Shown in pieces: positions 1 through 48,033 of a stretch of DNA of 48,033 nt. A program made the position numbers and the translations under genes. Each line of letters begins with the position of its first letter. Positions within the stretch are counted from its first letter, which is position 1. Below the pieces are notes generated by a model. That model had not been told where the DNA came from and searched no databases. It saw only the letters and a program-made list of their open reading frames with translations. The stretch comes from Bacteroidota bacterium (GTDB lineage Bacteria; Bacteroidota; Bacteroidia; Flavobacteriales_D; Sanyastnellaceae), in assembly GCA_027624855.1 (NCBI GenBank), contig JAQBTQ010000019.1, forward strand, positions 1 to 48,033, in the 5' to 3' direction.

Positions 1-779
1 GTTCCGTCTATGTCCGTGGTAGTCGCGTCGATATCTAAAGTGGTTGCGTTCAAATCAACCGTCTGGCCTGCTCCGTTCAACGCAAGTGTTCCACCTGTCG
101 ATGTTACAGTCACTCCCGCTGCACCAGCAAGAGTCAATCCGCCTGCACTTGTTGTGAAGTTCGAGGCTGCGCCAGCGTCCAATGAGATATCGTTCGTAGC
201 GTCTAAATCAATGTCAGTGGCATCTACATCGAGATCTGCATTAATATCTACAGTGCCATTCAATGTTGAACCCGATGAAACACTGAGCGTGCCCGTAACA
301 GTCAAATTACCTGTCGCTGCAGTACCTGAAGTGCTCAGGTTTTCATCACCAAATGAAATAGATCCGCCAGTATCTGTTATGCTCCCAGAAGATAAAGACA
401 TGGTTCCATTCAATGTCATCACTCCAGAGATGACTGCGTCTTTGTTGAGGACTAAACTATCGGATGTTACTGTACCAGTGCAGGTTAGATCTTCAACCCC
501 ATAGGCATTGTAACCATCAAAATCAACGTCTACGCCTGGGGAGTTTTGATTCGCCAAAACGTCACTCCACCCATTCCACTGCCCGTCGACAACAGGATCT
601 AGGGAACGAACGACGCTATCGCTGAAAGTCAATAACTGGTAATGATCAATCCAGATGTGCATTTCGCCTCCAGCATTGGAGGAGCGAACTACTTGTGACA
701 CGTCGGTTTGGGACCAAGCAGTGGTTGTTGAAATCAATCCGATAACAACAGCTACAACGAACTTAGTGTGGCGGAGCAT
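1..779 (-). CDS. Large secreted/surface protein, N-terminal part (runs off left edge)
   Basis: The minus strand is open from an ATG at 779 to the window edge, giving 259 visible codons and no stop, so the 3' end is missing. Residues 1-24 form a signal peptide (hydrophobic core VVAVVIGLI, cleavage likely after AWSQ). About 75 residues follow that contain a DVDFDGYNAYG stretch. After that come low-complexity Thr/Ser/Gly/Asp beta-type repeats of the kind LDATNDISLDAG and TLDIDATTTDIDG. Such repeats are common in very long Bacteroidota surface or fibre proteins that may end in a chaperone-of-endosialidase or sorting domain, but that end is not visible here. Export is inferred from the signal peptide; function and anchoring are unknown. 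The upstream gap to the next gene holds a palindrome next to a -7-like box. Confidence 0.75.
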   Translation of the reverse strand, partial: MLRHTKFVVAVVIGLISTTTAWSQTDVSQVVRSSNAGGEMHIWIDHYQLLTFSDSVVRSLDPVVDGQWNGWSDVLANQNSPGVDVDFDGYNAYGVEDLTCTGTVTSDSLVLNKDAVISGVMTLNGTMSLSSGSITDTGGSISFGDENLSTSGTAATGNLTVTGTLSVSSGSTLNGTVDINADLDVDATDIDLDATNDISLDAGAASNFTTSAGGLTLAGAAGVTVTSTGGTLALNGAGQTVDLNATTLDIDATTTDIDG

Positions 780-815
780 GGCTTCACTAAACATCTCGTA
801 ATTAATTTAGGTGTG

Positions 816-845
816 TAAATATAGTGATTTAAACTAATAAATCAC
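816..845 (-). promoter_or_regulatory. -7-like box with adjoining 8-bp-arm palindrome upstream of the surface-protein gene
   Basis: Read on the minus strand, the box TATATTTA (816-823) differs at one position from the Bacteroidota -7 consensus TAnnTTTG. Directly upstream lies a perfect inverted repeat with arms GTGATTTA (824-831) and TAAATCAC (838-845) and a 6-nt spacer. It sits where the region between the -33 and -7 elements should be, so it could be an operator. The mRNA leader would be about 30-35 nt. No -33 TTG is evident. Functional assignment is inference. Confidence 0.35.
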
Positions 846-904
846 AGTTTTGTCGAGCTTTTTTAGCTAACAACTAAAATGTAGCGAGGTCAATACACCA
901 TTTA

Positions 905-1717
905 TTACCTCTGCCGCTGGAACTCTGAGGATTGATTATGCCACAATTTCATTGATGCAACAACGCAGGTTACAACACCGATTACTGGGCCAAAAAACCA
1001 TGATAAAATGGGCACAGACATCAAAATATAGAAAGGAAGTCCGAGACCTAATACCCTGCCAAAATTTTTCCAACTGAGTCGTAAACTTTGGGTTGGCGAT
1101 AACCCCTTCAATTCGCAAGAATAATCAGTAAGAACAGCGCCATAAAACCACGCACTTATCCCTCCAGAAATTATCGGAAATACCACCAAAATTGGCAATA
1201 AAACTGGAATGAACGTGGAAATTAAGAAAGACAACAAAAAAAGTATCGCGACAAAAAACCATTCGAGACTGGTGAACAAAATTGCGGCACCCATTCCACG
1301 AAACACCTGTTTGAGAAGGCTTTGATTGCCTGTTTCATGTGATGGATTCAATTTACCATATGTTTTTGTAGCAACAGCCGACATTAATGGGCTCAATACA
1401 AACAACACAACGAACTTGAACAATTTTATTTGTAACCAAATCAAGATTAGCCAAACCGACCAATCAACTATATCCAATAGGGTCGATTGGAGCCACGATG
1501 GAGTCCACTCCCAAACACCGATTGATGATAATCCATCCGATACGATTCGAACCATCCAATCATTGATGGATGTGTTAACGAAATACCACGAAAGCCAAAG
1601 ACCTGCAGCACTAAAAAGTGCAATCAGGAAAAAGTGACCCAATTGATTCTGAAAAATGAATGGAAAACTGGTGAAAAACTCTTTGAATGCACCCCAGAAA
1701 TTTCTCAATAGTCGCAT
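905..1717 (-). CDS. EI24/CysZ-like integral membrane protein
   Basis: This 270-residue protein has about six hydrophobic segments, roughly at residues 25-50, 80-105, 145-170, 170-195 and 215-255, and a Pro-rich turn LPILVVFPIISGG. That pattern matches the EI24 domain (CysZ/DUF540-type) family. CysZ of proteobacteria is linked to sulfate uptake, but Bacteroidota members have no proven substrate and there is no cysteine-biosynthesis gene nearby. I start at the ATG at 1717; a TTG at 1735 would add six residues. A -7-like TAAATTTA box lies 3 nt before this ATG. It is transcribed divergently from mpl, with about 90 bp between the two starts. Confidence 0.7.
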   Translation of the reverse strand: MRLLRNFWGAFKEFFTSFPFIFQNQLGHFFLIALFSAAGLWLSWYFVNTSINDWMVRIVSDGLSSIGVWEWTPSWLQSTLLDIVDWSVWLILIWLQIKLFKFVVLFVLSPLMSAVATKTYGKLNPSHETGNQSLLKQVFRGMGAAILFTSLEWFFVAILFLLSFLISTFIPVLLPILVVFPIISGGISAWFYGAVLTDYSCELKGLSPTQSLRLSWKNFGRVLGLGLPFYILMSVPILSWFFGPVIGVVTCVVASMKLWHNQSSEFQRQR

Positions 1718-1810
1718 GCCTAAATTTAATATCAATTCATTTCAACAATGATTGTTCGAATTTTTATTCTTACGCCGAAATATCATACTCCCAGCAGGTG
1801 AAATTTGAAT

Positions 1811-3169
1811 ATGCGAATTCACCTCATAGCCATTGGTGGCAGTGCAATGCACAATATCGCTTTGGCCTTACATCGCGCAGGTCACAGCGTAACGGGGTCC
1901 GATGACCAAATTCGAGAACCGTCAAAAAGCCGACTTTATTCAGCGGGAATTGCACCCGAAAATGAAGGTTGGTTTCCCGACAAAATTGACCGCAGCATCG
2001 ATATTGTCATACTTGGCATGCATGCAAAATCAAATAACCCCGAATTGCTGCGCGCCATGGAGATTGGATTGACCATCCAATCGTACCCGGAGTTTCTTTA
2101 TCACAGAAACCTAACGCAAAAGCGGATCGTAATCGGTGGATCACACGGTAAAACGACCATCACCTCCATGGTAATGCACGCCATGCAATCAATTTCAATT
2201 CCATTCAACTACATGGTCGGAGCTCAATTGGAAAATTTTGATTGCATGGTAAGAATTGACGATGAGAATGAGTGGGCCATTTTTGAAGGAGACGAATACT
2301 TGAGTTCTCCAATTGATTCTAGGCCGAAATTCCTATGGTATCGCCCACAAATCGCACTTTTAAGCGGCATTGCATGGGATCACATCAATGTTTTTCCAAC
2401 CAAAGACCACTATGTTCAGCAATTCGAAGCTTTTATCACGACGATAGAAAAAAATGGACAGCTCATTTGGTGTGAAGAAGATCAAGAATTATCCAACCTC
2501 ATCCAAAAGCTTGATTTGAGTCACTTAAGGCTCAGCCCTTATAAAACCCCAAAAGCGATGCCTATTGGCAATTCTATCACCGAACTCGAATTCGAGGATG
2601 GTGCGAGCATAAAAACGCAACTTGTTGGAGCACATAATTATCAAAATATTGGAGGAGCTCGGAGCGTAGCGACAGCAATGGGGCTGGATTCCTATGATTT
2701 TGACCAGGCGATCACTACCTTCAAAGGCGCAGCAAAGCGGTTAGAGACCTTGGTAGAGACAGATGACTTCACCCTTTATCAAGATTTTGCACATGCCCCG
2801 AGTAAGGTTCGAGCTACGACAGAATCGATCCGAACCGCTTTCCCAAATAGACAACTTACTGCCGTACTTGAATTACATACTTTTTCAAGCTTAAACGCTG
2901 CTTTCTTGCCGACGTACAAGAACAGCTTAAATGAAGCACATCAGGCGATTGTATTCTTTGACCCGAAGGTTTTAGAATCCAAAGGGATGCCCATTCTCTC
3001 CAAAGAATTTGTACAATCATGCTTCTGCGATGATCAGTCAGTTCAGGTTATTACCTCGATAGAAGAGCTGCAACAAAAGTTCTCTGAAATTCCGCGCCAG
3101 CAACGAACAGTTCTTTTGATGACCTCAGGATGGTTTGGAGGATTGAATATTCGCGAGGTATTCAATTAG
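1811..3169 (+). CDS. mpl: UDP-N-acetylmuramate:L-alanyl-gamma-D-glutamyl-meso-diaminopimelate ligase (Mpl)
   Basis: Mur ligase family protein of 452 residues that would attach recycled murein tripeptide to UDP-MurNAc in the cytoplasm. The N-terminal Rossmann domain carries the MurC/Mpl-type motif IAIGGSAMHNIALAL, in which Ser replaces the usual second Gly-Thr. The ATP-binding P-loop IGGSHGKTT lies near residue 110 and the EGDEY metal/ATP segment near 160. A central-domain HAPSK stretch sits near 325, and the last 100 residues form the C-terminal ligase domain. SAMHN and EGDEY favour Mpl over MurC. I chose the ATG at 1811; a TTG two codons earlier is possible. The stop overlaps the stop of the convergent ZIP gene (TTAG at 3166-3169). 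Confidence 0.88.
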   Translation: MRIHLIAIGGSAMHNIALALHRAGHSVTGSDDQIREPSKSRLYSAGIAPENEGWFPDKIDRSIDIVILGMHAKSNNPELLRAMEIGLTIQSYPEFLYHRNLTQKRIVIGGSHGKTTITSMVMHAMQSISIPFNYMVGAQLENFDCMVRIDDENEWAIFEGDEYLSSPIDSRPKFLWYRPQIALLSGIAWDHINVFPTKDHYVQQFEAFITTIEKNGQLIWCEEDQELSNLIQKLDLSHLRLSPYKTPKAMPIGNSITELEFEDGASIKTQLVGAHNYQNIGGARSVATAMGLDSYDFDQAITTFKGAAKRLETLVETDDFTLYQDFAHAPSKVRATTESIRTAFPNRQLTAVLELHTFSSLNAAFLPTYKNSLNEAHQAIVFFDPKVLESKGMPILSKEFVQSCFCDDQSVQVITSIEELQQKFSEIPRQQRTVLLMTSGWFGGLNIREVFN

Positions 3170-3987
3170 CCCAACCCGACATCCAATGCCATCATTACCA
3201 AAAATCCACCAATGAATCCAAGGGTCGCGAAATCGGTGTAACGATCCCTTTGCGTCTCAGGAATGACTTCTTCAACCACAACATAAATCATAGCACCAGC
3301 TGCAAAAGCGAGTGCGTAGGGTAAAATAACTTGCATTTGCATCACAGCGACGGCTCCAATGACACCCGCCACGGGTTCGACAATTGCTGAAAGTTGACCG
3401 AACCACAAAGACCGGCCAGCTGAGACCCCTTGCCTCCTCAAAGGCATGCTTACCGCAAGCCCCTCTGGGAAGTTCTGAATTCCAATTCCGATGGCCAAAG
3501 CGACGGCGGCGCCAACCGTCGCACCGGGAATGCCCATTGCCGCTCCTCCAAACAAAACTCCGACTGCGAGTCCCTCAGGAATGTTGTGCAACGTAATCGC
3601 CAAAACAAGCAACGTCGATCGATGCCAATCTGTTTGAGGTCCCTCTGCTTCCTCTTTGGAGAAATTGATGTGTAAGTGAGGGGTTAATTTATCAAGTGCA
3701 AAAATGAACAGTGCTCCCAACCCAAAACCGAGTGCTGCAGGAATAACTTTTTGAAAACCATCCCCTTCTGACATCTCAATTGCAGGCGATAACAACGACC
3801 AGAAACTTGCTGCCACCATCACACCACCCGTAAATCCCAACATCCCGTCGAACCACTTGCGGTGCATCTTTTTGAAAAAGAAGACCAGTGAGGCGCCTAA
3901 TGCAGTCATGAGCCAAGTAAACAATGTGGCAACCAACGCTGCTTGGACAGCGCCGACTTGCTCAAACCAAGCAATTAATTCTGTCAT
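3166..3987 (-). CDS. ZIP family divalent metal transporter
   Basis: Inner-membrane transporter of 273 residues with about eight transmembrane helices, for uptake of Zn, Mn or Fe. The two signature helices are present: HNIPEGLAVG near residue 135 and QNFPEGLAVSMPL near 170. These supply the binuclear metal site of the GufA/ZupT branch. The Asp/His-rich stretch between TM3 and TM4 is short. The start is the ATG at 3987, which overlaps the stop of the upstream DtxR-type regulator as ATGA. This implies translational coupling and supports metal-responsive control. Substrate is not decidable from sequence alone; the regulator partner makes Mn or Fe most likely. Confidence 0.88.
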   Translation of the reverse strand: MTELIAWFEQVGAVQAALVATLFTWLMTALGASLVFFFKKMHRKWFDGMLGFTGGVMVAASFWSLLSPAIEMSEGDGFQKVIPAALGFGLGALFIFALDKLTPHLHINFSKEEAEGPQTDWHRSTLLVLAITLHNIPEGLAVGVLFGGAAMGIPGATVGAAVALAIGIGIQNFPEGLAVSMPLRRQGVSAGRSLWFGQLSAIVEPVAGVIGAVAVMQMQVILPYALAFAAGAMIYVVVEEVIPETQRDRYTDFATLGFIGGFLVMMALDVGLG

Positions 3988-4649
3988 GATTGAAGTTGTA
4001 TCAATATTTTCTCTGAAACATGGCTCGAAAGGGTCACCAGCCTTCCTTGGTTCCCTTTCCACTCAGAACTCCCATCGAATGCATATCGTTTATACACTTG
4101 AAATGATTTTCCAAGCTTCACGCCAAGTTGATTGAGGTGACGAAGAAATTCAGATGAGCTATCAACTACCCCGCAAACCACAAAAACATCGCCAACTTCA
4201 GCTAAATTCGATGGAATCAAATTAGGCCGTTCGCGCATCACGCCTTTTGCATCTGGAATCGGATCTCCATGAGGGTCGAAAACAGGGTGATTCAAAAACT
4301 CGTCGAGACGATTGACAAAAGCTTCATCGCCGACGTGTTCCAATTCCTCGGCAAGCGAATGGACGGAATCCCATGGGAAATTCAATTTTTCAACTAAAAA
4401 AACCTCCCAAAGACGATGCTTTCTGATGGTCAATAGTGCGTGATGCTTCCCGCTTTCAGTCAATCTAGCTCCGTGATAAGCCTCGTATTCAATCAGCCCC
4501 TCCTTCATCAATTTCCTTAGCATGCCAGTTACCGCAGCTGGCGTTGATTCCATGTTTTGAGCTAGCGCTTGGTTCGTTGCTACCCCATCGCTTGCCTCCA
4601 ACTTTAGAATCGACTTAAGATAGTTTTCTTGGCTAATAGAAATATTCAT
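3984..4649 (-). CDS. DtxR/MntR-family iron- or manganese-dependent transcriptional regulator
   Basis: Regulator of 221 residues. Residues 1-60 form a winged helix-turn-helix (ALAQNMESTPAAVTGMLRKLMKEGLI). Residues 65-135 form the metal-binding dimerization domain with RHRLWEVFLVEKL, EELEHVGDEAFVNRLDEFL and HPVFDPHGDPIP. About 75 C-terminal residues form a FeoA/SH3-like domain. This is the full-length DtxR architecture. The metal-loaded protein would repress uptake genes. The start is the ATG at 4649; an upstream non-ATG extension is less likely because the conserved part begins with SQENYLKSI. It is followed by an ATGA-coupled ZIP transporter. A DtxR-box-like sequence sits 22 nt upstream of the start, so autoregulation is likely. 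Confidence 0.9.
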   Translation of the reverse strand: MNISISQENYLKSILKLEASDGVATNQALAQNMESTPAAVTGMLRKLMKEGLIEYEAYHGARLTESGKHHALLTIRKHRLWEVFLVEKLNFPWDSVHSLAEELEHVGDEAFVNRLDEFLNHPVFDPHGDPIPDAKGVMRERPNLIPSNLAEVGDVFVVCGVVDSSSEFLRHLNQLGVKLGKSFQVYKRYAFDGSSEWKGNQGRLVTLSSHVSEKILIQLQS

Positions 4650-4670
4650 TTCGCAATGATACAAATATTT

Positions 4671-4686
4671 TTTAATCAAGCCTAAA
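4671..4686 (-). promoter_or_regulatory. Candidate DtxR/MntR operator upstream of the regulator gene
   Basis: The sequence TTTAATCAAGCCTAAA has one perfect DtxR-type half-site (GCCTAAA, complement TTTAGGC) and a second half matching at 5 of 7 positions, separated by AA. A -7-like AATATTTG box (4662-4669, minus strand) directly adjoins it, so a bound repressor would block the promoter of the dtxR-ZIP unit. The match is by eye to the published DtxR/IdeR consensus; the operator of this subfamily may differ. Confidence 0.4.
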
Positions 4687-4698
4687 AATTAAGATTGA

Positions 4699-4715
4699 AC
4701 TCAGCATTTCTGAGT
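4699..4715. promoter_or_regulatory. 17-bp inverted repeat between divergent dtxR and AI-2E-family genes
   Basis: Perfect 6-bp arms ACTCAG and CTGAGT flank CATTT. The element lies 50 nt upstream of the regulator start and 46 nt upstream of the permease start. It has no following T-run, so it is not a terminator. It could be an operator shared by both genes; the cognate protein is unknown. Confidence 0.3.
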
Positions 4716-4761
4716 GTTGGAAGAGCATTTCACGTAATTTAGCCTAGCAATCTTCCTCACA

Positions 4762-5859
4762 ATGATTCAATCCTCACGCTTTCGTTCCATTCTCGGGATA
4801 ACCGGTTTCGCCCTACTCGGACTGGGATTGTGGTATTTCAAATCCCTACTGGGGCTTTTGCTTTTTTCCGTTGTTCTAAGCTTCGTTGGACGTCCGATTG
4901 TATTGCTTCTAAACCGAATCCACATTCAAGGCCGCAGCGTACCCTCAAGTGTTGGAGCAATCCTAGCATTGAGCTTGATGATTGGATTTTGTATTGGAAC
5001 CATTCAATTATTTGTTCCATTGGTTTCTGAACAGGTGCAATCTATTCGACAAATCGACCGAGAAAAATTGGAGCAATTGGGAGGACAAGGGCTCGATTGG
5101 TTAGATCATGAATTAGCCGCAGTCAATTTGAGTGGAGATGAACAGAGCAATAGTGCTTTCATTGTTTCGCGTATTCAAAGCTCACTTGAATTTAGGCAAA
5201 TAGGCCAGGTATTGACTGATTTGCTTTCAAGCATCGGAGACTTACTATTCGGGTGTTTCGCAGTTGTCTTTATGACCTTTTTCTTTTTGAGGGATGGGGC
5301 CCTTTTCAAAAAAATGGTTGAAGCCGTGACTCCGGATGAATTCACAGACAAAGCTGGAACAATCATGACTCGGACAAGCAAATTACTCACCCGATACTCA
5401 GGTGGACTCGTCATTCAGTTGATCATTATTACTTCCATTGTGTCAATCGGATTGACCATCGTTGGAGTAGAACATGCTTTCTTGATAGGCTTATTGGCAG
5501 GTTTATGCAATCTGGTACCTTACCTCGGGCCCATTGCTGGAGCCATTATCGGAATGACCCTCGCATTGGTCAATCCAACTGTTTCAGCAGAAAATTTCAA
5601 TGCCATATTCTGGAGTAGTCTAACGGTTTTTGTCGTTGCACAATTGGTAGATAATTTCTTTACGCAACCTATCGTTTTTGCAAATCGTGTACACGCACAC
5701 CCTTTGGAGATATTCCTAGTCATCAGCGTCTCCGGTAGCATTGGAGGCGTCATCGGAATGATTTTAGCGGTTCCGCTATACACTTTCTTTCGAATCATTG
5801 CTCAAGAATTATTTAGCGGCTTCAAGGTCATCGATCGTTTGACTCAAGGATTGAAATAA
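4762..5859 (+). CDS. AI-2E family transporter (PerM/TqsA type)
   Basis: Membrane protein of 365 residues with about eight predicted helices. Two pairs sit at the N-terminus, with a large amphipathic or soluble stretch at about residues 90-145. The conserved C-terminal helices include NLVPYLGPIAGAIIG near residue 250 and GSIGGVIGMILAVPLY near 330. Both motifs are typical of the AI-2E transporter family. Members export diverse small molecules or ions, so the family name does not show quorum sensing here. The ATG at 4762 is preceded by a -7-like TAATTTAG box at 4735-4742. The gene is monocistronic, between the divergent dtxR and pyrG. Confidence 0.85.
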   Translation: MIQSSRFRSILGITGFALLGLGLWYFKSLLGLLLFSVVLSFVGRPIVLLLNRIHIQGRSVPSSVGAILALSLMIGFCIGTIQLFVPLVSEQVQSIRQIDREKLEQLGGQGLDWLDHELAAVNLSGDEQSNSAFIVSRIQSSLEFRQIGQVLTDLLSSIGDLLFGCFAVVFMTFFFLRDGALFKKMVEAVTPDEFTDKAGTIMTRTSKLLTRYSGGLVIQLIIITSIVSIGLTIVGVEHAFLIGLLAGLCNLVPYLGPIAGAIIGMTLALVNPTVSAENFNAIFWSSLTVFVVAQLVDNFFTQPIVFANRVHAHPLEIFLVISVSGSIGGVIGMILAVPLYTFFRIIAQELFSGFKVIDRLTQGLK

Positions 5860-5912
5860 GGTGTAATTCTCCAAAAGATGTTCACAACCGCATTCAGCAC
5901 CATGATTCACCT

Positions 5913-5920
5913 TAACTTTG
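5913..5920 (+). promoter_or_regulatory. pyrG promoter -7 box
   Basis: TAACTTTG is an exact match to the Bacteroidota -7 consensus TAnnTTTG, 24 nt before the pyrG ATG. No TTG is seen at the usual -33 distance. The expected start point, about 4-7 nt after the box, falls in TATCCCGTAT (5921-5930), within the 5' arm of the hairpin described next. Confidence 0.55.
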
Positions 5921-5922
5921 TA

Positions 5923-5942
5923 TCCCGTATTTAGATACGGGA
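5923..5942 (+). promoter_or_regulatory. 5' leader hairpin abutting the pyrG start codon
   Basis: TCCCGTAT (5923-5930) and ATACGGGA (5935-5942) are perfect complements around the loop TTAG. This gives an 8-bp stem that ends 2 nt before the ATG at 5945. There is no T-run on either strand, so it is not an intrinsic terminator. It would occlude the ribosome landing zone of pyrG if transcription begins at or before the CCC. Regulatory role is inferred. Confidence 0.5.
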
Positions 5943-5944
5943 CC

Positions 5945-7642
5945 ATGCCTCATTCTGACTTCGACAAAAAAATCAATCCATCGGACCCTGTCCGCAATAG
6001 TCGTTACATTTTTGTCACGGGTGGGGTAACATCAAGCCTAGGCAAAGGAATTGTAAGTGCTTCGCTAGCCAAGCTACTGCAAGCAAGAGGTTACACAGTC
6101 ACCATTCAAAAGCTGGACCCCTACATCAATGTCGATCCAGGAACCTTGAATCCATACGAACACGGAGAGTGTTTCGTCACGGTTGACGGGGCTGAGACAG
6201 ATTTGGACTTAGGCCATTATGAGCGATTCTTGAATGTGCAAACCACTCAAGCCAACAACATTACTACGGGTCGGATTTACCAATCTGTCATAGACAAAGA
6301 GCGAAGAGGAGAATATTTGGGCAAAACGGTCCAGATCATTCCTCACATCACAGATGAAATTAAGCGTTGTGTTCAAATTTTGGGCGCAGAATCAAATTTT
6401 GATTTTGTCATCACAGAAATTGGTGGAACCGTAGGCGACATTGAGTCTTTGCCATACATCGAAGCCGTGCGTCAGATGAAATGGGAATGCCCAGAAGAAA
6501 CGTTGGTTGTGCATCTCACGCTCATTCCATTTTTAGCCGCAGCCGGTGAATTGAAAACAAAGCCTACACAGCATTCAGTAAAGCAATTACTGGAGTTTGG
6601 TGTGCAACCGGATATTCTGGTGTGCCGAACGGAACACGAACTCACAGATTCTGTCCGTTCGAAAGTGGCCAGGTTTTGCAATGTTGCTCCGAATGCCGTC
6701 GTACAAAGCATAGACGCGGAAACCATATATGATGTACCTCTATTGTTGATGGAGGAAAAATTGGATCAGGTCGTATTGAAAAAACTGGGAATGCCCGTAT
6801 CCGATGAGGCCCCCAACCTAAATTCGTGGAAGACGTTCTTGAATCACTATAAAAATCCGAAGTCAGAAATTAATGTCGGACTTGTCGGAAAATATGTTGA
6901 ACTCAAGGACAGCTATAAATCCATTGCTGAAGCCCTAATTCATGCAGGTGCACACCTAGAAATCAAAATAGAAATTGATTGGATCCATAGTGAATCAATT
7001 CAATCTAAAAAAGCCAAACAGAAACTCGGACACCTCGACGGCATCATTGTGGCACCTGGATTTGGGTCACGCGGAATAGACGGCAAAATTGAGACCATCC
7101 AATTTGCGCGAGAAAATGGCATTCCATTTTTTGGAATTTGTTTAGGGATGCAGTGTGCGGTAATCGAATTCGCCCGAAATGTGCTGGGCTTAGAAGGGGC
7201 GCACTCAACTGAGATAAAGGAATACACCTCGCATCCTGTGATTGATTTGATGGCTGAACAGAAGAGTATTCAAAGCATGGGTGGAACAATGCGTTTAGGC
7301 GGGTACCCATGTGATTTGTCACCTAACTCCAATGCGCGAAAAGCATATGGCTCTGACACGATCGAGGAACGACACCGCCACCGCTATGAATTCAATAATG
7401 CTTACTTGGCAGACTTTGAATCACAGGGCATGATTGCCACAGGAAAAAACCCAGATTCAGGTTTGGTAGAAATCATGGAAATACCTGAACATCCATGGTT
7501 TGTGGCAGCTCAGTTCCATCCGGAATATTCTAGCACGGTTGAGTGTCCTCATCCGTTGTTTATTTCCTTTGTTCAAGCGGTAAAATCTGGGTTAGGGCAA
7601 GTTGCGTCAACCGCCAAAGAATCGGCTACGCCGAATCTTTAA
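5945..7642 (+). CDS. pyrG: CTP synthase
   Basis: Makes CTP from UTP, ATP and glutamine in the cytoplasm, the last step of pyrimidine nucleotide synthesis. The protein has 565 residues, against about 545 for the family; the extra length is a 20-residue polar N-terminus. The synthetase domain (about 20-290) has P-loop GGVTSSLGKG at 26-35, LDPYINVDPGTL and EIGGTVGDIE. The class I glutamine amidotransferase domain (about 310-550) has nucleophile motif GICLGMQ near 396 and the HPE of AAQFHPEYSS near 524. The start is the ATG at 5945 because the TTG frame extension reads through the predicted promoter and hairpin. A 5' hairpin directly upstream suggests control by nucleotide pools. Confidence 0.96.
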   Translation: MPHSDFDKKINPSDPVRNSRYIFVTGGVTSSLGKGIVSASLAKLLQARGYTVTIQKLDPYINVDPGTLNPYEHGECFVTVDGAETDLDLGHYERFLNVQTTQANNITTGRIYQSVIDKERRGEYLGKTVQIIPHITDEIKRCVQILGAESNFDFVITEIGGTVGDIESLPYIEAVRQMKWECPEETLVVHLTLIPFLAAAGELKTKPTQHSVKQLLEFGVQPDILVCRTEHELTDSVRSKVARFCNVAPNAVVQSIDAETIYDVPLLLMEEKLDQVVLKKLGMPVSDEAPNLNSWKTFLNHYKNPKSEINVGLVGKYVELKDSYKSIAEALIHAGAHLEIKIEIDWIHSESIQSKKAKQKLGHLDGIIVAPGFGSRGIDGKIETIQFARENGIPFFGICLGMQCAVIEFARNVLGLEGAHSTEIKEYTSHPVIDLMAEQKSIQSMGGTMRLGGYPCDLSPNSNARKAYGSDTIEERHRHRYEFNNAYLADFESQGMIATGKNPDSGLVEIMEIPEHPWFVAAQFHPEYSSTVECPHPLFISFVQAVKSGLGQVASTAKESATPNL

Positions 7643-7665
7643 TTCATTCTCTAGAATCTTTGCAT

Positions 7666-8934
7666 TCAACCCAATAGACCTTTCTCTTTTCTATTGAGGT
7701 AACCACTGCACAACACCAGTGTTATAAAGATAAAAGGAACCACACCTTGTTGCAGTTCGAGCAAGCTTTCCAAGACACCATTTAACAGCCATATCATAGA
7801 CCAGGCTATGAGGTGCCAATTTCGTTCAATCCATGCCAAACGAAGTGTCCCACCCCACCATAGGATTAAAAAAACAATCCCAAGCCAACCACTGCTAATG
7901 CCCATTTGCAACCAAACGCTATGTGAATTCATGCTTTTTTTTCTAGCATAATGAGCTCCATCGGCCTCATAGAATGAATTCAACACATCCTGTGAATCGC
8001 CAATTCCCACTCCAAGTGGATGATTTGTCAGCACTTTCCAAGAAGCATTCCACGCCTGAACCCGCCCACCTGAAGAGCCAATATTTTCAGAAGGTCCCTC
8101 ATTTTGAAGCTTCGTTACAACAAGTGGTTCATTTCCAGAATGAATTGATTCAATGGAGGTGTCCTTTGAAAAAACATACTGCTGAAACTCCTGCCATCTC
8201 CCTTGATCTCCTGCCCAACCACCACTAAGTAATAAAACGATTGCAACCCCATAAGGCCAAGCAAACTGCTTGTTGATTCGAACCAATCGAATGATTTCAA
8301 TAGACCAAATAACACAGCCTATGATCCAAGCAGCCTTTGAAGCAAGTAAACCCACAAACAGGCCACTCAGAAAGAGATGCACTTTTTGCCAATGTTCATT
8401 CAACGGGTTCAATACCGCAACAATAACTAAATACATTCCGAGATACGTCGGATGAAAAGGTCCAGCCAGCCCATCATATCGCCATGCATTCTCCTCCAAG
8501 CTGAACAAAGCATGCATGAATCTCCAGCACATAAATACCCCGATTCCAATGAGAAATGCCGCTACAATTTTTTCTTTTTCAATTCTTCCAAGGCGCTTTT
8601 GATAATGCCAGAAGAGCAATGGAATCAATAGCATACTGAATTTGGTTTCCAATTGTAGCAAGCCATCTTCAACACTTTCAGTCCAGATCAAGGTGCAGGC
8701 CAGCAAAACGAATGTCAATATGCTCCACATTCCGAACCATCGGCTGGAATCCATCAAAGGTTCTTGTGCTACTCGAGTTTGTTGACTTATTGCAACCTTC
8801 CAAGCCACTTCTAACACAAGCACACCAACTACCCAAAGCAACAGAGAAATCACCGTAAAGCGGGGATGAACAGGAATGACCAGCGCCGTAAGTACGGGCA
8901 TCCAAGCGACAATTTTTTGAACTTGAATCTTCAT
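7666..8934 (-). CDS. O-antigen ligase/polymerase (Wzy_C) family membrane protein
   Basis: Polytopic protein of 422 residues with about ten to twelve hydrophobic segments and a large periplasmic loop at about residues 215-310. The loop contains the family pattern: GGRVQAWNASW, then NHPLGVGIG, then NSHSVWLQMGISSGWLG. WaaL- and Wzy-type enzymes use this loop to join undecaprenyl-linked glycans to lipid A core or to each other. Which of the two this is cannot be decided. The ATG at 8934 overlaps the stop of the upstream GT2 gene (ATGA), so the two form one unit with the GNAT-DinB gene. It converges on pyrG with only 23 bp between. Confidence 0.8.
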   Translation of the reverse strand: MKIQVQKIVAWMPVLTALVIPVHPRFTVISLLLWVVGVLVLEVAWKVAISQQTRVAQEPLMDSSRWFGMWSILTFVLLACTLIWTESVEDGLLQLETKFSMLLIPLLFWHYQKRLGRIEKEKIVAAFLIGIGVFMCWRFMHALFSLEENAWRYDGLAGPFHPTYLGMYLVIVAVLNPLNEHWQKVHLFLSGLFVGLLASKAAWIIGCVIWSIEIIRLVRINKQFAWPYGVAIVLLLSGGWAGDQGRWQEFQQYVFSKDTSIESIHSGNEPLVVTKLQNEGPSENIGSSGGRVQAWNASWKVLTNHPLGVGIGDSQDVLNSFYEADGAHYARKKSMNSHSVWLQMGISSGWLGIVFLILWWGGTLRLAWIERNWHLIAWSMIWLLNGVLESLLELQQGVVPFIFITLVLCSGYLNRKEKGLLG

Positions 8935-9968
8935 CTCGTCAACTGTCCTGCTTCCTTTATTGGGCGACGCCGAAGAAAAATAAAATGAAGAATCCCCTTC
9001 AAATAACCCCAACCATAACCCAAATGAATCAATGCGTACGCTTTCAATATTCCTGGAACATCTCGCATCGATCCCGCGGATGCGATTGCAGATCCTGTTC
9101 CCACCACCAACCAAAAGCTCAATGCCGAAATAAAGAGCGACGCCCCAAGTCCTTCCCATGCATCATCCCATTGGCCTGAAACTTCAAGTCCCCAAGTCAG
9201 AAACGTAAGCGATAAAAACAAGATGAATGTTGCTGGAACGATTTGTCTCCAAGTGGTAATCGTACCATGCTTTCGATTGACAAAGACTTTCCAGTAACCA
9301 TATTGATGGTATTGGCGCAACAATCTGCGATAACTCGACCGAACGAAGTATCGGCTCGCAATCCGCGGATCAAACCAAATTCTCCATCCCGATTGAAGCA
9401 GACGAAAATTGAATTCGTCATCTTGATTTCGAGTCAAAGCCTCGTCAAAAAGTCCAATTTCGTCAAAAACAACTCGGCGATAAGCTCCAAATGCCACAGT
9501 GTCGACATGTCCCGCAATCCCGCCTGTTCGAAATCTGGCATCTCCAACACCGAATGGTGTACTCATCGCAGTTCCAATTCTGCGAGACGTTGCAGACCCG
9601 TGCAATTGTTCGACAATTCCTCCTACACAACCCGATTCAGGGTGTGCCCGCAACGCTTCTGCATTTCTAATTAAAAAATCAGCATTGACTTCGGAATGAG
9701 CGCCCAAAATGACAATGGTATCACCCTTCGCGTCCATGATACCGATATTCAATGCGCATGGGGTCGTCTTTCGAGGATTTTCAATCCAGCGAATTTTGTC
9801 CTCACGCTTTGCCCATTTTGACAGTTTATCGCGGGTTCCATCATCACTTCCACCATCCACTACAATGACTTCCCAAGAGACCCCAGGATGCTGCTGGTTC
9901 ATCAAACCATTTAGCGTTTGATCTATGAAATCCAACTCGTTCAAACAAGGTATGACGACTGATATCAT
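8931..9968 (-). CDS. Family 2 glycosyltransferase (ExoA-like)
   Basis: Protein of 345 residues. The N-terminal GT-A domain starts with MISVVIPCLNEL and has VIVVDGGSDDGT near residue 35. The usual metal-binding DxD is represented by LGAHSEV, as in ExoA-type enzymes. The acceptor/catalytic segment RNQDDEFNFRL lies near 180. The C-terminal 110 residues contain two to three transmembrane segments (ATFILFLSLTFLTWG, SLFISALSFWLVVG), so the enzyme is membrane-tethered at the inner face. It would transfer a sugar to a lipid-linked glycan. The ATG at 9968 is 7 nt after the GNAT-DinB stop, and the 3' end is coupled to the O-antigen-ligase-like gene. Donor and acceptor are unknown. Confidence 0.85.
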   Translation of the reverse strand: MISVVIPCLNELDFIDQTLNGLMNQQHPGVSWEVIVVDGGSDDGTRDKLSKWAKREDKIRWIENPRKTTPCALNIGIMDAKGDTIVILGAHSEVNADFLIRNAEALRAHPESGCVGGIVEQLHGSATSRRIGTAMSTPFGVGDARFRTGGIAGHVDTVAFGAYRRVVFDEIGLFDEALTRNQDDEFNFRLLQSGWRIWFDPRIASRYFVRSSYRRLLRQYHQYGYWKVFVNRKHGTITTWRQIVPATFILFLSLTFLTWGLEVSGQWDDAWEGLGASLFISALSFWLVVGTGSAIASAGSMRDVPGILKAYALIHLGYGWGYLKGILHFIFLRRRPIKEAGQLTR

Positions 9969-9975
9969 CCGAGCT

Positions 9976-10962
9976 TCATTCTTGAGGTTCCATCAATCGA
10001 TGAAGTTGATGGATGTGATGCAGAATATGCGCTTGACCAAATCCAAAAACATCGGCAAGTGAAATGCGACCAGCAACCGGATGAGGAAATACCTGAACGG
10101 ACCACCACGTCGGATTTTTCAGGATTTCGCCTAGCGCCTCAAAAGATTGCGCCCTAAAATCCATCCATTGCTTCTTCAGCAAATCCTTATCTGAATTGTA
10201 TTCATCTGATGGCGTCAATGATTGATTATCAGTGGGGTCCTTCCATCGTTTTTTCGAACGGAGCGCTTGAATCAACATCCAGCCATTCCCATCCGTTTCC
10301 AAATTGGTCAAAGGCAATTCTTCAGGAATCGCAAGCGATTTTTTGGATAAGTACGTCAGCAACGATCGTTCGGAAATCACGAGGTGCTCCAAAATCTGTA
10401 GTCCACCCCACACCGACGAAGAACCATTCATCTTGTCTTCAGGCAACGCATCCAAAACTGAAAAAAACGCATTGGTCGCCTCATCCCAGTGGTTTTCCCA
10501 AGCAGATAATCCCACATGCGGTCTCAGCATTTCGATATGGGGAATTCCATCTTCTAGGTATCCGTCTCCTTCTACTTCAAATCCCAAGCCTTCATAAAAA
10601 TGAATCAGGTATTGTTGCGCAGATATCCGAATGGATTGACCAGGCCAATGTCTTTGGCAAGACCGAATGGCACGTTCCATTAATTCTTGGCCAAGACCGC
10701 TTCCTCGCCGTTCAATGGAAGTAGCCACTCGTCCGATGCTCGGCTCAGCATACGAAATGCTCGGCGGAACCAATCGAACCACAGCTTCAGATTTATGGTG
10801 CTTCGGATCGTAGTTGAACAAATGAATTGATTGGGCATCCTTGTCATCCAAATCCAAGTAAACACAATCTTGTTCCACTACGAATACTTCAGAACGCAGT
10901 CTCAATGCTGCAAACAACTCGCGAGAGGACAATTCATCCAACGTTTTTTCAACCCAAATCAC
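9976..10962 (-). CDS. Fusion of GNAT acetyltransferase (ElaA-like) and DinB-like domain
   Basis: Residues 1-150 are a GNAT fold of ElaA type. LRLRSEVFVVEQDCVYLDLDDKD is the ElaA hallmark, followed by the acetyl-CoA loop IERRGSGLGQELM and LIHFYEGLGFEVEGDGYLEDGIPHIEM. Residues 165-328 are a four-helix DinB/YfiT-like domain. Candidate metal-site histidines are in LEHLVISE near 193 and in the C-terminal HILHHIHQLHRL. The two domains are normally separate proteins. The start is GTG at 10962; no in-frame ATG lies before the conserved core, and a TAAATTG box 4 nt upstream supports it. It heads the unit with GT2 and the ligase-like gene. Substrate is unknown; possibly thiol- or amine-linked detoxification. 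Confidence 0.75.
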   Translation of the reverse strand: MIWVEKTLDELSSRELFAALRLRSEVFVVEQDCVYLDLDDKDAQSIHLFNYDPKHHKSEAVVRLVPPSISYAEPSIGRVATSIERRGSGLGQELMERAIRSCQRHWPGQSIRISAQQYLIHFYEGLGFEVEGDGYLEDGIPHIEMLRPHVGLSAWENHWDEATNAFFSVLDALPEDKMNGSSSVWGGLQILEHLVISERSLLTYLSKKSLAIPEELPLTNLETDGNGWMLIQALRSKKRWKDPTDNQSLTPSDEYNSDKDLLKKQWMDFRAQSFEALGEILKNPTWWSVQVFPHPVAGRISLADVFGFGQAHILHHIHQLHRLMEPQE

Positions 10963-11021
10963 GCCGCAATTTACAATCTGAAACTCGGGAAATCCGGTCC
11001 GACTCGAGTACTTTCGTGGCC

Positions 11022-12911
11022 ATGTCTGATGTCAACGTTTTCTCTGCAGAAAATTTAGGCAAACGCTACGGGGAAAGGCTGCTCTTCGAAGGTTTGACCT
11101 TTGGGCTATCAATGGGACAAAAGACAGCGCTTGTCGCAAAAAATGGAAGTGGCAAAACCACTTTACTTAACGGAATTTGCGGCATCGACCCTTTTGATGA
11201 AGGAAGAATCAGCATTGATGGAAACATTCGCTGGAGTTACCTCCCACAGAATCCTCAATTCAGCATTGATCAGTCCATTCTCGATCATCTTTATGCCAGT
11301 GACTTGCCCGCTATCCAGGCAATGAAAAGCTATGCAATAGCTCTTGAAAAAAGTGAAAACGTCCAAGCCGTTCAGAAAACACATGAGGCTATGGATGCCA
11401 CGCAGGCATGGGACTTCGAGTCACGTGCCAAGGAAGTTTTGGGCAAATTGAATTTACACGACTTGAGTCGAACCATGGGCTCATTGAGCGGAGGTGAGAG
11501 ACGGCGGGTGGCTTTGGCGCGCGTGCTGATAGAAGAACCGGACATTCTCTTTCTTGATGAGCCTACGAATCATCTCGACTTGGATATGATCAATTGGTTG
11601 GAGCGTCATCTCACCCAATCAAAAGTGACGCTTTTCATGATCACTCATGATCGCTACTTCCTCGAAAATGTTTGTGACACCATTTTTGAGCTGGATGAGC
11701 AAACCTTATTCAAATACAAAGGCAACTACCAATATTTCTTAGAAAAACGAGAAGAACGGAAAAACAATGCGCTTGCCAATCGGTCCAAGGCCAGAAGTTC
11801 ATTCAGAAGGGAGCTGGAATGGATGAGATCCACTCCCTCAGCGAGAACTGGAAAATCAAAATCACGAATTGAACGATTTTATGAAATAAAACAAGCGGCA
11901 AAAAAGCGCCTTGAAGAAGACCAAATGACCCTCCAGCTCAATCCCCATCGTCTTGGAGGCAAAATCATCGAATTGCACAATGTCAAACAGTCATTTGGCG
12001 ACAGGGCGTTGTTTGCCTCGCTGACCTATCATTTCAAAAAAGGTGACCGGCTGGGAATTATTGGACAAAATGGATCGGGCAAATCAACCTTGCTGGACGT
12101 CATCACGCAACGAAGAAATCCGTCCCAAGGCAAAGTCATTGTTGGAGAAACGGTTGTTTTTGGATACTATAATCAAGCAGGTGCCAATTTTCCCGAGGGC
12201 CAAAAAATGATTGAAGCCATCTACGATATTGCCGAGTTTATGCCACTCCAAAAGGGTCAAAAGATCACCGCTGCGCAGTTACTTGAACGTTTCATGTTCC
12301 CACGGTCCAGCCATAATCAATTGATTTCATCATTGAGTGGTGGCGAGCGAAAAAGACTCCATCTGTTGCAAGTCCTCATGGGCAATCCCAATGTCTTGAT
12401 CCTTGATGAGCCCACCAACGATTTGGACATCTACACCTTGCAAGTTCTCGAGGAATTCTTGCTTGACTTTCCCGGATGCCTCATCATCGTCAGTCACGAT
12501 CGTTACTTCATGGATCGCCTGGTCGAGCACATTTGGATTGTTGGAGAAGAGGAAACCATACAGCAATTCCCAGGGAATTATTCAGAATATCGCATTGCTT
12601 CGAAAGAGCGACGGAGCGCAAAAGAAAATTCAAAATCGAACGATTCAACCGCGGACGAAAAACTCGAATCTTCGTTACAAACACCAAAAAACGACTACTC
12701 AAACCGCTTGAGTTTCAAAGAAAAATTCGAGTTTGACCAGTTGGAAGGACAGATAGAAAAACTGGAGCAACAGAAAACAGCGCTAACCGATCAGCTCTAC
12801 ACAGAAACTGATCCCGAAAAGCTTCAATCCATCGGACTCCAATTAAAAGAAATAACTGACGAGCTCGAGCAAGCAGAAAACCGATGGCTTGAACTTTCGG
12901 AACGCGCTTAA
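11022..12911 (+). CDS. ABC-F family ATPase (Uup-like)
   Basis: Soluble tandem ABC protein of 629 residues with no membrane segment. The first nucleotide-binding domain has Walker A AKNGSGKTT near 38, signature LSGGERRRVALARV and Walker B ILFLDEPTNHLD. The linker (about residues 240-310) is basic and helical, with RSKARSSFRRELEWMR. The second domain has GQNGSGKST near 347, LSGGERKRLHLLQV and VLILDEPTNDLD. A C-terminal coiled coil (about 570-629) resembles the Uup DNA-binding tail. ABC-F proteins act on ribosomes; Uup-type members also affect genome stability. The start is the ATG at 11022, 5 nt after TACTTTCG (a one-mismatch -7 box). Divergent from the GNAT-DinB gene. Confidence 0.85.
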   Translation: MSDVNVFSAENLGKRYGERLLFEGLTFGLSMGQKTALVAKNGSGKTTLLNGICGIDPFDEGRISIDGNIRWSYLPQNPQFSIDQSILDHLYASDLPAIQAMKSYAIALEKSENVQAVQKTHEAMDATQAWDFESRAKEVLGKLNLHDLSRTMGSLSGGERRRVALARVLIEEPDILFLDEPTNHLDLDMINWLERHLTQSKVTLFMITHDRYFLENVCDTIFELDEQTLFKYKGNYQYFLEKREERKNNALANRSKARSSFRRELEWMRSTPSARTGKSKSRIERFYEIKQAAKKRLEEDQMTLQLNPHRLGGKIIELHNVKQSFGDRALFASLTYHFKKGDRLGIIGQNGSGKSTLLDVITQRRNPSQGKVIVGETVVFGYYNQAGANFPEGQKMIEAIYDIAEFMPLQKGQKITAAQLLERFMFPRSSHNQLISSLSGGERKRLHLLQVLMGNPNVLILDEPTNDLDIYTLQVLEEFLLDFPGCLIIVSHDRYFMDRLVEHIWIVGEEETIQQFPGNYSEYRIASKERRSAKENSKSNDSTADEKLESSLQTPKNDYSNRLSFKEKFEFDQLEGQIEKLEQQKTALTDQLYTETDPEKLQSIGLQLKEITDELEQAENRWLELSERA

Positions 12912-12924
12912 CTGGGATTAAACC

Positions 12925-14007
12925 TTATTGTTGGTCAAAGTCCACTTCAAAAGGACCCTCTCCTTTCAATTTGGATTGACATGTCAAGACAAAGCCCGCC
13001 TCCGTTTCATCCGGCTCCAAAGCATAATTAACATCCATTTCGACTTTGCCTTGCACCATTTTCGCACGACACGTGCAACAGACTCCTCCAAGGCAACTGT
13101 ACGGGGCATCCAATCCTGCATCCAATGCCGCATCCATGATGGAGCGACCTTCCTGGACTTCCACCGTGGTGGTCAAGCCATCGAGCACAACTGAAAGCAT
13201 CTTACTTCCACCCTTTGAGACCTCCTCTGATTGGGTCGTGGCCGATTCAGAACGTGCGGAAGAAGAGGTCGTAAACAATTCAAAGCGGATATCAGCTGCT
13301 GGCATGCCTTCCGATTCCAATGCGGCTTTGCATGCAAAAATCATGTCCTCCGGGCCACACAAAAAGGCGGCATCATATTTTTCAAGTTGAATCCACCCGC
13401 TGTTCAGTATTTCCTTGCACCGTTGTTCGTCCAATCTTCCATTCAACAATTCAATGTCCTGAGGCTCACGGGTCAGGATATGGAACAACCTTAAACGGTC
13501 AAGGTACAGATCCTTCAGTTCGCTCAAGGCCTCCCTGAATATGATACTCGGTGTATCTCTATTGACATAGAAAAGTGTGAATTGACTATTCGGCTCAGAG
13601 AGCATCAACTCCTTGATTTGACTCATGATTGGGGTGATACCTGAACCTGCAGCAAAAGCGATGAAATTGCGCGCTGCATCTTGATTTGGCTCGAGCACAA
13701 ATTTCCCATTCGGCGGCATCACATCGAGGCAATCTCCCACTTTCAAAGAATGATTTGCCCAGGTGCTAAACTTTCCTCCTTCCACTTGCTTGATCGCCAC
13801 ACGCCACTCCGAATCACTCGGGGAAGAACAGAGTGAATAGCTCCTTCGAACCAATTCACCATCAATGTTGGCTTGAAGGGTTAGGTATTGTCCTGCACGG
13901 TAACCAAAGGTTTCTTGAAGGTCAACACCGACCTGAAACGCAACCGAAACACAGCTTTCTGTCTCTTTTCGAACATCTGTCACCTGCAAAGAATAGAACT
14001 CATTCAT
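12925..14007 (-). CDS. paaE: Phenylacetyl-CoA epoxidase reductase subunit
   Basis: Reductase of 360 residues that passes electrons from NAD(P)H to the diiron centre of PaaA. Residues 1-100 are an FAD-binding domain with RRSYSLC at 54-60. Residues about 110-240 are an NAD(P)-binding domain ([15 protein letters not shown]). Residues 270-360 are a plant-type 2Fe-2S ferredoxin domain with Cys305, Cys310, Cys313 and Cys343. Length and domain order fit PaaE. The start is the ATG at 14007, 4 nt after a perfect -7 box. paaE is usually the last gene of a paaABCDE operon; here it is divergent from paaA, with 77 bp between the two starts. Confidence 0.9.
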
Positions 14008-14011
14008 GCCG

Positions 14012-14019
14012 CAAAAATA
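14012..14019 (-). promoter_or_regulatory. paaE -7 box, 4 nt before the start codon
   Basis: TATTTTTG on the minus strand is an exact TAnnTTTG match, followed by CGGC and the ATG. With the normal spacing the transcript would start at or within one base of the A of ATG, giving a leaderless mRNA. No clear -33 TTG at the preferred distance; TTG triplets lie 15 and 22 nt upstream of the box. Confidence 0.5.
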
Positions 14020-14056
14020 CTCGACAAAGCATGGCAAAAACCAACCGAGGTCAGCG

Positions 14057-14074
14057 TTGTTATCTTTGTAACAA
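14057..14074 (+). promoter_or_regulatory. paaA -7 box inside an 18-bp inverted repeat (candidate operator)
   Basis: TTGTTA and TAACAA are perfect 6-bp arms around TCTTTG. The paaA -7 box TATCTTTG (14061-14068) lies inside the repeat, so any protein bound here would block paaABCD transcription. An 18-bp dyad is a common size for TetR-type sites, and phenylacetate genes are often controlled by PaaR or PaaX repressors. No regulator gene is in the window, so the link is inference. The predicted start point is about 10 nt before the paaA ATG. Confidence 0.5.
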
Positions 14075-14084
14075 ATCTTGCAAC

Positions 14085-15041
14085 ATGGTACAAGAAATGG
14101 ACTTGTTGAAACGCTTTGACGCCTACATTGATTCTGATCAAAAAATCGAGGCAAAAGATTGGATGCCTGATGCTTATCGGAAAACCCTGATTCGTCAGAT
14201 CAGTCAACACGCGCATAGCGAAATCATTGGAATGTTGCCAGAAGGGAATTGGATTACGCGGGCCCCAAGTTTGCAACGAAAAGCCATTTTGTTGGCCAAA
14301 GTCCAAGACGAAGCTGGACATGGCCTTTACCTCTACTCAGCCGCAGAAACGCTCGGTGTCAACCGCGAAGAGCTTTTGGATGCTTTGCATAAGGGAAAAG
14401 CCAAGTATTCGAGCATTTTCAATTATCCGACGCTCACTTGGGCAGATATGGGAGCCATTGGTTGGCTGGTAGACGGAGCCGCCATCATGAATCAAGTGCC
14501 ACTTTGCAAATGCAGTTACGGCCCCTACGCTCGAGCGATGGTGCGGGTTTGTAAAGAAGAGAGCTTTCATCAGCGACAAGGATTTCAAATCATGCTGAAT
14601 CTTTGCAACGGCACCAAAGAACAAAAAGAAATGGCACAGGACGCGTTGAATCGATGGTGGTGGCCCTCCCTAATGATGTTTGGGCCCAACGATGAATCCT
14701 CGATGCATAGCGCCCAGTCCATGAAGTGGAAAATCAAGCGATTCAGCAATGACGAATTGCGGCAGCGGTTTGTGGACATGAGTGTACCTCAAGCAGAACT
14801 GTTAGGCTTGACCATTCCAGATGAACAATTGAAATGGAATGAAGCTACTGGTCATTATGACTTTGGCCCAATCGATTGGTCGGAATTTGAAGCCGTCGTT
14901 TCTGGCAATGGACCATGCAATAGAGAGCGATTGGCCACCCGTGTCAAAGCCCATGAAAATGGTGAATGGGTTCGCGCTGCGGCTGCGGCACATGCCGCAA
15001 AAGTAGCTAAACGAAAATCCTTAAAAACTGACGCCGCATGA
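14085..15041 (+). CDS. paaA: Phenylacetyl-CoA epoxidase catalytic subunit
   Basis: Catalytic subunit of the multicomponent oxygenase that converts phenylacetyl-CoA to its ring-1,2-epoxide. The 318-residue ferritin-like fold carries diiron ligands at Glu46 (HSEIIG), Glu76 and His79 (DEAGH), and Glu159 with His162 (EESFHQ). Arg-, Lys- and Trp-rich stretches near residues 215-240 fit the CoA-thioester site. The start is the ATG at 14085 (MVQEMD), about 10 nt after the predicted transcription start; ATG 14097 is an alternative. An Ala/Lys-rich tail closes the protein. It overlaps paaB by ATGA and begins the paaABCD unit. Confidence 0.94.
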
Positions 15042-15331
15042 GCACCAAACCAAACGATTGGCCCCTCTGGGAAGTCTTCGTCCGAAGTCGCCAAGGTTTG
15101 AGCCACCGGCATGTCGGAAGCCTGCATGCTGCTGACGCTGAAATGGCATTGAGCAATGCACGTGATGTGTATACCAGGCGTCAAGAGGGCACCAGCATCT
15201 GGGTGGTTCGTGCCCAAGACATCACCGCTACATCTCCAGATGAAAAGGACATGTTATTTGATCCTGCGAATGATAAAGTCTATCGGCATCCCACTTTTTA
15301 TGATCTCCCGGACGAAGTGAAAAACATGTGA
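15038..15331 (+). CDS. paaB: Phenylacetyl-CoA epoxidase subunit PaaB
   Basis: Small structural subunit of 97 residues needed for assembly of the PaaABC(E) complex. It starts with [24 protein letters not shown], the typical PaaB opening (W-x-V-F-x-R, then HVGSLHA). It continues with the A[11 protein letters not shown] and S-IWVVRA strands and ends with [11 protein letters not shown]. Its ATG overlaps the paaA stop (ATGA), and its stop overlaps the paaC start by one base (TGATG), consistent with strict co-translation. Confidence 0.93.
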
Positions 15332-16086
15332 TGAATTCAGAAAATCATCAATTGCTATTGAGGTTGGGAGATGACGCACTGATATTGTCTCAGCGTTTGT
15401 CTGAATGGTGTGGACATGGCCCAGCGTTAGAAGAAGACATCGCCCTATCCAATATCGCCCTCGATTTGTTGGGCCAAGCCCGCTCATTCCTCACCTTGGC
15501 TGGAGCTCGTGAAGGATTGAATAGAACAGAAGATGACTTGGCATATTTGCGTTCTGATCGAGAATTCAGAAATGCCCTTTTGGTAGAATTGCCTAATGGA
15601 CATTTTGGTGATACCATCATGCGTCAATTTCTTTTCGATCAATTTGCGCTATTGCGCTACGAGTGCCTAGCAGCACAGCGTTTTGATCTTGACGTCGCAG
15701 CGATTTCCGCCAAAGCATTGAAAGAGACTAAATACCATGCTGAACATTCAGCCAAATGGGTGATCCGCCTCGGTGATGGCACAGATGAAAGCCATGAAAA
15801 GATTCAGGAAAGCCTCAATACACTTTGGGTATACACTGGTGAGCTATTTGAACCAGACACTGTGACAAGTTATTGCACCAACAATGGTCTCATCTCCGAT
15901 CCCGATCAATTGAAATCACAATGGCTTGAAAGCATCAATTTGGTGCTCGAAGAGGCCACACTCAGCCTTCCTTCATCTGAATGGATGCAATGTGGAGGAA
16001 GAAATGGGATTCACACAGAACACCTGAGCTATCTGCTAGCTGAAATGCAGGTCCTTCAGCACAAGTACCCTGGTGCCAAATGGTAA
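15331..16086 (+). CDS. paaC: Phenylacetyl-CoA epoxidase structural subunit PaaC
   Basis: Protein of 251 residues, homologous to PaaA but usually without the catalytic diiron site. It forms the structural heterodimer with PaaA. Family segments are LGDDALILSQRLSEWCGHGPALEEDIALSNIALDLLGQAR (about residues 10-50), YLRSDREFRN, and the helix KALKETKYHAEHSAKWVIRLGDGT. ATG 15331 is preferred over the GTG one codon earlier; it overlaps the paaB stop by one base. The stop lies 7 bases inside paaD. Confidence 0.93.
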   Translation: MNSENHQLLLRLGDDALILSQRLSEWCGHGPALEEDIALSNIALDLLGQARSFLTLAGAREGLNRTEDDLAYLRSDREFRNALLVELPNGHFGDTIMRQFLFDQFALLRYECLAAQRFDLDVAAISAKALKETKYHAEHSAKWVIRLGDGTDESHEKIQESLNTLWVYTGELFEPDTVTSYCTNNGLISDPDQLKSQWLESINLVLEEATLSLPSSEWMQCGGRNGIHTEHLSYLLAEMQVLQHKYPGAKW

Positions 16087-16571
16087 GCGACCGGCTTAGC
16101 CAAATCACCAATGCATTGGAGCGGGTCATGGACCCTGAACTTCCTTTTTTGAGCATTACCGAACTGGGCATGATTAGGGGAACGGAGATTGATGATGAGG
16201 GAAAAGCGATTGTACACCTCTCCCCAACTTATTCAGGATGCCCTGCAACGGATGCGATTCAAGAGGATATTCGTGCAATGCTTTCACAAATTGATTCAAA
16301 TTTTGAGATAAAGTTGGTCCTTTCACCCGCTTGGACGACCGATTGGATTCAAGATTCAGCGAAAGAAAAAATGAGGCAAAACGGCATCGCTCCGCCCGAA
16401 GGTTCGAGTGCAGACAAATCCTTTCTCTTAGGAGAAGCCAAAAGCATCGCATGTCCTCAATGTGGCAGCAATGCCACCAAGTTGGTGAGCCCATTTGGCT
16501 CTACGGCTTGTAAAGCCCACTTCAAGTGCAAAGATTGCCTTGAACCGTTTGACCACTTCAAGTGCATCTGA
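16080..16571 (+). CDS. paaD: PaaD-type protein with DUF59/MIP18 domain and zinc ribbon
   Basis: Accessory protein of 163 residues (PaaD, PaaJ in some naming), proposed to help Fe-S or diiron maturation of the epoxidase. Residues 1-95 are a DUF59/MIP18 domain (VMDPELPFLSITELGMIRG, TYSGCPATDAI). Residues 120-163 have a four-Cys zinc-ribbon-like tail, CPQC then CKDC, with further Cys at the end. The ATG at 16080 lies inside the end of paaC, with a 7-base overlap. It ends the unit; the downstream ABC exporter is convergent. No ring-opening genes (paaZ, paaG, paaF, paaH, paaJ) or paaK are in the window. Confidence 0.9.
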   Translation: MVSDRLSQITNALERVMDPELPFLSITELGMIRGTEIDDEGKAIVHLSPTYSGCPATDAIQEDIRAMLSQIDSNFEIKLVLSPAWTTDWIQDSAKEKMRQNGIAPPEGSSADKSFLLGEAKSIACPQCGSNATKLVSPFGSTACKAHFKCKDCLEPFDHFKCI

Positions 16572-16598
16572 CTTGAGATGGCCGATTGGGCAAACCCA

Positions 16599-18377
16599 CT
16601 ACCCCATTTCCTCTCCCTCCATTTGAGACCGGCTTAAATCGAGGTACGGTCCGTCCTGAGCAATCAACTCTTCATGTGAACCAATTTGTGCAATTACCCC
16701 GTTTTCGAGAACGACAATTCGATTCGAATGTCGAATTGTGGAAAGCCGGTGAGCAACGATGAGCGAAGTCCTGCCGCGAGTGATAGTCTCTGTAGCTTGT
16801 TGAATCAACCGTTCGCTTTCTGAGTCAATGCTGGACGTAGCCTCATCCAACACCAACACTTTTGGCGCGATAACATATGCCCTCATGAACGCAATTAATT
16901 GACGTTGGCCCACCGAAAGCATAGCCCCGCGTTCCCGAACATTTTGATCCCATCCTTGAGGAAGTTTATCGATGAATGGGGCGGCACCTATGGCCCGGGC
17001 AGCTTCAATCAATTCTTCATTAGAAAACCGATCTTCGTAAAGTGTTACGTTGTTTCGAAGGCTATCGGAAAACAAGAATACGTCTTGCAAAACAATGGCA
17101 ATGTTGCGACGTAAATGATCTAAAGGAAGCGTGGAAATTTCCTTTCCATCAATCAATATTGAGCCTTTTTGATGCTCGTAAAATCGATTGATGAGATTGA
17201 TTATGGTCGACTTTCCAGCTCCTGTCGCACCTACAAATGCTATGGTTTCGCCGGGCTTAATGTGAAATGAAACATCCCGAAGCACCCACTCTTCACCCTG
17301 ATATGCGAACCAAACGCCTTTGAATTCAATTTCACCACGAAATGGCTCTGCTTCATTGTCTTTGAATTCGTCCGATATCGTTTCATCGAGATCCAGCAAT
17401 TTGAACACTCGATCCGAATTGACAATGCCCATTTGTAAAACATTAAATCGATCGGCCAATTGGCGAATGGGCCGGTACAGCATAAAAACGTACAAGATGA
17501 ATTGAAGCAAAATACCCAAGGTCATCCTTTCTTGAATGACATCTTTCATTCCCCACCAAAGCAGTAGGGCCACGCTCGTAGCGGACAACAATTCCACCAA
17601 AGGAAAAAACAGGCTGAACGCCCAAACGGAACGAATATTCGCATCCCGATGTTCAGCATTGATTTTTTCAAACTCCTTCGCTTCGACCTGCATCCGACCA
17701 AAGGCTTGTACAATGTGCATGCCTGTGACATGCTCTTGAACAAACTCATTCATTCGGGCCACTTGGTTCCTGACGTCAACAAACGCTCGTTTGATCACCC
17801 GTTGAAAAATTCTTGTAGCCCAAAGCAATATGGGAATCGGAACCAATACGATTAAAGTCAGTTGCCAATCAACCCATAACATGGTACCTATCACCACAAT
17901 CAAAGCGAGCAAGTCCCCAATGGCGTTCAAAATTCCATTGGAAAAAACGTCTGCAATCCCATCTATGTCGCTGACATGTCGCGTGACAAGCGTTCCCACA
18001 GGGGTTTGGTCGAAATACCTCAATCGAAATCGAGCAACATGACGAAACAACTTTGAGCGAAGATCCAAAGACACTGATTGAGCGACCCAATTGGCCAAGT
18101 ACGTGACTCGATATTGGAGCAACGCTTCGAGACAAAGCATGCCAACCACAGCGAGAAACACATGGAGCAGCAAACGTGCATCTCCCTCAGGAATGGCATC
18201 ATCGACAGCAATTCGAATCAAGGCAGGTCGAATCCAAACCATACCTGACAAGCAAAGCACCAACACACCTGTCAAGATGAATCTTCCTTTGTATGGTTCA
18301 ACTTGACGAAGAACTTTGCGTAGCGTGGCCCCATCAAACACCTTACCTGCAACTTCTGATTTACGCTGTTCAGCCAT
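16599..18377 (-). CDS. ABC exporter, fused permease-ATPase (MsbA/lipid or multidrug type)
   Basis: Half-transporter of 592 residues. Residues 30-330 hold six transmembrane helices of the type I exporter fold. Residues about 350-590 hold the nucleotide-binding domain, with Walker A GATGAGKST near 382 and Walker B VLVLDEATSSID. The switch-His region is VAHRLSTI. The signature is LSVGQRQ near 485 rather than LSGGQ, a known exporter variant. It works as a dimer in the inner membrane; the substrate is unknown. The ATG at 18377 is 3 nt after the truA stop, so it is the third gene of the oxoamine synthase-truA-exporter unit. Confidence 0.87.
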   Translation of the reverse strand: MAEQRKSEVAGKVFDGATLRKVLRQVEPYKGRFILTGVLVLCLSGMVWIRPALIRIAVDDAIPEGDARLLLHVFLAVVGMLCLEALLQYRVTYLANWVAQSVSLDLRSKLFRHVARFRLRYFDQTPVGTLVTRHVSDIDGIADVFSNGILNAIGDLLALIVVIGTMLWVDWQLTLIVLVPIPILLWATRIFQRVIKRAFVDVRNQVARMNEFVQEHVTGMHIVQAFGRMQVEAKEFEKINAEHRDANIRSVWAFSLFFPLVELLSATSVALLLWWGMKDVIQERMTLGILLQFILYVFMLYRPIRQLADRFNVLQMGIVNSDRVFKLLDLDETISDEFKDNEAEPFRGEIEFKGVWFAYQGEEWVLRDVSFHIKPGETIAFVGATGAGKSTIINLINRFYEHQKGSILIDGKEISTLPLDHLRRNIAIVLQDVFLFSDSLRNNVTLYEDRFSNEELIEAARAIGAAPFIDKLPQGWDQNVRERGAMLSVGQRQLIAFMRAYVIAPKVLVLDEATSSIDSESERLIQQATETITRGRTSLIVAHRLSTIRHSNRIVVLENGVIAQIGSHEELIAQDGPYLDLSRSQMEGEEMG

Positions 18378-18380
18378 GGG

Positions 18381-19175
18381 TCAAATCTTCATGAATGATT
18401 TCGACTGCAGCGATTCAAATCCAGGATACACCACTCGATTCAAATACAATCCTTCAGCGGGAGCTGATGCGCCTGCATCAGAGCGCGTTCCATCCTGTAT
18501 GATGGCAATCCATTCATCGAGGGAGGTTCTACCTTGACCCACATCCAACAACGTACCGACTATGGCCCTCACCATATTCCTCAGAAAACGGTTGGCCCTG
18601 ATTTCAAATTCCCATTGATCACCCGCATCGTTGCACCGAAATTCGGCAAACGTCACATTGCACTGGGTGGTTTTCTGATCGGAGCCTGTTTTACAAAACG
18701 CAGCAAAATCGCCCTCTCGAATCAAGTACTTGGCAGCTTCATTCATTTTTGTGAAATCCGTATCGCGCATGATTCGAGCTGATCGGCCCACTAAAAACGG
18801 ATCTTTGTAAGTGTGCATGCGATAGATGTAGCCCCTTTCAATGGCATCAAAACGAGCGTGAAATTTGGAGTCCACTTCAGAAATGCGATGCACCGCTACC
18901 GCAGGTGGGAGCATTCCATTGATTTTCCACGCTGCTTCCTTCCAATCTGAAAACAATTTTGACTTCGAGGAATCCATGGGCCAATCTGCATGCGCTACAA
19001 AATAGGATGCGTGGACACCCGCATCGGTTCGTCCACAGCCCATGATCGAGACCGCTGTTCCAGTAAATACAGACAGCTTTGTTTCCAATTCCTCCTGAAC
19101 AGTAAAGCCATTCGGCTGTCTTTGCCAGCCGTGGTATGACGCACCATCATAGGACAATTCTATCAGGACCCTCAT
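18381..19175 (-). CDS. truA: tRNA pseudouridine(38-40) synthase
   Basis: Isomerizes uridines 38-40 in the anticodon arm of many tRNAs. The protein has 264 residues, normal for the family. The catalytic Asp51 lies in CGRTDAGVHA. Other conserved parts are LSYDGASYHGWQRQ at the N-terminus, FHARFDAIERGYIYRM near residue 105 and RANRFLRNMVRAIVGTLLDVGQGR near 195. The ATG at 19175 is 19 bp after the stop of the upstream PLP enzyme, and the stop is 3 nt before the ABC exporter start. Confidence 0.95.
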   Translation of the reverse strand: MRVLIELSYDGASYHGWQRQPNGFTVQEELETKLSVFTGTAVSIMGCGRTDAGVHASYFVAHADWPMDSSKSKLFSDWKEAAWKINGMLPPAVAVHRISEVDSKFHARFDAIERGYIYRMHTYKDPFLVGRSARIMRDTDFTKMNEAAKYLIREGDFAAFCKTGSDQKTTQCNVTFAEFRCNDAGDQWEFEIRANRFLRNMVRAIVGTLLDVGQGRTSLDEWIAIIQDGTRSDAGASAPAEGLYLNRVVYPGFESLQSKSFMKI

Positions 19176-19194
19176 CGAGGATGATCACCCAAGG

Positions 19195-20439
19195 TTAAAC
19201 CCAAGATGCAATTTTTTCGCTCTTGTATTCTCCAGCAAATAATTTATCCTTCACCGTAGAGAATGTCTCAATCGTGTAGCGAACATCTTCCAAGGTGTGA
19301 ACAGCAGTTGGAATCAATCGGAGCATGATGGTGTCTTTCGGCACAACGGGATACACCACAATGGAGCAGAAAATACCGTAATTCTCTCTCAAATCGAGGG
19401 TAAGGTTTGTAGCCTCTCCTAACCCACCAGACAAAAAGACCGGCGTAACACATGAGTTGGTGACTCCCAGATTAAAGCCCGCATCTCGAAGTCCCGATTG
19501 CAAAGCATTCGCAATGGTCCAAAGGTTTTCTTTGTGCTCTGGTTGATTGCGCAGCATTTCCAGGCGCTTTTGAGCACCGATGACAATCGGCATGGGCAAT
19601 GACTTCGCGAATGTTTGCGAGCGCATGTTGTAACGCAGATAATCTATAACATCCTCGTCCCCTGCCACGAATGCCCCAACGGTTGCCATGGATTTTGCAA
19701 AGGTTCCGAAATAGACATCAATTTGATCTTGAACCCCCTGGGCATCACCCGCACCACGACCTGATTCACCTATGGTTCCGAATCCATGCGCATCATCAAC
19801 AAACAGTCGGAATCCATATGCCGCTTTGTACTCGCAAATCTCCTTGAGTTTTCCTTGGTCTCCAGCCATGCCAAACACCCCTTCCGTTACGACCAAAATG
19901 CCCCCGCCCGTTTGTTGGCAAAGCGCCTTTGCACGATCCAATTGCTTCACGAAAGATTCCATGTCATTATGCTGGAACACAAATCGTTTTCCTTGGTGAA
20001 GACGCACTCCGTCGACCATGCAGGCATGGGACTCTGAATCATAGACAATGACATCATGACGGCTAACCAACGCTTCAATTGCCGATTGGCACCCTTGGTA
20101 ACCATAATTCAAAAGAAAGGCATCTTCCTTTTGCATGAAATCTGCAAGTTGCGATTCCAGTAACTCGTGCTGCGAAGTTTGACCAGACATCATGCGCGCA
20201 CCCATTGGGTATCCCATTCCCCACTCTGCTGCCGCCTCAGCGTCAACTTTTCGAATTTCAGGATGGTTGGCTAATCCCAAATAGTTATTCACTGACCATA
20301 CCAAGACATCTTTGCCTCGAAAAGTCATGCGGTTGGAAATTTCCCCTTCCAATTTTGGGAAGGTGAAGTACCCGTGGCTCTCTCGGGCATGTTGCCCTAA
20401 GGGTCCACGATCATTGCGAATGCGATCGAAAATATCCAA
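19195..20439 (-). CDS. Alpha-oxoamine synthase family PLP enzyme (serine palmitoyltransferase / KBL-like)
   Basis: Protein of 414 residues in fold-type I, the family of serine palmitoyltransferase, 2-amino-3-ketobutyrate CoA ligase and KAPA synthase. His138 (DSESHACMVDG) would stack on PLP. Asp215 and His218 lie in VDDAHGFG, and Lys249 in GTFAKSM is the Schiff-base lysine. Bacteroidota use such enzymes to make sphingolipids, or with cysteate to make sulfonolipids, which fits this phylum better than threonine breakdown. No tdh is adjacent. The start is TTG at 20439: there is no upstream ATG, the conserved N-terminus begins here, and a perfect -7 box sits about 22 nt upstream. It leads the unit with truA and the exporter. 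Confidence 0.82.
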   Translation of the reverse strand: MDIFDRIRNDRGPLGQHARESHGYFTFPKLEGEISNRMTFRGKDVLVWSVNNYLGLANHPEIRKVDAEAAAEWGMGYPMGARMMSGQTSQHELLESQLADFMQKEDAFLLNYGYQGCQSAIEALVSRHDVIVYDSESHACMVDGVRLHQGKRFVFQHNDMESFVKQLDRAKALCQQTGGGILVVTEGVFGMAGDQGKLKEICEYKAAYGFRLFVDDAHGFGTIGESGRGAGDAQGVQDQIDVYFGTFAKSMATVGAFVAGDEDVIDYLRYNMRSQTFAKSLPMPIVIGAQKRLEMLRNQPEHKENLWTIANALQSGLRDAGFNLGVTNSCVTPVFLSGGLGEATNLTLDLRENYGIFCSIVVYPVVPKDTIMLRLIPTAVHTLEDVRYTIETFSTVKDKLFAGEYKSEKIASWV

Positions 20440-20461
20440 AATAAATCGGTGTTTAAAGGCG

Positions 20462-20469
20462 CAAACTTA
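20462..20469 (-). promoter_or_regulatory. -7 box of the oxoamine synthase-truA-exporter unit
   Basis: TAAGTTTG on the minus strand is an exact TAnnTTTG match, 22 nt before the TTG start at 20439. The predicted leader is about 15-18 nt. This placement supports the unusual TTG start. No -33 TTG seen at the usual distance. Confidence 0.5.
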
Positions 20470-20515
20470 CATTCTCTTTCTCAGTTAAAAAGCATTTTTC
20501 GCTCTTCAATCATAG

Positions 20516-20531
20516 AAAATGTGCACATTTT
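20516..20531. promoter_or_regulatory. 16-bp perfect palindrome in the divergent oxoamine synthase/bamD region
   Basis: AAAATGTGCACATTTT is fully self-complementary without a spacer. It lies 47 bp upstream of the minus-strand -7 box and about 85 bp upstream of the bamD start. No T-run or loop suits a terminator, so a dimeric protein-binding site is more likely. The rest of the 178-bp gap is AT-rich, with no gene seen. Confidence 0.35.
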
Positions 20532-20617
20532 AATGATGATTTACACAGATTCTAAAGTTTTCAAATTTGCGTCTCTCTGACGGCATATTTGCTTCAACGG
20601 AATTACCTTCGCGCTCG

Positions 20618-21469
20618 ATGGATCGCAATAGAACTCACCAACTGGTTGCAAACTCTGTTATCACTGCAGCTGTTATTCTGTTGATTACCGGAAGTCTTAC
20701 AACGGGTTGTAGCGAATACAACCAAATCATGAAAAGCACGGACCTCGATTACAAGTACGAGCGTGCTATGGGCTTTCTAGATTCAAATAAATGCTATGGC
20801 GCCTTGCCAATTCTTGAAGAAGTCGTGAGTTTGACAAGGGGAACGGAACGAGCAATCGATGCTCAGTATCACTATGCACAAGCACATCGTTGCGTTGGCG
20901 ATTATTACCTCGCTCGGTACTATTTTAAAATGTTTGCGAAGACGTTTCCCAATGATCCACGAGCCGAACAAGCGCAGTTTGAAAGTGCAATGTGCAGCTA
21001 CCGATTGAGCCCGAAGCCCTCACTGGACCAATTGGAGACGGAGCAAGCAATTGATGAGTTTCAGCTATTTTTGGACCGGTATCCAACAAGTACCTTTCGC
21101 GATACCAGCCAAAAAATAATCAACGAATTAAGGCACAAGCTCGAGGTTAAATCGTTTGAGTCCGCTTATTTATACTACCACACGGAACAGTATAAAAGCG
21201 CGGTCATTGCATTTGAAAACGCAATGAAGGAATTTCCAGACACTCCGTATCGCGAACGCATGCAATGGTTAATCCTTGATAGCCATTACCAATACGCTCG
21301 AATGAGCACGGAAAGAAGGAAATTGGAACGATATAACGATACCATTGAAGCTTTCCTTACCTTTGTGGCCCGATTTCCGGAAAGTCAATACATGGTTGAA
21401 GCGCAAGCCTTGCATGAAAAGTGCCTCCGTGCGATTGATGAACTGGCGATAAATCAAACGACCCAATGA
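20618..21469 (+). CDS. bamD: Outer membrane protein assembly lipoprotein BamD
   Basis: Lipoprotein of the outer-membrane barrel assembly machine, 283 residues. A signal sequence leads to a lipobox-like LTTGC with Cys31 as lipid attachment site; Thr at -3 is a little unusual. The mature part has five TPR-like units: EEVVSLTRGTERAIDAQYHYAQAH, YLARYYFKMFAKTFPNDPRAEQAQFESAMCSY, IDEFQLFLDRYPTS, KSAVIAFENAMKEFPDTPYRE and AFLTFVARFPESQY. This is the BamD pattern. The start is the ATG at 20618; an upstream TTG frame is possible but would move the signal peptide inward. A one-mismatch -7 box CATATTTG lies 26 nt upstream. It is coupled to rpoZ by ATGA. Confidence 0.9.
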   Translation: MDRNRTHQLVANSVITAAVILLITGSLTTGCSEYNQIMKSTDLDYKYERAMGFLDSNKCYGALPILEEVVSLTRGTERAIDAQYHYAQAHRCVGDYYLARYYFKMFAKTFPNDPRAEQAQFESAMCSYRLSPKPSLDQLETEQAIDEFQLFLDRYPTSTFRDTSQKIINELRHKLEVKSFESAYLYYHTEQYKSAVIAFENAMKEFPDTPYRERMQWLILDSHYQYARMSTERRKLERYNDTIEAFLTFVARFPESQYMVEAQALHEKCLRAIDELAINQTTQ

Positions 21470-21828
21470 CCATGAATTTCAAATCCATCAAGGCCGACAA
21501 AACCACGGAAACCCGCGATAACCATGCACTCGAGCAGCAGGGAACCGGCAATTTGTTTGAGACAATTGTAGTGCTTAGCAACCGAAGCAATCAGCTCGCA
21601 GTTGAGATGAAGCAGGAATTGAATGCGAAGCTGGAAGAATTCATCACTCCTACTGATTCCCTGGAAGAAGTGTTTGAAAATCGCGAACAAATCGAAATTT
21701 CTAGGTTTTACGAAAGACTCCCGAAGCCTCATAGCATTGCCATAGCAGAGTTAGGTCAAGATTTGATTGGCATCAACGACCCTGTCAGTGATATTGACTC
21801 CGAGGACGATACTGTAAATCCAGCTTGA
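21466..21828 (+). CDS. rpoZ: RNA polymerase omega subunit, Bacteroidota type
   Basis: Protein of 120 residues. The core ETIVVLSNRSNQLAVEMKQELNAKL followed by EEVFENREQIEISRFYERLPKP is the divergent omega form of Bacteroidota. It usually lies between bamD and coaBC, as here. Omega binds the beta' subunit and aids polymerase assembly. The ATG at 21466 overlaps the bamD stop (ATGA). A second ATG two codons later is possible. The acidic tail after YERLPKP is variable. Confidence 0.85.
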   Translation: MTMNFKSIKADKTTETRDNHALEQQGTGNLFETIVVLSNRSNQLAVEMKQELNAKLEEFITPTDSLEEVFENREQIEISRFYERLPKPHSIAIAELGQDLIGINDPVSDIDSEDDTVNPA

Positions 21829-21853
21829 TCGCTCCGGCGGAAATTGAACCGCC

Positions 21854-23059
21854 ATGCTGAAGGATAAAAAAATTTTATTGGGGATTTCGGGCAGCATAGC
21901 TGCCTACAAATCCGCCTTTCTAGCAAGGGAGTTACAACGTCGTGGTGCCGAAGTGAAGGTCGTGATGACCCCATCTGCAACAGAGTTTATCACGCCACTG
22001 ACACTTGCTACTCTTACCAATCACAGGGTTTACAGCGACTTTACCGAGGACAAAGACACGGGCGAGTGGACCAACCATGTTGAGCTTGGATTGTGGGCAG
22101 ACATTTTTCTGATCGCTCCAGCAACCGCTCAAACCCTCAGCGCTATGGTGAATGGGGCTGGGGACAACTTTTTGCTCGCGGTTCACTTGAGTAGTCGTTG
22201 CCCCGTAATGGTTGCTCCGGCCATGGACTTGGATATGTTTACTCATCCAGCAACCCAGAAAAACCTCAAAACCCTGCAAGATCGCGGTGTTGATGTCATT
22301 GAGCCAGAATCCGGATCGTTGGCATCTGGTTTGGATGGTAAAGGGCGGATGGCTGAACCTGAAAACATTGCCAATCACTTGGAACGTTGGTTCAATGCTC
22401 GGGCCCCACTCCATGGGAAGCGGGTACTCATCACAGCTGGACCGACTCATGAGCCAATCGACGCTGTGCGCTTCCTTGGAAACCGAAGCTCTGGAAAAAT
22501 GGGCTTTGCATTGGCTGAAGCCTTGATCAAAGCTGGCGCGCATGTGCAGCTGATTTCTGGGCCTGTGCAATTATCGCACCCCAAAGGCGTTGATGAGTTG
22601 ATTCAAGTAGAAACGGCTCAAGAAATGTATGAAGCAGCAATTTCGAGGATTGAAAAGGTTGACATTGCCATTGCCACTGCAGCAGTTGCTGATGCCCGAC
22701 CGGCGAACGCTTCACAGAAGAAATTGCATAAACATGAGTTACCTGAGGCGATTCAACTTGAACAAACCCCTGATATTCTGCTCTCTTGGGGTGAGAGGAA
22801 ATCTCCTCATCAAATAATCGTTGGATTTGCTTTGGAAACTGATGATGGGCTTGAAAGTGCTAAGAAGAAATTGAGCCGAAAAAATGCTGACATCATCGTA
22901 CTGAATTCAACGCTTGATCCTGGAGCAGGTTTCGGAACGGACACCAATAAGGTGACCATATTCGAAAAAGGGGGTAAAACACATAATTTTGACTTGAAGT
23001 CCAAATCAGAGGTGGCACAAGACATCGTTAACCTACTATTGAACAAAGTGAAGCCATGA
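21854..23059 (+). CDS. coaBC: Bifunctional phosphopantothenoylcysteine decarboxylase/phosphopantothenate-cysteine ligase
   Basis: Carries out two steps of coenzyme A synthesis. Residues 1-180 are the FMN-dependent decarboxylase CoaC with GSIAAYK, His75 (TNHVELG) and PAMD at 122-125. Residues 185-401 are the ligase CoaB with VLITAGPTHEPIDAVRFLGNRSSGKMG and the KLHK segment near 290. Two positions differ from E. coli Dfp: Asp125 replaces the PxMN Asn125 and Ser158 (LASGL) replaces active-site Cys158. I recall both changes from other Bacteroidota, so I read the enzyme as functional. It is 25 bp after rpoZ and overlaps the next gene by ATGA. Confidence 0.95.
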   Translation: MLKDKKILLGISGSIAAYKSAFLARELQRRGAEVKVVMTPSATEFITPLTLATLTNHRVYSDFTEDKDTGEWTNHVELGLWADIFLIAPATAQTLSAMVNGAGDNFLLAVHLSSRCPVMVAPAMDLDMFTHPATQKNLKTLQDRGVDVIEPESGSLASGLDGKGRMAEPENIANHLERWFNARAPLHGKRVLITAGPTHEPIDAVRFLGNRSSGKMGFALAEALIKAGAHVQLISGPVQLSHPKGVDELIQVETAQEMYEAAISRIEKVDIAIATAAVADARPANASQKKLHKHELPEAIQLEQTPDILLSWGERKSPHQIIVGFALETDDGLESAKKKLSRKNADIIVLNSTLDPGAGFGTDTNKVTIFEKGGKTHNFDLKSKSEVAQDIVNLLLNKVKP

Positions 23060-23970
23060 TGCGAATTAACTATTTGTTGAACCTCTCTTTATTCGCTGTG
23101 CTCACGATTGGAATTAAAGCGGAGTCACATGCACAAGAATTAAATTGTCGCGTTCAGGTCATCGCTCCACAAATTGCCAATGTCGAAGCATCCATTTTTG
23201 AATCTCTTGAGGAGAATATTCAGGAATTCATCAACGGTCGCCGATGGTCCAATGATGAATTTCTTTTTGAGGAACGCATTGAATGCACCATGCAAATCAC
23301 CATCTCGGAAGCCCCGAGTCCTACCTCCTTCCGTGGCAATATTCAAGTTCAAAGTTCCCGTCCTGTGTTTAACAGCGACTACAATTCCGCCATGTTACTT
23401 GTAAATGATGGCGACTTTGAAATTACCTGGGATGGAAGTAGCAACATCCAATTCAGTTTAGACCAATACCGGGACAATCTCTCTTCAATTTTAGCTTACT
23501 ACGCGTACATGATCCTTGGCATGGACTACGACAGCATGAGCCTCGAGGGAGGAACTCCTTACTACTTAAAGGCCCAAACCATTGTTGCAAATGCCCAAAA
23601 CTCTGGTCCTACTGGCTGGAAAGCGAGTCAAGGCCAACAAAACAGGTATTGGTTGGTTGAGAACATGCTTTCACAAACTTTCAGACCAGTTCGCAATTGT
23701 TTGTATTATTATCACAGAATGGGATTGGATCAATTGTTTGATGACGTGGAGCAAGGTCGTTTGGCAATGGCCGACGCATTGATTGAAATGCGCCAAACGC
23801 ACCGGATCCGCCCCTCATCGTATAACCTTCAGCTTTTTTTCCTGGCGAAATCAGATGAGATTTTGAAGGTATTTGGTCCTGCACCAGACGCAGAAAAAAC
23901 CCGTTTGCTACCTGTCTTGAAACAGATGGATCCTGGAAACATTTCCAAATACGATAGCATTCTAGGTTAA
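23056..23970 (+). CDS. porD: DUF4835 family secreted protein (PorD-like, type IX secretion-associated)
   Basis: Protein of 304 residues with an N-terminal signal peptide ending in ESHAQ, about 27 residues from the first Met. The mature part begins ELNCRVQVIAPQI, the hallmark opening of DUF4835. It continues with a beta-rich first half (ERIECTMQITISEA, FRGNIQVQSSRPVFNSDYNS) and ends with a helical stretch (MRQTHRIRPSSYNLQLFFLAKSDEI). This family is annotated in some databases as PorD of the type IX secretion system, but I know of no mechanistic role. The ATG at 23056 overlaps the coaBC stop. Location between coaBC and recN is conserved in Bacteroidota. Confidence 0.85.
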   Translation: MMRINYLLNLSLFAVLTIGIKAESHAQELNCRVQVIAPQIANVEASIFESLEENIQEFINGRRWSNDEFLFEERIECTMQITISEAPSPTSFRGNIQVQSSRPVFNSDYNSAMLLVNDGDFEITWDGSSNIQFSLDQYRDNLSSILAYYAYMILGMDYDSMSLEGGTPYYLKAQTIVANAQNSGPTGWKASQGQQNRYWLVENMLSQTFRPVRNCLYYYHRMGLDQLFDDVEQGRLAMADALIEMRQTHRIRPSSYNLQLFFLAKSDEILKVFGPAPDAEKTRLLPVLKQMDPGNISKYDSILG

Positions 23971-23996
23971 TCCCCTTATTCTGAGCACTATCCAAG

Positions 23997-25664
23997 ATGC
24001 TGAAACAGCTCAAAATCCAGAATTATGCGCTCATCGAATCCTTGGACATTCAATGGATGCCTGGATTAACCGCCATGACGGGAGAAACCGGTTCAGGTAA
24101 ATCCATTGTATTGGGCGCTCTAGGACTTTTACTCGGACAACGAACCGATGCCAGTGCTGTGCGTTCTGGTCAAGATAAATGTTCGGTAGAAGGGGTATTT
24201 CAAGCGACCCATGATATCACCACTTGGCTAGAGGACAATGACCTCGATGCATGGGAAGAAGTCATTATTCGCAGAGAGCTAACCATCCAAGGTCGCAGCC
24301 GCGCATTCATCAATGACACTCCCGTAAAAGCATCAGACCTGCAATCCATTGGGAACCTGTTGGTCGACTTACACGGTCAGGATGGAACCAAACTTCTGAC
24401 TCGTCGAGATTTTCAGATTGAGTGGGTTGATTCGCATGCCAATCACGAGGAGCTCGTAGATAGGTACCATGCTTCCTTTCAAGCTTTCTCTGAAGCTCAA
24501 TCGATGCTATCGGAATTGGAATTACAAAAATCCAAACCCCAAACTGACTTGGATTACATCCAATATCAGCTGAAGGAATTGCATTCTTTGGATCTAGACA
24601 AAAAAGACTGGAACGCTTTATCAGAAGAGCAAGAGATACTGGAGAATAGCACTGAAATCAAGGATTCATTGTATTCGGCGTGGGCATCCATTAATGAATC
24701 AGAAAAGGAAGCAAGTGTCATCGACCGCTTGAAGTACGCACAACGCGCACTAGAAAAAATAAGCACTATTTCTCCCAGCTATGGCGGTTTATTCGAGCGA
24801 ATCCAAGCAGTCCACATTGAGTTAAACGATATTGTTTATGAGTTGGATGCACAAGCGGATGCAGTTGATCACGACCCTCAGCGCTTAGCCGAACTCCAAG
24901 AAATTCAAAATGAATTACAGCGCATGCTTTTCAAGCACAATGCGCCCGATGCTGAAGCATTAAAGTCCCTTGAGATCAGTCTGAAAGAATTGATATCTGA
25001 AGCGGCGACCGTGGAAGAACGATACCTTGTGGCCAAGGAGCATTTAAAAAAGTGCAGAACCGAAATGCTTTCTATAGGATCTGAGCTTTTGGAGAGTCGT
25101 AAGCGAATTGGCGCTTTACTTATTGAACAGGTCCAAGAAAAACTCAAAGCACTGAGCATCGCTCAAGGAAAATTAGAATTTAACTGGACCCTCGCTGAGG
25201 AGCCCGATTATTGGGGCATCGAACAATTGGAAATTTTGTTTTCTGCCAATCCTGGCCATCCGTTGTTGCCAATTCAAAAAGTGGCTTCGGGGGGAGAAAA
25301 AAGCCGGTTAATGTTAGCCATTAAAGCAACTTCAGGACAACGTGACCGAATCATCCCAACCATTATTTTGGATGAAATAGATACCGGGGTGAGCGGTCGT
25401 GTTGCGAAAGAGATGGCAAGTATGATGAGAAAAATGGCCGAAAGCCAGCAAGTGATATCAGTGACCCACTTGCCTCAAGTTGCCGGATCGGCAGACCACC
25501 ACATGCGCGTTTCAAAATCCATTCAAGAAAGCGTCACCAACACCCATGTCCACGCTTTAGATAAAACCCAACGATTAGAAGAGTTGGCTGGTATGTTAAG
25601 CGGTTCTGAAATCACAAGTGCAGCGCTGGAAAATGCTGCAGCGCTTTTGATGCCTTCTGATTAA
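23997..25664 (+). CDS. recN: DNA repair protein RecN
   Basis: SMC-like ATPase of 555 residues for double-strand-break repair. The N-terminal head half has Walker A GETGSGKS at 29-36. A long coiled-coil region at about residues 150-400 follows. The C-terminal head half has signature ASGGEKSRLMLAIK near 430, Walker B IILDEIDTGVSG near 455 and VISVTHLPQVAG near 485. The start is the ATG at 23997, 26 bp after the DUF4835 stop, so it probably ends the bamD unit. It converges on the TonB receptor gene across a 48-bp gap with a hairpin. Confidence 0.95.
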   Translation: MLKQLKIQNYALIESLDIQWMPGLTAMTGETGSGKSIVLGALGLLLGQRTDASAVRSGQDKCSVEGVFQATHDITTWLEDNDLDAWEEVIIRRELTIQGRSRAFINDTPVKASDLQSIGNLLVDLHGQDGTKLLTRRDFQIEWVDSHANHEELVDRYHASFQAFSEAQSMLSELELQKSKPQTDLDYIQYQLKELHSLDLDKKDWNALSEEQEILENSTEIKDSLYSAWASINESEKEASVIDRLKYAQRALEKISTISPSYGGLFERIQAVHIELNDIVYELDAQADAVDHDPQRLAELQEIQNELQRMLFKHNAPDAEALKSLEISLKELISEAATVEERYLVAKEHLKKCRTEMLSIGSELLESRKRIGALLIEQVQEKLKALSIAQGKLEFNWTLAEEPDYWGIEQLEILFSANPGHPLLPIQKVASGGEKSRLMLAIKATSGQRDRIIPTIILDEIDTGVSGRVAKEMASMMRKMAESQQVISVTHLPQVAGSADHHMRVSKSIQESVTNTHVHALDKTQRLEELAGMLSGSEITSAALENAAALLMPSD

Positions 25665-25673
25665 CCGTCAAAC

Positions 25674-25710
25674 TGCATTTGCGTCGGTGAAGGTAAATCC
25701 GACGAATGCA
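25674..25710. terminator. Hairpin between convergent recN and TonB receptor genes
   Basis: The arms are TGCATTTGCGTCGG (25674-25687) and CCGACGAATGCA (25699-25710). They pair over 12 bp with one 2-nt bulge and an 11-nt loop. Neither strand has a proper T-run after the stem, so it may act as a processing or bidirectional stop signal rather than a classical intrinsic terminator. Its place between converging ends supports a 3'-end role. Confidence 0.4.
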
Positions 25711-25712
25711 AA

Positions 25713-28037
25713 TCAGAATCTCCAATCCAAGCTAATGGATGGCAAAAATGGAAGTTGATTCACGCGCTCACCTGTAATGCGATTGATGTAAAAAACATTC
25801 TCTCGACTATATACATTGGTCGCTCCTGCTGAAAAGTCCAAGGATTGATTGCCTTGCAATTTGAACTCCCTGCGAATGCTCAAATCCAATCTATGATAGG
25901 CTGGCAACCTCCCTTCGTTGAGCGGTGCAAACTGTATACCCAACTCAGCATTGTTTGCTACAACGTAATCAGAAGCGATGCCATCTATTACATTCGGCGG
26001 CTGATAAAAGCCTTGAGTTTGAGTAAATGGCAATCCAGAACCCAAGTTCCAGCGAGCACTGGCTTCCCAATTTTGATTTTTACCAATGCCCTGAGAAACA
26101 ACCAAATTCAAGTTATGCCGGCGATCAAAAACCGGGTCGTACCATCGAAATCCATCCCATCGGTCTACATTGCCATAGCCATACACCAGCCAAAAGTAAG
26201 TGGAGCGCTCCTCATATTTCAGCACGACATCTGCACCGTAGGCCGTTCCAGTCTCTACAATGAAATCTTTGCGCAAAACCTCCGGGACATCAGCATTTGA
26301 AAGGTTGTCTTCAAATAGCTTATTGCGGTTGGCATTGGTCAACTGGCTAAAGTTTTTGAAGTACCACTCAACATTTAAATTCAACCGCTCTGTTAAATCA
26401 TATTCAAAACCATAAATGATGTGCTCCGCAGTTTGCAGTGAGTGAACCACTTCACGCACCTCGCCTGATGGTTTCACCAGATTGCGCTGCAGATTTTCTG
26501 GTCCTGAAAGAAATCCATAGAACAAATTGACGACGTCGCGGTCCGAATTCGAGCTGATTACGTTTTGGGAATAAAGGCCTGCGGCGAACTTCAATCGCAA
26601 CCGCTCGTTCGCCTTGTACTTGACCCCTACCCGAGGCTCTGGACGGAAACGAGCCAGCGAACTGTAGTATTGCATTCTCACGCTTGGGTTGATAATCCAA
26701 TCACCTCGATTCATCCGGTAATCAAAATAGCCAGCAAACTCAGTAGTGTTCTCAATTTGTCCCACTTGAACTCCAATAGAATTAAACGTGGAGAAATCTG
26801 TTCGCAATCCGACGACTTCCAAGCCATACTCAGCTGCATCCTCTCCCAGAACGTATTTAAAATCCAATCCGAAATTGAATCCATTGACCCGACTAAATCG
26901 GTCTTGCAACCCCTCTTCTTTCAATCGAATTTCGTAATCGCTCGCTGCAAAATGACCGTTCATCAAAATCGCAGATCCGCTTGGAACAACGGTGAAATTC
27001 CCCCCTCCTCCAAAGTTCGCCCAACGCAAATCTGAAAGGGCTTGATAACTGACTCGATCGGTGAAATTGAATCCAAACAAACTGAGTTTCGAACCATTCC
27101 CACTGCCGAAACTGACCTTTCCATAGGCATCTGTAAAATTGAACGGCAGCCCTTCACCATCTTCATTCACATAGTCATAAAGCGTTTTTGAAGTTTGTTC
27201 GAGGTAACTGTGTTTGAGTGATAAGATGTAAGAGATTCCAGAACCGTTATCGCTAAGTCGCTTCAGCGGTCCCTCCAATGTCAATTTTGCTCCGAATGGA
27301 CTTGCTCCAACACGTCCTTCTGTCTTTAGCTTGTTTCCATCTCGGGTTTTGATATCCATCACCGAGGATATGCGTCCACCAAATTTCGCACCGAAGCCAC
27401 CCGTATAAACATCCGCATTGGAAATGACATCTGAGTCGAAAACACTGAACAAGCCCAGGCTGTGAAAAGCGTTATAGATGATCATTCCGTCGAGCAAGAC
27501 TTTATTCTGAATGGGTGAACCTCCGCGGATGTACAACTGACCGCCTTGGTCGCCGGTGCTTATAAATCCCGGTAAGACTTGCAGCGCTTGAACCAAATCT
27601 GGTTGCCCCCCAAAGCTTGGGATCTTTTTCAAATCACTCGGTCGAATCGTCTCAACAGACATATTCACTTTTGTCGTCTGCTCCTCTCGATCCGCATTCA
27701 CCTCAGCACTTCCCAATTCGATCACATTTTGATCTAAGAAATAATTCCTTGTTAGAATTTTTCCATCAACCAATGTCACTTTTTCAGACAGTCCTTGATA
27801 TTCCATGCTTGAAACAACCAAGGTGTACTCTCCGGACGGAATGCGACTCAGACTATAAAAACCTTCAATATCCGTGACTACCCCAAAGCTTGTTCCTTCG
27901 AGTGAAACACTTGCAAACATGACCGGTTCTCCCGAATCTTTGCTTCGCAGAAAGCCCTTTACCGTTGCCTGTCCCCAGACAAATACCGGCACCATAAGCA
28001 ACAAGCAAAGGCCAAGCTTGCGTTTCAATTCTTGCAT
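25713..28037 (-). CDS. TonB-dependent outer membrane receptor with CarboxypepD_reg-like domain
   Basis: Outer-membrane receptor of 774 residues. A signal peptide of about 22 residues ends in VFVWGQ. A carboxypeptidase-regulatory-like beta domain follows at about 23-105 (VKGFLRSKDSGEPVMFASVSLEGTSFGVVTDIEGFYSL). The plug lies at about 125-240 (PDLVQALQVLPGF, QLYIRGGSP, NKVLLDGMIIYNAFHSLGLFSVFDSD). The rest is a beta-barrel ending in SISLDWRF with a terminal Phe. There is no SusD gene beside it, so the substrate cannot be read from context. The start is the ATG at 28037, 5 nt after TAAATTCG (a one-mismatch -7 box) and 19 nt after the helicase stop. Confidence 0.88.
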   Translation of the reverse strand: MQELKRKLGLCLLLMVPVFVWGQATVKGFLRSKDSGEPVMFASVSLEGTSFGVVTDIEGFYSLSRIPSGEYTLVVSSMEYQGLSEKVTLVDGKILTRNYFLDQNVIELGSAEVNADREEQTTKVNMSVETIRPSDLKKIPSFGGQPDLVQALQVLPGFISTGDQGGQLYIRGGSPIQNKVLLDGMIIYNAFHSLGLFSVFDSDVISNADVYTGGFGAKFGGRISSVMDIKTRDGNKLKTEGRVGASPFGAKLTLEGPLKRLSDNGSGISYILSLKHSYLEQTSKTLYDYVNEDGEGLPFNFTDAYGKVSFGSGNGSKLSLFGFNFTDRVSYQALSDLRWANFGGGGNFTVVPSGSAILMNGHFAASDYEIRLKEEGLQDRFSRVNGFNFGLDFKYVLGEDAAEYGLEVVGLRTDFSTFNSIGVQVGQIENTTEFAGYFDYRMNRGDWIINPSVRMQYYSSLARFRPEPRVGVKYKANERLRLKFAAGLYSQNVISSNSDRDVVNLFYGFLSGPENLQRNLVKPSGEVREVVHSLQTAEHIIYGFEYDLTERLNLNVEWYFKNFSQLTNANRNKLFEDNLSNADVPEVLRKDFIVETGTAYGADVVLKYEERSTYFWLVYGYGNVDRWDGFRWYDPVFDRRHNLNLVVSQGIGKNQNWEASARWNLGSGLPFTQTQGFYQPPNVIDGIASDYVVANNAELGIQFAPLNEGRLPAYHRLDLSIRREFKLQGNQSLDFSAGATNVYSRENVFYINRITGERVNQLPFLPSISLDWRF

Positions 28038-28056
28038 GGTCGCGAATTTACTCAAT

Positions 28057-30492
28057 TCAGGAAGCGCTTTGGATAACCATCTTCTGAATTCTTGTCTCCA
28101 ACTGCTCCGAGCTCATTCTATCGCGCAAGCGATCCACGACCAAAGGAAATGAAAATGGCGTTGGATGCTCTGTTGTCATGATCTGGACCTTTTTGGATCG
28201 GATGCGATTTAAGACTTGACGCAACCTGCTCCACTCCATCTGCTGATTCAAAAGCTCCTCATAAGCCTGGCGATACAGCAAATTCTCAGCATCAAAATCT
28301 TGAAACACTTCAAACAAAAGTCCAGCATGCGATTGCAGATGCCGGACTCCTTGATGTTTGCCAGGAAATCCCTGAAAAGTAAGACCGGCAATCACAGCAA
28401 TATCACGGAATCGACGTTTCGCCATTTCAGTCGCATTGATTCCGGACTGTAAATCGTCCATCAACCCCTCAAGACTCAATAAATCCAGCGATTCAATCGA
28501 TTCGGCGTCGATTGGCGTATCAGATAACAATTCAAATCCATAATCATTGCATGCAATCGACATGGAAAGCGGACGATATGAACACCATCGATGGGCCAAC
28601 AACATTCCAATGGCTTCATGAACGGCTCGGCCCTCAAATGGGAAAACGCAAATGTGAAAACCATCATCCGATTCAAATTGCTCTACCAAGATTTCATCCT
28701 TTCGCGGCAACAGGCTCATTTCTTGTTGAAGTTCCAAAAGAGGAGCTACACGGCTCATTTCAGGTGAACGAACCAAACCTTGGGCATATGCATCGAGCTC
28801 ATCTCGTATTGCGTGTCCGAGTTCCGATGAAAGGGAAAGCCTTCCTCCGAGATAGACCGGAATCCGGCCTTTAAGTTTATTGCTTTTTTTTACCAAGACC
28901 ACCCCCTCCTTCAAACGGACAAACTCCAAACTGAGTCCCGCAAACCAAAACGCATCTCCAGGTTCCATGCTGGCCACAAAATATTCCTCCACATGCCCGA
29001 TGAATCCACCTTTCGACCACTTTACTTGAATCATTTGATCTGAGACAATGGTGCCAATGGACATTCGATGCCTTCTTGTGAGCTTTCGATCCCTCATAAC
29101 CCATTTTCCAGTCTCAGGATCTTCAAAAACCCTATGGTAATCGCCATAGGCCGATAAAGCCGGTCCTCCATCCAGGACAAATGATAGACACCATCTCCAC
29201 TCCTCTATGCTCATCTCAGAAAAAGCATGAGTGGACGCCACGCAATTCGCCATTTCCTCTGGAATAAATCCATCCCCAACAGCCACGGTGCATAAAAACT
29301 GGATGAGTACGTCAAAAGTTTGCATCAACGGCTCACGTGACTCGATGACTCCTAGCCTCGTTGCATCCCGAAGTGCAGCAGCTTCAATCAACTCCAGCCC
29401 ATGCGTAGGCAAGAAATAGATGCTACTGATCGCTCCAGGTTGGTGGCCTGACCTTCCTGCCCGTTGAATGAACCTTGCAATCCCTTTTGGACCACCTATT
29501 TGGACAATGGCTTCAACAGGCCGGAAATCCACTCCCAAATCAAGCGAACTTGTGCAGACTACTGCCTTCAAAGAGCCTTGATGAAGGGCATTCTCTACCC
29601 AATCGCGCAAGTCCTTTGCGATAGAACTGTGATGGAGTGCCAAAACGCCTGACAATTCAGGAGCGACTTCCAACAATTTGTGATACCAAATTTCCGATTG
29701 AGCACGGGTGTTGGTGAATATGAGTGTACTGCGATGCGCTTGGATAATTTCACTTACCTCTGTAGCCAATTTGACACCGATGTGTCCAGCCCAAGGCAAT
29801 CTTTCAAAACGATCAGGCATGATGGAATGCACCTCAATACGCTTGGAAAGCCGGCTGGTGATGATTCTTCCCTGCGCACCCTGTCCTTTTAACACATTCA
29901 AAGCCTGATTCATGTTACCAATGGTCGCGGAAATCCCCCATATTCGATAAGAATCTGATTGCAACCGCAACCATGAGGAAGCCAATTCCACTTGAACGCC
30001 ACGTTTACTTCCTATCAACTCATGCCATTCGTCTACGACCATCAATTTCAATTGACCAAATCGCCGATTTCCATCTCGCATAGCAATGAGGACATGAAGC
30101 GACTCCGGTGTCGTAATCAACATTTCAGGTAATTCTCGTCTTTGAGCGGCGCGTTCCTTACCTGCGGTATCTCCCGTCCTAGTACCGACTTTCCATTTCA
30201 ATCCCACTTCATCAATCAACCGTTGAGCACTCAATTGAATTTCTTTTGTCAATGCACGAATGGGAGCTATCCAGATCAGCTGCAATCCCTTATCTGGATG
30301 GCCACTTTTTTGCTTTTTTAAAGCTTCTTGAATAATCCCACCCAGCCCTGCATATGTCTTCCCAGAACCCGTTGGTGCTTGGATCAAAACTTCTTCGCCT
30401 TTTCCGTATGCGGCCCAAGCCTCTCGCTGAAAAGGATGAACTTCCCATCCACGATTGGCAAACCACAATTCCAAAGATTCTTGTCCACTCAT
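28057..30492 (-). CDS. Ligase-associated-type DEXH-box helicase (Lhr-like)
   Basis: Superfamily 2 helicase of 811 residues. Walker A is APTGSGKTYAG at about 39-49, motif II is VVDEWHEL and motif III is SATIGN. The second RecA domain has CTSSLDLGVDF and QRAGRSGH. The C-terminal 400 residues match the Lhr-core type, with a winged helix and beta region. Length and the DEWH box fit the 'ligase-associated DNA damage response DEXH helicase' family. That family usually sits beside an ATP-dependent DNA ligase, a beta-CASP-like exonuclease and the phosphoesterase PdeM. None of these is next to it here. The start is the ATG at 30492; a GTG four codons earlier is possible. Confidence 0.85.
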   Translation of the reverse strand: MSGQESLELWFANRGWEVHPFQREAWAAYGKGEEVLIQAPTGSGKTYAGLGGIIQEALKKQKSGHPDKGLQLIWIAPIRALTKEIQLSAQRLIDEVGLKWKVGTRTGDTAGKERAAQRRELPEMLITTPESLHVLIAMRDGNRRFGQLKLMVVDEWHELIGSKRGVQVELASSWLRLQSDSYRIWGISATIGNMNQALNVLKGQGAQGRIITSRLSKRIEVHSIMPDRFERLPWAGHIGVKLATEVSEIIQAHRSTLIFTNTRAQSEIWYHKLLEVAPELSGVLALHHSSIAKDLRDWVENALHQGSLKAVVCTSSLDLGVDFRPVEAIVQIGGPKGIARFIQRAGRSGHQPGAISSIYFLPTHGLELIEAAALRDATRLGVIESREPLMQTFDVLIQFLCTVAVGDGFIPEEMANCVASTHAFSEMSIEEWRWCLSFVLDGGPALSAYGDYHRVFEDPETGKWVMRDRKLTRRHRMSIGTIVSDQMIQVKWSKGGFIGHVEEYFVASMEPGDAFWFAGLSLEFVRLKEGVVLVKKSNKLKGRIPVYLGGRLSLSSELGHAIRDELDAYAQGLVRSPEMSRVAPLLELQQEMSLLPRKDEILVEQFESDDGFHICVFPFEGRAVHEAIGMLLAHRWCSYRPLSMSIACNDYGFELLSDTPIDAESIESLDLLSLEGLMDDLQSGINATEMAKRRFRDIAVIAGLTFQGFPGKHQGVRHLQSHAGLLFEVFQDFDAENLLYRQAYEELLNQQMEWSRLRQVLNRIRSKKVQIMTTEHPTPFSFPLVVDRLRDRMSSEQLETRIQKMVIQSAS

Positions 30493-30493
30493 C

Positions 30494-30523
30494 TTGACTT
30501 GCACTTTCTCGTCTTTATCTTCG
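30494..30523 (+). promoter_or_regulatory. Possible promoter of the secreted helical-repeat gene
   Basis: TTG (30494-30496), a 19-nt spacer and TATCTTCG (30516-30523) resemble the Bacteroidota TTG/TAnnTTTG promoter with one mismatch in the -7 box. The gene start is 25 nt downstream. The element overlaps the first codons and the upstream edge of the divergent helicase gene. Confidence 0.3.
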
Positions 30524-30548
30524 GCACAGTATTTGAAAACTGAAAGGC

Positions 30549-31313
30549 ATGAAGATTTTACAATTTACACTCTTGTTTGGTTTACTAACCTTTGCTCCGT
30601 TCAGCGGTTTTGCACAAGATGATGACGAAGAGAAGCCTGCTATTTCACAAGAAGAATATGACAAACTACTCATCCTCATGATTGATGAGAAGTATGATAA
30701 GCTGCTTTACAAGGCAATTAAATTCACCGAAGAAGAAGAAACGAAGAATGAACCTCGTCCTTATGTAATCATGGCCCAGGCTTTTTTCGCCATTTCACAA
30801 TCAGGAAATGAAGAATGGCAAGAGAAGTATCCGAAAGCCTACACTGATGCAATTAAATACGCATTGAAATTTGTCAAAAAGGACACAAATCAGGAGGTAA
30901 TCGGCGAGTATACTGAGTTCTTCAATGAGTTGCGCAGAGCCATGATGAATGAGGCTGAAATGCATGTGGATGATGAAAAATACTCAAAGGCCAAGCGGCA
31001 GTACAAAAACATGTTCAAAATGGCCGTGGACGAAGAGGATGGTCCAGCATGGCTAATGTATGGAACAATGCTATGGATGGATGATGAAAAGAGTGATGCC
31101 GAAGAAGCTTGGGTCAAGGCTCGGGAACTTCTCGCTAACGGCGGCAAGGGCTTGGAAGATGTCCAACTCGACCTCCTGAAATATGGCGTCATTTACACCG
31201 CAGAAGCACTGGCTGGAGCTGGACAACTCACCGAAGCGAGGGCTTGGATACAATTGGTTGACCCGACCTTGGGAAGCGACCGTGAAGTTCAAGCCGTACT
31301 GCGATCACTTTAA
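30549..31313 (+). CDS. Secreted protein with TPR-like helical repeats, function unknown
   Basis: Protein of 254 residues. A signal peptide of about 22 residues (hydrophobic FTLLFGLLTFAPFSGFA, cleavage before QDDDEE) is followed by an acidic linker. Helical pairs follow that look like degenerate TPRs, for example YDKLLYKAIKFTEEEET, YVIMAQAFFAISQSG, AKRQYKNMFKMAV, AWLMYGTMLWMDDE and ALAGAGQLTEARAWIQL. I do not recognise a named family. It would act in the periplasm, perhaps as a scaffold. The last 9 bases overlap the convergent glycosyltransferase gene. Confidence 0.75.
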   Translation: MKILQFTLLFGLLTFAPFSGFAQDDDEEKPAISQEEYDKLLILMIDEKYDKLLYKAIKFTEEEETKNEPRPYVIMAQAFFAISQSGNEEWQEKYPKAYTDAIKYALKFVKKDTNQEVIGEYTEFFNELRRAMMNEAEMHVDDEKYSKAKRQYKNMFKMAVDEEDGPAWLMYGTMLWMDDEKSDAEEAWVKARELLANGGKGLEDVQLDLLKYGVIYTAEALAGAGQLTEARAWIQLVDPTLGSDREVQAVLRSL

Positions 31314-32474
31314 GCCCGTTTGGAGACGAGCGTAGGCCTTTTTCAGGATTTCTACCTCTGTTTCCCAGTTCAGCGCCTCTTGGGCTGACAGAAAACCACT
31401 TTGAGCCTGTGTTTTCCACGCAGGCTCTTTTTTTGAAGCCTCCTCGATGGCTTCAAACCAACCGTCAGAATCGTTTTGGCGCACTTCTTTACCGATTCCA
31501 AAGGTTTCAATCAATTGCACGCAATCGGGCAGCGAATTCACCAGCACAGGAATGCCGGCTTGAATAGATTCAAATAATTTATTTGGCAAGCAGTAGCGGT
31601 AGCTCAAACAAACAGGATTGACCGAGACCAAGCCCAAGTCCGCATCTCCAGTGTAATCAAGCACTTGTTCATATGGAACAGCGGGTTGAAAATGAATATT
31701 GGAATGGACGGACGCTAGGGATACAACGGCTGACTCCAATGGACCATACCCCATGAATACAAGGTGAATGTTTGTGCCGCTTAATCGCTCACTCATATTT
31801 AACAGCGTCTCTACTCCACGATTCCAAGTCAATGCCCCTTGGTAAATGGCAATGAAGTTTGAATCACCTAAACCCAATTCCTTTCGAAGTGGGCCGTCCA
31901 ATCCCGTTGCAATTCGCTTGTTGGGAACATTACGCAATAGTGACAAATGCTTCAACCCACGCTTTTTGTAGCGCAATTCATAGGCGTTGAATATGGATGG
32001 ACTGACGGTAAACACTTCTTCTGCATATCGAATAAATAATTCCTCGAATACGCGAGTGAGCGGATTCATGCCGAATGGTTTGGCATTGCGCTCAGACTCA
32101 AATTCATGACAATCGTAAACCAGCTTCAGTTTTGGACGAGTGAGTTTCGCCAGAATACCGAATGCAAAAGCCTCCACATCATTGCAATGCCACACATCAT
32201 ATTTGCGGAATTGGCGGACAAACCTGAACGCCAATTCCAACCACTTGATTCCGGCAAAGATTTTCCTTTGCGGAGATAGAATGGTCATCCTGAAAATTTC
32301 GAAGCCCTTAGGATGCAGTTCATGCAATTCCATTCCCGGTCGATGCAAGGCACCGACGGACACATGATGGCCCATTTCCCGGAGAGCCAATGCAATCTTC
32401 AACACCCGGTTATCTCGGGTGAAATCGTTTAAGACAACATTGGCAATTTTCAACTTATCGGAGCGATCACCCAT
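31305..32474 (-). CDS. Family 4 glycosyltransferase
   Basis: GT-B protein of 389 residues without membrane segments. The N-terminal acceptor domain has DNRVLKIALALREMGHHVSV, VWHCNDVEAFAFG and VYDCHEFESER. The C-terminal donor domain has AIYQGALTWNRGVETLL, VFMGYGPLES and the nucleotide-sugar segment PNKLFESIQAGIPVLV. The ATG at 32474 shares one base with the stop of the upstream Gfo/Idh gene (TAATG), so the two are made together. The sugar is not identifiable; with the WlbA/WbpB-like partner, an acetamido-uronic acid derivative is possible. Confidence 0.85.
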   Translation of the reverse strand: MGDRSDKLKIANVVLNDFTRDNRVLKIALALREMGHHVSVGALHRPGMELHELHPKGFEIFRMTILSPQRKIFAGIKWLELAFRFVRQFRKYDVWHCNDVEAFAFGILAKLTRPKLKLVYDCHEFESERNAKPFGMNPLTRVFEELFIRYAEEVFTVSPSIFNAYELRYKKRGLKHLSLLRNVPNKRIATGLDGPLRKELGLGDSNFIAIYQGALTWNRGVETLLNMSERLSGTNIHLVFMGYGPLESAVVSLASVHSNIHFQPAVPYEQVLDYTGDADLGLVSVNPVCLSYRYCLPNKLFESIQAGIPVLVNSLPDCVQLIETFGIGKEVRQNDSDGWFEAIEEASKKEPAWKTQAQSGFLSAQEALNWETEVEILKKAYARLQTGLK

Positions 32475-33502
32475 TAAATGGCTTTTATGGGGCGGCTTCC
32501 TGCAGCATACATACGTTCAATGATATCAACCACTTTTAGTCCCTCCAAGGCATTGGTCGTAATCTCCCCTTTTCCTGTAAGGGCGGCATGGATGTTTTCA
32601 AAGATGTACCCATGATTTGCAGCCGATCCTTTGTAATGCCCGTAATCGTTTGCCGGGTTTGAGGGAGGAAGTTCAGGCATTTCATATCCCTCAACATCGC
32701 AAGTTTCAATTTCATTCATGTATTGACCTCCGACCTTGACGGTACCTTTTTCCCCTATGACAGTGACAGATGATTCGAAATTTTTATTCGCAACTGCAGT
32801 CGAAAAATTGAACATCCCCATCGCATGGTGTTTTACAAATTCAAATGAAATCGCTCCCGAATCTTCAAATTCTGTATTGTGCTGATGCGTGAAATCTTCA
32901 AACCTGCTCTGGATGTGATGGACATCGCCAAAGACCCAATACATCAAATCAATGAAATGACTGAATTGAGTAAACAAAGTACCCCCATCCAATTCCAATG
33001 TGCCTTTCCAAGGAATCTTCCCGTAGTATCGATCATCCCGGTTCCAATAACATTGAATCTGAACCAAATGAATTTTACCTAAAGTTTCATTTTGAATGAG
33101 TTCACGCAGCCAGATAGATGGTGGTGAATAGCGATTTTGCATTACGCAAAACACTTGTTTTCCCTTTGCCAGTGCTGCATGAAGCACCGCCTCGCCATCG
33201 GCTCGGTTCAGGGCCATGGGCTTTTCAATCACGACATGACAATCCGAATGAATAGCATCAATTGCTTGCAGCGCATGAAGTCCATTTGGGGTGCAAATGC
33301 ACACCACATCCAATTCTGGATGAGCTTTTAACATCTCCTGATGAGAAGGGTAATACGCAGCAGCATCCTCAACCTCGCATGCTTCGGGAGTTCGGATATC
33401 GGCATATGCCACCAATTCGAATTCCTCCTTTCTACGAATCATCTCCATGTGGCGTTTACCAATATGTCCAGCGCCCACCACGCCAAATTTCACGCTATTC
33501 AT
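32474..33502 (-). CDS. Gfo/Idh/MocA family oxidoreductase (WlbA/WbpB-like)
   Basis: NAD-dependent sugar oxidoreductase of 342 residues. The Rossmann motif GVVGAGHIGKRH is at 7-18 and the EKP motif at 93-95. The C-terminal catalytic domain has WNRDDRYY, WKGTLELDGGTLFTQFSHFIDL and the conserved Lys/Asp/His set. The WNR-YY and DGG-TQ-HFID combination resembles WlbA/WbpB, which oxidizes UDP-N-acetylglucosaminuronate at C3 on the way to diacetamido-uronic acids. The other enzymes of that route are not in the window. The start is the ATG at 33502, 4 nt after a perfect -7 box. It is followed by the coupled GT4 gene. Confidence 0.85.
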   Translation of the reverse strand: MNSVKFGVVGAGHIGKRHMEMIRRKEEFELVAYADIRTPEACEVEDAAAYYPSHQEMLKAHPELDVVCICTPNGLHALQAIDAIHSDCHVVIEKPMALNRADGEAVLHAALAKGKQVFCVMQNRYSPPSIWLRELIQNETLGKIHLVQIQCYWNRDDRYYGKIPWKGTLELDGGTLFTQFSHFIDLMYWVFGDVHHIQSRFEDFTHQHNTEFEDSGAISFEFVKHHAMGMFNFSTAVANKNFESSVTVIGEKGTVKVGGQYMNEIETCDVEGYEMPELPPSNPANDYGHYKGSAANHGYIFENIHAALTGKGEITTNALEGLKVVDIIERMYAAGSRPIKAI

Positions 33503-33506
33503 GCCG

Positions 33507-33514
33507 CAAAATTA
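33507..33514 (-). promoter_or_regulatory. Gfo/Idh-GT4 unit -7 box, 4 nt before the start codon
   Basis: TAATTTTG on the minus strand matches TAnnTTTG exactly and is followed by CGGC and ATG. This is the same spacer and arrangement as at paaE. A start point at or next to the A of ATG is expected. The box lies just beyond the 3' end of the patatin gene (33527), which reads in the same direction. Confidence 0.5.
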
Positions 33515-33526
33515 ACGAAGTCCATG

Positions 33527-35824
33527 TCATCGCCTGACGGAATTCTGAAAAAGGCGGTACCCCATATGCAATTCGAAAAACCAAGGATCTCGTTCCCTTT
33601 CAAAATATTCAATTCCGAGAGAAACAGGACCCATTGGGGAATTTGTGCGAAGGCGAACACCTGACATCCAGCGGGTTGGAGTGGAAGTTCTAAAGCCCGG
33701 ACCCTTATTCGCAGAATAAATGCCTGGTAAAGCCTGAAAGGCATGCAATTCCCCCCTGATAAAGACATTCGACATCAATTGGGCATCAACAATCGCTCCA
33801 GCCCCTACAAAATTGAAAGCCCTGAATGATTCCAAAAAAAGCGCCTTTGACCCCAGCATGGGTTGATAGGCCATCGCTTGAGCCAAACTTGCTCGATAAG
33901 TCGAACGCAAAAGTTCGTCTGAAAAAGCCACCTGGCCATGAAGCCCTAACGCCAGCTTTTCATTCATGATAGCTGTCCACCATTGCCCTTCAGCACGCAA
34001 ACGAAAAAACGTCAACTGACGGTTCCGTTCATCCCAAACTGTTGGGTCATCCGGAGATCGAAAGACCGCCTCTGACATGCCAATCTGTCGCTGCAAGCGA
34101 ATCGTGGCGCCAGATCCTGATCTTGGAAATTGGGGGTCATCAAGACGATCAAACTGCCAGTTTAATTCCGCGTTGAGTCCATTGAATCGTTGAATATCCG
34201 CCGTATCCGAAAGCTCAAACAACCATTCCTGATACGATTGATCGGTCGTCTTCAGTTGAGCCAATTGCCCACTTAATACTCCATCCTGCCCCGCGGGTGC
34301 AAACAAACGCGCTCCCCATTCCTGGTCTTCCATTGTCATGAACGTTGGCCGCAACTCATGAAAAAATGTGGTCAATGACCTGGAATATTCGAGACGTTGA
34401 GCTCGGGCAAAAACCTCCACCGTAAAAGGCAGTTTTTGGTAGAAATCGAATTGCAGTTTGAGGTCCCCTGCATTGTACAAATTCCCAAATGCCGCAGAAC
34501 CCCTGAGCTTTGTGGGCACTTTGGAAAAGCGATGGTAGGTCAAGCCAGCAAATACGAATCCATTCTGATTGGAAGGAGCACTCCCACCGACTTCAATGCG
34601 CAATTCTCGATCCAAATCAATCTCCAAATTCAAGTCGAAAACATTTGTAGAATCATCCCACCGTAACGTTGGAAGTACGCTGCCGATGTAATCATCTGAT
34701 GCAAGCAATGCCGCATTCTTTGATAATATCAAGGTGCGGTCAGTATCAAATGGCACGTCAAAAAACCGTTCGAAGAGACGATTCTGTTCTTGAGTCAATC
34801 CAGTGACTTGACACGAACCCAATTCAAATGGCACCAACGCAGCTCGAAACAGATTTCTTCTCGATTTGAATTCACTTAAATTTTCACTTAAATCAATTTT
34901 ATTTAAAATGTTATTTTTCAACATTTTAATTGAAAAAATATACCCATCATTGATGGTGGATTCAAACTGATCAAATCCAAATGTTTTCGATTTTAAGATA
35001 GGCTTGAAAATGACGATTGAATCTGTCTCAACATGATCGGACTGAGGATGTGAAATCAGTGCTTCCATTTGGCTCAGTAAATCATTAGAGGAAAAATCTG
35101 GCATTTCAGATTGAACGTCTGATACCAAAATCACATCGGGATCAAATTCCCGCTGCATCACGTCAATGGGAAGGTTGTTAAAAAGACCTCCGTCATAAAT
35201 GGGATTTCCATCCATCCAAACGGGACTTAAGTAAAACGGGAAAGCCATAGAAGCGCGAATGCTCTTCATCAAATCACCATTCGCAAAAACAGTATCCTTT
35301 GCATTCACTACATCGCTTCCAATGCATCGAAACGGAATGAGAAGTTGGTCAAAATCTTCATCAATCAAGCCTGAAGCAGGTCCCAATTCTTCTAAAAGTG
35401 ACCAATCCAATTCAAAGCTGTCTTTTATGTTGGATTTGACCCAGCCCGATCCATTTGAAAACCGCACATCCACAACGGCTGGATTGGCATGACCATTCTT
35501 ATATAGGTTTCGTGCTCCCTCATCGTCGGGCGAGATTCGCCCTCTAAACTCACCGGAAATTAGGGCTTGCTCCATTTCATCTGGCGTCCAACCCGCAGCG
35601 TAATAGCCTCCGACAAGCGCCCCGATGCTGGTTCCAACAATGCAGTCAACTTCGACGCCACATTCCTCCAAGGCCTTCAAGAACCCCACATGTGCAGCAC
35701 CTCTCGCACCTCCTCCCGACAAAATAACTCCAACCTTTAAGGAGTCTTGTGCCCGCAATAAAGGTGCAGCCATGATTGCCAGCAACAAAAACGCCCAATG
35801 GTGGATTGTCTGACTGCGTTGCAT
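33527..35824 (-). CDS. Patatin-like phospholipase fused to outer-membrane beta-barrel (PlpD-like)
   Basis: Protein of 765 residues. A signal peptide of about 25 residues ends in LLRAQ. The patatin domain (about 28-310) has oxyanion-hole motif GGGARG at 37-42, nucleophile GTSIG with Ser66 and the catalytic Asp in DGGLFNNLP near 213. A middle region (about 310-410) resembles a POTRA-like linker. The last 350 residues are alternating beta-strands of a BamA/Omp85-type barrel ending in GYRLFQNSVRR. This matches the patatin-barrel group, also called type Vd in proteobacteria. It would present or release a lipase at the cell surface. The start is the ATG at 35824, 4 nt after TAAATTCG. A local AT-rich patch (34865-34945) encodes Asn/Lys-rich residues. 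Confidence 0.87.
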   Translation of the reverse strand: MQRSQTIHHWAFLLLAIMAAPLLRAQDSLKVGVILSGGGARGAAHVGFLKALEECGVEVDCIVGTSIGALVGGYYAAGWTPDEMEQALISGEFRGRISPDDEGARNLYKNGHANPAVVDVRFSNGSGWVKSNIKDSFELDWSLLEELGPASGLIDEDFDQLLIPFRCIGSDVVNAKDTVFANGDLMKSIRASMAFPFYLSPVWMDGNPIYDGGLFNNLPIDVMQREFDPDVILVSDVQSEMPDFSSNDLLSQMEALISHPQSDHVETDSIVIFKPILKSKTFGFDQFESTINDGYIFSIKMLKNNILNKIDLSENLSEFKSRRNLFRAALVPFELGSCQVTGLTQEQNRLFERFFDVPFDTDRTLILSKNAALLASDDYIGSVLPTLRWDDSTNVFDLNLEIDLDRELRIEVGGSAPSNQNGFVFAGLTYHRFSKVPTKLRGSAAFGNLYNAGDLKLQFDFYQKLPFTVEVFARAQRLEYSRSLTTFFHELRPTFMTMEDQEWGARLFAPAGQDGVLSGQLAQLKTTDQSYQEWLFELSDTADIQRFNGLNAELNWQFDRLDDPQFPRSGSGATIRLQRQIGMSEAVFRSPDDPTVWDERNRQLTFFRLRAEGQWWTAIMNEKLALGLHGQVAFSDELLRSTYRASLAQAMAYQPMLGSKALFLESFRAFNFVGAGAIVDAQLMSNVFIRGELHAFQALPGIYSANKGPGFRTSTPTRWMSGVRLRTNSPMGPVSLGIEYFERERDPWFFELHMGYRLFQNSVRR

Positions 35825-35866
35825 GCTACGAATTTAGAACTGAATACACTCTGAGTAAATTGCATC

Positions 35867-36604
35867 ATGAGAATTGTCAGCCTGGTACCAAGTTGGACAG
35901 AATATTTAGCTGATCTTGGAGCGGCTGATGAAATAGTTGGGGTAACCAAATTCTGCGTCCGAACACCCGGATTGAATCATCTCCCTATGATCGTGGGAGG
36001 AACGAAATCATTTCACGTTGATCGAATTCAAAAGCTCAAACCCGACATCATCATAGCAAGCAAAGAGGAAAACACCAAAGAGCTCGTCGAAGAATGCTCT
36101 TCATTTTGCGAAGTTTTGATCACCGATGTGCGAAACGTAGGAATGGCATTCGAAGCATTGGTCGATGTCGCACATGCGATTGGAAGACAGCGCGTTGGCG
36201 TTGATTGGCGGCAACGTATTGAAAGCGCATGGGAAGCTCCAAGAAAACACAAATGCCGTGCAGTATATGCTGTCTGGAAAGAACCTTGGATGATCGCCGG
36301 ACCCAACACATACATCAATGATGTCATGAACTGGTGGGGCATTGCAAATGCTTGCCCTAAAGATTTACCAGGTCGTTATCCGGTGCTACCAACCCATGAG
36401 TGGCAAAGCATTACTTGTAATCATGCTTTGCTGCCCTCTGAACCATTTCCATTCAAAGAAAGCCATCTGTCAATTTTTAAAGATTGGCCCTTGAATCCGT
36501 GTTTGGTAGATGGTGAAGCTTTCAGCTGGTACGGAAGTCGCATGTTACATTCAGCACCCTATCTGAAGGCATTGAGCAATCAATTAGCAAACACAGATTC
36601 CTAA
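35867..36604 (+). CDS. Helical-backbone metal receptor (BtuF/FhuD-like fold), no signal peptide
   Basis: Protein of 245 residues in the class III periplasmic binding fold. MRIVSLVPSWTEYLADLGAADEIVGVTKFC is the typical opening, then LKPDIIIASKEENTKELVEE. The C-terminal half contains VYAVWKEPWMIAGPNTYINDVMNWWG. BtuF and its relatives bind corrinoids or ferric siderophores for an ABC importer. Here the fold starts at residue 2 and there is no leader peptide or lipobox, so it is probably cytoplasmic. No permease or ATPase is adjacent. The ATG at 35867 is 4 nt after TAAATTG. It is divergent from the patatin gene with 42 bp between. Confidence 0.78.
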   Translation: MRIVSLVPSWTEYLADLGAADEIVGVTKFCVRTPGLNHLPMIVGGTKSFHVDRIQKLKPDIIIASKEENTKELVEECSSFCEVLITDVRNVGMAFEALVDVAHAIGRQRVGVDWRQRIESAWEAPRKHKCRAVYAVWKEPWMIAGPNTYINDVMNWWGIANACPKDLPGRYPVLPTHEWQSITCNHALLPSEPFPFKESHLSIFKDWPLNPCLVDGEAFSWYGSRMLHSAPYLKALSNQLANTDS

Positions 36605-36612
36605 ACCAACGC

Positions 36613-36699
36613 TGTCAATCTGCAATAAATGACAAAGGATTCATGCGTGTTTTGGTCGTTTTGTCAGTTTCACTCTCAATAACCTGACATAAATGTCAG
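36613..36699 (+). promoter_or_regulatory. Cluster of five TGTCA half-sites, including a palindrome, upstream of dnaK
   Basis: TGTCA or its complement TGACA occurs at 36613, 36630, 36662, 36685 and 36694. The last two form CTGACATAAATGTCAG (36684-36699), with 7-bp perfect arms around AA. A T-run follows, so the palindrome could also end upstream transcription. The dense half-site cluster argues for a protein-binding enhancer or operator. No CIRCE element is present. Role in heat-shock control is inferred. Confidence 0.5.
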
Positions 36700-36720
36700 A
36701 TTTTTTCTTGCTGTATCGTT

Positions 36721-36736
36721 CGGCACATTCCTTGTC
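36721..36736 (+). promoter_or_regulatory. Sigma-54-like -24/-12 element upstream of dnaK
   Basis: CGGCACATTCCTTGTC resembles the sigma-54 consensus TGGCAC-N5-TTGC. It has GG and G at the right distance (GG-N10-GT), with two mismatches: C for T before GG, and T for C in the -12 GC. The dnaK ATG is 35 nt downstream, leaving a leader of about 24 nt. The TGTCA cluster lies 22-108 bp upstream, the usual place for activator sites. No TAnnTTTG box is seen in this gap. Confidence 0.35.
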
Positions 36737-36770
36737 CTATTGCGACCAAACACTGAATTAAAAGAGAATC

Positions 36771-38669
36771 ATGAGTAAAATCATTGGAATCGACTTGGGA
36801 ACCACGAACAGTTGTGTTTCAGTAATGGAAGGCAATGAGCCGGTGGTCATTACCAATGCGGAAGGCAAGAGAACCACTCCTTCCATTATTGCATTTATTG
36901 ATGGCGGAGAAAGAAAAGTTGGTGAACCCGCTAAGCGTCAGGCCATCACCAATCCACGAAAAACGATCTTCTCCATCAAGCGATTTATGGGGAACTCATT
37001 TGATGAAGTGCAAACAGAAATTGGACGTGTTCCATATGAGGTAGTCAAGGGTGATAACAATACACCCCGCGTGAAAATAGACGACCGGTTGTACACGCCG
37101 CAGGAAATCAGTGCAATGACGCTTCAGAAAATGAAGAAGACAGCAGAAGATTATCTGGGAACAGAGGTAACCGGAGCTGTCATTACCGTTCCTGCGTACT
37201 TCAATGATGCCCAACGTCAAGCAACCAAGGAAGCTGGTGAAATCGCCGGTTTGGAAGTGAAGCGAATCATCAATGAGCCTACTGCTGCTGCACTGGCTTA
37301 CGGGATGGACAAGAAAGCCACCGATCAAAAAATCGTTGTTTTTGACCTTGGGGGTGGTACACATGATGTTTCGATCCTCGAATTGGGTGACGGAGTATTC
37401 GAAGTTTTGTCAACCGACGGTGACACGCACTTAGGTGGAGATGATTTTGACCAAGTCATCATCGATTGGTTGGTTCAAGAATTCAAAGATGAAAATGGTG
37501 GGATTGACTTATCGAAAGATCCCATGGCGCTGCAAAGACTCAAGGACGCGGCCGAAAAAGCCAAGATTGAGCTTTCGAGCACTTCGAGTTCTGAAATAAA
37601 CTTGCCCTACATCATGCCCGTGGATGGTGTGCCAAAACACCTCGTGCGTAGCTTATCGCAAGCCAAATTCGAACAGCTCGCTGATGAACTCATCAAGCGC
37701 ACCATCGAACCGTGCGCATCTGCTCTCAAAGCAGCTGATTTGAGCAAATCAGACATCGACGAAGTCATCCTAGTAGGGGGCTCGACTCGAATCCCAGCGG
37801 TACAGGCAGCGGTGAAGGAGTATTTTGGTAAGGAACCATCGAAAGGTGTGAATCCCGATGAAGTGGTCGCTGTTGGAGCAGCCATTCAAGGTGGCGTCTT
37901 GTCAGGAGATGTGAAAGATGTTTTGCTTCTCGATGTAACACCTCTTTCACTTGGAATCGAAACAATGGGCGGTGTGATGACCAAATTAATCGATGCCAAC
38001 ACCACCATTCCGACCAAAAAGTCTGAAACATTTAGCACGGCTTCCGATAACCAGCCAAGCGTGGAAATTCATGTTTTGCAAGGTGAGCGGTCCATGGCCA
38101 ATGACAACAGAACCATTGGAAGGTTTCAATTGGCCGACATCCCTCCTGCTCCACGCGGAGTCCCTCAAATTGAAGTGACTTTTGATATCGACGCAAATGG
38201 AATCATTCAAGTCAGTGCCAAAGACAAAGCCACTGGCAAAGAACAAAATATTCGAATCGAGGCCTCGAGCGGCTTAAGCGAAGAAGAAGTCAATCGCATG
38301 AAGCAAGAAGCTGAAGCCAACGCTGAAGCAGATAAAACGGCCAAGGAACGCATCGAAACCCTCAATCAAGCAGATTCTCTGGTTTTCCAAACGGAGAAGC
38401 AACTGAAAGAGTTTGGTGATAAAATCTCTGAAGCGAACCGCGGACCAATTGACTCTGCCTTGGAAGACTTGAAAAAAGCGCATGCGGAGCAAGATGTTGA
38501 GGGATGTAAGGCGGGAATTGAAAAACTCAACAATGCATTCCAAGCAGCAAGTCAAGAAATGTATGCGCAACAAGGCGATGCAGGTGCACAAGCTGCAGGT
38601 AGCGAATCCACAGATTCAAATCCAAATGACGCGGAAGTGACGGATGTGGATTTCGAAGAAGTGAAATAA
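36771..38669 (+). CDS. dnaK: Molecular chaperone DnaK (Hsp70)
   Basis: Cytoplasmic Hsp70 of 632 residues. The ATPase domain (1-380) has [12 protein letters not shown] at the N-terminus, [39 protein letters not shown] and [16 protein letters not shown] replaces the more common GGTF. The substrate-binding domain has [17 protein letters not shown] and the lid follows from about 510. The Gly/Ala/Gln-rich tail ends in DVDFEEVK, as usual for Bacteroidota. The start is the ATG at 36771 with an AAAAGAGA purine stretch before it. No grpE or dnaJ is adjacent. A strong intrinsic terminator follows. Confidence 0.97.
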
Positions 38670-38696
38670 TCACATAGAACGCCACAATTTTAAAAG

Positions 38697-38726
38697 AAAC
38701 CCCGGGCCATTCGTCCGGGGTTTTTT
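38697..38726 (+). terminator. Intrinsic terminator of dnaK
   Basis: AAACCCCGG (38697-38705) and CCGGGGTTT (38715-38723) form a 9-bp GC-rich stem with a 9-nt loop, followed by six T (38721-38726). It begins 28 nt after the dnaK stop. The T-run touches the first possible ATG of the next gene at 38727. Confidence 0.88.
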
Positions 38727-41093
38727 ATGTCCATTTTTGTTGAACCCATTGCGCATTTCCTTGTTAAACGAACAATGAATCGCACGAATGAACATCAATG
38801 GAAAACCAGGGCTCGATGGGTTTTAGCCGGAATCGCCTTGATTTCACTATTCATGGGATGGCGTGTCACTCAAATTGGTTTTGATTATGATTTCGAAAGC
38901 TTCTTTCCGGAAAACGATCCAGAAACTGCATTTTACCTCGAATTCAGAGATCAATTTGGATCGGATAATGATTTCCTAATCATTGGAATAGAGCACGAAC
39001 AAAGTGTGTTCAATCCCAATTTTTTGCGACAAGTTGATTCCTATGTCACAGAACTAGAAGGATTACCCTATGTGACACAAGTGCTGAGTCCAACGCGGAT
39101 AGAAGAACCCATTCGCATGGGGTTTACCGTTTCCAAACGGCCCTTGTTGCGCTGGAACTCACCGGATAGCATCGTTCATCAGCACCTTCTATCCGATTCC
39201 ATTCGAATAGAAAATCATTCAACCTGGAAAGGGACTTTCATATCCGAAGATGCCCATTCGATTCTGATTCAAATTCAGCATGAGGAGTTGCTGTCCAAAG
39301 CAGGCTGTGACTCACTTGCAACGGCTGTTGGGGAAATGATCAATTCATGGCATTATACCACACACATCGCCGGGCGTGCGATGGCGCAGAAATATTATGT
39401 TGACGTGATGCAGCGGGAGGTGGTTTTATTCATGGGCATTGGCCTGTTTGTATTGATCCTCTTCTTGTGGGTGGCATTCCAAAATCGTTGGGGCGTGGTC
39501 ATTCCCATTCTTGTAGTCTTACTGAGTGGATTATGGACCCTTGGCATCATGGAGTTGACAGGTAAGTCCATTGATGTCATGACCATCGTCTTACCGACAA
39601 TCATTTTTGTAGTCGGTATCAGCGATGTGGTCCACATCCTATCGAGGTATTATGAAGAGTTGCGATTCGGAAAGGCCCAATTCGAAGCGGTTTCCTCAGC
39701 ATTTAGAGAAGTTGGTTTAGCCACCTTTTTAACCACTTTAACGACTGCAGTGGGATTTCTCACTTTGACCACCTCATCCGTAGTGCCCATTCGAGATTTT
39801 GGCCTCTATTCAGCTGCAGGCGTGGCGGTAGCGTATCTCCTAGCATTCAGTTTGCTGCCGGCGATTATGATTTTGTATCCAGCGCCGACCGTTCAACGTA
39901 AAGGCCGAGGGGTTTGGTGGAACCTGCAATTGCATCGAGGATTCAGGTTCGTTTTGCGTAACCCGAAGTACATCGCAACAGCCACCCTTTTCCTCACATG
40001 CGTCGCGATCGCCGGTGCATCGCGTATTCAGGTGGATAACTTATTGCTTGAAGATTTAGCAGAAAACGACCCCTTTCGTCAAGAGTTTACCTATTTCGAA
40101 AATTCGTTCTCTGGTGTACGTCCCTTTGAATTATCCATTCAACTGGATGAACAGGCAAAACCTTGGGACCTTAACGTCATGCTCATTTTAGATTCCATGA
40201 CGCATTACCTAGAACAGGAATATGGAGTTGGTTCCATCGTTAGCATGGATCGGATTATTGCTCAAATGAATCGGTTAAACAATGGTGACCAATCATCTTT
40301 TCATAAGATTCCACAGCAACAGAGTCAGCTCGATCAACTGGTGAAGAATTCAAGAAAAGGTAAGAACATCAACCCATTTGAGCTGGTGTGGAATGAAGAT
40401 GCCAATGTTCTGCGGGTTTTTGGAAAACTCCCCGACCTTGGAGCACAGCATTATCGAACCAAAAACCAAGCCTTTTACACTTGGTTCGACGAGACTTTTC
40501 CTGAAGCTCCCATGAGCGTAAAAATAACCGGCACCGCTCAACTCATCGATCTCAATGTTGGTTCTTTAGCCAGCGACATGACCAGAGGCTTGTCCATCGC
40601 TTTTCTCATTGTCGCTATCATCGCAGGCATCATGTTCCGCAACTGGAGTATGGTTTTAATCTCGCTTTTACCCAATGTCTTGCCTTTGATTGTGATTGCC
40701 GGAATCATGGGTTGGGCGGGAATTGACTTGAAACTTTCAACGAGCATCATTTTCACAATAGCGTTCGGTATTGCCGTTGATGACACCATCCATTTCATCA
40801 GTAAACTCAGATTGCAATTGGCCAAAGGCCACTCCTTGCCCATCGCAGTGAAGAGGAGTTTTCTGAGTGCCGGTAAAGCCATTATCATCACGAGCATCAT
40901 TCTTTGTGGTGGATTCATGACACTGAGCCTCAGTAGCTTTTTGGGTACATTTTACATTGGGGTGTTAATCTCCTTGACCCTGCTCATAGCTGTGCTTTCC
41001 GACCTCTTTGTACTGCCTTGGTTAATTCTCAAATGTTTGCGCTGGTCTCCGCCTTCTAATCGCTCGTGGATAAGCAAAATTTTGCGACCTTAG
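38727..41093 (+). CDS. RND/MMPL superfamily transporter
   Basis: Inner-membrane protein of 788 residues with two similar halves, each with one N-terminal helix, a periplasmic domain and about five helices. The first helix is at about 32-50 and the first bundle at 235-385, with the conserved GISDVVHILSRYYEELRFGK. The second bundle is at 630-770, with AFGIAVDDTIHFISKLRLQLAKG. The Asp residues in these two segments suit proton coupling. The family exports lipids, hopanoids or hydrophobic compounds; the substrate here is unknown. I use the ATG at 38727 because IAHFLVKR resembles the amphipathic start of relatives. ATG 38775 is the alternative, since 38727 touches the dnaK terminator. Confidence 0.85.
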   Translation: MSIFVEPIAHFLVKRTMNRTNEHQWKTRARWVLAGIALISLFMGWRVTQIGFDYDFESFFPENDPETAFYLEFRDQFGSDNDFLIIGIEHEQSVFNPNFLRQVDSYVTELEGLPYVTQVLSPTRIEEPIRMGFTVSKRPLLRWNSPDSIVHQHLLSDSIRIENHSTWKGTFISEDAHSILIQIQHEELLSKAGCDSLATAVGEMINSWHYTTHIAGRAMAQKYYVDVMQREVVLFMGIGLFVLILFLWVAFQNRWGVVIPILVVLLSGLWTLGIMELTGKSIDVMTIVLPTIIFVVGISDVVHILSRYYEELRFGKAQFEAVSSAFREVGLATFLTTLTTAVGFLTLTTSSVVPIRDFGLYSAAGVAVAYLLAFSLLPAIMILYPAPTVQRKGRGVWWNLQLHRGFRFVLRNPKYIATATLFLTCVAIAGASRIQVDNLLLEDLAENDPFRQEFTYFENSFSGVRPFELSIQLDEQAKPWDLNVMLILDSMTHYLEQEYGVGSIVSMDRIIAQMNRLNNGDQSSFHKIPQQQSQLDQLVKNSRKGKNINPFELVWNEDANVLRVFGKLPDLGAQHYRTKNQAFYTWFDETFPEAPMSVKITGTAQLIDLNVGSLASDMTRGLSIAFLIVAIIAGIMFRNWSMVLISLLPNVLPLIVIAGIMGWAGIDLKLSTSIIFTIAFGIAVDDTIHFISKLRLQLAKGHSLPIAVKRSFLSAGKAIIITSIILCGGFMTLSLSSFLGTFYIGVLISLTLLIAVLSDLFVLPWLILKCLRWSPPSNRSWISKILRP

Positions 41094-41097
41094 GGTC

Positions 41098-42102
41098 ATG
41101 GCATCGTCTCGTCGAAAATTTTTAAAGGAAGCCACTGCGCTTGCGGGTATACTGGGAATAGGACCATTGTGGAACCGAGCTTGGTCTCGACACAGAATGC
41201 CGGCCCTTCCAAACGCCAATGGAAACGCAGCAATGGTTTCAACTTGGAATCATGGCATGCTTGCCAATGATGCAGGATTTGCGGCTTTGGAAAATGGAGG
41301 TACGGCATTGGATATGATTGAGGCAGGTGCCCGTTTGGTAGAGGCCGATGCTGAAGGATTGAGTGTTGGGATTGGGGGATTGCCGGATCGTGACGGACAT
41401 GTAACATTGGATGCTTGCATCATGGACCATACGAAAAATGCGGGTTCAGTATGTTTTGTTCAGGGAATCATGCATCCCATCAGCTTGGCACGCAAAGTCA
41501 TGGAAGAAACGCCTCATGTCATGTTAGCGGGAGCTGGTGCGGAACAATACGCGAGAGAATTGGGGATGGAAGAATCCAATCTGTTGACCGAAAAAGCCAG
41601 CTTGGCATGGGAAAAATGGAAAGCGACCGCCAATTACAAGCCAGTCATCAACATCGAAAACCATGATACCATTGGGCTGCTTGCATTGGATCACAATGGA
41701 CATCTAGCTGGAGGGTGTACCACGAGTGGTGTGGCTTATAAAATGCATGGGCGCGTTGGGGACAGCCCTATCATTGGTGCTGGTTTATACGTTGATGGTG
41801 AAGTCGGGGGCGCTACGGCCACTGGACTCGGCGAAGCTGTCATGCGCACAGTGGGTTCGTTTTTAGTTGTCGAATTAATGCGTCAAGGTGCATCACCGCA
41901 AGAAGCATGTTACGAAGCTGTTCAACGCATTATTCAATCCATGCCTACAGATGATTTGCAAGTAGGGTATTTGGCACTTGGTCGTGATGGCCGATGCGGT
42001 GGCCATGCCATCCACGGCGGGTTCAATTATGCTTACCATCATAGCGAGTCCTTCGAAAGCTCTGTCCACAGCAAACTGATAGATGCTTCACATGGCACGT
42101 GA
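41098..42102 (+). CDS. N4-(beta-N-acetylglucosaminyl)-L-asparaginase (glycosylasparaginase), Tat-exported
   Basis: N-terminal-nucleophile hydrolase of 334 residues that cleaves the GlcNAc-Asn bond of glycoproteins after peptide removal. A twin-arginine leader SSRRKFLKEATALAG starts the protein. The self-cleavage site is His189-Asp190-Thr191 (NHDTIGLLALD), giving alpha and beta chains with Thr191 as nucleophile. Trp50 (STWNHG), HGRVGDSPIIGAG and the Gly-rich GGATATGLGEAVMR fit the Elizabethkingia enzyme closely. Folded export to the periplasm is expected. The ATG at 41098 is 4 nt after the RND gene stop. The end overlaps the UbiA gene by 20 nt. Confidence 0.9.
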   Translation: MASSRRKFLKEATALAGILGIGPLWNRAWSRHRMPALPNANGNAAMVSTWNHGMLANDAGFAALENGGTALDMIEAGARLVEADAEGLSVGIGGLPDRDGHVTLDACIMDHTKNAGSVCFVQGIMHPISLARKVMEETPHVMLAGAGAEQYARELGMEESNLLTEKASLAWEKWKATANYKPVINIENHDTIGLLALDHNGHLAGGCTTSGVAYKMHGRVGDSPIIGAGLYVDGEVGGATATGLGEAVMRTVGSFLVVELMRQGASPQEACYEAVQRIIQSMPTDDLQVGYLALGRDGRCGGHAIHGGFNYAYHHSESFESSVHSKLIDASHGT

Positions 42103-43012
42103 TTCTAAATTGGTTACCAAATCTCCATTCTGGGCAGGCATTCGATTGATGCGACCCTGGAATGTGATGATGATTGCAGCGGCAATGGCCTTAATCACGC
42201 ATTCGCTCGTACTGCCAAATTCAAACGTACCTGATGAATATCGCGACACCTTGCTCATCCTCGGAATCATTTCCATGACATCTTTAGCGGCTGGAGCCAA
42301 TATCATCAACGACTACTTCGATATCACGGAGGATCGGATTAATCGACCCAATAAAGCACTTGTTGGACGGGTAATCAGTCGCAGGCAAACTATGGCCTTG
42401 AACTACTTGTTTATTGCTATCGCTATCGGTTCAACGGCTTCCATTTCCGCGATGTTGGGAAATTATGTTCACGTCATCTGGATTTTGACAGTTGGAGTTC
42501 TCCTTTGGGGGTATTCTCCTTTTTTCAAGCGACGATTTCTGCGAGGCAATTTGATCATCGCATTTTCTGTTGGTCAATTGCCCTTTTGGTGCTTGTTGCT
42601 TTTTCAGCCCATGACCTCTTGGGTGGATTGGTTGGACACTGAACGAGGATGGATTCTTTTGAGTTATGGTGTTCTTTCAGCTTGGGTGACGTTCCTCCGC
42701 GAAATCACGAAGGATCTTCAAGATTTGAATGGAGATACAGCAGCCGGTTATGACACCCTTCCAGTTCGGTGGGGAACAAATAAATCAATGAAATTTTTGA
42801 AGTTGCTGCATGGAGCAGGATGGATTGTGATGGCAATGGCCTGGATGGAGTCCATTCAACAACTAAGCAGGCCGATAGCACCTCTCTTTTTCATCCTGCC
42901 CTATCTGGCTGCAACCATCCAACTTTGGCGTGGACAAGTCGCATCCGTTTCTGCTTGGCAAAAAATGACCCTTGCGGGAGGATTGATCTATTTGATTGGA
43001 ATGTCGGGATAA
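42083..43012 (+). CDS. UbiA family prenyltransferase
   Basis: Membrane prenyltransferase of 309 residues with about eight to nine helices. The first Asp-rich motif NDYFDITEDRINRP is at 76-89 and the second, REITKDLQDLNGD, is near 210. Both bind Mg-diphosphate. The NRPNKAL continuation resembles the geranylgeranylglycerol-phosphate geranylgeranyltransferase-like group often annotated in Bacteroidota. A menaquinone or other lipid role cannot be excluded. ATG 42083 and ATG 42092 are both possible; each overlaps the glycosylasparaginase end, so the two genes are likely co-translated. Confidence 0.85.
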   Translation: MLHMARDSKLVTKSPFWAGIRLMRPWNVMMIAAAMALITHSLVLPNSNVPDEYRDTLLILGIISMTSLAAGANIINDYFDITEDRINRPNKALVGRVISRRQTMALNYLFIAIAIGSTASISAMLGNYVHVIWILTVGVLLWGYSPFFKRRFLRGNLIIAFSVGQLPFWCLLLFQPMTSWVDWLDTERGWILLSYGVLSAWVTFLREITKDLQDLNGDTAAGYDTLPVRWGTNKSMKFLKLLHGAGWIVMAMAWMESIQQLSRPIAPLFFILPYLAATIQLWRGQVASVSAWQKMTLAGGLIYLIGMSG

Positions 43013-43036
43013 TCCGACAAGAACAATTACAATTGA

Positions 43037-44245
43037 CTATTCCAGACCCAATCGAATGATTTTGTTGCCAGAAGCATCAATGATCATACCGCACGCATTA
43101 ATCTCATTTAGAACGGATTGTCCCGACACATTGAAATATGCGTTTGGAGCCATAGGCGACATGAGCTCCTGTATTGTGGTAATCTCTGACACATTGCGCA
43201 CATCCATACAGATGACACCTGGGCTCACTCCACAATCAAATGACCCAACAACCTCCCCCTCTTCATTTCTGATTTCGACCAATCCAAAGGTGGTATAATC
43301 GGTGACCGATCCATACCAATGACCTGAAACCGGATCGATGGCCACACCATAATATTCAGGCGCATTGGTCAACCATGAACTTGAATTTTCCAAATCACTC
43401 AAACTCGCAACCCGAACTGCATCTTCTCCCGATAACTGAAACTTCAAGGTTGTGCCATCCATGGCAGCCGCCAAACACCCAGAAGCAGCATCATTGACGG
43501 GATAAGTCTGAACTTGACCATTTGAAGGATCCAGTGAGCTCAAAGAGATAGAACCGTAGTCTCGATTATTGACAGTCACCAATTGCTCATTGGTGGCAAA
43601 CATGTGATATGGATTCTTTCCATTCTCACCCAAATCGAATTCGATGTATGTATTCGTCGTAGGGTTCCATTCACCAATCAACCCCACTTCATTGCCCCAA
43701 TCAAAAGCATTGTTAATTCCAATGAAAAGGTTGCCATTCAACCAAGAAATTCCCTCAGTCGCATACGAGGGCCCATCCTCCGTGGTCAACTCTCCCATCC
43801 ACATCAAGTTTTCTATCTCAAACCATTGCAGGTATGAATTAAGCGGAAGGTTCATGCCAAAATCATCGACTTCGCCGCGTGTGACGTAAATCATTCCATT
43901 TTGAACTGCCAATTGGCGCACACCGATTACTTCGGTGGAAGCCAACAATTCGAAGGTGTCAATATCGAATTTAAGCAGCTGATTGTCAGCCGCCACGAAC
44001 AACGCTCCATCCGAAATGATCGCATCTGAGATGAATCCTACCCCTTCGATTTCTTGGACGACGCTGTAAACTTGAAGTCCTGGATCATACACTCCGAGGG
44101 TCGGAGGAATTAAAACTTCACCCGTTTGCCAATCTGACCATCCTTCATTCAACACAAATACCTGGTGCAGGTACTCCTGTGCCTTCATACCAAAACCGCA
44201 AACTAACGCAAGGCACAATGCAACTCCCTTCATTCTTATTGACAT
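43037..44245 (-). CDS. Secreted beta-propeller-like protein with degenerate T9SS C-terminal signal
   Basis: Protein of 402 residues. A signal peptide ends in GFGMKAQ. The body has repeated short beta units such as QVFVLNEG, GALFVAADNQLLKFDIDTFELL, GMIYVTRGEVDD and NQLVTVNNRDYGSISLSSLDPSNGQV. This resembles YncE/DUF5074-like beta-propellers. The last 40 residues (NAYFNVSGQSVLNEINACGMIIDASGNKIIRLGLE in outline) have the G-Q-x-V and final-strand pattern of type A sorting domains. Secretion by the type IX system is therefore likely. Ligand unknown. The ATG at 44245 follows a good promoter; ATG 44233 would give a shorter leader. Confidence 0.75.
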   Translation of the reverse strand: MSIRMKGVALCLALVCGFGMKAQEYLHQVFVLNEGWSDWQTGEVLIPPTLGVYDPGLQVYSVVQEIEGVGFISDAIISDGALFVAADNQLLKFDIDTFELLASTEVIGVRQLAVQNGMIYVTRGEVDDFGMNLPLNSYLQWFEIENLMWMGELTTEDGPSYATEGISWLNGNLFIGINNAFDWGNEVGLIGEWNPTTNTYIEFDLGENGKNPYHMFATNEQLVTVNNRDYGSISLSSLDPSNGQVQTYPVNDAASGCLAAAMDGTTLKFQLSGEDAVRVASLSDLENSSSWLTNAPEYYGVAIDPVSGHWYGSVTDYTTFGLVEIRNEEGEVVGSFDCGVSPGVICMDVRNVSEITTIQELMSPMAPNAYFNVSGQSVLNEINACGMIIDASGNKIIRLGLE

Positions 44246-44261
44246 CGATTTGATTTTCCGT

Positions 44262-44293
44262 CAAAATTAACGGCAACCACGGCATGTGCCAAA
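44262..44293 (-). promoter_or_regulatory. Promoter of the beta-propeller-like gene
   Basis: On the minus strand TTTG (44293-44290), a 20-nt spacer and TAATTTTG (44269-44262) form the best complete Bacteroidota promoter in the window. The ATG is 16 nt downstream of the -7 box. The -33 TTTG lies inside the T-rich tail of the upstream terminator. Confidence 0.6.
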
Positions 44294-44328
44294 CAAAACG
44301 GGCCACCCTTCTATGGAAAGGTGACCCG
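44291..44328 (-). terminator. Intrinsic terminator of the giant repeat gene
   Basis: As minus-strand RNA, CGGGUCACCUUU (44328-44317) pairs with AAGGGUGGCCCG (44310-44299) over 12 bp with two G-U pairs and a 6-nt loop. UUUUGUUU (44298-44291) follows. It begins 21 nt after the stop codon of the repeat gene. Its T-rich tail also supplies the -33 element of the next gene. Confidence 0.85.
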
Positions 44329-44349
44329 CATTTGTCATTTCATGTTCGA

Positions 44350-44775
44350 TTAGTAAATCGTACCCCAAGCAAGCAAGAAGTTCAACAAGTCTTGTGCTTG
44401 AACTTGTCCATCGCCGTTGAAGTCAGGACAAATCTGGTAGTTACATGTATCATCATCAAGATTGGCTATTGGATTGTAGTTCAATGCCTCTGAATCGGTA
44501 CATCCGGTCCAAACACAATCACCACTCTCCACAGTAGCAGCCGGATCATAGTTGCTAGCCAATGGGTAGGTACAACCCATTTCAGCACACACCTCTGCCG
44601 GATTTTCTGTCGCACAGTAGTCAACTGGCGTGTAGAGGTCTTCTAACGGAGTTGGGACAACGTTACAAGCCGCCTGCACCCAATCTACACCACCCCACTC
44701 AGGTCCTTCTTGACCGTAGGCCAACAAGAAGTCGAGCAAGTCCTGATTTTGAACTACGCCATCACCGTTGAAATC
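44350..44775 (-). other. C-terminal tail with two dockerin-like calcium loops
   Basis: DFNGDGVVQNQDLLDFLLAYG (44713-44775) and DFNGDGQVQAQDLLNFLLAWG (ending three residues before the stop) share the dockerin F-hand pattern D-x-N-x-D-G-x-V-x-x-x-D-L-L. They are about 100 residues apart and separated by more Cys-rich material, so they are not a compact cellulosomal dockerin. The second forms the very C-terminus. A cell-surface anchoring or sorting role is an inference. Confidence 0.55.
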
Positions 44776-47700
44776 AGCGCTTACCGGCGTATCTGAGCAG
44801 TTGCCTTCGTCATTCGCATACGAGTTGTAGTTCGCATAGTTGTCGTCTTGACATCCTCCGAACAAACAGCTGCCGTCATCATCAGTGGCGTCAGATGCAT
44901 AGTTCGAAGCCTGAGCATACATACAACCTGGGATTTCGAATTCGTCACATACTCCGTCACCGTCGACGTCGCTCAAGCAATTGCCATTACAGTCATAACC
45001 GGTTTCCGCATAGGTACAAGATCCGTCTTCGTCTGTAGCATCAGCATTGTAGTTACAGGCCGTTGCATCCTGACAACCTGCGATTTCAAACTCGTTACAA
45101 ACGCCGTCTCCGTCATCATCGTTCAAGCAGTTGCCATCACAATCGTAACCAGCGTCGGCATAGGTGCAAGAACCATCGTCATCTGTCGCTGTAGCATCGT
45201 AGTTACATGCTGTGGTATCCATACAACCTGCAACTTCGAATTCATCACATACACCATCGCCATCAGCGTCGTTCAGGCAGTTGCCATCACAATCGTAGCC
45301 AGCTTCGGCATAAGTACAAGAACCGTCTTCGTCGGTTGCAGCGGCGTCGTAGTTGCATGCTGTAGGATCTTGACATCCCGCGATTTCAAACTCGTCGCAT
45401 ACACCATCACCGTCGGCATCGTTTAAGCAATTACCATCGCAATCGTAACCAGCATCCGCATAGGTGCATGATCCGTCTTCGTCTGTAGCATCAGCATTGT
45501 AGTTACAAGCCGTTGCATCCTGACAACCTGCGATTTCGAACTCGTTACAAACGCCGTCACCATCGTCATCGTTCAAGCAGTTGCCATCACAATCGTAACC
45601 AGCGTCAGCATAGGTGCAAGAACCGTCTTCATCGGTCGCTGCGGCATCGTAGTTACAAGCAGTAGCATCCATACATCCTGCAACCTCGAATTCGTCACAT
45701 ACGCCATCTCCGTCAGAGTCGTTCAGGCAGTTGCCATCACAATCGTAGCCAGCTTCAGCATAAGTACAAGAACCGTCTTCATCGGTTGCAGCGGCGTCAT
45801 AGTTACATGCCACAGGATCTTGACATCCTGCGATTTCAAATTCGTCGCAAACTCCGTCGCCGTCCGAATCGTTCAGGCAGTTGCCATCACAATCATAGCC
45901 AGCATCGGCATATGTACAAGAGCCATCGTCATCCGTAGCTGTTGCATCATAGTTACATGCAACTGGATCTTGACATCCCGCAATTTCGAACTCATCGCAA
46001 ACGCCGTCTCCGTCCATATCATTCAAGCAATTGCCATCGCAGTCGTAACCAGCATCAGCATAGGTACAAGAACCGTCTTCATCTGTTGCTGTAACATCAT
46101 AGTTACAAGCCACTGGATCTTGACAGCCAGCAATTTCGAACTCGTCACAAACTCCATCGCCATCTGCATCATTCAAGCAGATACCGTCGCAGTCATAACC
46201 TTCTTCGGCATAATTGCACGAAGCGTCGTCTGTGTTCGCCGAAGCATCGTAGTTACATGCTGTTGCATCTGTACAACCAGGATACAAGCATGTGTCATTT
46301 TCGTACACAGCATCCTCATCATAGTTCGATGCTTCTGGATCAGTGCAACCACATGCATTTCCAACACCTGATGCACTTTCACCATTGGCACTGAATGTTC
46401 CAGCACCGTTGAAAGAGAAGGACTTGAATATTTCATTCGCCCCCACTCCGTTCGGGAAGATCTGAGCATTCAACGTACCAGAGATTTCCCCTGCGGTAGT
46501 CAACTGCATGATCAAGACACGCTGGTTTTCAGCATCAGCTACTCCATTTGGAGCGCCATTCGTAACATACCAGGCTCCTCCATACCAATCGTCCATTGCA
46601 AAGTCCTGTCCGCTCATCGATGAAGTCGCACTGAACGCACCTGTCCATGGCTGGAAATCACTTTCTACAGTGCTCGCTGCCACTTGACCTCCAGTTACTT
46701 GACTGTCGGTACCAATGGTTACCCAGCTGTCGTACTGCAAACTTGGGAACATTGGGAAGAATAACGGATTGATTCCTTCTGCAGTGGCTCCAGTAGCAAA
46801 ATCATCGTTGTAGAAACCTGTCGTGGTTGATACGTTCAATGGATTCTGCAAACTACCATACATGGCGCTCAAGAAATCCGAAGCTCCTTCCATACCAATG
46901 TAGAATCGGTAAGTTGTCATACCGGCAATTCCATCGACCGCATGCTGTTCTACTTGAAGCGAGTAACCACTCAATGGTTCACCGCATGAGCAGAAGTCGC
47001 ATGAACCGTCTTCTTCAGAATTCGCAGCGTCGTAGTTACATGCCGAAGGATCAGTACATCCGGCAATTTCGAATTCATCACAAACGCCGTCACCGTCAGC
47101 ATCGTTCAAGCAAATGCCATCACAATCGTATCCGGTTTCTTGGTAAATACAATCGATTTCGTCCGTCGTGTCTGGATTGTAGTTACACGCAGCCTCATCA
47201 AGGCAGCCTTCAACTTCAAACTCATCACAAACTCCGTCACCGTCAGCATCAGCCAAGCAGTTGCCATCACAGTCGTATCCAGCCTGAGCGAATACACACG
47301 TTTCCAAATCCGTAACAATTGACGGATCAACGTAGTTACAAGCATTCGGGTTGATACATCCGGAAATTTCGTTCTCATCGCAAACGTAGTCTCCATCAGC
47401 ATCGTTCAAGCAGTTGCCATCGCAATCGTAGAACTCTTCCGCGTATGTACAACTACCATCTTCATCCGTTGCATCTGCATTGTAGTTGCATGCCGATTCA
47501 TCCTGGCATCCTGCGATTTCGAATGGATCACAAATTCCGTCACCGTCAGCATCTGCTAAGCAGTTACCATCGCAATCGTAACCCTCGTCAGCATAGCTGC
47601 AAGTTCCATCATCGTCAGTGGCTGCAGCATCGTAGTTGCAAGCAACTGCATCTGTACATCCAGCGATTTCGAATTCATCACAAACGCCGTCTCCATCCGC

Positions 47701-48033
47701 GTCATTCAAGCAAACACCATTACAGTCATACCCTTCTTCAGCGTAGGTGCAAGACTCATCATCAGTATTCGCAGCTGCATCATAGTTGCAGGCTGACTCA
47801 TCCATACATCCAGGAACCGCCTCGATACAGGTATCATCTGGATCGAAATCAGCTTCAGGATCGTAGTTGATTGCATCAGGGTCATTGCAACCACAATTGG
47901 CATCCATGAACGTGATGTCCACTCGGTCATCGTTTTCGCTATCTCCATTCGGGAAGATTTGAGCTCGGAACGAACCGGTGATTTGTCCATCCGTGGTCAA
48001 TTGCGCAATCAAGATTCTAGCATCTGCCCCTAC
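44350..48033 (-). CDS. Giant Cys-rich Ca-binding repeat protein, C-terminal part (5' end beyond right edge)
   Basis: The frame is open from the window edge to TAA at 44350, giving 1227 visible residues; no start is needed before the edge. The order is: end of a beta-rich domain (VGADARILIAQLTTDGQ), a spacer with GCNDPDAINYDPEA, five Cys-rich units, a second copy of the beta-rich domain of about 200 residues, nine Cys-rich units, then a tail with two dockerin-like DFNGDG loops. Each unit has six Cys and a DADGDGVCDEFE loop that resembles thrombospondin type 3 calcium sites. The beta domains align in LIxQLTTxGxIxGxxxAQIFPNG. It is surely secreted, as an adhesin or structural protein. A type A sorting tail is not seen. 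Confidence 0.85.
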   Translation of the reverse strand, partial: VGADARILIAQLTTDGQITGSFRAQIFPNGDSENDDRVDITFMDANCGCNDPDAINYDPEADFDPDDTCIEAVPGCMDESACNYDAAANTDDESCTYAEEGYDCNGVCLNDADGDGVCDEFEIAGCTDAVACNYDAAATDDDGTCSYADEGYDCDGNCLADADGDGICDPFEIAGCQDESACNYNADATDEDGSCTYAEEFYDCDGNCLNDADGDYVCDENEISGCINPNACNYVDPSIVTDLETCVFAQAGYDCDGNCLADADGDGVCDEFEVEGCLDEAACNYNPDTTDEIDCIYQETGYDCDGICLNDADGDGVCDEFEIAGCTDPSACNYDAANSEEDGSCDFCSCGEPLSGYSLQVEQHAVDGIAGMTTYRFYIGMEGASDFLSAMYGSLQNPLNVSTTTGFYNDDFATGATAEGINPLFFPMFPSLQYDSWVTIGTDSQVTGGQVAASTVESDFQPWTGAFSATSSMSGQDFAMDDWYGGAWYVTNGAPNGVADAENQRVLIMQLTTAGEISGTLNAQIFPNGVGANEIFKSFSFNGAGTFSANGESASGVGNACGCTDPEASNYDEDAVYENDTCLYPGCTDATACNYDASANTDDASCNYAEEGYDCDGICLNDADGDGVCDEFEIAGCQDPVACNYDVTATDEDGSCTYADAGYDCDGNCLNDMDGDGVCDEFEIAGCQDPVACNYDATATDDDGSCTYADAGYDCDGNCLNDSDGDGVCDEFEIAGCQDPVACNYDAAATDEDGSCTYAEAGYDCDGNCLNDSDGDGVCDEFEVAGCMDATACNYDAAATDEDGSCTYADAGYDCDGNCLNDDDGDGVCNEFEIAGCQDATACNYNADATDEDGSCTYADAGYDCDGNCLNDADGDGVCDEFEIAGCQDPTACNYDAAATDEDGSCTYAEAGYDCDGNCLNDADGDGVCDEFEVAGCMDTTACNYDATATDDDGSCTYADAGYDCDGNCLNDDDGDGVCNEFEIAGCQDATACNYNADATDEDGSCTYAETGYDCNGNCLSDVDGDGVCDEFEIPGCMYAQASNYASDATDDDGSCLFGGCQDDNYANYNSYANDEGNCSDTPVSADFNGDGVVQNQDLLDFLLAYGQEGPEWGGVDWVQAACNVVPTPLEDLYTPVDYCATENPAEVCAEMGCTYPLASNYDPAATVESGDCVWTGCTDSEALNYNPIANLDDDTCNYQICPDFNGDGQVQAQDLLNFLLAWGTIY
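44929..45828 (-). repeat. Higher-order duplication: three-unit block repeated twice (2 x 450 bp)
   Basis: Block 45379-45828 and block 44929-45378 correspond unit by unit. The first units end EFEVA, the second units start GCMD and end CNEFEIA after NDDDGDG, and the third units have NYNADATDEDG. At the third/second unit boundary the DNA is nearly identical over about 80 bp (around 45465-45540 against 45015-45090). This indicates a fairly recent 450-bp duplication. Confidence 0.75.
44929..46278 (-). repeat. Array of nine exact 150-bp coding repeats
   Basis: Unit edges (minus-strand sense, first to last) are 46278, 46128, 45978, 45828, 45678, 45528, 45378, 45228 and 45079-44929 for the final unit end. 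Every unit is 50 codons, opens with GC(Q/M/T)Dxx(A)CNY and closes with C(D/N)EFE(I/V)(A/P). No indel occurs across 1350 bp. Units 4-6 and 7-9 form a duplicated three-unit block. Confidence 0.92.
47062..47811 (-). repeat. Array of five related coding repeats (147-153 bp)
   Basis: Units lie at 47662-47811, 47512-47661, 47362-47511, 47209-47361 (51 codons) and 47062-47208 (49 codons). They share the six-Cys plan and DADGDG loop with the downstream array but are more diverged from each other, with small length changes. A sixth, cut-off unit continues into CDFCSCGEP before the second beta-rich domain. Confidence 0.88.

Follow-up and report, generated by a model that had tools for sequence, protein, structure and literature searches.

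A predicted C-start hairpin at the pyrG start codon as a probable feedback control that reduces CTP synthase at high CTP

In the case of E. coli pyrC and pyrD, a hairpin blocks the Shine-Dalgarno site of the mRNA, and the pyrG transcript of B. subtilis begins with a run of G (GGGC). As described in an excerpt of PMC7818426, a low GTP/CTP ratio leads pyrC and pyrD to be transcribed from a C, and the hairpin of that mRNA keeps the ribosome off; E. coli pyrG, according to the same excerpt, seems to be regulated by start-site switching in the manner of pyrC and pyrD. For pyrG of B. subtilis and other Gram-positive organisms, an excerpt of PMC4448216 describes slippage at the transcript start that adds G's when pyrimidines are scarce and so prevents attenuation, while UTP-sensitive reiterative initiation at a pyrimidine run is described for E. 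coli carAB, pyrBI, codBA and upp (PMC6245113, excerpt). The Bacteroidota are a phylum without Shine-Dalgarno sites, and translation in F. johnsoniae tends to be weaker where the mRNA is structured close to the start codon (PMC6847099, excerpt). The two precedents named in the original prediction, pyrC/pyrD in E. coli and a different, Gram-positive pyrG attenuator, agree with these excerpts (PMC7818426 and PMC4448216, respectively). The idea of a start switch at pyrG is partly anticipated by the statement on E. coli pyrG (PMC7818426, excerpt); a search of the open literature by titles and abstract openings, with most subscription journals outside it, found no description of pyrG control or of such a leader in Bacteroidota.

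The window examined here, a stretch of 48,033 nucleotides from a Bacteroidota bacterium of the Sanyastnellaceae, contains pyrG preceded by a short leader, the features of which are as follows.

5878-5886, forward strand: upstream 9-mer ATGTTCACA, beginning 35 nt before the -7 box; may be outside the switch
5913-5920, forward strand: -7 promoter box TAACTTTG of the TAnnTTTG type, read in the sequence; box type (some degenerate) kept in the family
5923-5930, forward strand: 5' arm of the hairpin, TCCCGTAT, from sequence, fold and inverted-repeat search
5924-5926, forward strand: C run (C1 to C3), predicted transcription start (+1 at C5924 or C5925) from published -7 box spacing
5927, forward strand: G5927, putative alternative start at low CTP, A5929 being another candidate
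5931-5934, forward strand: hairpin loop TTAG (3-26 nt in relatives)
5935-5942, forward strand: 3' arm of the hairpin, ATACGGGA, from sequence, ending 2 nt before ATG; complementary arm kept in the family
5945-7642, forward strand: pyrG, CTP synthase, 565 aa, ATG at 5945, from NCBIfam and Pfam profile matches

The pyrG reading frame scores 798.3 bits against the NCBIfam profile TIGR00337 (cut-off 462.75) and is the sole CTP_synth_N match in the source assembly (2.29 Mb, 96.6% complete). Upstream of it lies a permease-like gene (4762-5859) for which all profile matches, including that to the AI-2E family transporter, were below their cut-offs, and between the two the order is TAACTTTG, TAT, CCCGTAT, TTAG, ATACGGGA, CC and ATG. 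The -7 box named in the original prediction fits TAnnTTTG, and the 8-bp hairpin that this prediction placed 2 nt before the start codon is present, its stem running from T5923-A5942 to T5930-A5935 with CC between stem and ATG; it is the only inverted repeat of at least 6 reported in 5860-5960. At the protein level, the usual RYIFVTGG of PyrG is preceded, both in the window and across its genus, by a variable N-terminal segment of some 19 or more residues (5945-6001 in the window). Taken by themselves, the box and hairpin of the window are within chance expectation: TAACTTTG occurs once in the window against 1.36 expected, TAnnTTTG 13 times against 28 expected, and the fold of the leader (70 nt, window alone) has a z of -1.23, with 30 of 200 shuffles equally good. 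The leader stands above chance because it is conserved in the family. No sigma-70-type promoter was found in 5800-6100, and reading by eye showed no -33 TTTG at the usual spacing upstream of the pyrG box. Terminator-like sites in 5800-6100 numbered zero, by which an attenuator with terminator was rejected, in keeping with the claim that the Gram-positive attenuator is a different device. A known Rfam element was likewise rejected, none reaching its cut-off in 5700-6100; the one Rfam 15 match there at E up to 10 scored 13.7 bits against a cut-off of 40 and lies on the opposite strand (5979-6036).

The TAnnTTTG box is placed at -12 to -5 in F. psychrophilum (PMC9723704, excerpt) and is centred at -7 in B. 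thetaiotaomicron (PMC7366714, excerpt). Because of these published positions we predict +1 to be C5925 or C5924, and by the Flavobacterium psychrophilum spacing the default would be C5925. It is reasonable to postulate that transcription of pyrG would start within the C run, which is fixed 3 nt past the -7 box. When CTP is plentiful, polymerase would start at the first C's, giving an mRNA with the full 5' arm CCCGUAU and hence a hairpin abutting the start codon, and in a phylum without Shine-Dalgarno sites such a hairpin may block ribosome entry, with less CTP synthase as the result. With CTP scarce in relation to GTP, initiation would move on to C3 or G5927, giving a transcript that lacks the stem's GC base and leaves the start codon open. 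We assign a probability of roughly 0.6 to this CTP-sensitive choice of start coupled to blocked translation initiation, akin to pyrC and pyrD and acting at pyrG; the start points, their CTP dependence and the translation block are the parts of the mechanism that we infer.

The predicted cost of opening the initiation region (computed for the window over -12 to +13) is 10.2, 7.5, 6.7, 6.2 and 5.9 kcal/mol for starts at C5924, C5925, C5926, G5927 and A5929, respectively. The original claim that a start at G5927 or A5929 frees the start codon stands insofar as the cost does fall to the last two values, and needs amending in that the main drop already occurs from C5924 to C5925, the largest loss of structure in the window and the step at which the first C counts most. 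If C5925 is the default, the hairpin is already without one GC pair and a G5927 start lowers the cost by only about 1.3 kcal/mol more over the same span. Family medians over 96 leaders (computed over -6 to +9) are 8.7, 7.8, 5.6, 3.4, 2.9, 2.8 and 2.8 kcal/mol for starts at Y, C1, C2, C3, G4, T5 and A6, such that nearly the whole drop falls inside the C run and the curve is flat from G4 on; moving from C1 to G4 lowers the cost by more than 1 kcal/mol in 94 of the 96.

These 96 leaders come from a survey of the window's family, in which PF06418 was detected in 99 of 114 genomes and 97 pyrG starts were obtained, two other matches (a fragment and a broken copy) being left out. All but one of the 97 fitted the search expression; the exception, L154, is excluded from the 96, yet has CCCGTAT after a degenerate box. 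The set spans 19 genera, and the statistics given for it ignore the kinship of its rows. Box and [CT]CCG are separated by exactly 3 nt in 96/96 leaders, where 2-4 were permitted, with CCCG in 94 and TCCG in 2. Within 40 nt past CCCG, CGGG is found in 81/96 against 21.0 expected from dinucleotide shuffles, the exact tetramer being absent from 15, and an unbroken stem of at least 5 pairs from C1 is found in 65/96 against 15.6 expected from shuffles of the same kind. With the best partner taken per row and the first in-frame ATG as start codon, the 3' arm stops 0-3 nt short of ATG in 72 leaders and the hairpin encloses ATG in 24, a split that may be 75 and 21 because L160, L161 and L177 have a second in-frame ATG 2 nt past the arm, like their sisters.

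Pairs were counted by script and no covariance model was built because a MAFFT alignment (44 of 55 distinct family leaders) failed to align all 3' arms; shuffle controls were added because the script takes the best partner per row and is thereby biased towards pairing. The mean pairing score of the family leaders is 16.3 against 10.4 in shuffles, and 5.9% of shuffled rows score at least as high as the row from which they were made. In the 39 distinct stems, pair 1 comprises 32 C-G, one U-A, one U-G and 5 mismatches; pair 2 is missing from a single stem, and pairs 3 and 4 do not vary. Pair 5 is U-A in 25, U-G in 7 and a mismatch in 7, pair 6 is A-U in 31, U-A in 2 and a mismatch in 1, pair 7 is U-A in 10, A-U in 12 and a mismatch in 4, and pair 8 is U-A in 17, C-G in 2, G-U in 2 and G-C in 1. 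Compensatory changes thus appear at pairs 1, 6, 7 and 8, the kind of covariation that the original prediction proposed to look for in relatives. Its central proposal, that a hairpin made by a C-start blocks the start codon, holds on the structural side, where box, fixed spacing, hairpin with its 3' arm, conservation, compensatory changes and the drop in predicted energy support it; the CTP-dependent choice of start is what we infer beyond them. One might instead attribute the leader to chance or to shared descent without function, as the fold of the window's leader, taken alone, is ordinary and the rows are related by descent. Fixed spacing, the excess of stems and compensatory changes over 19 genera, joined by the arm-target pairing and codon choice of further families described below, make this exceedingly improbable.

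An inverted repeat over the start point is typical of operators. The repeat here does overlie the predicted start point, and in part of the leaders a further 9-mer stands upstream at a fixed distance, as might be expected were a protein to bind the repeat, either at a DNA operator or as an RNA-binding regulator. We consider this very improbable, as hairpin loops of 3-26 nt in the family are at odds with the constant spacing that a dimer site needs, and the complementary stretch lies in coding sequence in other families; the variable loop points to RNA rather than to a DNA operator, a reading rejected on that ground.

The leader was also sought at other genes. In the source genome TANNTTTGNNNCCCG has 8 matches (reversed control 4), among which, by eye, pyrG alone has this leader; of the other seven, three lie directly before tRNA genes and one lies before an nqrA-like gene (a call resting on its first 60 residues). 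The tRNA genes for Val, Arg and Glu in the source genome (L182, L184, L186) have TAnnTTTG and a C run in front of them. Over the 114 family genomes, the expression TTTGNNNCCCGN{3,30}CGGGN{0,4}ATG gave 127 matches (reversed control 30), with overlapping pairs in two places, and 58 of the 127 are pyrG by coordinates. Reading 20 of the 69 non-pyrG matches by eye placed 5 at tRNA genes and showed no regulated-gene ORF at the other 15; tRNA promoters explain the excess of 69 over the 30 of the control only partly. In 31 genomes of a family in our sample that we term Sphingobacteriaceae-like (f3), a name suggested by Pedobacter and Sphingobacterium loci that share its leader, TANNTTTGNNNCCCGTA has 64 matches, 29 of them pyrG (29/30 genomes with pyrG), and the other 35 are about equal to the reversed control of 36. 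A regulon with a shared leader was rejected, no second gene with it having been found among the matches examined.

Outside the window's family, the comparison set comprised named genomes, a class sample and a phylum sample of pyrG leaders. The box followed after 3 nt by NCC[GA] occurs in 52/75 named leaders, 16/37 of the class and 11/27 of the phylum, counts in which some matches are plainly chance ones elsewhere in the stretch and those of the phylum read CCCA or TCCA. By family, a CCCG start was found in 2/15 rows of f6 in the class sample (Flavobacterium-like by reading) and in 0/30 of the Bacteroidales-like family f4. A CGGG partner in the leader is at chance level outside the window's family (3/77 against 2.3 expected), and the partner was therefore sought in the coding sequence. 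In the Sphingobacteriaceae-like and Crocinitomicaceae-like families CCCG at the 5' end has no partner in most of the leaders and is complementary to the Val-Thr-Gly codons of pyrG. The Thr of Phe-Val-Thr-Gly-Gly is ACG in 29/30 Sphingobacteriaceae-like genes against 15% of Thr codons elsewhere in the same genes (binomial 1.6e-23, which ignores descent), while in the window's family, where the partner lies in the leader, that Thr is ACG in 16/94 against 24% elsewhere. The Crocinitomicaceae-like set (24 genes) uses GTA for Val in 22 (26% elsewhere), ACC for Thr in 13 (19% elsewhere) and GGG for Gly in 12 (11% elsewhere), the leader CCCG(TA)GTTAC standing opposite GTAAC-CGGGG.

A codon count over all rows, less duplicates (9 of them outside the family) and short rows (2 outside it), extends this association. 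Leaders reading CCC[GA][TA]A[AC] have Thr ACG in 49/53 and Val GTT in 49/53, the four non-ACG rows being L317 and three CCCATAA leaders that have the start codon itself as partner (L073, L233, L242). Leaders with CCCGTAGTTAC have Val GTA in 20/20 and Thr ACG in 0/20, two CCCGG leaders accompany GTA-ACC, and Thr is ACG in 10/90 rows without CCC and in 16/95 of the window's family. On these counts, synonymous codon choice tracks the leader variant. The start codon lies inside the predicted 3' arm in L101 as well as in L233, L242 and L073, and in L044 and L070, both outside the family, the predicted 3' arm stands before ATG. Mean pairing z is -2.1 for 95 CCC leaders (which include four window-family rows, L022-L024 and L180, and some genomes twice) against 0.02 for 61 others. 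In a permutation test with those four rows dropped and 101 rows reduced to 34 distinct arms, true arm-target pairs had a mean of -11.7 against -9.07 kcal/mol (sd 0.33) when permuted, with 0/20000 permutations as low; the true partner had a median rank of 3.5 of 34 and was among the best three for 13/34 arms. Window-family arms on Sphingobacteriaceae-like targets gave -10.5 against -12.1 with the targets' own arms, and the shared CCCG accounts for part of the codon pairing. A good partner was not found for L228, nor for most phylum leaders with CCCA or TCCA. In the codon-partner cases AUG falls in the loop, and the predicted opening cost varies little with the start, going from 3.3 to 2.7 kcal/mol in Sphingobacteriaceae-like (n=30) and from 6.7 to 4.5 in Crocinitomicaceae-like rows (n=26), with no fall (2.9 to 3.2) in the other 45 rows outside the family. 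The single leader hairpin of the original prediction accordingly describes the window's family; beyond it the C-start is wider, and in other families its partner lies in pyrG codons. That the C-start pairs with early pyrG codons in related families suggests one principle with a mobile partner arm.

The C run itself lends force to the main rival explanation, by which high CTP would cause stuttering on CCC and yield aborted or C-extended transcripts, that is, reiterative initiation and not a choice of start; extended C tails could pair further with G runs. The run does sit at the same position in 96/96 family leaders and occurs in other families too, mostly without a leader partner, and G runs of at least 4 are present in the target codons of 21/27 Crocinitomicaceae-like rows, against 21/97 in the window's family and 3/30 in Sphingobacteriaceae-like ones. 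Slippage has moreover been reported for pyrG in Gram-positives, yet in that known case G's are added under pyrimidine scarcity (PMC4448216, excerpt). Since the 3' arm in the family mostly stops at CGGG, and the GTA of the 5' arm is likewise conserved and mostly paired, we hold slippage to be unlikely. A constitutive 5' stem, which would protect the mRNA end or fix translation at a low level with no sensing at all, accords with a stem that begins at or a few nt from the predicted 5' end in the family. Such a stem would leave the association of the C-start with pyrG unexplained, and a protective stem could pair anywhere, yet several lineages have the partner placed at the initiation region or among the early codons; we judge a constitutive stem distinctly unlikely. 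The CTP-sensitive choice of start is the reading that we prefer to both.

Several other features were observed upstream of pyrG in this set. A 9-mer, [AT]T[GC]T[TC][CA]ACA, which we take to resemble a DnaA box, lies upstream of the -7 box in 26/96 family leaders against 1.5 expected, with 24 matches 35-37 nt before the box; in the window it stands at 5878-5886. It is also found in 13/30 Sphingobacteriaceae-like leaders (L304-L333) against 1.1 expected, 9 matches being at exactly 35, and in 1/25 Crocinitomicaceae-like leaders against 0.6 expected. Upstream of pyrG in f4 (L274-L303), 22/30 stretches carry GACC 3 nt past a TAnnTTTG box, with GGTC no more than 70 nt further on; the two could form another 5' hairpin in this position, an arrangement seen by eye also in L053, L061 and L062. 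Some phylum members outside the class (L207-L211, L213, L215) have another conserved pyrG start, TATnTTTT-nCA-TCCATCAACT.

It may be that pyrG mRNA senses CTP through its own 5' end across much of Bacteroidia, an old C-start acting as a built-in antisense to the initiation region whose partner has moved in several lineages, among leader, start codon and synonymous positions of Phe-Val-Thr-Gly, with codon choice shaped by feedback. We give this broader proposal an even chance. If true, a protein-free feedback circuit is found again in a phylum whose promoter differs and which lacks Shine-Dalgarno sites, the sensing end having been retained while the blocking end shifted, in some lineages as far as the coding sequence. 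It would also provide a CTP-responsive part for use in these bacteria.

Among the known systems, carAB, pyrBI, codBA and upp share with this locus a stretch of pyrimidines at the very start of the transcript, which there responds to its own nucleotide (PMC6245113, excerpt); theirs is a T run, unlike the C run and start-codon hairpin found here. The B. subtilis pyrG attenuator has the same gene and ligand and senses at the transcript start (PMC4448216, excerpt), unlike it in that the start region here is TATCCCG with no G run and no terminator was found in 5800-6100. E. coli pyrG has in common both the gene and, by one paper's statement, the proposed principle (PMC7818426, excerpt). The closest resemblance in layout is to pyrC and pyrD of E. 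coli and Salmonella, in that a C stands at the predicted +1 and a purine where transcription could start follows 2-3 nt later (CCCG in 94 and TCCG in 2 of 96) and a 5' hairpin containing the first C's lies, here by prediction and conservation, over the initiation region. In contrast to those two, the gene here is pyrG, maker of CTP itself, its promoter is of the TAnnTTTG type and it has no Shine-Dalgarno site, and the 3' arm abuts or encloses ATG, or its complement lies in the early codons.
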